Below are positions 1-34,363 of a DNA stretch of 34,363 bases, piece by piece. The stretch's first letter is position 1. Each line of letters begins with the position of its first letter. The notes under the pieces were generated by a model. It was not told the origin of the DNA, made no database searches, and was given only the letters and a program-made list of their open reading frames with translations. The stretch spans positions 1 to 34,363 of the forward strand of contig CAIRTM010000127.1 of assembly GCA_903881505.1 (NCBI GenBank), in the 5' to 3' direction. Position numbers and translations under genes: made by a program. Source of the DNA: an uncultured delta proteobacterium (GTDB lineage: Bacteria > Desulfobacterota > WTBG01 > CAIYCZ01 > CAIRTM01).

Positions 1-184
1 ACACCGCTCTTTGTGCACCGGCGCCATGCGCGTGCGGGCCCTGCGCACCTACGGCGACCCCTGGGCCCCTGACCCGCAGTGCTATCTCACCGACGCCGAA
101 ATCGGCCTTGATGATGAAACAAAGCAGGAGCTGCGCTGCCGTGGCGAGGACTTCCCTCAGCCCGAGGAGCTGCGGGCCATATGA
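1..184 (+). CDS. 3' end of an unrecognised protein (partial)
   Basis: An open frame enters from the left edge and ends at TGA 182-184. About 60 residues are visible, ending in PQPEELRAI. The segment is hydrophilic and acidic, has two separated Cys residues, and shows no membrane segment or motif I recognise. Its stop overlaps the start of the siroheme synthase gene in an ATGA (181-184), so the two genes are very probably co-transcribed and translationally coupled. That position suggests a role near tetrapyrrole metabolism, but this is inference from context only. The start and most of the protein lie outside the window. Confidence 0.65.
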   Translation, partial: HRSLCTGAMRVRALRTYGDPWAPDPQCYLTDAEIGLDDETKQELRCRGEDFPQPEELRAI

Positions 185-828
185 AACTGTATCCGGCCAT
201 GATACGCCTTTCCGGGAGCCTGGTGACCGTTGTGGGCGCAGGCGATGTGGCGCTGCGCAAAGCCCGGGAACTGCTGTGCTGCGGCGCCCGTGTGCGGGTT
301 GTGGCCCCGCGCATGCATGATGGTTTTCCCGGCCTTTCCGGAGAGTACGCGGATCGGCTGGAACTGCGCGAGCGCGAGTATCGCCCCGGCGATATCGACG
401 GATCGCTGCTGGCCGTTGCAGCCACCGATGATCCGGAGGTGAACAGGGCCGTTTTTACCGAGGCGCGCGAGAAAAACATACTCGTCAATGCCGTTGACGA
501 CCCGCCCAACTGCACCTTTTTCGTGCCGGCATCGTTTCGAAGGGATGATTTTCTATTGAGCATTTCAACGGGCGGCGCTTCGCCGGCCATGGCCGCGCGC
601 CTGTGCAGGCAGCTTCAGGAGCACGTTCCCGAACATATCGGCGCTCTTCTGCAGGCGCTGGCCGAAGCCAGGTCTGCCTTGAAGCAGGAAAGCCGTTTCG
701 CGCATCTTGACGCCCACAGCCGTGCCGGGATCCTGAAAACGATTGTTTGTGATGATGCGCGCCTGGAGCGGCTCCGTATCGCCTTTGAGCAGGGAGATAT
801 CGTATCGTTTCTCCAGGGATGCCTGTGA
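181..828 (+). CDS. Precorrin-2 dehydrogenase / sirohydrochlorin ferrochelatase (Met8/CysG N-terminal type)
   Basis: 215 aa. The Met8/CysG-B family oxidises precorrin-2 to sirohydrochlorin with NAD+ and often inserts iron to give siroheme, in the cytoplasm. The Rossmann nucleotide-binding loop VVGAGDVALRKA is at residues 17-28. The conserved NAVDDPPNCTFFVPA segment (about residues 102-116) carries the Asp used for catalysis in this family, followed by LSISTGGASPAMAARL, the typical dimerisation/active-site region. The length matches stand-alone Met8 proteins; the CysG methyltransferase half is absent. The start ATG overlaps the previous stop (ATGA), indicating coupling. Siroheme serves sulfite and nitrite reductases, and the same branch feeds anaerobic heme and cobalamin synthesis. 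Whether this copy also chelates iron cannot be told from sequence. Confidence 0.92.
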   Translation: MKLYPAMIRLSGSLVTVVGAGDVALRKARELLCCGARVRVVAPRMHDGFPGLSGEYADRLELREREYRPGDIDGSLLAVAATDDPEVNRAVFTEAREKNILVNAVDDPPNCTFFVPASFRRDDFLLSISTGGASPAMAARLCRQLQEHVPEHIGALLQALAEARSALKQESRFAHLDAHSRAGILKTIVCDDARLERLRIAFEQGDIVSFLQGCL

Positions 829-898
829 CGCCTGAGCGGCCCTGCTGCGGCCGCGAGGCGCTGAGCCCACAGTAATGTGCTGTCGATAGGGTAGCTGC

Positions 899-2224
899 AT
901 GGCTGACATGTTCGATCTTGTGATCGCGGGCGGCGGGCCGGCCGGCCTTGAGGCCGCGCGCACGGCCGCGCGCTTCGGCCTGCGCGTGGCGCTCGTTGAG
1001 CGCAAAAGCCATCCTGCGCTTCTGATGCGGTCGTGCGCCCAGATGTTTTTGATGAACATGGATTCTTTGTACAATGAAACCATGTACCCGGCGCCGCAGC
1101 AGCAGCGCTGGGTGTTTCCGGCCAATAATTTTTCCGTGCCGTACCGGGGCGGCTACCGGCAGTTCTATGCCTGCCATTTTGTCGCGCCCAATGCGCTCGA
1201 CCGCATCGAGATCGGCGACTACGGACGCAATGCCTCCGGCGCAGGCGTGCCCGCGTATGTGTTCGACAAGGCCGCGCTGCTGCAGGGGCTCTTCGATGCG
1301 TGCGTACGTGCCGGTGTCGTGTTTTACACGGGGCGCAATGTGGTGTACGCCGCCCGTGATGCGGGCCGCATCACGCTTACAACGGCAGAAGGCGACCGTA
1401 TCGCCGGCCGCTATTGCATTGCCGCTGACGGCGTCAACTCGCGCCTTGCGCAGGTATCCGGCCTGAACCGGCGGCGCCGTTTCATCAATACGGCCCGGGC
1501 GGTGAGCTACTATGTCGAAGGGGTCAGGTTCGAGCGCAGCGAGGCGGTTATCCTCGGTATGGGCTGGGAGCGCAGGCTGAACCGGCCGCTGCCGTTTTGC
1601 CTGCTCCCAAGCGTCTACGGCCCGGAAGAATACTGGCTGTATGTGTCGGGGGAACAGGACTTCGAGTACCTGGTCAGGGAAAGCGCCTTCAGGCGCTGGT
1701 TCGGGGACGTGCGCATCATGCGCATGCGTGCCAATGTCGTCAATAACTGGAGCCCGGCTCCGGAGCCGTATGCAGGCGGTATTGTATTTGCGGGCGACAG
1801 CTGCTGGTTTGCCGAGGCTGAAAACACCGGCGCGCTTATGTCCGGCCACCGCGCGGCCGCGGCCGTGTGCGCGGCTGCCCATCGCGGTGCTGCAGGCCGC
1901 TCAGCCGTGCATGCCTATCTCGAATGGTGGCGGCGCAACTGGCCGGAAGCGCATGATTACCGCGAATTTGTGTGCTATCCGCTGTTCAACCGTCTGTTTA
2001 GCGAAGAAGAATACGTGTATCTGCACGCGCTGGTGAACCGCACGCTGACATGGTCGCTGAATCCCTTCAAGCTCTATGAACGCCTGATGGAGGGCGTTCG
2101 GCCGCATATGGAGCGCATAGGGCGGGAGCGGCCCGCCCTGGCCCGTAAAATCGCCGGCTTCCGCCCGGATATGGCCCTGCAGCTCATTGCGCCTGCCGCG
2201 CGCAGCGGTTTTGCGAACCGTTGA
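899..2224 (+). CDS. FAD-dependent oxidoreductase, geranylgeranyl reductase-like
   Basis: 441 aa. The N-terminal dinucleotide-binding motif GGGPAGLEAA (about residues 12-21) is followed by an acidic ribose-binding residue (VALVERK). A central ADGVNSRLAQVSG segment and a C-terminal FAGDSCWFAEAENTGALMSG segment match the DG and GD motifs of the p-hydroxybenzoate hydroxylase/geranylgeranyl reductase flavoprotein superfamily. Such enzymes reduce isoprenoid double bonds or hydroxylate aromatics. The substrate cannot be assigned here. No signal peptide or clear membrane helix is present. It lies 70 bp downstream of the siroheme gene on the same strand. ATG 899 has a weak ribosome site (GGGTAG); ATG 908 is an alternative start. 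Confidence 0.8.
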   Translation: MADMFDLVIAGGGPAGLEAARTAARFGLRVALVERKSHPALLMRSCAQMFLMNMDSLYNETMYPAPQQQRWVFPANNFSVPYRGGYRQFYACHFVAPNALDRIEIGDYGRNASGAGVPAYVFDKAALLQGLFDACVRAGVVFYTGRNVVYAARDAGRITLTTAEGDRIAGRYCIAADGVNSRLAQVSGLNRRRRFINTARAVSYYVEGVRFERSEAVILGMGWERRLNRPLPFCLLPSVYGPEEYWLYVSGEQDFEYLVRESAFRRWFGDVRIMRMRANVVNNWSPAPEPYAGGIVFAGDSCWFAEAENTGALMSGHRAAAAVCAAAHRGAAGRSAVHAYLEWWRRNWPEAHDYREFVCYPLFNRLFSEEEYVYLHALVNRTLTWSLNPFKLYERLMEGVRPHMERIGRERPALARKIAGFRPDMALQLIAPAARSGFANR

Positions 2225-2253
2225 GGCTTGCCGCCGGGTTTGTCTTTAAATAT

Positions 2254-2282
2254 TTTACGACTGTTTTGCTTGATACTATGAC
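2254..2282 (+). promoter_or_regulatory. Candidate promoter for the tandem MarR genes
   Basis: TTTACG (2254-2259), a 17 bp spacer and TATGAC (2277-2282) lie in the 177 bp gap before the first MarR gene. The surrounding sequence is AT-rich compared with the coding regions. No clear MarR-type palindrome was seen. Called by eye. Confidence 0.4.
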
Positions 2283-2401
2283 AGGTTTTGTTGTAGAAGG
2301 TTGAGTGGCGGGACGGTTCGCATACGATCGGCACGCCCGCGCGCAGTATCGCGCAGGCCCTTCAAGTCCGCCCAGAATGTTGAAGAAAAGGAGACCATGC
2401 C

Positions 2402-2857
2402 ATGGATGAACGACTGTTGGAGTATCTGGCGGTGATGCGGGATTTCGGCCGCATGTACACCCAGCGAATTTTAGAGGGCAGCCGTGAGAGCAGCAATCTT
2501 TTGAAACTTTCACGCATCAAGGCGCTCTATGCGTTCCGTGATCAGGACAGCAGCACCATGAGCGAGCTTGCCGACAATATCGGGGCCAAGCTGCCCAGCA
2601 TGACGATGATGATCGATAATCTGGCCGATGAGGGGCTCGTTGAACGGGCCCGCGATGAGCAGGACCGCCGCAAGGTCATTGTGCGCCTGACCGAGAAGGG
2701 CCGCCGGGTTCGCGAGGAGTTTCTGCAGCAGCGCAATCAGATAGCCGCAGAGCTTTTTGCCAGGCTTTCCCGGGAGGATGAGCAGGAGCTCATGCATCTG
2801 CTGGGGCGTGTGTGTGACATTCTTGAAAAAACGTTCTATGATGAGATGGATGCCTAG
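2402..2857 (+). CDS. MarR family transcriptional regulator (first of a tandem pair)
   Basis: 151 aa winged-helix regulator. A helical N-terminus leads to the HTH (TMSELADNIGAKLPSMTMMIDNLADEGLVERA, about residues 53-83) and then the wing (RDEQDRRKVIVRLTEKGRR), which is diagnostic of MarR. MarR dimers usually repress nearby operons and release DNA on binding small ligands, often phenolics or oxidants. AAGGAG at 2388-2393 sits 8 bp before ATG 2402 and fixes the start. It is followed 54 bp later by a second MarR gene and then a small exported protein, probably in one transcript. It may autoregulate; the flanking flavoprotein gene is another possible target, by inference only. Confidence 0.88.
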   Translation: MDERLLEYLAVMRDFGRMYTQRILEGSRESSNLLKLSRIKALYAFRDQDSSTMSELADNIGAKLPSMTMMIDNLADEGLVERARDEQDRRKVIVRLTEKGRRVREEFLQQRNQIAAELFARLSREDEQELMHLLGRVCDILEKTFYDEMDA

Positions 2858-2911
2858 CCTGCGCGGGCATGAACCGCCTGCAGGCCGGGGCGGCTGACAG
2901 GGGAGGATGCC

Positions 2912-3373
2912 ATGGGAGGGGAGCAGTCCGGAAAGTTTGATGCTGCCATAGAGAAGATTGTGCGGGCCTACGATGTCATGTCGAAAACCATCAATCCTGT
3001 GCCGATGCTGAAGATTGACCTGACGCCGGCCCAGATCAAGGTGCTGATGAGTTTCGATGCTTCGGCCGGCTATACCATGACTGACCTCGGCAGGGCCAAC
3101 AGGGTCACGGTCTCAACCATGACCAGCATGGTCGACCGCCTGGTGTCCTTTGATCTGGTTAAGCGCTGCTCTGACGCGCATGACCGGCGCAAGGTGCTGG
3201 TAATCCTGACTGAGAAGGGCCGTAAAACAATCGACCATATCATCCATGTCCGCCGCCATGAACTCGAGCGCTTTCTGGGCGGGCTGCGCGCTCCGGAAAT
3301 AGCTGAGTTTGTGGATTCGATCGAAAAAACCGCGCATTTTTTGACCAAGGCAAAAAAAAGGATGCAGGCGTAG
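2912..3373 (+). CDS. MarR family transcriptional regulator (second of a tandem pair)
   Basis: 153 aa. It has the same fold as its neighbour: the recognition region TMTDLGRANRVTVSTMTSMVDRL (about residues 52-74) and the wing SDAHDRRKVLVILTEKGRK. The two proteins share the DRRKV-LTEKGR wing but diverge elsewhere, so this is an old duplication or independent recruitment rather than a recent copy. GGGGAGG ends about 5 bp before ATG 2912. Adjacent MarR paralogs could heterodimerise or act at the same operator, which is inference. The next gene starts 35 bp downstream, so the three genes probably form one unit. Confidence 0.88.
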   Translation: MGGEQSGKFDAAIEKIVRAYDVMSKTINPVPMLKIDLTPAQIKVLMSFDASAGYTMTDLGRANRVTVSTMTSMVDRLVSFDLVKRCSDAHDRRKVLVILTEKGRKTIDHIIHVRRHELERFLGGLRAPEIAEFVDSIEKTAHFLTKAKKRMQA

Positions 3374-3408
3374 CGGCGCTGTCTGCGCCCGGGGCCGGCC
3401 GTTACACT

Positions 3409-3879
3409 ATGGGCGGATATACTGGTCACATACCGGTACGACTTATTTTCAGCATCATTGCGCTGGGCATGAGTATGTGCCCGGGAGGCTGCTCTCTGGT
3501 GCGTCCTCGGCCGGGATCAGGAGGGATGACTGCCGGTGAAATGCAAGCGCTGGTCGTACCGGTTTCGGCACGCGCGGATAGTGAACCATTAAAACTCAGT
3601 GTGCGCCCGGGTACGCTTGTCGTCTGGGTCAATCAGTCCGGCAATGACATTCGTGTCATGTTTCCGGACCGCACGGTCACCATCGCCTGCCTCAGCCCGG
3701 TAAATTTTGAACTCACTGCCGAGGGATTTTTTTTATCAGGCCGTCTGCCGCCCGGTGCGGTCGCAAGCCTGTGTTGTGTCCAGCCGGGATCATATGCCTT
3801 CAGCATTGAGCGCGCGGCAGCGGGCAGCCCCGTGCAGGCGGATGGTTTCCTGCCCGCGGGCACTGTCACCGTGAGATGA
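3409..3879 (+). CDS. Exported cupredoxin-like protein, possible lipoprotein
   Basis: 156 aa. The hydrophobic N-terminal segment (about residues 10-24) is followed by CPGGC, which could be a non-standard lipobox or simply a signal-peptide end. The mature part reads like a small beta-sandwich: KLSVRPGTLVVWVNQSGNDIRVMF resembles the strand pair after which type-1 copper proteins place their first His, and CCVQPGSYAFSIE sits where the Cys-x-x-His-x-Met loop would be. The His and Met copper ligands are missing, so any cupredoxin fold would be metal-free or use other ligands. No strong ribosome site was seen. It is the last gene before a bidirectional terminator. The assignment rests on pattern only. 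Confidence 0.6.
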   Translation: MGGYTGHIPVRLIFSIIALGMSMCPGGCSLVRPRPGSGGMTAGEMQALVVPVSARADSEPLKLSVRPGTLVVWVNQSGNDIRVMFPDRTVTIACLSPVNFELTAEGFFLSGRLPPGAVASLCCVQPGSYAFSIERAAAGSPVQADGFLPAGTVTVR

Positions 3880-3950
3880 GCGCCTGCTGCTTTCCGTTGT
3901 TCTCCGGCAGCCTGCCGCAATCCCGGGCTTGCCGGCGTGGAGCCTGCAAA

Positions 3951-3986
3951 AAAAAAGAGACGGCCGCAGTGCCGTCTCTTTTTTTT
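3951..3986. terminator. Bidirectional intrinsic terminator
   Basis: The GAGACGGC / GCCGTCTC stem is extended by A:T pairs, with loop CGCAGT (3965-3970). A-tract and T-tract lie on either side, so the structure works on both strands. It separates the MarR/cupredoxin unit (+) from the PxxKW gene (-), which converge here. Confidence 0.9.
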
Positions 3987-4021
3987 GGTGCTGTGCAGCC
4001 GGTGTCCGGCAGCAGGCGGCT

Positions 4022-4306
4022 CTATGCGCGGCCCTTTGCCTTGCGTTTGGAAGCCTTAAGCGCGTTGATGATTTTTTCTTTTTTGGCTTCGCGCTTGATG
4101 TGTGTTGCAAAATTGCATTTACCGGTTTTCCATTTCAGGGCCGGTTCCGGATAGGCCGTGCAGTACGTGCCGCCGGCGAACTCTTTTGCCTTTTCGCAGC
4201 CCGCGCACTGTTCGACTACCGGCTTGCACGTGGTGTCCTTGTACGTGCAGCCCTGTGTGCTCATAAACAGGCAGTCCTCACCTTTTTTGGTTGTTTCACA
4301 GATCAT
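4022..4306 (-). CDS. PxxKW family cysteine-rich protein
   Basis: 94 aa. The signature PALKW (PxxKW) is followed by KTGKCNFATHI. About seven Cys lie upstream in the first two thirds, in patterns such as EQCAGCEKAKEF and GTYCTAYPEP, suggesting a bound metal or iron-sulfur centre. The C-terminal tail is strongly basic (REAKKEKIINALKASKRKAKGR). The family is small, mostly from anaerobic Desulfobacterota, and has no established function that I know of. ATG 4306 is chosen because AAGGAGG lies about 8 bp upstream; an in-frame upstream extension to 4396 would run through the leader hairpin and is rejected. Transcription appears controlled by the operator and leader terminator at 4364-4453. Confidence 0.85.
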   Translation of the reverse strand: MICETTKKGEDCLFMSTQGCTYKDTTCKPVVEQCAGCEKAKEFAGGTYCTAYPEPALKWKTGKCNFATHIKREAKKEKIINALKASKRKAKGRA

Positions 4307-4363
4307 TTCCGAACTTCCTCCTTTCGTCGCTCCCGGGAAGTGCCGGGGGCAGTGTCGTGCAAG

Positions 4364-4400
4364 AAAAAACGGATTGCAGTTCATGTTCAGCTGCAATCCG
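4364..4400 (-). terminator. Intrinsic terminator in the 5' leader of the PxxKW gene (putative attenuator)
   Basis: A perfect 10 bp inverted repeat, CGGATTGCAG (4370-4379) and CTGCAATCCG (4391-4400), has an 11 nt loop. On the minus-strand transcript it is followed directly by six T (4369-4364). It lies between the predicted start point (about 4417) and the PxxKW start codon (4306). It could attenuate PxxKW expression or release a short leader RNA. It could also stop read-through from the transglycosylase gene. Confidence 0.7.
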
Positions 4401-4407
4401 ATCAGGT

Positions 4408-4426
4408 TATCGCTACCGTAGCAATA
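4408..4426. promoter_or_regulatory. Operator-like palindrome at the PxxKW promoter
   Basis: TATCGCTAC-c-GTAGCAATA is a 19 bp inverted repeat with 8 of 9 pairs matching. It overlaps the -10 box and is centred on the predicted transcription start. A third copy of the half-site, TATCGTTAC, lies next to it at 4428-4436. The position is that of a classical repressor site. The binding protein is unknown. Confidence 0.6.
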
Positions 4427-4453
4427 GTATCGTTACTGCATGCCGCCTGTCAA
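4424..4453 (-). promoter_or_regulatory. Promoter of the PxxKW gene
   Basis: On the minus strand, TTGACA (4453-4448), an 18 bp spacer and TACTAT (4429-4424). The start would be near 4417, giving a leader of about 110 nt that contains the operator and a terminator hairpin. Confidence 0.65.
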
Positions 4454-4552
4454 GCATTTTCAGCAGCCCGCCCGGTTTTTTACCGCCGGCAGCCTGCGTT
4501 TGGCTGCGAGCAGGTTCGGACCCTGCCGCGGGCGGGCCCGGCGCGGTATGTT

Positions 4553-5146
4553 TTAGAAATGCAGTTGAGCTATCTTTTCAACCTTGCGGGCATACTCAAG
4601 GCCTGCATATCTGCTGCCGCTTTTATAGGCGCTCAGGCCTCCCTGCAGTCCGTGGAGTGCAATGTAGGACTTGAGAATGGAAGCGCCGATTTCGATGTTG
4701 TTATAAGGGTTCATGAGCGTTTGATAGTCATGGTTCCACACACCGGGCATGACCTGGGTAAGGCCCAGCGCACCGCGTCTGCTGACTGCGCGGTGATCGG
4801 CCCGGGACTCGACAACAATAAGCGCGCTTAATATTTCAAAACCGACGGTTTCGTCGCTGCACTCATAAATTTTATACGCATAGGACAGGGCCGTCGCATA
4901 ATCAAGGTTCGGATTGTAGCGCTGCAGCAGCCGGGCCGATTTGTGCAGCTGCGGAAAAAGATGCCGCCGCAGTTCTATCTCAGCATCAAGCGCCTTTTGT
5001 ACTTTTTGTACATTGTTTGCGAGGCCTTCAAGGGAGGTGCGTTCATCGCGCATCTGCAGCGCAATGACGCTCGACAGGGCCGTATTGGCTATGACGGCGG
5101 CCGTCAGCACAATGAGCAGGAACTTTATGCTGTCGTTTGTTCTCAT
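4553..5146 (-). CDS. Membrane-anchored lytic transglycosylase (SLT domain)
   Basis: 197 aa. A short positive N-terminus and one hydrophobic segment (about residues 8-30) without a clear cleavage site suggest an inner-membrane anchor facing the periplasm. A short helical linker follows. The SLT fold starts near residue 95, with VVESRADHRAV containing the probable catalytic Glu113, then GALGLTQVMP and NIEIGASILKSYI, all typical of Slt/MltC-like enzymes that cleave MurNAc-GlcNAc bonds to form 1,6-anhydro-MurNAc. The last motif is GLSAYKSGS rather than the usual AYNAGP, so activity should not be taken as certain. Next upstream on the same strand is bactofilin, fitting a cell-wall shaping locus, though a separate promoter lies between. 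Confidence 0.85.
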   Translation of the reverse strand: MRTNDSIKFLLIVLTAAVIANTALSSVIALQMRDERTSLEGLANNVQKVQKALDAEIELRRHLFPQLHKSARLLQRYNPNLDYATALSYAYKIYECSDETVGFEILSALIVVESRADHRAVSRRGALGLTQVMPGVWNHDYQTLMNPYNNIEIGASILKSYIALHGLQGGLSAYKSGSRYAGLEYARKVEKIAQLHF

Positions 5147-5497
5147 GGTTGCGGTATCAACTCCGTGTCTGGTTTCGGTTCAGGCCGGGCTGTGTGTGCA
5201 GGTGGAGCGCTGCCGTGATGCCCGGGGTGTTTGCCTGTATGCCTGTAGCGCTTGATTCTCAGCGAATGTGAGCAGGAACTGCGTATGCGAGATTTTTTTG
5301 ATTTAGCTACACTATAGCAAATTTCGGAAGAAAAAGCAAGCCGGCAGGATATTTTTTTATTTCATATATATGGTTTGCAAAAGAGTATGGCGCCAGGGAT
5401 CAGGGCATGGCGTATTAATGCGTCTGCCGGGTTCAGCTGTATGAGGAGCACTCGCAGGATCGGCCGTGCTGCGGGCCGCGGTGTTCGGCTTAAAAAA
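5147..5497. other. Intergenic region and leader of the transglycosylase gene
   Basis: About 350 bp without a convincing gene. It holds a minus-strand promoter (5311-5339) and a leader of about 160 nt with small repeats, such as AGCGCT copies on either side of CCTGTATGCCTGTA. An AT-rich stretch lies at 5340-5375. No terminator hairpin was seen for bactofilin, although a run of T follows its stop. Confidence 0.5.
5311..5339 (-). promoter_or_regulatory. Promoter of the lytic transglycosylase gene
   Basis: On the minus strand, TTGCTT (5339-5334), a 17 bp spacer and TATAGT (5316-5311). It predicts a leader of about 160 nt before ATG 5146. Confidence 0.6.
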
Positions 5498-5905
5498 TCA
5501 GAGCGTGTGCTGCATGGCTGCGTCGTCAGTATGCGCGGTCCGGCTGCCCGCGTGTTCCTCGGTCATCATCTGGCATTTGCCTTCAAACAGAACGCCTTCA
5601 GCGATGATCAGGCTGCCGGTTTTAATGTCGCCGCGGAGCTTGCCGTTGGTTGTAATTTCCAGCTTTGATTTTGAAACGATATTGCCGTTGACTTCGCCGC
5701 CGAGCAGAACGGTTTCAGCGTAAATATCTGCATCGACCCGTCCCCGCGGCCCTACGATGACGCTGCCTTCACAGACCACCTTGCCGCGCACCGTGCCCTC
5801 TATGCAGATGCTTTCCCGGGATGTTACCGTGCCTTCAAAGATGGTGCCGTTTCCGACGATGGTATCCAGGCGGCTCAAATCGGTTTCTTTTTTAAAAATT
5901 CCCAT
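5498..5905 (-). CDS. Bactofilin (polymer-forming cytoskeletal protein)
   Basis: 135 aa. The short N-terminus MGIFKKE leads to a right-handed beta-helix with the bactofilin periodicity: GTIFEGTVTSRESICIEGTVRGKV, then GPRGRVDADIYAETVLLGGEVNGNI and TNGKLRGDIKTGSLIIAEGVLFEGKC (overlapping short stretches of residues 20-110). A short polar tail follows. Bactofilins polymerise without nucleotide and scaffold peptidoglycan enzymes at the inner membrane; the MGIF N-terminus is often the membrane-targeting part. ATG 5905 has GGGAG about 9 bp upstream. It is the second gene of an operon with the membrane coiled-coil protein (63 bp gap), a slot often held by an M23 endopeptidase. Confidence 0.93.
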   Translation of the reverse strand: MGIFKKETDLSRLDTIVGNGTIFEGTVTSRESICIEGTVRGKVVCEGSVIVGPRGRVDADIYAETVLLGGEVNGNIVSKSKLEITTNGKLRGDIKTGSLIIAEGVLFEGKCQMMTEEHAGSRTAHTDDAAMQHTL

Positions 5906-5968
5906 GCGTATATCTCCCGTTGATGCGCGCCGGCCCTGCGGCGCGCGGGCTGTGTGCAGCGGAGTGTT

Positions 5969-6280
5969 TCAGTTGTGTCCGGAGTCCGGGGGCTGTTCTG
6001 TGTCGTTGAGCCCCAGATGGCCGCGTATGGCGCGTTCCTCCTGTTCAATGGCCGAAACCGTTTTTGAGACCGTCTGCATGTGTTTGATTTTTCCCGCGAG
6101 CAGTTCTTTGCTTTGGCCCAGTTCGCGGTTTTCAGCCGTTTTGAGCGCTCCCGCGATTCCGCCTGCGGCCAGCAGCAGCAGGAAAATTATCGCACAGTAC
6201 AGCAGCCGCCTGTCGATGGAGAATCGGCGCTGAATGCCGGTCCGCGAGGTAATCAGCACGAACGAGAGTCTGTTTTTCAT
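5969..6280 (-). CDS. Membrane coiled-coil protein resembling the N-terminus of M23 peptidases, without the peptidase
   Basis: 103 aa. A basic N-terminus (MKNRLSFVLI) leads to one transmembrane helix (about residues 26-46), a periplasmic helical segment, and a short polar tail. It matches the N-terminal third of the M23 protein at 33059 in order and motif: the MK-R-L start, the helix at the same place, and IEQEERAIRGHLGL here against VRAEARRVRGFLGVE there. The LytM domain is wholly absent, and only 63 bp separate the stop from bactofilin, so this is not an in-place frameshift. It may anchor bactofilin or recruit a peptidase made elsewhere. ATG 6280 is preferred over ATG 6304 because it aligns with MKRK of the paralog; neither has a strong ribosome site. 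Confidence 0.7.
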   Translation of the reverse strand: MKNRLSFVLITSRTGIQRRFSIDRRLLYCAIIFLLLLAAGGIAGALKTAENRELGQSKELLAGKIKHMQTVSKTVSAIEQEERAIRGHLGLNDTEQPPDSGHN

Positions 6281-6338
6281 GGCAGCCCGGGGCAGTATGT
6301 GCATATACCCATTGTCCGGCCCGTGTCCGGACGCCCGT

Positions 6339-6368
6339 ATTTAAGCAATAATCAGCCGGGGTTGTCAA
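6339..6368 (-). promoter_or_regulatory. Promoter of the coiled-coil/bactofilin operon
   Basis: On the minus strand, consensus TTGACA (6368-6363), an 18 bp spacer and TTAAAT (6344-6339). It lies about 60 bp upstream of the first start codon, in the gap divergent from elbB. Confidence 0.65.
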
Positions 6369-6395
6369 GCAGAATGTCCCTGCCTGTTATTGCGC

Positions 6396-6425
6396 TTGAC
6401 GAAAGGGCGCTTCATCTGATTTATT
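6396..6425 (+). promoter_or_regulatory. Candidate promoter of elbB and the radical SAM gene
   Basis: TTGACG (6396-6401), an 18 bp spacer and TTTATT (6420-6425), about 55 bp before ATG 6479. A 17 bp reading with ATTTAT is also possible. Confidence 0.45.
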
Positions 6426-6478
6426 GTGAGCAGGAGAACGGCACAGTCTGTACCATACTGCCTGCAGGGAGATATGCC

Positions 6479-7144
6479 ATGAAAGCAGCAATCATTCTAT
6501 CGGGGTGCGGGGTAAAGGACGGCAGCGAAATTCATGAGGCGGTGCTGACCATGCTGCACCTTGACATGATCGGCATTCAGGCGGTGTGCGCTGCCCCGGA
6601 TGCCGAACAGGTGCAGGTGGTCAATCATATTTCGGGGCAGGCCTGCGGCGCAGAGCGGCGCAATATCCTGCGCGAATCAGCCCGGATCGCGCGCGGCAGC
6701 ATCGTCGCGCTTGACCGTCTCAGGGCCGCCGACATCGATGCCCTGATTTTTCCGGGCGGTTTCGGGGCTGCCAGGAACCTGTGCAGCTTTGCCGATGACG
6801 GGCCGCAGTGCAGTGTGCGCCCGGATGTGGAGCGCCTGGTCCTCGACATGCTTGATGCCGGCAAGCCCCTGGGCGCCCTGTGTATTGCCCCGGTCCTGCT
6901 TGCACGGGTGCTGGGCGGCCGCGGCATGGCGGTTGAGGTTACTGTCGGCAGCGATCCCGGCGTGGCCGCCGCGATTGCCGCCATGGGGGCCCGTCATGTC
7001 GACTGCCCTGTGGACCGGGCCGTCACGGATGTACGCTACCGGGTCGCTACATCGCCGGCATATATGCTTGCCTCGGGCATGCATGAAGTGTATACGAGCG
7101 CGGCAGCGCTGGTTGATGCCGTCGTGAAACTGTGCGCCGGTTGA
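6479..7144 (+). CDS. elbB: ElbB-type glyoxalase, DJ-1/PfpI superfamily
   Basis: 221 aa, the usual ElbB length. The start MKAAIILSGCGVKDGSEIHEA is typical, FPGGFGAARNL is at residues 91-101, and the nucleophile-elbow Cys135 is in GALCIAPVLLA. ElbB proteins are class-I glutamine-amidotransferase-like; the E. coli protein has weak glyoxalase activity and was first linked to isoprenoid synthesis. Its true substrate is unclear. ATG 6479 is chosen because AGGGAG lies at 6466-6471 and family homology begins exactly there; the frame is open further upstream but crosses the divergent promoter region. The radical SAM gene follows after 44 bp, so they are probably co-transcribed. Confidence 0.9.
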   Translation: MKAAIILSGCGVKDGSEIHEAVLTMLHLDMIGIQAVCAAPDAEQVQVVNHISGQACGAERRNILRESARIARGSIVALDRLRAADIDALIFPGGFGAARNLCSFADDGPQCSVRPDVERLVLDMLDAGKPLGALCIAPVLLARVLGGRGMAVEVTVGSDPGVAAAIAAMGARHVDCPVDRAVTDVRYRVATSPAYMLASGMHEVYTSAAALVDAVVKLCAG

Positions 7145-7188
7145 GAGACTGATGACAGGCACCTGCAATTTTCTACCGGGGTTGGGCT

Positions 7189-8481
7189 ATGCGGCCGCGA
7201 TTGCTGTTTGCCGATGACAACGGCACGATTTATGATCATCCCTGGCTTGAGATGCTGGGCTGCAGCGGTTCGGCCCTGCAGCGTCCCGACCCCGCCGCAT
7301 TGACCGTTCTGCCGGACATGAGCAGGCTGTACTTTCACCTGGGCTGTCCGCCGTATGCCTGGGATCCCCGTCACAAAAAAATCGTCCTGCTGGACCGGGC
7401 CACTATCGGCAGGCGCCGCGTGCGCTGCAGCGCGGTATCGGCATTCCTGCAGCAGGGCTGGGTGCGCCTGCTGCTGCCGGCAATGCAGTATGCCGGCAAA
7501 AAGGCAACCCTGCCCATGTGGGCCTACAGCGCGGTCGGGCTGCAGGGGGAGCGCTACTGCGCTCCGGCATTCGAGATTGACGATAATTACCGCTGGCATC
7601 CTGACAGGTTTGACGACCGTGAGCTGCTGCCCGCAGTGGAAAAAATCGCCGGGCAGTATCCGGACAACCGGCTGGTGCGGCACCTGCAGCGCTGCGCAAC
7701 GCAGTACCACTGTTTTGCCGCTAAAAATTTTTTCCTGCGGCGCTGGGAGGCGCCGATGCCGACCAGCCCCGCATGCAATGCGGGTTGTATCGGATGCATA
7801 TCCCTGCAGCCGTCCCAGAGCTGCCCGGCCCCGCAGTCCCGGATAGATTTCGTACCGGCCCTTGAAGAACTAACCGTTCCGTTTACCGATCACCTTAACT
7901 GCGCCCCGGACCCGATCATCAGCTTCGGGCAGGGCTGCGAGGGCGAGCCGCTGCTGCAGGGCGGTCTGCTTTGCCGGGCCGTGTCCGCCATCCGGAAGCG
8001 CACCGCCGCAGGCACCATCAATCTCAACACCAACGGCAGCCTGCCGGATACGGTCGCGCGGCTGTGCGACAGCGGGCTTGACAGTATCCGCGTCAGCATC
8101 AACAGCGCCCGTCACGGGCTGTACGAGCGCTATTACAGCCCCCGGGGCTACAGTTTTCAGGATGTGTGTGATTCCATCAGGGAGTCTTCACGCCGCGGTA
8201 TATTCACCATGGTCAACTATCTCGTGTTCCCCGGCATTACCGATGAGCCGGCCGAGGTTGACGCCCTGTGCCGGCTCATCGAGCAAACCGAACCGCACCT
8301 GATCCATTTTAAAAATCTCAATATCGACCCGCATATGTACCTTCAGCGCATGGCTGCGGGAACCGGTCCCGGTATCGGCATCGACCGGGTCAGGGCCCTG
8401 CTGGCTGAAAAATTTCCCGCTTTGCAGTTCGGCTACTTCAACCGGACGAGGCAGGCCTTTTATCCGGCCGGACATGATTGA
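7189..8481 (+). CDS. Radical SAM protein of unknown function
   Basis: 430 aa. The cluster motif CNAGCIGC (Cys196, Cys200, Cys203; CxxxCxxC) identifies the radical SAM core, placed unusually late after about 190 residues of unassigned N-terminal sequence containing several Cys. Downstream are ISFGQGCEGEPLLQ (the SAM-binding GGE-like motif), INLNTNGSLPDTV and GLDSIRVSINSARHGLYERYY, giving the expected partial TIM barrel. There is no C-terminal Cys-rich SPASM or TRAM domain, so peptide-maturase or methylthiotransferase roles have no direct support. Next to elbB, it may modify a small molecule or a protein. The ribosome site is weak (GGGG about 10 bp upstream of ATG 7189). Confidence 0.85.
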   Translation: MRPRLLFADDNGTIYDHPWLEMLGCSGSALQRPDPAALTVLPDMSRLYFHLGCPPYAWDPRHKKIVLLDRATIGRRRVRCSAVSAFLQQGWVRLLLPAMQYAGKKATLPMWAYSAVGLQGERYCAPAFEIDDNYRWHPDRFDDRELLPAVEKIAGQYPDNRLVRHLQRCATQYHCFAAKNFFLRRWEAPMPTSPACNAGCIGCISLQPSQSCPAPQSRIDFVPALEELTVPFTDHLNCAPDPIISFGQGCEGEPLLQGGLLCRAVSAIRKRTAAGTINLNTNGSLPDTVARLCDSGLDSIRVSINSARHGLYERYYSPRGYSFQDVCDSIRESSRRGIFTMVNYLVFPGITDEPAEVDALCRLIEQTEPHLIHFKNLNIDPHMYLQRMAAGTGPGIGIDRVRALLAEKFPALQFGYFNRTRQAFYPAGHD

Positions 8482-8515
8482 ATACCCGTGCATCCGATGA
8501 ATACCGGTCAGCCGG

Positions 8516-9406
8516 CTACAGGCCGATCCAGGCCGCGCCGAATACGCCGGCAGAATCACCCAGCTCATTGCGCAGTAACGGTGTCCGGATGCCGCGGTGA
8601 AATGCATAGCGGCGGACCTTTTCCACGCCGAGGCTGTAGAGCTCGTCGATGTGCGAAAGGCCTCCGCCAAGGATGACCGCATCAGGGTCAAGCATTGAAA
8701 TGAGGCCTCCCAGTGCGCGGCCGAAATCATCAAGAAAACCGGCAAATACCAGCGCGCACGCCGGGTCGCTGTCCCGGTATCCCTGTACAATGTCGCGCAT
8801 GCTCAGCGCGCGGGCGAAGCGCTCATAAAAAATTTTTTCAACACCGCCGCCGCTTATTTTCGTTTCAATGCAGCCTTTGTTGCCGCAGTAGCAGGGTGCG
8901 CCGTCCGGGTCGATGCTGCAGTGGCCCCATTCTCCGGCGATGCCGTTGAGGCCCGTGATAATGCCTCCGCTGCAGTAGATGCCTCCGCCGCAGCCCGTGC
9001 CCATGATGACGCCGAAAACGCGTCCGTATCCCCTGCCGGCGCCCTGGCGGCACTCGGCCAGCGTAAAGCAGTTGGCGTCATTTTCAATGCCGACTGCGCG
9101 TCCCAGGCGCTTCTCAAGGTCCTGCTGCAGGGGTTTGCCGATCAGGCAGGTTGTGTTGGCGTTGTGCACCAGCCCGGTTGCCGCGTCGATGGAGCCGGGA
9201 ATGCCGACGCCGACTGTGCAGGCTCCGTGAGGCGGCACGTGCCGGGCTGCCTCATCGATCATGGCGCAGACACGGTCGAGAATCGCCTGATACCCCCGGT
9301 CGCGCGGCGTCTGTTGACGGCTGCGCAGCATCGGGAGTCCTTCAGGGTTCAGAAGAAGCGACTCGGTCTTGGTGCCGCCCAGATCGATGCCGATGCGAAA
9401 GCACAT
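8516..9406 (-). CDS. ROK family sugar kinase
   Basis: 296 aa. The phosphate-binding loop IGIDLGGTKTESLLL is at the N-terminus; the catalytic segment IENDANCFTLAE follows, then GVIMGTGCGGGI and the ROK zinc motif GHCSIDPDGAPCYCGNKGCIE (His plus CxCGxxxC). DAVILGGGLSHIDELY and the GAAWIGL terminus complete the fold. The combination is that of cytoplasmic glucokinase, fructokinase or N-acetylglucosamine kinase; sugar specificity cannot be read from sequence. ATG 9406 places the P-loop at the usual position; an upstream in-frame ATG at 9442 would add 12 residues without homology. No sugar transporter or other sugar gene is adjacent. It converges on the radical SAM gene with a 34 bp gap. Confidence 0.9.
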   Translation of the reverse strand: MCFRIGIDLGGTKTESLLLNPEGLPMLRSRQQTPRDRGYQAILDRVCAMIDEAARHVPPHGACTVGVGIPGSIDAATGLVHNANTTCLIGKPLQQDLEKRLGRAVGIENDANCFTLAECRQGAGRGYGRVFGVIMGTGCGGGIYCSGGIITGLNGIAGEWGHCSIDPDGAPCYCGNKGCIETKISGGGVEKIFYERFARALSMRDIVQGYRDSDPACALVFAGFLDDFGRALGGLISMLDPDAVILGGGLSHIDELYSLGVEKVRRYAFHRGIRTPLLRNELGDSAGVFGAAWIGL

Positions 9407-9509
9407 GCGCCGCTGCCCTTTTGTGTGATCCGCCCGGTTCACAGCCTGTGCTTACAGACCCCGGGCCGTCGGATGCCGCAAGCCGTGACGATACGTTTGC
9501 GATGGCTGC

Positions 9510-9538
9510 AGTATAGACACGGGTGCAGGGGGTGTCAA
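9510..9538 (-). promoter_or_regulatory. Strong promoter of the ROK kinase gene
   Basis: On the minus strand, TTGACA (9538-9533), a 17 bp spacer and TATACT (9515-9510): a near-consensus housekeeping promoter about 100 bp before ATG 9406. Confidence 0.75.
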
Positions 9539-9617
9539 AATAAAAAAGAACGCACGGATTCGTGTGCGGGCATTACGGCTCCGGGCGCTTTCCCGGACGA
9601 GTTTTTGTGTTTTTTTG

Positions 9618-9646
9618 TTGCAAATGCATGGTGACGGCACTATGAT
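9618..9646 (+). promoter_or_regulatory. Promoter of the lipoprotein gene at 9680
   Basis: TTGCAA (9618-9623), a 17 bp spacer and TATGAT (9641-9646), 34 bp before ATG 9680. It is divergent from the ROK kinase promoter. Confidence 0.65.
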
Positions 9647-9679
9647 GCGGAGCGAACGGAGTGTCAGGGGGAACATGCC

Positions 9680-10189
9680 ATGCAGTGGAATGTACGGAAA
9701 ACGCTCATCATCGGCCTGCTTGCCGCCCTGTGCGCAGCAGGTTCGGGTTGTGCCGGCACTAAGGACCAAGAGCGTCCGGAGATCGACCGGGCGCGGGTTT
9801 TCAATGCCGACTTTGACTCGGTCTGGAAACAGCTGCTTCTGGCCGTCACGACCGGCGATGAAGAGATCAGCATGGCAGATAAAAGCGCCGGTGTTATTTC
9901 CTTCCGAAGATTTATCCCGGTCAAAAAGCTCGGCACCTACGCGTTCGATGACAGCGGTATGCTGATGAGCACCGCCTCGGCCAACGTGGTTGTCCATGTC
10001 CGTTCTCAAGGCCCTGCCAGTACCTACGTGCTGATGAACGCTAAATTTACCGCCTCCGGTAAAACGGTGCTCGATGTTTTTCTTTCACGGGAGAGGCAGG
10101 TTTTGCTCGGCTCAAAAGGCTGGCTCGAGCGGGAGTATTTCGACCGGTTGGCCGAAACCCTCAAGGGAACCGCGGTAAAGCCCAAATAG
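9680..10189 (+). CDS. Small lipoprotein of unknown function
   Basis: 169 aa. The signal peptide KTLIIGLLAALCAAGSGC ends in a good lipobox (GSGC, Cys24), so the protein is probably lipidated and sorted to the envelope. The mature domain (VFNADFDSVWKQLLLAV, then MADKSAGVISFRRFIP) resembles the repeated fold of BamC-like and related lipoproteins, where FDxVWxxL followed by D-xx-GxI is common. That similarity is by eye and weak. GGGGGA about 10 bp upstream supports ATG 9680. No partner gene is obvious; the OmpA-like lipoprotein downstream starts 136 bp later behind an AT-rich gap. Confidence 0.75.
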   Translation: MQWNVRKTLIIGLLAALCAAGSGCAGTKDQERPEIDRARVFNADFDSVWKQLLLAVTTGDEEISMADKSAGVISFRRFIPVKKLGTYAFDDSGMLMSTASANVVVHVRSQGPASTYVLMNAKFTASGKTVLDVFLSRERQVLLGSKGWLEREYFDRLAETLKGTAVKPK

Positions 10190-10325
10190 GCCGGAGCTGC
10201 ATCTTCTGAAAAAAATTAAAAAAAATTAATTTTTCTGGTACATTCTGCCGAAAATATGCTAATAAGTTTTGTAAAACAAGGTCGTAGAACCACTAATGTT
10301 TACATCTTTTGAAAGGAGATGGACG

Positions 10326-10967
10326 ATGAGAACAAAATGGCTGATTCTGCTGGTACTCGGTGTTTTCCTTGCCTCGGGCTGCTCAAGCATGAGCAAACGG
10401 GCCAAATGCGCAAGTGTCGGCGCAGCTGCAGGCGCTGCGGTGGGCGCGACCGTTGGCGGTATTATAGGGCACAATAATAATGGCGCGCATGTGAGAACCG
10501 AGGGCGCGATTGTCGGCGGCGGAATCGGCGCGGTTGTCGGCGGCGTTGCCGGCTATCTCATATGCAAGGACGAGCCTGCTCCTGCTCCTCCGGTCGCACC
10601 CCCGGCACCCAAACCCGTGCCTGCTCCCGAAAAAATCATCCTGAACGGCGTTCAGTTTGATTTTGACAAGGCTGTCATAAAGGCCGAATACTATCCCGTG
10701 CTTGACGCTGCTGTGAGCGTTTTGAAGCAGCATGGCGACAAGCAGGTGATGATCACCGGCCATACCTGCTCTATGGGCAGTGACCAGTATAATCAGAAGC
10801 TGTCTGAACGCAGGGCAGCGGCGGTTAAAAATTATCTGACCTCCAAGGGCATCAGCGGCTCGCGCCTTATGACGCAGGGCGCAGGCGAGTCAAAGCCGGT
10901 TGCCGACAACAAGACCAAGGACGGTCGGAAGATGAACCGCCGTGCAGAGCTGCAGGTCATGAACTAA
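10326..10967 (+). CDS. OmpA-family (Pal-like) peptidoglycan-binding lipoprotein
   Basis: 213 aa. The signal peptide ends at the lipobox LASGC (Cys19). A glycine-zipper region follows (GAAAGAAVGATVGGIIG and GAIVGGGIGAVVGGVAG), then a Pro/Ala linker (PAPAPPVAPPAPKPVPAP) and a C-terminal OmpA domain with GVQFDFDKAVIKAEYYPVL, ITGHTCSMGSDQYNQKLSERRA and AGESKPVADN. OmpA domains bind meso-diaminopimelate in peptidoglycan and tether the outer membrane. In the usual TD-x-G position the Asp is replaced (TCSMGSDQYN), a common variant. AAAGGAG lies 8 bp before ATG 10326, fixing the start and excluding an upstream in-frame ATG at 10296. A strong terminator follows. Confidence 0.9.
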   Translation: MRTKWLILLVLGVFLASGCSSMSKRAKCASVGAAAGAAVGATVGGIIGHNNNGAHVRTEGAIVGGGIGAVVGGVAGYLICKDEPAPAPPVAPPAPKPVPAPEKIILNGVQFDFDKAVIKAEYYPVLDAAVSVLKQHGDKQVMITGHTCSMGSDQYNQKLSERRAAAVKNYLTSKGISGSRLMTQGAGESKPVADNKTKDGRKMNRRAELQVMN

Positions 10968-10996
10968 CCCGGTCAGGCATTTCTGCGGCACCAACG

Positions 10997-11026
10997 GGGG
11001 CCCTTTTCAGGGCCCCTTTATTTTTT
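10997..11026 (+). terminator. Intrinsic terminator after the OmpA-family gene
   Basis: Stem GGGGCCC (10997-11003) / GGGCCCC (11010-11016), loop TTTTCA, followed by a T-rich tract TTTATTTTTT. Confidence 0.9.
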
Positions 11027-11057
11027 GTCAGCATGGCTGAAGGATGCGGTGGCAGGC

Positions 11058-11732
11058 ATGGCCAGAGGTGAAACGATCGTACCGGGCGTGTATCTGATCG
11101 GCGGGCCGAATATCTCCCGGTCAGAAGATGCGACTGCGTTTATCATCGACTGCGGTTCGGAACTTGTCATGATCGATGCCGGCGCAGGGGCCAGCTTCCA
11201 TCTCCTGGTTGAGAACATTATGGGGCTCGGCCTTGATCCGGCCGCCATATCCACGCTGATTTTAACCCACTGCCATATCGATCACATCGGCTCAGCCCCC
11301 TTGTTCCGTGACCGGTTCGGCTGCCGGGTCGTGATGCATGCGCTTGACGCCGATGCCGTTGAGCAGGGCGATCCCTTCCTGACAGCTGCGAACTGGTATA
11401 AAACGACGTTTCCGCCGACAGCGGTTGATCGCAGGCTGAACGGCAATGAGGTGCTGCACATCGGTACCCAGGAACTGCACTGCCTGCACACGCCCGGCCA
11501 TACACCCGGCTCCATGGCGGTGTATGGCGATTTCGGCAGCAGACGCATTCTGTTCGGTCAGGACATTCACGGCCCCTTTTTGCCCGCTTTCCGTTCGAAT
11601 GTCGATGACTGGAGGCGCTCACTGGCGGTATTGATTGAACTAAAGGCCGACATCCTGTGCGAGGGTCACTACGGCATTTTTCAGCCTGCCGACCGGGTGG
11701 AGCTCTACCTGCGCGGGTATCTCGACGGCTGA
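11058..11732 (+). CDS. MBL-fold metallo-hydrolase
   Basis: 224 aa. The metallo-beta-lactamase fold motifs are complete: LTHCHIDHIGSAP (HxHxDH, residues 71-76), HTPGHTPGS (His148), GQDIHG (bridging Asp) and EGHYG (final His), so two zinc or iron ions are expected. The family covers glyoxalase II-like hydrolases, lactonases and quorum-signal hydrolases; no C-terminal flavodoxin or rhodanese domain narrows the choice. There is no signal peptide. An in-frame TTG at 11025 lies in the T-tract of the preceding terminator and is unlikely, so ATG 11058 is preferred. The gene stands alone, followed by its own terminator. Confidence 0.88.
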   Translation: MARGETIVPGVYLIGGPNISRSEDATAFIIDCGSELVMIDAGAGASFHLLVENIMGLGLDPAAISTLILTHCHIDHIGSAPLFRDRFGCRVVMHALDADAVEQGDPFLTAANWYKTTFPPTAVDRRLNGNEVLHIGTQELHCLHTPGHTPGSMAVYGDFGSRRILFGQDIHGPFLPAFRSNVDDWRRSLAVLIELKADILCEGHYGIFQPADRVELYLRGYLDG

Positions 11733-11776
11733 TGCACTGCAGCCGGACATGCCGAAGGCGGCGTGCCAGGCTGCTG

Positions 11777-11807
11777 CGCAAGGCTTTAGCCGCTTGCGGT
11801 TTTTTTT
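11777..11807 (+). terminator. Intrinsic terminator after the MBL-fold gene
   Basis: CGCAAG (11777-11782) / CTTGCG (11793-11798) stem with a 10 nt loop, followed by eight T (11800-11807). Confidence 0.75.
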
Positions 11808-11859
11808 AGCTGCCGCAGTCCTCAACACCCGCGGTCCGTTTTCCCCGGCGCAGCAGGAG

Positions 11860-11940
11860 GGACGAACTGACTAGGCCGTGCATGGTTCGTCCGGCCGTTG
11901 TTGTGCCCGCTCCCCGCAAGCGGGCGAAAATTTGTTTTTT
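11860..11940. repeat. Two inverted repeats between convergent genes
   Basis: GGACGAAC (11860-11867) pairs with GTTCGTCC (11885-11892) across 17 nt. A second hairpin GCCCGC/GCGGGC (11905-11910, 11920-11925) is followed on the plus strand by an A/T-rich tract ending in six T. The 218 bp gap holds no gene. The second hairpin may help end transcription; the first has no obvious role. Confidence 0.45.
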
Positions 11941-11950
11941 AAAAAACGAT

Positions 11951-14086
11951 CTAATTACAAGATCCTGCGACGCATTTTTGAAGTGTAACATCAAGGTAGA
12001 TGGTCTGCTGCGGGCCGTCTCCAAGCGTGAAGCGGCCCTCGTCGCTCAGATCGTACAGTCCCCATACATAGTCTCCGTCCTGCGGCAGCGGCGGGAAACT
12101 GTCGTTGACAAGCAGCGCTATAAAGAGCTGGTAATCACCGGACAGGCAGTGCTCACGATAATAGGTGCACGCCGGCAGCGTCATGGTATAGGGCTTCTCA
12201 AAGGATATGTCAGGGTCGAGAACGATGTTCTCGTCGGTGCCGCCGTCGGGGGGACCCATCGGGTTGCCGTCCCAGCCTTCGGATGAATACCAGAACGCCA
12301 TGAGCTGCGCGGGCGGGGCGGGCAGCTCTTCGGGGACTCGGATCGTGAGAATCATCTGGTCACACTGGTCGCACACATCTTCGGGGGGCGGCGAGGGATC
12401 AAACGAGGTGCTTTCGCACGGTCCCCAGCACGCTCCCGCTGCCGCGCAGACCTGCGCGCCGGTTTTCCCGTTGGAGGCGGTGCATCGGCGCGTCGCGCCG
12501 GGTTCGCATGCCGCAGGTTCGTCGCAGGAAACCGGTATGGTTGCCGTGTCCCTGATGCAGCGCACTTCGCCGAGGCTGTTGATGTGATTATAGGTGACCG
12601 CACCGGAATCGAAAAGAACGCAGGCGATCCATTCGGGCCTGTTTGAGGCAGCCCCGGCAGCCCAGTACTCAAGCGCGTGGGCGCCGTGGGTGGCCGGGTC
12701 TGGCCGGTGGCATGAGCCGCCCAGCGCTTCAGGCCAGTAGCAGCCTTCGATGCCGGGCCCGCCGCCGTCTCCGGCTCCGAGGCATGCGCTGTCCTGGGCG
12801 TCTTCAAACGGGCTGCCGTCCCACAGTGGGCAGCTCCCGTCAGGATATTCGGTCTCGGTATTTCCGCGGACAAGGCTGCGCAGCTCAACGATATCGGGCA
12901 GGCGCCAGTCGTCATAGCCCAGCGCAACCAGCTCGTCGCAGTACCTCTGGGCATCATAGGACACCACGCCGGGATAGTCGGGCGTCAGGTAGTCTTTCTG
13001 CGGATCCTGCCAGCAGGTACCCGTTGCGTTGTCGCACCAGACCGAGTAATAGGCGCAGCTGCATGCGTCCCACCCCGTGTCGCCGGCATTGCGCATCTGG
13101 ACGGCAGTTGTCCCGTCCGGGCAGTAACACTGCTGCCTCCCGACAGACCTGATGATGACACCCCGGTTGCCGACGGCAAAGACCTCGTGCGCCGAGGCGC
13201 CCCAGATGTCATTGAGATTCTGCCTGGTCGGCACCTCGATCCGGTTCCAGGACCTGCCGTCATAATGCAGGACGGTTCCTTTCGCGCCGACGGCGTAGAC
13301 ATTGTCGGGCGCCGTTCCCCACACCGCGTTGAGGTCAGCCTTCGTGGTGCTCTGCATGCTGACCCAGCCGCTCCCGGCCCTGCGCAGGATCGTGCCGCCG
13401 CTTCCGACGGCAAACAGATTGTCCATGTCCGTGCCCCAGACATCGTTGATGCGGCGCAATGTCGGCGTGGCGTGAACGGCATACATGTCCAGCATTGCCG
13501 GATCATACCCCTGGTACTGTGCTATGAGTCCTCCCGTACCGGTAACTATGACATCGCCGCCGGGAGTCGTAAAAAGTCCCAGAAGGGTGTTTGAAAACAG
13601 GAGCTGCCCGCGGCTGGTGAACGTAGCCCCGCTGCCGGTGACGGTATTGTAGCGGACGCCGTGTGTCGTAGTGGTCCTGCCGACGCCGATCAGTTCTCCG
13701 GACGACGCCCGAGGCCCGCCGAAGGCATACAGCGGGCTCTTTGTCTGCGTCTTTCTGACACATGACCATCCGGTGCCGGTATTTCTGAATATCCCGCGAT
13801 AGTCGCCCGCGGCATACACGTTGTCCGGCCCCGTGCCGTGGATATCATAGAGCGTCCATGTTGTGCCGGAGTCCTGAGGCGACCAGGCGCTGCCGTCGTA
13901 GCGGAGGATTGTTCCCGTGGCGCCGACAGCGTAGATCGTGCCGATGTCAAAGCCGGTTATGCCGTGCAGGTCCCGGCGTGTGCCGGAGTCCATGAGCTCC
14001 CATTGGGCCGCGTGGACATGATCTGAAAGGAGAACCATGCATGCCGCCGCTATGAACATGTGGTGTAACGGTTTTTTCAATGCCAT
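11951..14086 (-). CDS. Secreted propeller-repeat protein with DUF1566 and Cys-rich domains (paralog 1)
   Basis: 711 aa. The signal peptide MALKKPLHHMFIAAACMVLL ends near HVHAA. Residues about 27-320 contain some seven blades with the pattern W-G-...-D-N-V-Y-A-V-G-...-G-T-...-Y-D-G-...-W (for example WGTAPDNVYAVGAKGTVLHY), a probable beta-propeller. A DUF1566 (Lcl-type) domain follows (CWQDPQKD, DDWRLPDIVELRSLVRGN, CYWPEALGGSC, EVRCIRD), then a CEPGATRRC...GKTGAQVC...CWGPCE module and a C-terminal beta-rich domain with paired Cys (CDQCDQMILTIRVPE). It is a surface or exported protein, possibly adhesive; no enzymatic site was recognised. A good promoter lies upstream. It is a close paralog of the next gene upstream. 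Confidence 0.88.
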   Translation of the reverse strand: MALKKPLHHMFIAAACMVLLSDHVHAAQWELMDSGTRRDLHGITGFDIGTIYAVGATGTILRYDGSAWSPQDSGTTWTLYDIHGTGPDNVYAAGDYRGIFRNTGTGWSCVRKTQTKSPLYAFGGPRASSGELIGVGRTTTTHGVRYNTVTGSGATFTSRGQLLFSNTLLGLFTTPGGDVIVTGTGGLIAQYQGYDPAMLDMYAVHATPTLRRINDVWGTDMDNLFAVGSGGTILRRAGSGWVSMQSTTKADLNAVWGTAPDNVYAVGAKGTVLHYDGRSWNRIEVPTRQNLNDIWGASAHEVFAVGNRGVIIRSVGRQQCYCPDGTTAVQMRNAGDTGWDACSCAYYSVWCDNATGTCWQDPQKDYLTPDYPGVVSYDAQRYCDELVALGYDDWRLPDIVELRSLVRGNTETEYPDGSCPLWDGSPFEDAQDSACLGAGDGGGPGIEGCYWPEALGGSCHRPDPATHGAHALEYWAAGAASNRPEWIACVLFDSGAVTYNHINSLGEVRCIRDTATIPVSCDEPAACEPGATRRCTASNGKTGAQVCAAAGACWGPCESTSFDPSPPPEDVCDQCDQMILTIRVPEELPAPPAQLMAFWYSSEGWDGNPMGPPDGGTDENIVLDPDISFEKPYTMTLPACTYYREHCLSGDYQLFIALLVNDSFPPLPQDGDYVWGLYDLSDEGRFTLGDGPQQTIYLDVTLQKCVAGSCN

Positions 14087-14209
14087 GGCGTGGCCCTTTC
14101 CTGTATGGAAGTGCTCGTTGCAGATTGCACCGGCAGTTTTTGCATGCGGTGCTGTTTGTTCGTGCTCATTGCGCTTGGACGCACACTGTATCCGCTGGCG
14201 CTGGTATTA

Positions 14210-14238
14210 AGTATAGTGTACGCACGGGAATTGGTCAA
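14210..14238 (-). promoter_or_regulatory. Promoter of secreted paralog 1
   Basis: On the minus strand, TTGACC (14238-14233), a 17 bp spacer and TATACT (14215-14210). Confidence 0.7.
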
Positions 14239-14354
14239 TATCGGCTGCTGCGGCAGAAGGGATCGTGCGCAGGCGTCGTGGCCGGTGTACGGTGCCTTCA
14301 ATGCCTGACGGTTCCGGTCAGACCGCACGGCAGGATTCAGACGCGGGTATAGAA

Positions 14355-14390
14355 AGAAAAGGGCGCTTTCCGGAGAAAGCGCCCTTTTCT
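14355..14390 (-). terminator. Intrinsic terminator after secreted paralog 2
   Basis: A perfect 16 bp stem, AGAAAAGGGCGCTTTC (14355-14370) with its complement (14375-14390), has a 4 nt loop. A T-rich tract is built into the 3' arm on the minus strand. It begins 15 bp after the stop codon at 14406. Confidence 0.9.
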
Positions 14391-14405
14391 GGTTCACACT
14401 GGTGG

Positions 14406-17051
14406 TTATTCGCAGTATTCGGTGCAGATCGGGCTGTTGACGAACCCGCTGCCGCCGCCGAACGTGCAGCCGATCGACGGCATGCCGAAGGCATACCAGT
14501 CTTTGCCGCCGGTGGTGAAGGTGCAGCGTGTTGAGCCGCTTATCATGGCCCGTTCGACCTGGCAGGAATCGCCGCGCGTGCACACGCAGTTGGCAGCGCC
14601 GTTGCCGGTTGCCAGGCAGGCGGCCTCTATCGCGGCCTCGTCATTGGGCCAGCCTTCGCACTCGGGAAAGTCGGCGCAGGAGTCCGAGGAGTACGAATTG
14701 CTGAAGCGGCAGCCCCACACGGTGCTGTCATCGGGCAACGGCTGGCCTGAGCCGCAGGTCGGACACTGCGCGGCTGTTGCGGCGCAGGAGCCGTCAGCGC
14801 AGCGGGCCGGTGTTTCCATGGGGCAGCAGTCCGCCGGGGCTGCCACGCACTCATGGTTTGACGGGCACTCGTAGGACAGCGCCGGGTCCGTACACACCCT
14901 GGGTGCGCACTCGCCGTTTTCGCACTTGTCAAGCGTTACGTCCATGGCAAGGGTTTCCTGCGGTCCGTCTCCGAGCGTAACGGGCGGAGCCTCCGTGCCC
15001 CAGATGTAGTCGCCGTCCTGCGGAAGCGGCGGCCACTCCGATGAGTAGTACAGCCCGACGTAGAGCTGGTAGTCGCCCGCCAGGCAGCTCTCGCGGTAAT
15101 ACGTGCAGCCGGGCACGACCATGGTATAGGGCGTGTCGTCATTGATAACGGGATTGACGACCACGTTGTAGTCCGTGCCGCCGTCGGGCGGGCCCTGCGG
15201 CATGCCGGTCCAGCCGCTGGCATCGTACCAGAAAGCCATGAGCTGCGCCGGAGGCGTGTCAAGGTGCTCGGGCACGCGGATGGTCAGGCTCAGCTGGTCG
15301 CACTGGTCGCAGACGTCCGTGGGACGCGGCGACTCGGTGAACTGCGTACTTTCACACGGGCCCCAGCAGGTGCCGGAGGCGTTGCAGACCTGGGCGCCGG
15401 TTTTGCCGTTCGCAGCGGTGCACTGCCGCGTGGTGTTGGGCGTGCATGCAGCCATTTCTTCGCATTCCACGGGGACCGTGGGCTCGTCGCGGATGCAGCG
15501 CACCTCGGCGAAGCTGTTCAGGTGGTTGTAGGTGACGCCCGCGATGTCGAACAGCACGCTGGCGATCCAGTCCTGCCTGTCGGGGTTGGAGGCCGCGCCT
15601 TCGGCCCAGTACTCAAGGGCATGGATGCCGCCGGTGCCCGGATCGGGCCTGTGGCACGAGCCGGTCAGTTCAGCGGGCCAGTAGCAGCCTTCAACGCCGG
15701 GTCCGCCGCCGTCGTCAGCGCCGAGACATGTTGAGGCCTGGCCGTCTTCAAAGGAGCTGCCGTCCCACATCGGGCAGGCGCCGCCGATCATGGTGTCCGG
15801 ATTGCCCCGGATGAGGCTGCGCAGCTCGTCGATATTGGGCAGCCGCCAGTCCTCATAGCCCATGGTCACCAGCTCGTCGCAGTAGCGCACCGCGTCATAG
15901 GAGACGATGCCGCCATAGTTCAGGGTAGAGGCATCCTTTTGCGGATCCTGCCAGCACAGGCCCGTGGCCGGGTCGCACCAGGGCTTGTAATAGGTGCACT
16001 GGCATTTTTCCCAGCCGGAGTCGTCGGCCTTGCGGTACTGCACGCTGGTGGCGCCGTCCGGGCAGAAACATTCCTGCGAGCCGGTATACTTGAGGATGGT
16101 GCCGCCTGCGCCGGTCACGTAAATTTCATTGCCGTTGGCGCCCCAGATGCCCAGGAGGGTCTGCGTGGTGGGGACCGTCACCTTCGACCATGCGCTGCCG
16201 TTGAACCGCATCACCGTGCCGCCCGCGCCGACCGCGTACACGTTGTTCATGCTCGTGCCCCATACGCCGTAGAGCAGCTGGGTGGTGTTGCTGGTCATCT
16301 TGGTTATGGATCCGCCGTTCAGCCTGCGCACGATGACGCCGCCGTCGCCGACGGCGAAAAAGTTATTGCTGTCGACGCCCCAGACAGCCCGCAGGGTGCT
16401 GCTGACAGGCGAGGAATAGGTGTTCAGGTCGTTGTGGCCCCAGAAATCATAGCCGTCATAGTAGCCGATAAAACCTTTCGTGCCGACAATAACGACGTTT
16501 TGATCCTTCTCCATGTAAAAGCAGCCCATCAGGTCATTGCTGTGCTCATGCTGCTCCTGGGAGCGGAAGCTGTTCTCGCCGCCGTCAAGCACATTGTAGT
16601 ATGACGGCACGAACAGCACCCAGATGGTGTTGTTTTTGCCGATGGCGATCATCTTGCCGTTGTTGGCGTCGGGGCCGCCGATGCCGTAGAGCGGGTAGTT
16701 GGTCGCCTGGCTGTGGATTTTGCTCCAGGTGCTGCCGTTGCTGCGAAAAATGCCGCGGTAGTCGCCGACCGCATAAATGTTGTTGTCGCGCACGGCCCAG
16801 ACCCTGTGCAGGTTCCAGGTGGTGCCCGATGCCTGCGGTGTCCAGGATGTGCCGTCATACTTCAGGATGGTGCCGCCCGATCCCACCGCATAAATAATGC
16901 TGCCGGAAAGGCCGTTGATGCCGTTGAGGTTTGCCGTGGTGCCCGACTGCATGACCTGCCATGAGCCGCCCGCGGCGTATGCGCCGGATATGAACAGCAG
17001 CACTGCAGCCGCTGCTGCGCATAACCCTTTGAGTATGCTTTTACTTTTCAT
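14406..17051 (-). CDS. Secreted propeller-repeat protein with DUF1566 and extended Cys-rich C-terminus (paralog 2)
   Basis: 881 aa. The signal peptide (GLCAAAAAVLLFISGAYAA) leads into the same arrangement as paralog 1: propeller repeats (such as WGTSMNNVYAVGAGGTVMRF), DUF1566 (CWQDPQKD, DWRLPNIDELRSLIRGN, CYWPAELTGSC), the CTPNTTRQC-GKTGAQVC-CWGPCE module and the CDQCDQLSLTIRVPE domain. It then adds about 170 residues rich in Cys (CTDPALSYECPSNHECV, CVCTRGDSC, CTFGGGSGFVNSPICTEYCE), which would need disulfide formation outside the cytoplasm. AGAGGGG 6 bp before ATG 17051 is a strong ribosome site. The gene lies directly downstream of the PAS-LuxR regulator with no terminator between, so read-through or direct regulation is possible. 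Confidence 0.88.
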   Translation of the reverse strand: MKSKSILKGLCAAAAAVLLFISGAYAAGGSWQVMQSGTTANLNGINGLSGSIIYAVGSGGTILKYDGTSWTPQASGTTWNLHRVWAVRDNNIYAVGDYRGIFRSNGSTWSKIHSQATNYPLYGIGGPDANNGKMIAIGKNNTIWVLFVPSYYNVLDGGENSFRSQEQHEHSNDLMGCFYMEKDQNVVIVGTKGFIGYYDGYDFWGHNDLNTYSSPVSSTLRAVWGVDSNNFFAVGDGGVIVRRLNGGSITKMTSNTTQLLYGVWGTSMNNVYAVGAGGTVMRFNGSAWSKVTVPTTQTLLGIWGANGNEIYVTGAGGTILKYTGSQECFCPDGATSVQYRKADDSGWEKCQCTYYKPWCDPATGLCWQDPQKDASTLNYGGIVSYDAVRYCDELVTMGYEDWRLPNIDELRSLIRGNPDTMIGGACPMWDGSSFEDGQASTCLGADDGGGPGVEGCYWPAELTGSCHRPDPGTGGIHALEYWAEGAASNPDRQDWIASVLFDIAGVTYNHLNSFAEVRCIRDEPTVPVECEEMAACTPNTTRQCTAANGKTGAQVCNASGTCWGPCESTQFTESPRPTDVCDQCDQLSLTIRVPEHLDTPPAQLMAFWYDASGWTGMPQGPPDGGTDYNVVVNPVINDDTPYTMVVPGCTYYRESCLAGDYQLYVGLYYSSEWPPLPQDGDYIWGTEAPPVTLGDGPQETLAMDVTLDKCENGECAPRVCTDPALSYECPSNHECVAAPADCCPMETPARCADGSCAATAAQCPTCGSGQPLPDDSTVWGCRFSNSYSSDSCADFPECEGWPNDEAAIEAACLATGNGAANCVCTRGDSCQVERAMISGSTRCTFTTGGKDWYAFGMPSIGCTFGGGSGFVNSPICTEYCE

Positions 17052-17248
17052 GGTATCCCCTCTGCATTACCGGGCAGTTCCGTATGAGCGGTGACTGCCC
17101 TGTGATTGAGTTGCTTTCCGTTTCCGCCGTTCGCATGCGTGTGTCCGATGCAATGTGGTCCAGCCTCCTTTCCATGCGCACCGGGTGGTTTGTTTGTAGC
17201 TGTTAATTGTTTGTTGAATGAATTTTTGCAGAGGCGGGGCTTTATTGC

Positions 17249-17293
17249 AATACCTGAATTATTCCCAATAAATACGGTACTAAATCAGGTATT
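17249..17293. repeat. Inverted repeat spanning the end of the regulator gene and the start region of paralog 2
   Basis: AATACCTGA (17249-17257) and TCAGGTATT (17285-17293) are perfect 9 bp complements separated by 27 AT-rich bases. The right arm overlaps the stop codon of the PAS-LuxR gene. No T-tract follows, so it is a poor terminator and more like paired protein-binding sites. Confidence 0.45.
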
Positions 17294-18548
17294 ATTCAAG
17301 AGATAAAAGGTAGGTTCTGAGGTTGGCCTTTTTATTTTTAAGGCCTGTTTTGTTGCGGATACTGTCGCGGTGACCTTCGACCGTGCGCGTCGAAAGGCTT
17401 AGCAGGTCAGCGATTTCCTTTGTACTTTTGCCTGCTTTGATAAGGTTGGCGATTTTGATTTCAGTCGGTGTGAGGTTGATGAACCGGGCGGAGGTTGAAA
17501 AGGAGGAAACAATGTCCCGGAGATTCGACTCGATCACGCCGAGCAGCGACTGCTGGCGTTCCGTGATTCTGCCTTCACTTATTTTGTGAACATAGGGCAG
17601 GACCAGTTCGTTGATGTTGACCGAGATTTTTCCTTCCAGGGCCTGCTTCTCCTCGTTCCTGCCCCTGAGCAGGACCCTGAGCGCTGTATTGGCCTCCTCA
17701 AGGTGCATGGTGCGTTCATTGACTTTGTCCTCAAGGGCTTCGTAGGCCTTCCTGATTTCACCCTCGAGTTGTTTGCGCTCGGTGATATCGCGTATGGTGA
17801 CAATGATGGCCGGCTGTTCCGCCGCATCTTCCCTGAGGTTGGTTATTTTGGTCTCAACCGGGAACACGGTTCCGTCTTTTCGCTGGTACAGGGTCTCATA
17901 GTAGCGGCCCTCGGATGTGGCGAACATCTCTTCGGCCATGCGCGTGCTCGTCTCGTCATCCAGGACATCGGGAGCCAGGTCCGGAGGGAACATGCCGATC
18001 AGCTCTTCGGGACTGTAGCCCATCATGTCGGCAAAGGCCCTGTTCGCCCACACGATCATCCCCAGGTCGTCGGTCACGAATATGCCGTCGCCGGTCATGT
18101 TGAAAATATTGTCGAGAAAATCTCTGGCCTTCTGGGATTCGCGCAGGGCATGACAGAGCTGCTGCCGCGCGTTCTCAAGCAGCGTGACATCCATGACGCA
18201 GATGATGATGCCGGCCGAAATCCCGGGCAGGTCACGGGCCTCGCTTATTTTCAGGTGCACCGGGAAAATGGAGCCGTCCTTGCGCGCGTAGAAGGTCTCA
18301 TGGATGTCGAGCAGGCCGCTGTGGTAGTCGCTGTAGAATTCGTCCACCATGGGATGGGCTTCGCCCGCGATCAGGGCAGAGCCCTGGCGCCCGATCAGTT
18401 CCCCGGGGCAATACCCGGTCATGTCGCACAGCGTTTTGTTGACGAGCGCTATTGTGCCCGCATCGTCGGTAATGAGAATGCCGTCGCCGCTGGTTTCGAA
18501 TATCTGGCGGAAAAGGGCGGCTGAGATATCGGATGAGGGTATCTGCAT
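17292..18548 (-). CDS. PAS-PAS-LuxR transcriptional regulator
   Basis: 418 aa. Two PAS domains (residues about 9-125 and 138-255) share the FNMTGDGIFVTDDLGMIVWAN-like core, DMTGYCPGELIG and the FYARKDGSIFPVHLKIS strand. A coiled-coil linker follows (EGEIRKAYEALEDKVNERT) and then a C-terminal LuxR/GerE HTH (LTPTEIKIANLIKAGKSTKE, TRTVEGHRDSIRNK). There is no kinase or receiver domain, so the PAS domains probably sense a ligand, redox state or light directly and control DNA binding. ATG 18548 fits the PAS boundary but lacks a clear ribosome site; a TTG at 18638 is an alternative. The first downstream gene on the strand is secreted paralog 2, the most likely target. Confidence 0.85.
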   Translation of the reverse strand: MQIPSSDISAALFRQIFETSGDGILITDDAGTIALVNKTLCDMTGYCPGELIGRQGSALIAGEAHPMVDEFYSDYHSGLLDIHETFYARKDGSIFPVHLKISEARDLPGISAGIIICVMDVTLLENARQQLCHALRESQKARDFLDNIFNMTGDGIFVTDDLGMIVWANRAFADMMGYSPEELIGMFPPDLAPDVLDDETSTRMAEEMFATSEGRYYETLYQRKDGTVFPVETKITNLREDAAEQPAIIVTIRDITERKQLEGEIRKAYEALEDKVNERTMHLEEANTALRVLLRGRNEEKQALEGKISVNINELVLPYVHKISEGRITERQQSLLGVIESNLRDIVSSFSTSARFINLTPTEIKIANLIKAGKSTKEIADLLSLSTRTVEGHRDSIRNKTGLKNKKANLRTYLLSLE

Positions 18549-18661
18549 AGTGGTCGGGCGGACTCGCGGGTTGCCGCAGCGCGCTGGCCGGTTCGGGCCG
18601 CGTGCGATGACAGGTCCAGAGGTCGTACACGTGTGCAATCGCTTGTTCCGGAGACGGGGAA

Positions 18662-18690
18662 AGTATAGGCAGGTGCGGTTTGAGTGTCAA
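18662..18690 (-). promoter_or_regulatory. Strong promoter of the PAS-LuxR gene
   Basis: On the minus strand, TTGACA (18690-18685), a 17 bp spacer and TATACT (18667-18662), near consensus, between alr and the regulator. Confidence 0.75.
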
Positions 18691-18717
18691 TAGAAATCCC
18701 GGCGTCCCGATCCGGGT

Positions 18718-19857
18718 TCAGCAGGTCATGATGCGCGGAATGCGCTCGTTGATGCGGGTGGTCACTTCGTAGTTGATGGTGGAGGCCCAGCGGGCGAGCT
18801 GTTCGGCCGTGATGCATTCATCGCCGTCGCGCCCCAGCAGAACCGCCTCATCGCCGGCGCGCGCATCGCCGATGTCGGTCACTTCGGCCATCAGCAGGTT
18901 CATGCAGATCCGGCCGCGAATCGGCGCCCGCTGGCCGCGGATCAGTACGTGTCCCCCGGCAATGCCGCGGTCATAGCCGTCGTAATAGCCGACCGGAATG
19001 ACGGCCAGGCGCGTGGGGTGCCCGGTTTTGAAGGTGCAGCCGTAGCCGATATATTCGCCGCTGGCAACTTCTTTCACCTGCGCGATGCGGGCCTTCCAGG
19101 TGAGCGCGGGCGTAAGGGCGAACCCGTTTGTGCGCTCCCTGACAAAGGAGACATAGGTTTCGTTCGAGGGCCACATGCCGTAGGCGGCGATGCCCGTTCG
19201 TACCAGATTAAAATGGGTTGCCGGCATCAGGATCGTGGCGGCTGAATTGGCGCAGTGCACGATCGGAGCCGCGATGCCCCTGCCGGCGAGCAGGCTGATC
19301 GCTTCGTTGAAGCGGCGCAGCTGCGCCTGCGCGAAGCCGTGGTCGGTGGTGTCTTCGATGTTGGCAAAATGGGTGGCGAGCCCTTCGAGCATAAGGTCAG
19401 CGCTGCCGGTGATCGCGGTGCACAGCTGTTCAAGCAGCCCTGCGCCGACGCCCTGACGGTTGGTGCCGGTTTCGACCTTGACGTGCAGTCGCGCCGTCCG
19501 ACCGCATGCGCGAGCGGCAGCCGCAAGTGCCGGCAGATCTTCCGGATTGTAGACGACCAGGCGGCAGTCAAGCTGCAGTGCGTCGGGGTAGTCGTCAGGC
19601 GCAACCGGCCCGAGGATATAGAGCGGGCAGTCAAGGCCGGAGGAGCGCAGGCGGCGGGCCTCGTGCAGCGAGTGAACGCTGAGCCAGTCGGCGCCCGCAT
19701 CGCAGAAGATGCGGCCCGTTTCGCACAGGCCGTGTCCGTAGGCGTTGGCCTTGACACAGGCGCACAGCAGCGTTGATGGCTCAAGCAGGCTGCGCAGGCG
19801 GGCGATGTTGCTGCTGAGGGCCGTACGCGAAATTTCAACCCAGGTGAGTTCGGACAT
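18718..19857 (-). CDS. alr: Alanine racemase
   Basis: 379 aa, the usual length. PLP enzyme interconverting L- and D-alanine for peptidoglycan. The cofactor lysine Lys36 is in CVKANAYGHG, the catalytic tyrosine Tyr272 from the other subunit is in EYIGYGCTFKT, and HFNLVRTGIAAYGMWP and GRICMNLLMAEVTD are conserved. There is no signal peptide, so the enzyme is cytoplasmic and biosynthetic. It begins 15 bp after hisG and is probably read from the same promoter, an uncommon pairing with no metabolic link I know of. The ribosome site before ATG 19857 is weak. Confidence 0.95.
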   Translation of the reverse strand: MSELTWVEISRTALSSNIARLRSLLEPSTLLCACVKANAYGHGLCETGRIFCDAGADWLSVHSLHEARRLRSSGLDCPLYILGPVAPDDYPDALQLDCRLVVYNPEDLPALAAAARACGRTARLHVKVETGTNRQGVGAGLLEQLCTAITGSADLMLEGLATHFANIEDTTDHGFAQAQLRRFNEAISLLAGRGIAAPIVHCANSAATILMPATHFNLVRTGIAAYGMWPSNETYVSFVRERTNGFALTPALTWKARIAQVKEVASGEYIGYGCTFKTGHPTRLAVIPVGYYDGYDRGIAGGHVLIRGQRAPIRGRICMNLLMAEVTDIGDARAGDEAVLLGRDGDECITAEQLARWASTINYEVTTRINERIPRIMTC

Positions 19858-19872
19858 TGCAGGCCGACCGGG

Positions 19873-20745
19873 TTAAATTATTTTGTTGAGCGAATATTCA
19901 ATAATGCCTTCAGCGCCCTTGCTGAGCAGGCGCCCGACCAGTTCGCGTACTTCGCTCTCGGCGATGACGGTTTCGACCGAGAGCCAGTCTTTCCGGTAGA
20001 GATTGGCGACCGTGGGCGCGGTGAGGCTGGGCAGCTGGGCGATGACGGCGTCAATTTTTTCGCGCGGGACATTCATTTTGAGGGCCACCATGCCGTTGGC
20101 GCGCAGGGCGCCTTTGAGCAGTCGGGCGATCTGTTCGATTTTGGCTTTTTTCCAGGCATTGCCCCAGGCCGCGCGGCTGGCGATCAGCTGCGTGTTGGTC
20201 TCCAGCAGCGTATCGATGATCTTGAGGCCGTGGGCCCTGATGGTGCTGCCGGTTTCGGTCACTTCGACGATCGCGTCGGCCAGGCCTTCAACGACTTTGC
20301 CCTCGGTGGCGCCCCAGGAGAACGCCACCTCAACACTGACAGCGCGCTCGGCGAAATAGCGCCGGGTGAAATTGACCAGCTCGGTGTAGATTTTTTTGCC
20401 CTGCAGGTCTTCGATCGTTGTATACGGCGAACCTTCCTTGACGACCAGCACCCAGCGGGCCGGCTTCGTGGTCGCCTTGGAGTAGACAAGGTCGTCCACC
20501 ACCACCACGTCGGCTTCGTTTTCCACAATCCAGTCCCGGCCGGTCAGGCCCAGATCAAGGGTGCCGTTTTCGACGAAGCGGGGCATTTCCTGCGCCCGTA
20601 CCAGCGAGCAGGTCAGCTCATCGTCATTGATGCGCGGGAAATAGCTGCGCGAACTGGTGACGATATCCCAACCCGAGCGTTTGAACAGCTCGATGGTGGC
20701 ATTTTCGAGGCTGCCCTTGGGGATGCCGATTTTCAGCTTATCCAC
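19873..20745 (-). CDS. hisG: ATP phosphoribosyltransferase, long form
   Basis: 290 aa, fitting the long HisG_L type with its own C-terminal regulatory domain, so no HisZ partner is needed. It catalyses the first step of histidine synthesis, joining ATP and PRPP. Motifs: [18 protein letters not shown] at the start, [13 protein letters not shown], and [20 protein letters not shown], the PRPP-binding loop. The C-terminal ACT-like part ([20 protein letters not shown]) is where histidine feedback inhibition acts in this family. The start is GTG 20745 with AGGAGG about 12 bp upstream. No other his gene is in the window, so the pathway genes are dispersed. Downstream is alr. Confidence 0.96.
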
Positions 20746-20780
20746 GTTATTTTATCCTCCTGTGAAGCGCAATTGTGATA

Positions 20781-20809
20781 AAGTAACATATTTTAATTCA
20801 GAGGGTCAA
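20781..20809 (-). promoter_or_regulatory. Candidate hisG promoter
   Basis: On the minus strand, TTGACC (20809-20804), a 17 bp spacer and TTACTT (20786-20781), within the 71 bp gap divergent from truA. Confidence 0.5.
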
Positions 20810-20816
20810 CGCCAAA

Positions 20817-21554
20817 ATGAGAACGGTCAGGCTTACGATTCAATACGACGGCACGGAGTACTTCGGCTGGCAGATGCAGGCCCGGCACCGCAGCGTGCAG
20901 CAGGTGCTGCAGGAAGCCCTGGCGATGGTGTGCAATCATCCGGTCACCCTGCACGGCTCAGGCCGAACCGACACGGGCGTGCATGCGCTCGGGCAGGTGG
21001 CCCATTTCAAGACCTCATCGGCTATTGACCTGATGCAGCTGCGCAAGGGGTTGAACTCGCTGCTGCCCGATGACGTGGTGGTCCGCGAAGCCGTCGAGGC
21101 GCACCCGGACTTTCATGCCCGCTTTGACGCTACCGCGCGCACCTACTGGTACTTTATCCTGAATGAGCCTGTGCCTTCCGTGTTCTACCGGCGCTACGCC
21201 TGGCATATCAGAAAGCCGCTCGACCTGGCGGCCATGAGGGATGCCGCAGCGCTGCTCGTGGGAATGCACGATTACAGCTCGTTTCAGGCCCGGGAGCGCG
21301 AGGACGTCTGCACGGTTCGGGAGGTCAAAAGGGTCCGGTTGAAACGGGTCGGTCCTCTGCTGCTGTTTGAAATCCGGGCGACCTCGTTTCTGCGCCACAT
21401 GGTCCGGGGCATCGTGGGTACGCTGGTGGAAATAGGGCTTGGCAGGCTGGGTGCGGCCGGGATGCAGGACATCATGCAGGCGCGGAACCGCTCGCAGGCC
21501 GGACCGACCGCTCCGGCCTGCGGGCTGTTTTTAAAAGAAGTGCGCTATGACTGA
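20817..21554 (+). CDS. truA: tRNA pseudouridine synthase A
   Basis: 245 aa. It converts U38-U40 of the tRNA anticodon arm to pseudouridine. Motifs: RLTIQYDGTEYFGWQMQ at the N-terminus, GSGRTDTGVHALGQVAHF with catalytic Asp52, a central FHARFDATARTYWYFI and a C-terminal FLRHMVRGIVGTLVEIGLG. Complete and of usual length. The ribosome site is poor: GAGGG lies about 12 bp before ATG 20817. The 3' end overlaps the stop of the convergent secreted-protein gene by 10 bp. Confidence 0.96.
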   Translation: MRTVRLTIQYDGTEYFGWQMQARHRSVQQVLQEALAMVCNHPVTLHGSGRTDTGVHALGQVAHFKTSSAIDLMQLRKGLNSLLPDDVVVREAVEAHPDFHARFDATARTYWYFILNEPVPSVFYRRYAWHIRKPLDLAAMRDAAALLVGMHDYSSFQAREREDVCTVREVKRVRLKRVGPLLLFEIRATSFLRHMVRGIVGTLVEIGLGRLGAAGMQDIMQARNRSQAGPTAPACGLFLKEVRYD

Positions 21555-22540
21555 GGGCTTGTTTGCGCCGGGTCGGCTGGTGCCTGAGACGCTGCTTCTG
21601 CGGGCAGGTGAGCGGATCCGGCATCCGGCATGGTGCGCTGCAGCAGCTCGTCGAATGCCTCGAGCTGGCGCCGCCCTTCCGCAGTTTTAAACCAGGGGTG
21701 GTTTGCAACCGGGGCGCGCTCGCCGCGGTGGAATGCCATGGCCGCGTTCCGGACAGCGCGGGACATGCGCTCAAGCAGGCCGATAATCGAGCTGCGGAAC
21801 AGGCTGAAGTTCAGGATCGATTTCACGATCGCGCTGTCGGGGAATACCAGGCAGCGCAGGCTGTAGGCACAGTGCCGTCCGGCCGTTTCATCAAAATCGA
21901 AAATAATCACGCTTGTGCCGCGGAGTTTCCAGACAAGGATTTCTACGGAGCCGGATCCGCTGTAGAGCGAGCGGGTCTGCCCTGCATTTTGCAGCACCCG
22001 GGTGAAGGTGCCTGAGATGCGCTCGCCGGAGCCCCTGAAGCTCCGTTTGCTTTTGTCGAGATAGGCTGTTTTGTAGTCGGTCTCCTGGTAGGCGTTGACC
22101 AGCTGCGTGGCAAAGGGCAGATTGTTCATCAGGTAGCGCATGACGTCGGCCGGCAGGGGCAGCGTGCCCTCGATCCGGTATTCCACGCGGTGCCGGCCCG
22201 ATACCTGGAGGTATATCTGCCTGCCGGGGATTGTCGTACTTTGCAGGCCGCGCGACTGCAGCTCCTTGAACATGGAGCAGTAGTCATCGGAGTAGGAGAT
22301 GTTTTTTTGCGGCAGGCAGTCCTGCTCGCTGCAGCCGTGCGGAATTTCCTGCAGGCAGTGATACATGCCTGCGCAGTAGGTCACGTGATCGGAGGCGGAT
22401 GCCTGCGCGGGCGCAAGCATCAGGGCAATGAAGACCGCCATGAAAATCGAACCGGCCGGGCAGGTAACGGTGTACGGCATGGCCGCCGTGCGGGAGGTAT
22501 TTTTTTCGGCCCGCGCGCACGGGTTCGTGGCGGGCCTCAT
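21545..22540 (-). CDS. Secreted protein of unknown function
   Basis: 331 aa from the coupled start. The first 33 residues are polar; a hydrophobic signal (MAVFIALMLAPAQASAS) then leads to a mature region of about 280 residues. The first part has closely spaced Cys (YCAGMYHCLQEIPHGC and CLPQKN), suggesting disulfides in the periplasm. A middle beta-rich region (IYLQVSGRHRVEYRIEGTLP, VEILVWKLRGTSVIIFDFDE) is followed by a C-terminal helix and a Pro/Ala-rich tail. I do not recognise the family. ATG 22540 overlaps the stop of the upstream membrane-protein gene (ATGA), implying coupling; ATG 22480 is an alternative that gives a more normal signal peptide. Confidence 0.7.
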   Translation of the reverse strand: MRPATNPCARAEKNTSRTAAMPYTVTCPAGSIFMAVFIALMLAPAQASASDHVTYCAGMYHCLQEIPHGCSEQDCLPQKNISYSDDYCSMFKELQSRGLQSTTIPGRQIYLQVSGRHRVEYRIEGTLPLPADVMRYLMNNLPFATQLVNAYQETDYKTAYLDKSKRSFRGSGERISGTFTRVLQNAGQTRSLYSGSGSVEILVWKLRGTSVIIFDFDETAGRHCAYSLRCLVFPDSAIVKSILNFSLFRSSIIGLLERMSRAVRNAAMAFHRGERAPVANHPWFKTAEGRRQLEAFDELLQRTMPDAGSAHLPAEAASQAPADPAQTSPQS

Positions 22541-22785
22541 TGTTCAGGAGGCGGTTCGGGCATATCGCTTGCAGCAGCAGAACCCGGTCGTGGAGATGCG
22601 GCTGTGCCGGGCGCGTTTTTTTTTGCCGCCATGCGCTGGCGCAGGATTGTCAGGATGCGCAGTATGCTGACAATGAAAAGGACGATGCCGAAATAATAAC
22701 GCCATCCCCCGCAGTAGGTGTTCCAGGCCGACATGCCCATCAGGGCCAGGAAGGCGTAGGCGGCAAGGCGCAGAAAATCTGACAT
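22537..22785 (-). CDS. Small membrane protein of unknown function
   Basis: 82 aa. Two hydrophobic segments (about residues 4-20 and 30-46, ending YFGIVLFIVSILRILTIL) are followed by a basic stretch and a Pro/Ala-rich polar tail (GTAASPRPGSAAASDMPEPP), probably cytoplasmic. AAGGAAAG about 6 bp upstream selects ATG 22785 over an in-frame ATG at 22809. It overlaps the secreted-protein gene by 4 bp, so the two are made together and may interact at the membrane. No family recognised. Confidence 0.7.
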   Translation of the reverse strand: MSDFLRLAAYAFLALMGMSAWNTYCGGWRYYFGIVLFIVSILRILTILRQRMAAKKNAPGTAASPRPGSAAASDMPEPPPEQ

Positions 22786-22808
22786 GGCTCTTTCCTTGAG
22801 GTGCTGCA

Positions 22809-22820
22809 CGATACGTATCG
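22809..22820. repeat. 12 bp perfect palindrome in the leader of the small membrane protein gene
   Basis: CGATACGTATCG lies between the promoter (22848-22876) and the start codon (22785), about 20 nt downstream of the predicted start. It could be an operator. Confidence 0.4.
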
Positions 22821-22847
22821 GCTGAACGGAGCCGCTGACAGGTAACG

Positions 22848-22876
22848 ACCATACAGCAATAATTTTTTTTTTGCAA
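22848..22876 (-). promoter_or_regulatory. Promoter of the small membrane/secreted protein pair
   Basis: On the minus strand, TTGCAA (22876-22871), a 17 bp A-rich spacer and TATGGT (22853-22848). Confidence 0.55.
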
Positions 22877-22985
22877 GTACGGCCCGGATCGTTCCGTTCG
22901 TTCCATGTCTTGACGGCATACCTGCATGGGTATAGAGTCTTCCAATACCGTTGCAGCCCGCCGGCACACCCCTTGGAGGTGCAGT

Positions 22986-23255
22986 GTGGCCATTTCCGGC
23001 AGTCCGAAAATGCTTGCCTATGACGTGGCGAAAGGCCTGGTTTCGTTCACAAACGCGAACCTGCGCAAATACAGCCCTGAAGATTTGAACGCCATCATGA
23101 ACGCGCTGGCCATTGTGCAGCGCGAGATCAGGGCCGAGGTCGTTCCGCCCGATGGCACGCTGCAGATCAGGGACAAGAACCAGAAGCTGCAGCGCCTCAA
23201 CGCTGCCGCGGGCGTGATTACCAGCCATATCCGCCAGCTCCGGCTGCGCTCGTAG
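22986..23255 (+). CDS. Small conserved-looking protein of unknown function
   Basis: 89 aa, starting at GTG 22986 behind an excellent ribosome site (GGAGG at 22975-22979). The in-frame ATG 22926 lies among promoter-like sequence (TTGACG, then TATAGA after 15 bp) and is not favoured. The protein is soluble, mostly helical and basic: LAYDVAKGLVSFTNANLRKY, LNAIMNALAIVQREIRAEVV, LQRLNAAAGVITSHIRQLRL. No Cys or motif. It could be a small regulator or structural protein. The downstream neighbour, tRNA-Pro, is on the other strand. Confidence 0.65.
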   Translation: MAISGSPKMLAYDVAKGLVSFTNANLRKYSPEDLNAIMNALAIVQREIRAEVVPPDGTLQIRDKNQKLQRLNAAAGVITSHIRQLRLRS

Positions 23256-23317
23256 GTGTCCGCTTTGTTTATCCAGGGCTGTGGAGGTTGAACTGCAAAA
23301 CGGCTTGAAGAAATATA

Positions 23318-23394
<77 letters not shown>

Positions 23395-23415
23395 TTTTCC
23401 GTGGTCAGGCTGTTG

Positions 23416-23444
23416 TAGATATCACAGGCGGCCTCAAAAAGCAA
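23416..23444 (-). promoter_or_regulatory. Promoter of tRNA-Pro
   Basis: On the minus strand, TTGCTT (23444-23439), a 17 bp spacer and TATCTA (23421-23416), about 22 bp before the tRNA 5' end. Confidence 0.55.
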
Positions 23445-23492
23445 GAAAACGCGCGTTCTCAACCGCGCAGCCCGGCACGGGCCGGGGCTGTG

Positions 23493-23846
23493 CTACAGCA
23501 GATATTCTCTCAAGTTTGTTGAACCGTATGCGGTGCCGGGGCAGGCCGTCAGTATCTGGCGGGCGGCAATCGCCAGCAGCTTTTTCACTCCCTGTGTTTT
23601 TTCCGGATCGCTTCCCGGATACAGCTTGACCGTTGTTTTCATCTCATGCTGCAGGATATGAATGAAGAAGCGGTTCGGCGGGCCGCATTCGGCGGCAACA
23701 GCCTCGATCAGCATGCTGCTGGCGTGCTGATTGATAAAGGCATCCATCAGCTTGAGAGCTCCGCCGGGAAGCTGATGAACGCTCGGGGCGTATGCTTTGA
23801 AGAAGGCTGCAAGCTGAACGCTTCCTTCGATCACAATATGCGGCAT
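23493..23846 (-). CDS. Small tautomerase-like protein
   Basis: 117 aa. The N-terminus [10 protein letters not shown] places a Pro right after the initiator Met, as in 4-oxalocrotonate tautomerase and 5-carboxymethyl-2-hydroxymuconate isomerase, where the freed N-terminal Pro is the catalytic base. The rest alternates helix and strand ([58 protein letters not shown]), consistent with the beta-alpha-beta tautomerase fold. The substrate is unknown. AAGGAA about 10 bp upstream supports ATG 23846. It lies downstream of rpoZ beyond a terminator. The match is by pattern and could be a non-catalytic relative. Confidence 0.7.
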
Positions 23847-23885
23847 GGGGTGGATTCCTTCGTCCGTCCAGGCGGCAGGGGCTTT

Positions 23886-23922
23886 TAAAAATCAAAGGGC
23901 ATATACCGGAAGTATATGCCCT
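23886..23922 (-). terminator. Intrinsic terminator after rpoZ
   Basis: A perfect 11 bp stem, AGGGCATATAC / GTATATGCCCT (23896-23906, 23912-23922), with a 5 nt loop. On the minus strand it is followed by TTTGATTTTT. Confidence 0.8.
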
Positions 23923-23952
23923 GTCAGTCAAACTGCCGGGATGTGCACCCTG

Positions 23953-24195
23953 TTACTCTTCGGCACCGGAACTGATAAAGCCACCCTCTTTCAGGTGCTG
24001 CATCTGCTCGTCGTCAAGGTATACTTTTTTTGCGGCGATTTCGCGCAGGGCCAGTACGATTTCGCGGTTGTCCGGCGCATGCACCTGGGGCTTAACGCCT
24101 TTGAGCATCTGCAGGGTTCGCTGATGGGCCATGTGCACCAGAATGAAACGGTTTTCAATGTTTGCGAGGCAGTCTTCAACGGTTATGCGCGCCAT
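23953..24195 (-). CDS. rpoZ: RNA polymerase omega subunit
   Basis: 80 aa. MARITVEDCLANIENRFILV is the conserved omega N-terminus that clamps the beta' C-terminal region; NREIVLALREIAAKKVYLDD follows and the tail is acidic. It aids RNA polymerase assembly and, in many bacteria, ppGpp binding. AAGGA lies about 12 bp before ATG 24195. It has its own promoter and terminator, and is not in the usual gmk-rpoZ-spoT arrangement within this window. Confidence 0.95.
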   Translation of the reverse strand: MARITVEDCLANIENRFILVHMAHQRTLQMLKGVKPQVHAPDNREIVLALREIAAKKVYLDDEQMQHLKEGGFISSGAEE

Positions 24196-24240
24196 AGTGC
24201 TTGCTGTCCTTGATTAAAAGTGTCTGTTTGAATTTTTTAG

Positions 24241-24269
24241 ACGATAGCGCTGTTTTGTTTGAAAGTCAA
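24241..24269 (-). promoter_or_regulatory. Promoter of rpoZ
   Basis: On the minus strand, TTGACT (24269-24264), a 17 bp spacer and TATCGT (24246-24241), 45 bp before ATG 24195. Confidence 0.65.
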
Positions 24270-24311
24270 GCAGCATTCCATGGCTGGCGTGCCCGGCCGG
24301 GCTGATCCGGC

Positions 24312-25073
24312 TTATCTCAGGCCCGCGATAAAGTCGCCGACCGCGCCGGGACCGTGTTCATCGACGAGCCTGATCGTCTGGCTGCCGATAACCGCGATGT
24401 CTGCCCTGCCGCGCAGAAAGTCGACATCGCGGCGATCCTTGACACCGAAGCCGACGGCCAGGGGCAGGTTCGTGGCACGGCGGCAGCGTGCCAGATACGC
24501 GTCCATCTGGTCGGAAAACCGGGTCTCGCGTCCGGTTACGCCCTTGCGCGCCACGCAGTACACAAACCCTCGCGCGCATGAGGCCACATAGGCAAGGCGC
24601 GCCTCGGAACTCGCGGGGGAAAAGATGAATATGGGGTTCAGTCCGTGTTTCTGCATGGCCTGCATGTACTCGGCGCCTTCTTCTGGCGGCAGGTCCGGCA
24701 CGATTGTGCCCTGCAGGCCGCTGTCTTTTATCACGGAGGCGAAGCGCTCCACGCCGAAGCGATACAGGATATTGTAATAACTCATGAACAGAAACGGGAT
24801 GGGAAACCGGGCCGCGGCTTCGCGTCCGAAGTCAAGGCAGCGCCTCACGCTCGATCCCGCGGCAAGTGAGCGCTGATTGGCGTGCAGGATAACAGGGCCG
24901 TCGGCAATCGGCTCGGAGAACGGGATCTGCAGCTCCATCATGTCAACGCCGGCAGCCACCATGGAGGCGACGATGTTCATCGAGGTCTCAAAATCCGGGT
25001 AACCCAGCACGATATGGGTCATGAGCAGTATGCCTTTTTCCCTGAGTCGTTCGCGCAGGTAGTGCTCAAGCAT
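24312..25073 (-). CDS. trpA: Tryptophan synthase alpha chain
   Basis: 253 aa. It cleaves indole-3-glycerol phosphate and passes indole to TrpB. Catalytic Glu47 is in MMELQIPFSEPIADGP with Asp58 close behind; IVPDLPPEEGAEY and FVYCVARKGVTGRET (loop 6 region) are present, and the phosphate site is AVGFGVKDRRDV. The sequence ELQIPFSEP is somewhat divergent from the common ELGVPFSDP. The start overlaps the trpB stop by 8 bp (ATGCTTGA), so the subunits are made in balance. Confidence 0.95.
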   Translation of the reverse strand: MLEHYLRERLREKGILLMTHIVLGYPDFETSMNIVASMVAAGVDMMELQIPFSEPIADGPVILHANQRSLAAGSSVRRCLDFGREAAARFPIPFLFMSYYNILYRFGVERFASVIKDSGLQGTIVPDLPPEEGAEYMQAMQKHGLNPIFIFSPASSEARLAYVASCARGFVYCVARKGVTGRETRFSDQMDAYLARCRRATNLPLAVGFGVKDRRDVDFLRGRADIAVIGSQTIRLVDEHGPGAVGDFIAGLR

Positions 25074-26295
25074 TTGCGTACCTCCGGGCCGTGTCCGTTA
25101 TAAAATCGCGCCAGGCGGGGTCTTGAAAAGCATCGGCCACGGTGAAAATATCCTTATCCCCCCTGCCGGACTGGTTGATGATGATGCTTTCATCGGGCGA
25201 CATGCGCGGGGCTTCCTTGAACGCCTGCACGAACGCGTGGCTGGACTCTAACGCCGGGATAAGCCCTTCGGCGCGCATGGTCAGCTCGAGCGCCTGCACC
25301 ACCTCCGTGTCGGTCGCGGACTCGAAGCGCACGCGTCCCTGCCGGTGCAGGTCGGCAAGGATGGGCGATACGCCGACGTAGTCAAGCCCGGCCGCCACGC
25401 TGTGGGTTTCGCGCATCTGGCCGTCGCCGTCCTGCAGGAAGAAGGTCTTGTATCCCTGGGCAACGCCCACGGCCGCGCCCGGAGCCGACAGGCGCGAGGC
25501 GTGCTGCCCGGTCGCAACCCCGCGGCCGCCGGCCTCGACGCCGACGAGTTCAACATCGTCGTCGATAAACGGCAGAAAGATCCCGCAGGCATTCGATCCG
25601 CCGCCCACGCAGGCGTAGATGCGTTTTGGAAGCGAACCCGTCAGGCGCTGGATCTGCTCGCGGGCTTCCCGGCCGATAATCGACTGGAACCATGCCACCA
25701 TCTCGGGAAAGGGGTGCGGTCCGCAGGCCGTGCCCAGCACGTAGTGCGTATCGTCCATGTTGGTCACCCAGTCGCGCAGGGCCTCGTTGATGGCATCCTT
25801 GAGAATGCGGCTGCCCTCGTTTACCGCAACGACGCGGGCGCCGAGGCGCTCCATCCAGAACACGTTGGGCCGCTGGCGCATGACATCGAGCGCGCCCATG
25901 TAAATCGTGCATGAAAATCCGCAGCGCGCGGCCATGGTCGCCGTGGCGACGCCGTGCTGGCCGGCCCCGGTTTCGGCGATGACGCGCTTTTTGCCCATGC
26001 GTCTGACCAGCAGGCCCTGGCCCATGACATTGTTGGCCTTGTGCGCTCCTGTATGATTGAGGTCCTCGCGCTTGATGTAGATGCGCGCGCCGCCGAAGTG
26101 GCGCGTAAGGTTTTCAGCGTAGGTGAGCGGCGTGGGACGGCAGGAATACTCTCCCATGATGCGGACGTATTCGGCCCAGAACGCGGGATCGCTGCGCGCC
26201 GCGCAGAAGGCCTCGTCGAGCTGCTCGATGGTCGAGGTCAGAATTTCCGGCACATAGCAGCCGCCGAATTCCCCGTAGTATCCGCGATGTTTCAT
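25066..26295 (-). CDS. trpB: Tryptophan synthase beta chain
   Basis: 409 aa from ATG 26295. PLP enzyme joining indole and serine. N-terminal HRGYYGEFGGCYVPEIL, the PLP lysine in NHTGAHKANN (Lys86 from this start), ETGAGQHGVA, the phosphate-binding GGGSNACGIF and C-terminal ALESSHAF are all as in TrpB1. Start choice: AGGAGG ends 1 bp before an in-frame ATG at 26307, too close, and 13 bp before ATG 26295, which is long but usable; either is possible. trpA overlaps its end. The other trp genes are not in the window. No Trp-rich leader peptide was seen. Confidence 0.95.
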   Translation of the reverse strand: MKHRGYYGEFGGCYVPEILTSTIEQLDEAFCAARSDPAFWAEYVRIMGEYSCRPTPLTYAENLTRHFGGARIYIKREDLNHTGAHKANNVMGQGLLVRRMGKKRVIAETGAGQHGVATATMAARCGFSCTIYMGALDVMRQRPNVFWMERLGARVVAVNEGSRILKDAINEALRDWVTNMDDTHYVLGTACGPHPFPEMVAWFQSIIGREAREQIQRLTGSLPKRIYACVGGGSNACGIFLPFIDDDVELVGVEAGGRGVATGQHASRLSAPGAAVGVAQGYKTFFLQDGDGQMRETHSVAAGLDYVGVSPILADLHRQGRVRFESATDTEVVQALELTMRAEGLIPALESSHAFVQAFKEAPRMSPDESIIINQSGRGDKDIFTVADAFQDPAWRDFITDTARRYANA

Positions 26296-26395
26296 TGCTT
26301 TCTTCATGCCTCCTGCAGGATATCACCGGTACGCCCGGCTGATGCGGCCCTCAACCGCAACATACAGAAGTAGCAGAATAAGCGGAAAATGGCAA

Positions 26396-26641
26396 TTATT
26401 CAGAGCAGGCCGGATCAGGCTTTTCCTGGTCGCGGGGGCAGGGTGCCATCTGCGCCGCAAAATAGCGCGCGATCGGCTGGGTGCCGCCGGTGAAGGCATC
26501 AACGGGTGCAGGGACGCCTTTTGGGGCACGCGTGCGAAAATCGGAAGGCACCGGGGACTGCGTGACGCGCGCGACAGGGGCGGAGCCCTGCCGGGTTTCG
26601 GCGTTTATCTGCGCAAGCGTGTTTTTCAGAAAAACGATCAT
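26396..26641 (-). CDS. Possible small protein upstream of trpBA
   Basis: 81 aa from ATG 26641: MIVFLKNTLAQINAETRQGS, then a Pro/Arg-rich stretch and an acidic C-terminus with two Cys. There is no recognised motif, and no ribosome site precedes the ATG. It fills most of an otherwise empty gap and reads toward trpB with 100 bp between. The composition is plausible for a real protein but not decisive; the same frame stays open further upstream into antisense of pgl, typical of GC-rich shadow frames. Confidence 0.35.
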   Translation of the reverse strand: MIVFLKNTLAQINAETRQGSAPVARVTQSPVPSDFRTRAPKGVPAPVDAFTGGTQPIARYFAAQMAPCPRDQEKPDPACSE

Positions 26642-26657
26642 GGCCGATGGACGGCTG

Positions 26658-26687
26658 TTAACGTTCGGTGCTCTGTGGTAGTATAGT
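26658..26687 (+). promoter_or_regulatory. Promoter of pgl and the alpha/beta hydrolase
   Basis: TTAACG (26658-26663), an 18 bp spacer and TATAGT (26682-26687), about 40 bp before ATG 26726. Confidence 0.55.
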
Positions 26688-26725
26688 AGCATGCAACGCG
26701 GCTGCACACAAGAGGACGGCGCTGT

Positions 26726-27478
26726 ATGCAACGGCAGGTTGTAACATTTCCCGACCGGGAGGCATTGAGCCGGGCCGCGGCAGGCGAGGTGGCGCGGGCC
26801 GCTGCCCGTGCCGTTGAGCGGCAGGGCTGGTTTTCGCTCGTGCTGAGCGGGGGATCGAGCCCGCGCCGGCTCTATGAGCTGCTTGCCGAGCCTGCGTTCG
26901 CCCGGGGTATCGACTGGAGCGCGACCCAGGTCTTCTGGAGCGATGAGCGCTGCGTGGGCCCTGATGACGAGCGCAGCAACTACCGCCTTGCCCGCGCCTG
27001 CCTGCTCGATAATGTCTGCATCCCTTCCGGAAATATCCACCGCATGCGCGGCGAGATCGATCCGCATCTGGCGGCCCGCGAAAGCGAACAGGATATCCGG
27101 GATTTTTTTGCGCAGCGCATGCAGAGGCCTGCAGCCGTGCCGCGTTTTGACCTGGCGCTGCTGGGCATGGGCACAGACGGGCATACGGCCTCGCTGTTTC
27201 CCGGCGATGACGGCGCCATGGATGCACGGGATCGGCTTGTGCTTGCGGTGCGTGCCCCTGCCGGCATGCCGGTCCCCCGCCGGTTGAGCATGAGCGCGGC
27301 CCTGCTTTCAAACGCGCGGGAAATTTTCTTTATCGTGCCCGGCCGTGAAAAAAAACCGGTGCTGGATGAAGTGCTTGCAGGCGGTCCCGCGGGGCAGCGC
27401 TATCCGGCTGCCCGCATCAGCGCCCGGGAGCGCACCGTCTGGTTTGTCTCTGCCGAAGGCGCGCGCTTCCGGCTGTAG
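26726..27478 (+). CDS. pgl: 6-phosphogluconolactonase
   Basis: 250 aa. It hydrolyses 6-phosphogluconolactone in the oxidative pentose phosphate pathway. Motifs: VLSGGSSPRRLYELL near residue 40, VFWSDERCVGPDDERSNYRL, and LLGMGTDGHTASLFPG, all diagnostic of the Pgl/NagB-like family. The end is complete (FRL). No zwf or gnd is adjacent in the window. AGAGGA lies about 9 bp before ATG 26726. It is probably co-transcribed with the hydrolase gene 18 bp downstream. Confidence 0.93.
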   Translation: MQRQVVTFPDREALSRAAAGEVARAAARAVERQGWFSLVLSGGSSPRRLYELLAEPAFARGIDWSATQVFWSDERCVGPDDERSNYRLARACLLDNVCIPSGNIHRMRGEIDPHLAARESEQDIRDFFAQRMQRPAAVPRFDLALLGMGTDGHTASLFPGDDGAMDARDRLVLAVRAPAGMPVPRRLSMSAALLSNAREIFFIVPGREKKPVLDEVLAGGPAGQRYPAARISARERTVWFVSAEGARFRL

Positions 27479-27496
27479 TCCCGGAGGATGACAGGC

Positions 27497-28312
27497 ATGT
27501 ACATGATTCTCAGGCTGATTGCCGCCGCCGTGATCTGCTACGCGCTTCTCGCAGCAGCCCTGTATGTTTTCCAGGACCGCCTGCTGTATTTCCCAACCCG
27601 TGAACTGGAGACAACGCCTGAAGCGCTCGGGCTTGCGTTCGAGGACGTCCATTTCCAGGCTTCAGACGGCACACGGCTGCACGGCTGGTATATCCCGGCT
27701 CCGCGGGCGCGCGCCACGCTGCTCTTCTGCCACGGCAATGCCGGCAATATCTCGCACCGTCTGGACTCAATCCGCATATTTCATGGACTGGGGCTCAGCG
27801 TTTTTATTTTCGACTATCGCGGCTACGGCAAAAGCAGCGGCCGGCCCAGCGAACCGGGCACGGCCCTGGACGCTTTGGCAGCCTGGAAGTGGCTGGCTGA
27901 GGCGGGGCGCGCTGATTCCTCGCGCCTGGTTATATTCGGCCGTTCGCTCGGAGCTGCCGTTGCCGCAAATCTGGCCCGCTCGCGCGCGGCCGCGGCGGTG
28001 ATTCTTGAGTCCTCATTTACGTCGTTCCCTGATATCGGCGCCGAACTGTATCCCTGGCTGCCGGTACGGCTGATCGCAAAATACCGCTATGCCGCGATTG
28101 AGCACGCTGCAGCGCTCACGGTGCCGGTTTTAATCGTACACAGCCCTGAGGATGAACTTGTGCCGTTCCGGCACGGCCGAGCAATTTTTGAAGCCTGCGC
28201 GCAGCCGAAATATTTTCTGGAGATACACGGCGGACACAACGAGGGATTCCTGCTCTCAGGGGATTGGTACGTGCGTGGCCTTGACAGCTTTATCAGTTCA
28301 GCTGTGCCCTGA
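27497..28312 (+). CDS. Membrane-anchored alpha/beta hydrolase (Bem46/ABHD13-like)
   Basis: 271 aa. One N-terminal membrane segment (LRLIAAAVICYALLAAALYV) precedes LLYFPTRELETTP, a sequence typical of this family. The hydrolase core has the oxyanion loop FCHGNAGN, FDYRGYGKSSG, the nucleophile elbow FGRSLGAAV (Ser), VHSPEDELVPF (Asp) and GGHNEGF (His): a complete triad. Substrate unknown; relatives are serine esterases or lipases. GGAGG (27483-27487) is 9 bp before ATG 27497, while ATG 27488 directly touches the site and is rejected. Confidence 0.88.
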   Translation: MYMILRLIAAAVICYALLAAALYVFQDRLLYFPTRELETTPEALGLAFEDVHFQASDGTRLHGWYIPAPRARATLLFCHGNAGNISHRLDSIRIFHGLGLSVFIFDYRGYGKSSGRPSEPGTALDALAAWKWLAEAGRADSSRLVIFGRSLGAAVAANLARSRAAAAVILESSFTSFPDIGAELYPWLPVRLIAKYRYAAIEHAAALTVPVLIVHSPEDELVPFRHGRAIFEACAQPKYFLEIHGGHNEGFLLSGDWYVRGLDSFISSAVP

Positions 28313-28333
28313 GCTGCGCCGCGCCCGGCCGTC

Positions 28334-29137
28334 CTACCCGGCGGTAAAAAAAGCTTCAATAGGCTGGACCGGTGCCTCAGAAGGCGCCTGCAGCAACAGC
28401 TTTGCAGGGTCAACCGGATCAGCCGTCGCCGACTGCAGCCGGATATGAAGGCTCGCGCCGCTGCGTTCGAAAATAACAAGGACCTCTTCGGGCAGCAGCA
28501 TGCCTCCAACCTGTTGAAACGCAGGGTAGCGGATGTCGCAGACGGTTTCACCGTCTTCATAGAGGAGGCTTCGGATGATCGTGCCTGACGCGGGGCTGAT
28601 CCATACATGCTGTTCGGAGGCATCACGGGTAAGCGTGCAGGCGTAGCTGTCGGCGTCCTGCGCGCAGCTGATGCGGCTTGCCGCCGGGTCGGGGCCGGGG
28701 GGGCGGCCGTGCAGAGTCCGTACGATGTCAAGGGGGTTCATGCGGATGCCGCTGATGCGTTGCATGCTCTCCGGGGTCGCGGGGCCCGCATACCAGGCGT
28801 TTTCCGAAGGCACGTACAGGGTAAGGTCGCGGCCCGAGCGTGCGCTGATGTACAGGGCCGGCTGATTGAACAGCCCGAGTATCTCAAGGCGCAGCAGATC
28901 GGGATAGCTGGAGGCGAAAACCGATTTATACGAGCGGTTCGTGCCGGAGAGCGTAACGGCAATGCGCGCTATGCCTGACAGGCTGGCGCGCTCCGGCATG
29001 TTCAGGGCCGCCCGTACATAGGCGGCGGGGTCATCCAGCTCGGGAAGTAATGCAGGTTTTGGACGCAGGGCGGCGCAGCCGGCCTGCATAAGCAGTACGC
29101 CGCAGGCTACAATTGACAGCAGCGTTTTCAGGCGCAT
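28334..29137 (-). CDS. LolB-like / DUF4292 outer-membrane lipoprotein
   Basis: 267 aa. The signal peptide (LKTLLSIVACGVLLMQAGC) has lipobox MQAGC (Cys20). The mature half-barrel pattern (RIAVTLSGTNRSYKSVFASS, DLLRLEILGLFNQPALYISA, DLTLYVPSENAWYAG) resembles LolB-type lipoproteins annotated as DUF4292. LolB receives lipoproteins from LolA and inserts them in the outer membrane; whether this protein does the same is unproven. ATG 29137 gives a normal signal peptide and has AGGA upstream. A GTG at 29197 overlapping the TPR stop is an alternative. It is second in an operon after the TPR lipoprotein. Confidence 0.78.
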   Translation of the reverse strand: MRLKTLLSIVACGVLLMQAGCAALRPKPALLPELDDPAAYVRAALNMPERASLSGIARIAVTLSGTNRSYKSVFASSYPDLLRLEILGLFNQPALYISARSGRDLTLYVPSENAWYAGPATPESMQRISGIRMNPLDIVRTLHGRPPGPDPAASRISCAQDADSYACTLTRDASEQHVWISPASGTIIRSLLYEDGETVCDIRYPAFQQVGGMLLPEEVLVIFERSGASLHIRLQSATADPVDPAKLLLQAPSEAPVQPIEAFFTAG

Positions 29138-29193
29138 GCCGGATCCTGCGGTGAAAACGGTTCGGTGGTCAGCGGGCGCACCCGGCGGCCGTT

Positions 29194-30933
29194 TCACGGC
29201 CGCACCTCAAGTTCATTGATTTTTTCCTGAATGCCCGGTTTTTCCGGGGCTGTTTTCTGCGCCCGCCGGTAGAGTTCAAGGGCCTTGCCGGGCTCATTCA
29301 GCCGGTGCCAGACATCACCGAGATGCTCGGCAATGGCCGGGTCTTCGGGCGCATGTTCAAGCGCGCGCTCAAGATAGCCCAGCGCCTTTTTGAAACGGCC
29401 CATCCGGAAATACACCCAGCCGAGGCTGTCCAGTATGTAACCGTCATCAGGTTTGAGGGCAAGGGCTTTTTTAATCAGGCTCCGGGCCTCGCGCAGGCGG
29501 ATGCCGCGGTCGGCGTACATGTAGCCGATAAAGTTAAGCGCATCGGCGCTTTCGGGATTGATTGCAAGCACCGAGCGCATGGCGGCAATGCTTTCATCGA
29601 ACATGCCGGCTTTTTCATAGAGATGCCCGAGATAGTAGTGCAACTCTTCGTCGTCGCCGTCTCGCTCAATGGCCTTCTGCATCGCCGCGATTGCGGCCGG
29701 GTAGTCCTTGAGTTCGGCGTGGGCGACGGCCAGTGCATGGTAGAGCGCGCTATCTTCCGGCTGCAGCTGGACGGCTTCCTGCAGGACCTGCTGCGCCCCC
29801 TGCCGGTCGCCGGCGCGGCCGCGCATGAAGGCCAGCTGTATTCGCGCCTGCGGGAAGACGTCCGTATCCGGGGCAACGGCCTGAAACTCACGCGCGGCTT
29901 CTTCGGGCCGCTCTTTTTTTTCAAGCGTATGGCCGAGATAGTAGCGGGCGCGGCTGTTGCCCGGGTTGTATTCGATAATGCGTCTGAACATGGTTTCGGC
30001 CCGGTCAAAATCAGCCTGTTCAAAATAAATCAGTCCCATGCGCAGGGCGATATCTTCGTCAAACTGCTCGGCCGTATCCAGAAGATGGCGATACTGCGCC
30101 AGCGCCGCATCCAGATCGCCGGTCTTGACAAGAAGGTATGCGATTTTAATGCGCACGGGCCGGTTCTCCGGCATCAGGTCGGAGGCCTCCTGATAGGTCC
30201 GCAGGGCCTGGTCAGTCTCGCCGGCGTCTTCCTGCAGGCCTGCCAGGCCGATGCGTGCCGGCATAAATTCCGGGTCAAGCTCAATCGCTTTCAGGTAGGC
30301 GTTGCGGGCCTTTTGTGACTTGTTCATCTCCGCGTAGATGCCGCCCATTTGAAAATACGCAGGCGCGGAATGCGGGTTGACATCGATCAGGTCGCCAATG
30401 GCCGTGAGGGCTTTTTCAGGCTGTTTGAGGCGGTCGTAAAGCGTTGCAAGGGTGAGCAGGGTTTCCTCGTCGCCGGGACGCTCTTCCAGCAGCAGGCGGT
30501 ACTCTGCAATCGCGGCCCCGGTCTGGTCCTGCGAGCTGAGCAGGCGGGCCATGAACCGTCGCGCCTCAAAAAAATGCGGGTCCCGGGCCAGCACCAGGCG
30601 GCAGTATTCTTCGGCCCTCTCCGGTTCTCCCAGAATGACGGCCAGATGGCTCAGCTGCAGCATGATATAGGGTGAACCGGGCGCCAGCTCAAGGGCGCGG
30701 TGGTACAGGTCGCGCGCACTGGTCCAGTCGCCGCTGTTGATGCTCATCTGGGCGGCCAGCAGGTAAAAGTAAAAATCCGATGAGCTCTGCGGAAAGTAAT
30801 CCTGCGTCCGTGTGTCCGCTGCCCGGCCGGGGGCTGAGCCGCGCATGGGCGCGCAGCCGCCTGACGCAAGGACGAGCGCAGCGCAAGCGAGCAAGGCTGC
30901 CTGCATGAGTATGGAGTGTGTGGTATTTCGCAT
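29194..30933 (-). CDS. TPR-repeat lipoprotein
   Basis: 579 aa. The signal peptide ends in lipobox ASGGC (about residue 27). From about residue 50 to the end it is built of some fourteen to fifteen TPR units (such as GDWTSARDLYHRALELAPGS, KARNAYLKAIELDPEFMPA, YPAAIAAMQKAIERDGDD, FKKALGYLERALEHAPEDPA), a helical solenoid for protein-protein contacts. TPR lipoproteins like this act in outer-membrane assembly, polysaccharide export or envelope complexes. ATG 30933 is preferred; an in-frame TTG 18 bp upstream adds nothing. The DUF4292-like gene follows, possibly coupled (GTGA), suggesting a shared envelope role. Confidence 0.9.
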   Translation of the reverse strand: MRNTTHSILMQAALLACAALVLASGGCAPMRGSAPGRAADTRTQDYFPQSSSDFYFYLLAAQMSINSGDWTSARDLYHRALELAPGSPYIMLQLSHLAVILGEPERAEEYCRLVLARDPHFFEARRFMARLLSSQDQTGAAIAEYRLLLEERPGDEETLLTLATLYDRLKQPEKALTAIGDLIDVNPHSAPAYFQMGGIYAEMNKSQKARNAYLKAIELDPEFMPARIGLAGLQEDAGETDQALRTYQEASDLMPENRPVRIKIAYLLVKTGDLDAALAQYRHLLDTAEQFDEDIALRMGLIYFEQADFDRAETMFRRIIEYNPGNSRARYYLGHTLEKKERPEEAAREFQAVAPDTDVFPQARIQLAFMRGRAGDRQGAQQVLQEAVQLQPEDSALYHALAVAHAELKDYPAAIAAMQKAIERDGDDEELHYYLGHLYEKAGMFDESIAAMRSVLAINPESADALNFIGYMYADRGIRLREARSLIKKALALKPDDGYILDSLGWVYFRMGRFKKALGYLERALEHAPEDPAIAEHLGDVWHRLNEPGKALELYRRAQKTAPEKPGIQEKINELEVRP

Positions 30934-30979
30934 GAATATCTGAGCGCGCAAAAAAACAGCTGTACAGCCTTTTTAAAAT

Positions 30980-31009
30980 AATCTACCATATTCCAGCTGA
31001 AAAACACAA
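30980..31009 (-). promoter_or_regulatory. Candidate promoter of the TPR lipoprotein operon
   Basis: On the minus strand, TTGTGT (31009-31004), an 18 bp spacer and TAGATT (30985-30980). A perfect palindrome GCTGTACAGC (30959-30968) lies just downstream in the leader. Confidence 0.45.
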
Positions 31010-31060
31010 TCCCCTGCTGGCAGCGCGAGCAGATAACGCCGAATAGTCCGGATTGACAGC

Positions 31061-31204
31061 ATGCGTTTTTTTAAGCGTCACGCCTCAATAGCGCTTCTGG
31101 CCGCCGCCGTCCTGATGCTTGCGGGCGGGCTTGCAGCCGGCGAGCATACTATGTTCTTTACCTACGCGATTGTCATCTGCCTGAACTGTATCGGCATCGG
31201 ATAG
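31061..31204 (+). CDS. CD1871A-type small CxxC membrane protein
   Basis: 47 aa. A basic N-terminus (MRFFKRHASI), a hydrophobic helix (ALLAAAVLMLAGGLAAG), then EHTMFFTYAIVICLNCIGIG at the C-terminus, where CLNCIGIG is the CxxC signature of the CD1871A family. These tiny proteins are commonly found next to NapH-like 4Fe-4S membrane proteins in anaerobes, as here: the ferredoxin gene starts 7 bp after this stop. The CxxC near the membrane could hand over electrons or bind a metal or cluster; the function is not established. The ribosome site is weak. It is easily missed because of its length. Confidence 0.8.
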   Translation: MRFFKRHASIALLAAAVLMLAGGLAAGEHTMFFTYAIVICLNCIGIG

Positions 31205-31211
31205 GGGCGCA

Positions 31212-32051
31212 ATGAAGCTAGCTTTTTTCCAGCGGCTTTCGCAGCTGTGCAGCGTACTTCTCTACAATGCATACCTGGCGGGTTTTGTGACGGGCTCGAT
31301 TTACCAGGGCCCTTTCAAGATGATTCCCTGCCCGGGATTCAACTGCCATTCCTGCCCGGGCGCGCTTTTTTTGTGCCCGGTCGGCGCGCTGCAGTTTTTC
31401 TCCGCGTACGGGCGCTATTACCTTTCTTTGTATGTCCTGGGCTTTATCACCCTGCTGGGCGCGGCGGGCGGCCGTTTTATATGCGGCTGGGCCTGCCCGT
31501 TCGGCTTTCTGCAGGATATGCTCAACAAGCTGCCCGTGAAAAAGTTCAGGATTCCGCGGAGGCTTGAATACCTGCGCTACGTTATTCTGGCCGGGGTGGT
31601 TTGTATTGCGGCAGCTGTTTTTAAGGAGCCCTGGTTCTGCAAGATCATCTGTCCGGCCGGAACGCTTGAGGCCGGCATTCCGCTTTTGCTGCACAATGAG
31701 CACCTGCGGCAGATGATCGGTCCGGTGTTTATTGTGAAGCTTGGGGTATTGTTCGGATTTCTCGCCTGGATGGCGGTTGCGAAGCGCCCGTTTTGCAGGG
31801 TGGTATGTCCGCTGGGAGCGCTCTACGGGCTGTGCAACCGCCTGAGTTTTTTAAAGATGGGTTTCGACAAAAAGGCCTGTGTCTATGACGGCGCCTGTGC
31901 GCCGGTATGCCCGGTTGACCATCGGATGTACCGTGACGATCCCAATGCGCCGCGCTGCATCAGGTGCCTGCGCTGCCGCTCGGTGTGCGATCCCGGGGCC
32001 ATCCATGTCGCTGTCGGTCAATCTTCTGATCCTCCCCGCGTGTCCCGCTGA
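31212..32051 (+). CDS. NapH/MauN-like membrane ferredoxin (4Fe-4S binding)
   Basis: 279 aa. Several membrane helices (such as YYLSLYVLGFITLLGAAGG and PVFIVKLGVLFGFLAWMAVA) carry polyferredoxin motifs: CPGFNCHSCPGALFLCPVGA near the start, CGWACPFGFLQD and CRVVCPLGALYGLC in between, and a C-terminal pair of clusters (CVYDGACAPVCPVDH; CIRCLRCRSVCDPGA). Such proteins move electrons from the quinone pool or ferredoxin across the membrane to extracytoplasmic reductases. No dedicated reductase is adjacent. AGGGG about 4 bp before ATG 31212 supports the start. Its end overlaps the convergent SUMF1-protein gene by 34 bp. Confidence 0.92.
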   Translation: MKLAFFQRLSQLCSVLLYNAYLAGFVTGSIYQGPFKMIPCPGFNCHSCPGALFLCPVGALQFFSAYGRYYLSLYVLGFITLLGAAGGRFICGWACPFGFLQDMLNKLPVKKFRIPRRLEYLRYVILAGVVCIAAAVFKEPWFCKIICPAGTLEAGIPLLLHNEHLRQMIGPVFIVKLGVLFGFLAWMAVAKRPFCRVVCPLGALYGLCNRLSFLKMGFDKKACVYDGACAPVCPVDHRMYRDDPNAPRCIRCLRCRSVCDPGAIHVAVGQSSDPPRVSR

Positions 32052-32893
32052 CCGTCCGGGCGCACACACCTGAACCCGACCGCGGGGCTTTTGTGGTCGG
32101 GGCTGTTCTTGCCGCGCTGGGCGCAGCGCAGGAAAGGCTCGTCGTTCATCCATGAGCCCCCGCGAAACACCTTGTAGTCTCCGTTGACCGGGCCCTGCGG
32201 GTTAACAGCGGCCCCGCTGCGGTAGTAATCGGCCCTGTACCAGTCGTGGCACCACTCCCAGACATTGCCGGCCATGTCATACAGGCCAAGGGCTGTGGGT
32301 TCAAAAGCGCCCACCGGACGCAGCTTGTTTGTCCGCAGGTAGGATTTGTGGAAATTGGCCTGACTGAGTTCTAGCCGGTCGCCATAGGGGAATTTTTGCC
32401 CGGCCATGCCTGATCGGGCGGCCTTTTCCCACTCGGCTTCCGTCGGCAGGCGCTTGCCGGCCCAGGCTGCATAGGCGGCAGCGTCGTGCCAGCTGACCAG
32501 CACGGCCGGGTGGTCGCCGGTTCCGGCAGGATAGTCGCTGCCGGTCCAGTTGAAGGACGCTTCCCGCGGATCAGCAGAGCGGGGCGGGGCATGGCCGGTT
32601 TCAATGACAAAGCGCCGGTACTGTTCATTGGTAACTTCGAAACGGTCGATATAAAATGCAGGCACATCGACGATGTGAGCCGGCTGTTCGTCCGCAGGAG
32701 CGTCCGGCCCGTCAGAACCCATCAGGAATTCGCCGGCCGGGATGAACACCATATCCGTGGCGTGCCCGGAGCTTTGAGGTTCGTTCTGCCCGGAGCATGC
32801 GCATATGCCCAGGCACAGGGCCGCGATAACGGCTGCCTGCAGGAGGATGCCGGCGCGGTGGTGGTTGCTTGCGGATGCATTCTGCCTTCTCAT
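32018..32893 (-). CDS. SUMF1/FGE-domain lipoprotein without the catalytic cysteines
   Basis: 291 aa. The signal sequence (AAVIAALCLGICAC) ends in a probable lipobox (ICAC), so the protein is likely anchored outside the cytoplasm. The SUMF1 domain is complete: DMVFIPAGEFLMGSD, FEVTNEQYRRFV, HPAVLVSWHDAAAYAAWAGK, RLPTEAEWEKAAR, YDMAGNVWEWCHDWY, VFRGGSW and VGFRCVR. In true formylglycine-generating enzymes a Cys pair follows GGSY/W; here the segment is MNDEPFLRCAQR, with only the later Cys, so sulfatase activation is unlikely and a binding or structural role is probable. GGAG 7 bp before ATG 32893 sets the start. The gene is divergent from the M23 peptidase gene. Confidence 0.88.
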   Translation of the reverse strand: MRRQNASASNHHRAGILLQAAVIAALCLGICACSGQNEPQSSGHATDMVFIPAGEFLMGSDGPDAPADEQPAHIVDVPAFYIDRFEVTNEQYRRFVIETGHAPPRSADPREASFNWTGSDYPAGTGDHPAVLVSWHDAAAYAAWAGKRLPTEAEWEKAARSGMAGQKFPYGDRLELSQANFHKSYLRTNKLRPVGAFEPTALGLYDMAGNVWEWCHDWYRADYYRSGAAVNPQGPVNGDYKVFRGGSWMNDEPFLRCAQRGKNSPDHKSPAVGFRCVRPDGQRDTRGGSED

Positions 32894-32942
32894 GGTGAAC
32901 TCCGGCGCGGAACGTACAGGTAATCTAAACAATATTACCCGG

Positions 32943-32972
32943 TTGACTTTTAGATGCACCTGTGGTTTAAAT
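32943..32972 (+). promoter_or_regulatory. Promoter of the M23 peptidase gene
   Basis: TTGACT (32943-32948), an 18 bp spacer and TTAAAT (32967-32972). An additional TATACT at about 32995-33000 could be a second -10. The leader to the start codon at 33059 is about 80 nt. Confidence 0.6.
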
Positions 32973-33058
32973 AAAATTTTTTTCCACGGAAACCTATACT
33001 AACCTGCTTTGTACGACAATACAATATTGAAACGGCAAAATTTCGGCAGGACGTGCAT

Positions 33059-33994
33059 ATGAAGAGGAAACAGCTGACATTGATCATTCAGCCGACCTGC
33101 GCTGGAACCGGCTCCGTAAAGCACCGGAAGACGCTTTCATTCCATGTCCGGGTGATTCCGTGTTTTTTTCTTATGTGCATTCTGCTGGCTGCTTTCGGCA
33201 TCAGCGGAAGCTGGGCGATTTTTGAAAATAGCGCCCTCCGGCAGGAGGTTGCCGCCCTGCAGAATTCACTGGCGTCTGCTTCCCGGGTTGAGCACAAGAT
33301 TGCCGCGGTGCGCGCCGAAGCGCGCCGGGTTCGTGGATTTTTGGGAGTTGAGGCCGGCGGTGATCAGTTCAACATCGATGACCGTCTCGGTATGGGCGGC
33401 GTCGACGCCGAGGCGCCTGCCGGTGATGCGGGCTCGTTTGAGCCGATGTCCGAGCTGGAGCAGCTGGCCGACAAGCGGCCTTTGTTTGTGCAGGTGTACT
33501 CGTTGCGCAGCGAGCTGGCCGAGCTGAATTCGGTTCTTTCGAAAATGTCGGCAAAGCTTAAAAACCGTCCCACGATTGTGCCGGTCATGGATGGTGACAT
33601 TTACCTGACCTCCGGATTCGGCTGGCGCCAAAGCCCCTTCACCGGGCTGCGCCAGTTTCATAGCGGTGTAGACATCGCCGGCAGAAAGGGCGCGCCGATT
33701 ATCGCCACGGCCGACGGCGTGGTAAGCAGCGTCGGCTACGATCATCTGCTGGGCCATTGCGTGTGGGTCAGCCATGACGGGCGTTTTGAAACATGCTATG
33801 CCCATCTGCTGAAAGTCACCGTTGAAAAGGGCGAGAAGGTGCAGCGCGGCCAGGTTATCGGCCTGATGGGAACAAGCGGCATGTCAACGGGCTATCATCT
33901 GCACTACGAAGTCGTAGACAGCGGCAAAAAAATAAATCCGTATAACTTCATCCTCAACGGCGAAAACCTTAAGCTGAACGCCTCGCGGGGATAG
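33059..33994 (+). CDS. M23 (LytM) peptidoglycan endopeptidase, membrane-anchored
   Basis: 311 aa. A basic N-terminus, one transmembrane helix (FFLMCILLAAFGISGSWAI), a periplasmic coiled coil, and a C-terminal LytM domain with all zinc ligands: HSGVD (His201, Asp205) and YHLHYE (His280, His282), plus GTSGMSTG. It should cut peptide cross-links in peptidoglycan. The N-terminal third matches the peptidase-less protein beside bactofilin at 5969-6280. ATG 33059 is preferred to an in-frame GTG at 33053, since AGG lies about 8 bp upstream of it. A clean terminator follows. Confidence 0.93.
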   Translation: MKRKQLTLIIQPTCAGTGSVKHRKTLSFHVRVIPCFFLMCILLAAFGISGSWAIFENSALRQEVAALQNSLASASRVEHKIAAVRAEARRVRGFLGVEAGGDQFNIDDRLGMGGVDAEAPAGDAGSFEPMSELEQLADKRPLFVQVYSLRSELAELNSVLSKMSAKLKNRPTIVPVMDGDIYLTSGFGWRQSPFTGLRQFHSGVDIAGRKGAPIIATADGVVSSVGYDHLLGHCVWVSHDGRFETCYAHLLKVTVEKGEKVQRGQVIGLMGTSGMSTGYHLHYEVVDSGKKINPYNFILNGENLKLNASRG

Positions 33995-34031
33995 CCCCCG
34001 GTTTCGGTGCAGATACTTGTGCATTCCCTCC

Positions 34032-34057
34032 AGCGGCAGGATACTGCCGCTTTTTTT
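34032..34057 (+). terminator. Intrinsic terminator after the M23 gene
   Basis: AGCGGCAG (34032-34039) / CTGCCGCT (34044-34051), loop GATA, with seven T (34051-34057). Confidence 0.9.
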
Positions 34058-34080
34058 ATATCCTGTGGAGTTTCGACTGC

Positions 34081-34110
34081 AAAAAAACAGGGCCGCTGTA
34101 AGCGGCCCTG
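34081..34110 (-). terminator. Intrinsic terminator of the gene entering from the right edge
   Basis: CAGGGCCGCT (34088-34097) / AGCGGCCCTG (34101-34110) with a 3 nt loop. On the minus strand it is followed by seven T (34087-34081). Confidence 0.9.
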
Positions 34111-34149
34111 CCTTCGTGGTTATTCGTTCAGGCGAACGTTGTACCGCGC

Positions 34150-34363
34150 CTACTCGACCTTGAAGTAATAATAGCCGGGAGTGCGGTACTGGCCCGCGCA
34201 GTCAGCCACGTCAAACAGCAGCTCGTACGTGCCGGCATTCAGGACGGGCAGCGTTACATAGGCATACCACGTGCCCTCGGGATCGGTGCCCACCGCAAGC
34301 GATGTCCAGGACTCCTCTCCCGCCAAGCGGTACCAGGCACGGTGCGTTACCGGGCCGCCGCAG
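34150..34363 (-). CDS. 3' end of a beta-rich, probably secreted protein (partial)
   Basis: The last 71 codons of a minus-strand gene ending at TAG (34152-34150). The visible part alternates short beta strands (RAWYRLAGEESWTSLAVGTD, GTWYAYVTLPVLNAGTYELL) and ends GYYYFKVE. It looks like a beta-sandwich or Ig-like module, with two Cys that could form a disulfide, as in exported proteins. No clear similarity to the C-terminal modules of the two propeller paralogs was found. The start is outside the window. A terminator lies 40 bp downstream. Confidence 0.7.
   Translation of the reverse strand, partial: CGGPVTHRAWYRLAGEESWTSLAVGTDPEGTWYAYVTLPVLNAGTYELLFDVADCAGQYRTPGYYYFKVE

Follow-up and report, generated by a model that had tools for sequence, protein, structure and literature searches.

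A terminator hairpin lies between the promoter and the start codon of the PxxKW gene studied here, and it has been kept with this gene in nine of the 11 genomes of an order. We consider it probable, from the arrangement of these elements, that the leader acts as a 5'-leader attenuator, in which transcripts would end as an RNA of ~50 nt and read-through into PxxKW would be metered. The PxxKW gene (DUF6811), whose function is unknown, occurs in single copy in many bacteria of the sulfate-reducer type. It was found in 272 of the 395 genomes of our sample of the phylum and in none of 14 control genomes. A palindrome over the same promoter, previously proposed as an operator, is probably a chance feature.

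Results

The leader of the PxxKW gene

We analysed a stretch of 34,363 nucleotides, hereafter the window, in which the PxxKW gene and its surroundings carry the following features (identities are with G001, another genome of the same genus).

3955..3980: perfect hairpin, flanked on either side by a T-run, 3' of PxxKW, where the gene converges with 3409-3879 (plus strand)
4022..4306, minus strand: PxxKW gene, 94 aa (NF038144, PF20657/DUF6811), start codon ATG at 4306
4317..4324, minus strand: Shine-Dalgarno sequence AAAGGAGG; from there to the start 17/18 identical
4361..4369, minus strand: T-run of the terminator, TTTTTTCTT, 9/9 identical
4370..4400, minus strand: leader terminator hairpin, 10 bp with an 11-nt loop, stem 20/20 identical
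4400-4391, minus strand: 5' arm of the hairpin, CGGATTGCAG, 10/10 identical
4379-4370, minus strand: 3' arm of the hairpin, CTGCAATCCG, 10/10 identical
4408..4426: 19-bp palindrome TATTGCTAC-G-GTAGCGATA with 8/9 matches, centred at 4417 over the -10 box; proposed operator, probably fortuitous
4424..4429, minus strand: -10 box TACTAT (TATAAT in G001)
4436-4428, minus strand: third half-site GTAACGATA, beside the palindrome
4448..4453, minus strand: -35 box TTGACA, 6/6 identical

The preliminary description of this DNA had listed a TTGACA-18-TACTAT promoter, the 8/9 palindrome and a perfect 10-bp hairpin followed by six T, and all of them are present in the letters of the minus strand. The two boxes are indeed 18 nt apart, and the start predicted from the sequence is at ~4417, about 7 nt after the -10 box. 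The hairpin had been placed about 60 nt before the start codon; by our count the hairpin with its T6 ends 63 nt short of the start codon of PxxKW. No further promoter-like site was found in the window between the hairpin and this start. The stem has a computed energy of -14.3 kcal/mol, and 10 dinucleotide-shuffled versions of the window produced no perfect 10-bp hairpin (loop of 3-15) followed by T6. The leader terminator is thus far beyond chance. The hairpin at 3955..3980 would end the PxxKW transcript, which would therefore be monocistronic.

The reading frame of PxxKW stays open upstream of its start (4307-4396, minus strand): it runs across the hairpin as far as a TTG at 4396, and the loop contains an ATG in the same frame. 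We rejected an upstream in-frame start, as the loop ATG is missing in G001 and the Shine-Dalgarno sequence precedes 4306. The window's protein belongs to the PxxKW family, scoring 109 bits against NF038144 (cut-off 40), and the PxxKW and cysteine pattern is visible in our protein alignment (A4). It has two cysteine clusters, of which the C-terminal CxGC/C/C/H is invariant across the alignment, and a nearly invariant LKASKR tail. The conserved CxGC...C...C..H set could be a zinc ribbon. Proteins of the Desulfovibrio/Mailhella type (L039, L044, L065, L089) have lost the N-terminal four-cysteine cluster and retain the CxGC/C/PxxKW/C..H half and the LKASKR tail. The AlphaFold model is of moderate confidence (pLDDT 70). 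A structural search of the PDB with this model gave zero matches, a sequence search of the PDB gave no convincing relative, and the literature searched held no mention of PxxKW or DUF6811. That the protein binds nucleic acids is no more than a guess.

Conservation within the order

In G001, whose PxxKW protein is 91% identical to the window's, the stretch from the -35 box to the ATG has the same length of 147 nt, gap-free and with identical spacing of the elements. Identity is 8/11 in the hairpin loop and 36% (ungapped) in the 100 nt 5' of the promoter. The promoter, the terminator and the Shine-Dalgarno sequence are thus retained while the palindrome is not: its block is 9/19 identical, no 8/9 palindrome is left, and the best one there has 7/9 matches with other letters.

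Nine of the order's 11 genomes (families f1 and f2) carry the leader hairpin, in the form CGGRYTGY...RCARTCCG followed by a T-run, and in each it lies after the promoter and ahead of the PxxKW start. The T-run is retained in all nine, and the loop is not conserved. In G005 and G007, which belong to the same family, the hairpin is absent or degenerate. When the leaders are aligned (A1) the helix is 93% paired, against at most 40% in slid-register controls, and three pairs have changed on both sides. Since five of the ten pairs never vary, support from covariation is real but modest. In all nine genomes the covariance model, R1, ranked the PxxKW leader first. Its sole further match in the window's genome falls on the opposite strand at this very position, so that no further copies were found there, as would have pointed to a regulon sharing this terminator. 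Of the weak matches of model R1 in G007 and other genomes, the two that were inspected, both in G007, were terminators of c-di-GMP riboswitches. The gene upstream is of the SLT type in three of the genomes (G000, G001 and G002) and encodes other proteins in four (G003, G004, G008 and G009). As the upstream gene differs between carriers, the hairpin follows PxxKW and not its neighbour. A second hairpin 3' of the terminator, covarying by eye, was rejected (mean z +0.6).

Leader terminators across the phylum

To this survey we brought upstream regions sampled from the phylum without regard to hairpins, counting terminators of -8 kcal/mol or better. They were found in 27 of 132 PxxKW upstream regions, against 0.7 in shuffles, two on the reverse strand and none in the DNA 250-400 nt upstream. 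An exact TTGACA lies within 250 nt of 126 of the 151 PxxKW starts (10.4 in shuffles). When the survey is narrowed to the 110 genes with an exact TTGACA, 25 have a terminator in the leader and two have one in pre-promoter DNA of equal length. Other genes of the same loci have a terminator upstream in only two cases out of 114, a comparison in which the PxxKW figure is inflated because it includes later loci, some of them picked since relatives had hairpins. Related genomes are not independent events and these counts must not be read as probabilities. Some three in four PxxKW genes lack a terminator in the leader. The 25 that have one span 13 families (f1, f2, f12, f15, f18, f20, f28, f40, f43, f76, f82, f100, f107). 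Several of these families have, as the closest large ORF upstream, one that points the other way, so that the terminator there cannot be serving that gene. Outside f1 and f2 the stems differ in sequence, several 5' arms having CGRRTTRC-like letters, and model R1 found no PxxKW leaders outside the order. The earlier suggestion of attenuation, or of a leader RNA of about 50 nt, draws support from the conservation of the hairpin, from its compensatory changes and from the enrichment of terminators across the phylum.

Candidate antiterminators

In family f12 a 9-bp hairpin, P1, stands directly 5' of the terminator and includes the first four nucleotides of the terminator's 5' arm, in the layout CTCG..TTGGT / ACCAA..CGAG-TTACC / GGTAACTC-T8. 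The f12 alignment, which omits L165 (the one of ten f12 leaders without P1), has P1 paired in 94% of cells against 21-52% in slid controls, and each of two pairs shows a change of both partners in a single sequence. The terminator is paired in 96% and nearly invariant, hence uninformative on covariation. It is plausible from this layout, that of a textbook attenuator, that P1 and the terminator form an antiterminator/terminator pair. No upstream competitor or alternative structure was detectable in the window's own family, f1. Upstream of PxxKW in another genome (L128, genome G178) a GAACTCG can pair with CGAGTTC, the 5' arm of the terminator, an arrangement seen in this single genome and showing no excess over shuffles. 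Pairing between the U-tract and the Shine-Dalgarno sequence, seen in the minimum-energy fold, was set aside as generic.

The palindrome over the promoter

Palindromes with 9-bp arms, at least eight matches and a spacer of 1 number 10 in the window, where shuffles lead one to expect 7.3, and the shuffled 65-bp region gives such a palindrome (spacer 0-6) in 1.8% of cases. The palindrome is thus mildly unusual at its spot only, and this before allowing for its having been picked by eye. The window's genome has no second site with up to two mismatches and fewer matches with three mismatches than the reversed control pattern. Counts in ten relatives are at background, with no sign of a regulon. The preliminary description had taken the palindrome for the operator of a repressor and had proposed to align the upstream regions of relatives and to look for other sites in the genome. 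The alignment upheld the hairpin but not the palindrome, which is lost even within the genus, and the genome search returned background only. Kept neither in relatives nor at other promoters, the palindrome is probably fortuitous and the operator claim finds no support.

Discussion

We showed that a stable hairpin with a T-run stands 3' of the promoter and 5' of the start codon of PxxKW, and that this arrangement is conserved with the gene across species, in 9 of 11 genomes of the order and 25 of 110 genes in the phylum. We infer that the hairpin terminates transcription in vivo and that termination is regulated. According to the mechanism we propose, the strong sigma70-type promoter would fire and RNA polymerase would meet an intrinsic terminator some 15-50 nt past the start. 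Some or most transcripts would then stop as a leader RNA of ~50 nt, the remainder reading through to give the PxxKW mRNA, so that antitermination or read-through would set the level of PxxKW. In f12 the upstream hairpin P1 is the likely antiterminator. In the window's family, where no alternative structure is detectable, the leader may instead provide constant damping rather than regulation. Because only ~15 nt separate the predicted start from the hairpin in this genome, a ligand aptamer or a leader peptide is less likely than a constant fraction of read-through, or than the action on the stem-loop of a protein or of a factor associated with RNA polymerase. Ahead of the terminator these ~15 nt contain no riboswitch aptamer and match nothing in Rfam, and a leader peptide would not fit in them; the sole ATG is in the loop and absent in G001. 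For the metal or redox signal that had been suggested we found no evidence, no sensor being recognisable in the leader. The recurrence of leader terminators, far commoner before PxxKW than before nearby genes, suggests control of the PxxKW dose at the level of RNA, and it offers a handle on the role of this protein, through identification of what causes read-through.

Might the hairpin instead be the terminator of the upstream gene, an SLT-domain gene in the window, that happens to come after the PxxKW promoter? In f1 the upstream gene does run in the same direction as PxxKW, and we noticed no terminator separating it from the promoter, as this explanation would have it. But the hairpin sequence is kept despite different upstream genes, the closest large ORF upstream points away in other families with leader terminators, and terminators are found before the promoter in 2/110 cases against 25/110 in the leader, which makes this explanation improbable. 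We give equally little credence to the idea that the promoter and hairpin form an independent trans-acting small RNA of ~50 nt, with PxxKW expressed by leakage only. The unit of promoter, hairpin and T6 is compact and its stem conserved, as in a small RNA; yet the unit is always linked to PxxKW, has no similar copy elsewhere in the genomes of the order and does not conserve its loop, and no other PxxKW promoter was seen in the window.

Stacked control, with a dimeric repressor on the start-point palindrome in addition to the terminator, is the least credible of these alternatives, and we regard it as very improbable. The 8/9 palindrome does occupy the classic position of an operator, with a third half-site, and two MarR-family genes lie about 1-2 kb off, so that a MarR-type protein from 2402-3373 might be the repressor. 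But the palindrome is not kept in G001, no second genomic site exists within two mismatches, relatives are at background, and the number of palindromes in the window is near expectation. The two MarR-family regulator genes are adjacent (2402-2857 and 2912-3373, plus strand) and adjoin genes for an FAD-dependent oxidoreductase (899-2224) and a siroheme-synthase-type protein (181-828). One might also speculate that the PxxKW leaders of the phylum all descend from a single autoregulatory RNA element, whose conserved stem would be bound by PxxKW itself, with its cysteine cluster and basic LKASKR tail, to control its own termination. The 5' arm of the stem resembles CGRRUURC in f1, f2, f12, f43 and f76. 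This is unlikely; if true, PxxKW would be an RNA-binding antiterminator or attenuation protein not known before.

Comparison with known systems

Our favoured reading, an attenuator in the PxxKW leader, can be set beside several known systems. The G007 genome has two c-di-GMP-I-GGC riboswitches (RF03167), at L054:3185-3267 (minus strand) and L161:1436-1518 (plus strand), the former upstream of, and on the same strand as, the SLT-domain gene that precedes PxxKW. Their terminator, CGGACTGCC...GGCAGTCCG followed by T6, resembles the PxxKW hairpin, hence a weak match to model R1. Yet RF03167 has an 80-nt aptamer, whereas PxxKW leaders have neither an aptamer nor an Rfam match. The overlap of P1 with the 5' arm of the terminator in f12 recalls switches between mutually exclusive antiterminators and terminators. 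In the window's own genome, unlike in these switches, this overlap is not visible, and neither an aptamer nor a leader peptide is present. Naville and Gautheret (2010, PMC2965389) named attenuators from 5' terminators recurring with a gene family, in a catalogue based on synteny. The passages of this work that we searched name no Desulfo- or Geobacter species. As with their attenuators, the PxxKW terminator stands between promoter and gene, recurs with one family and does so far above control genes. The PxxKW leader would be a new case, unlisted in Rfam, of a known type of attenuator.
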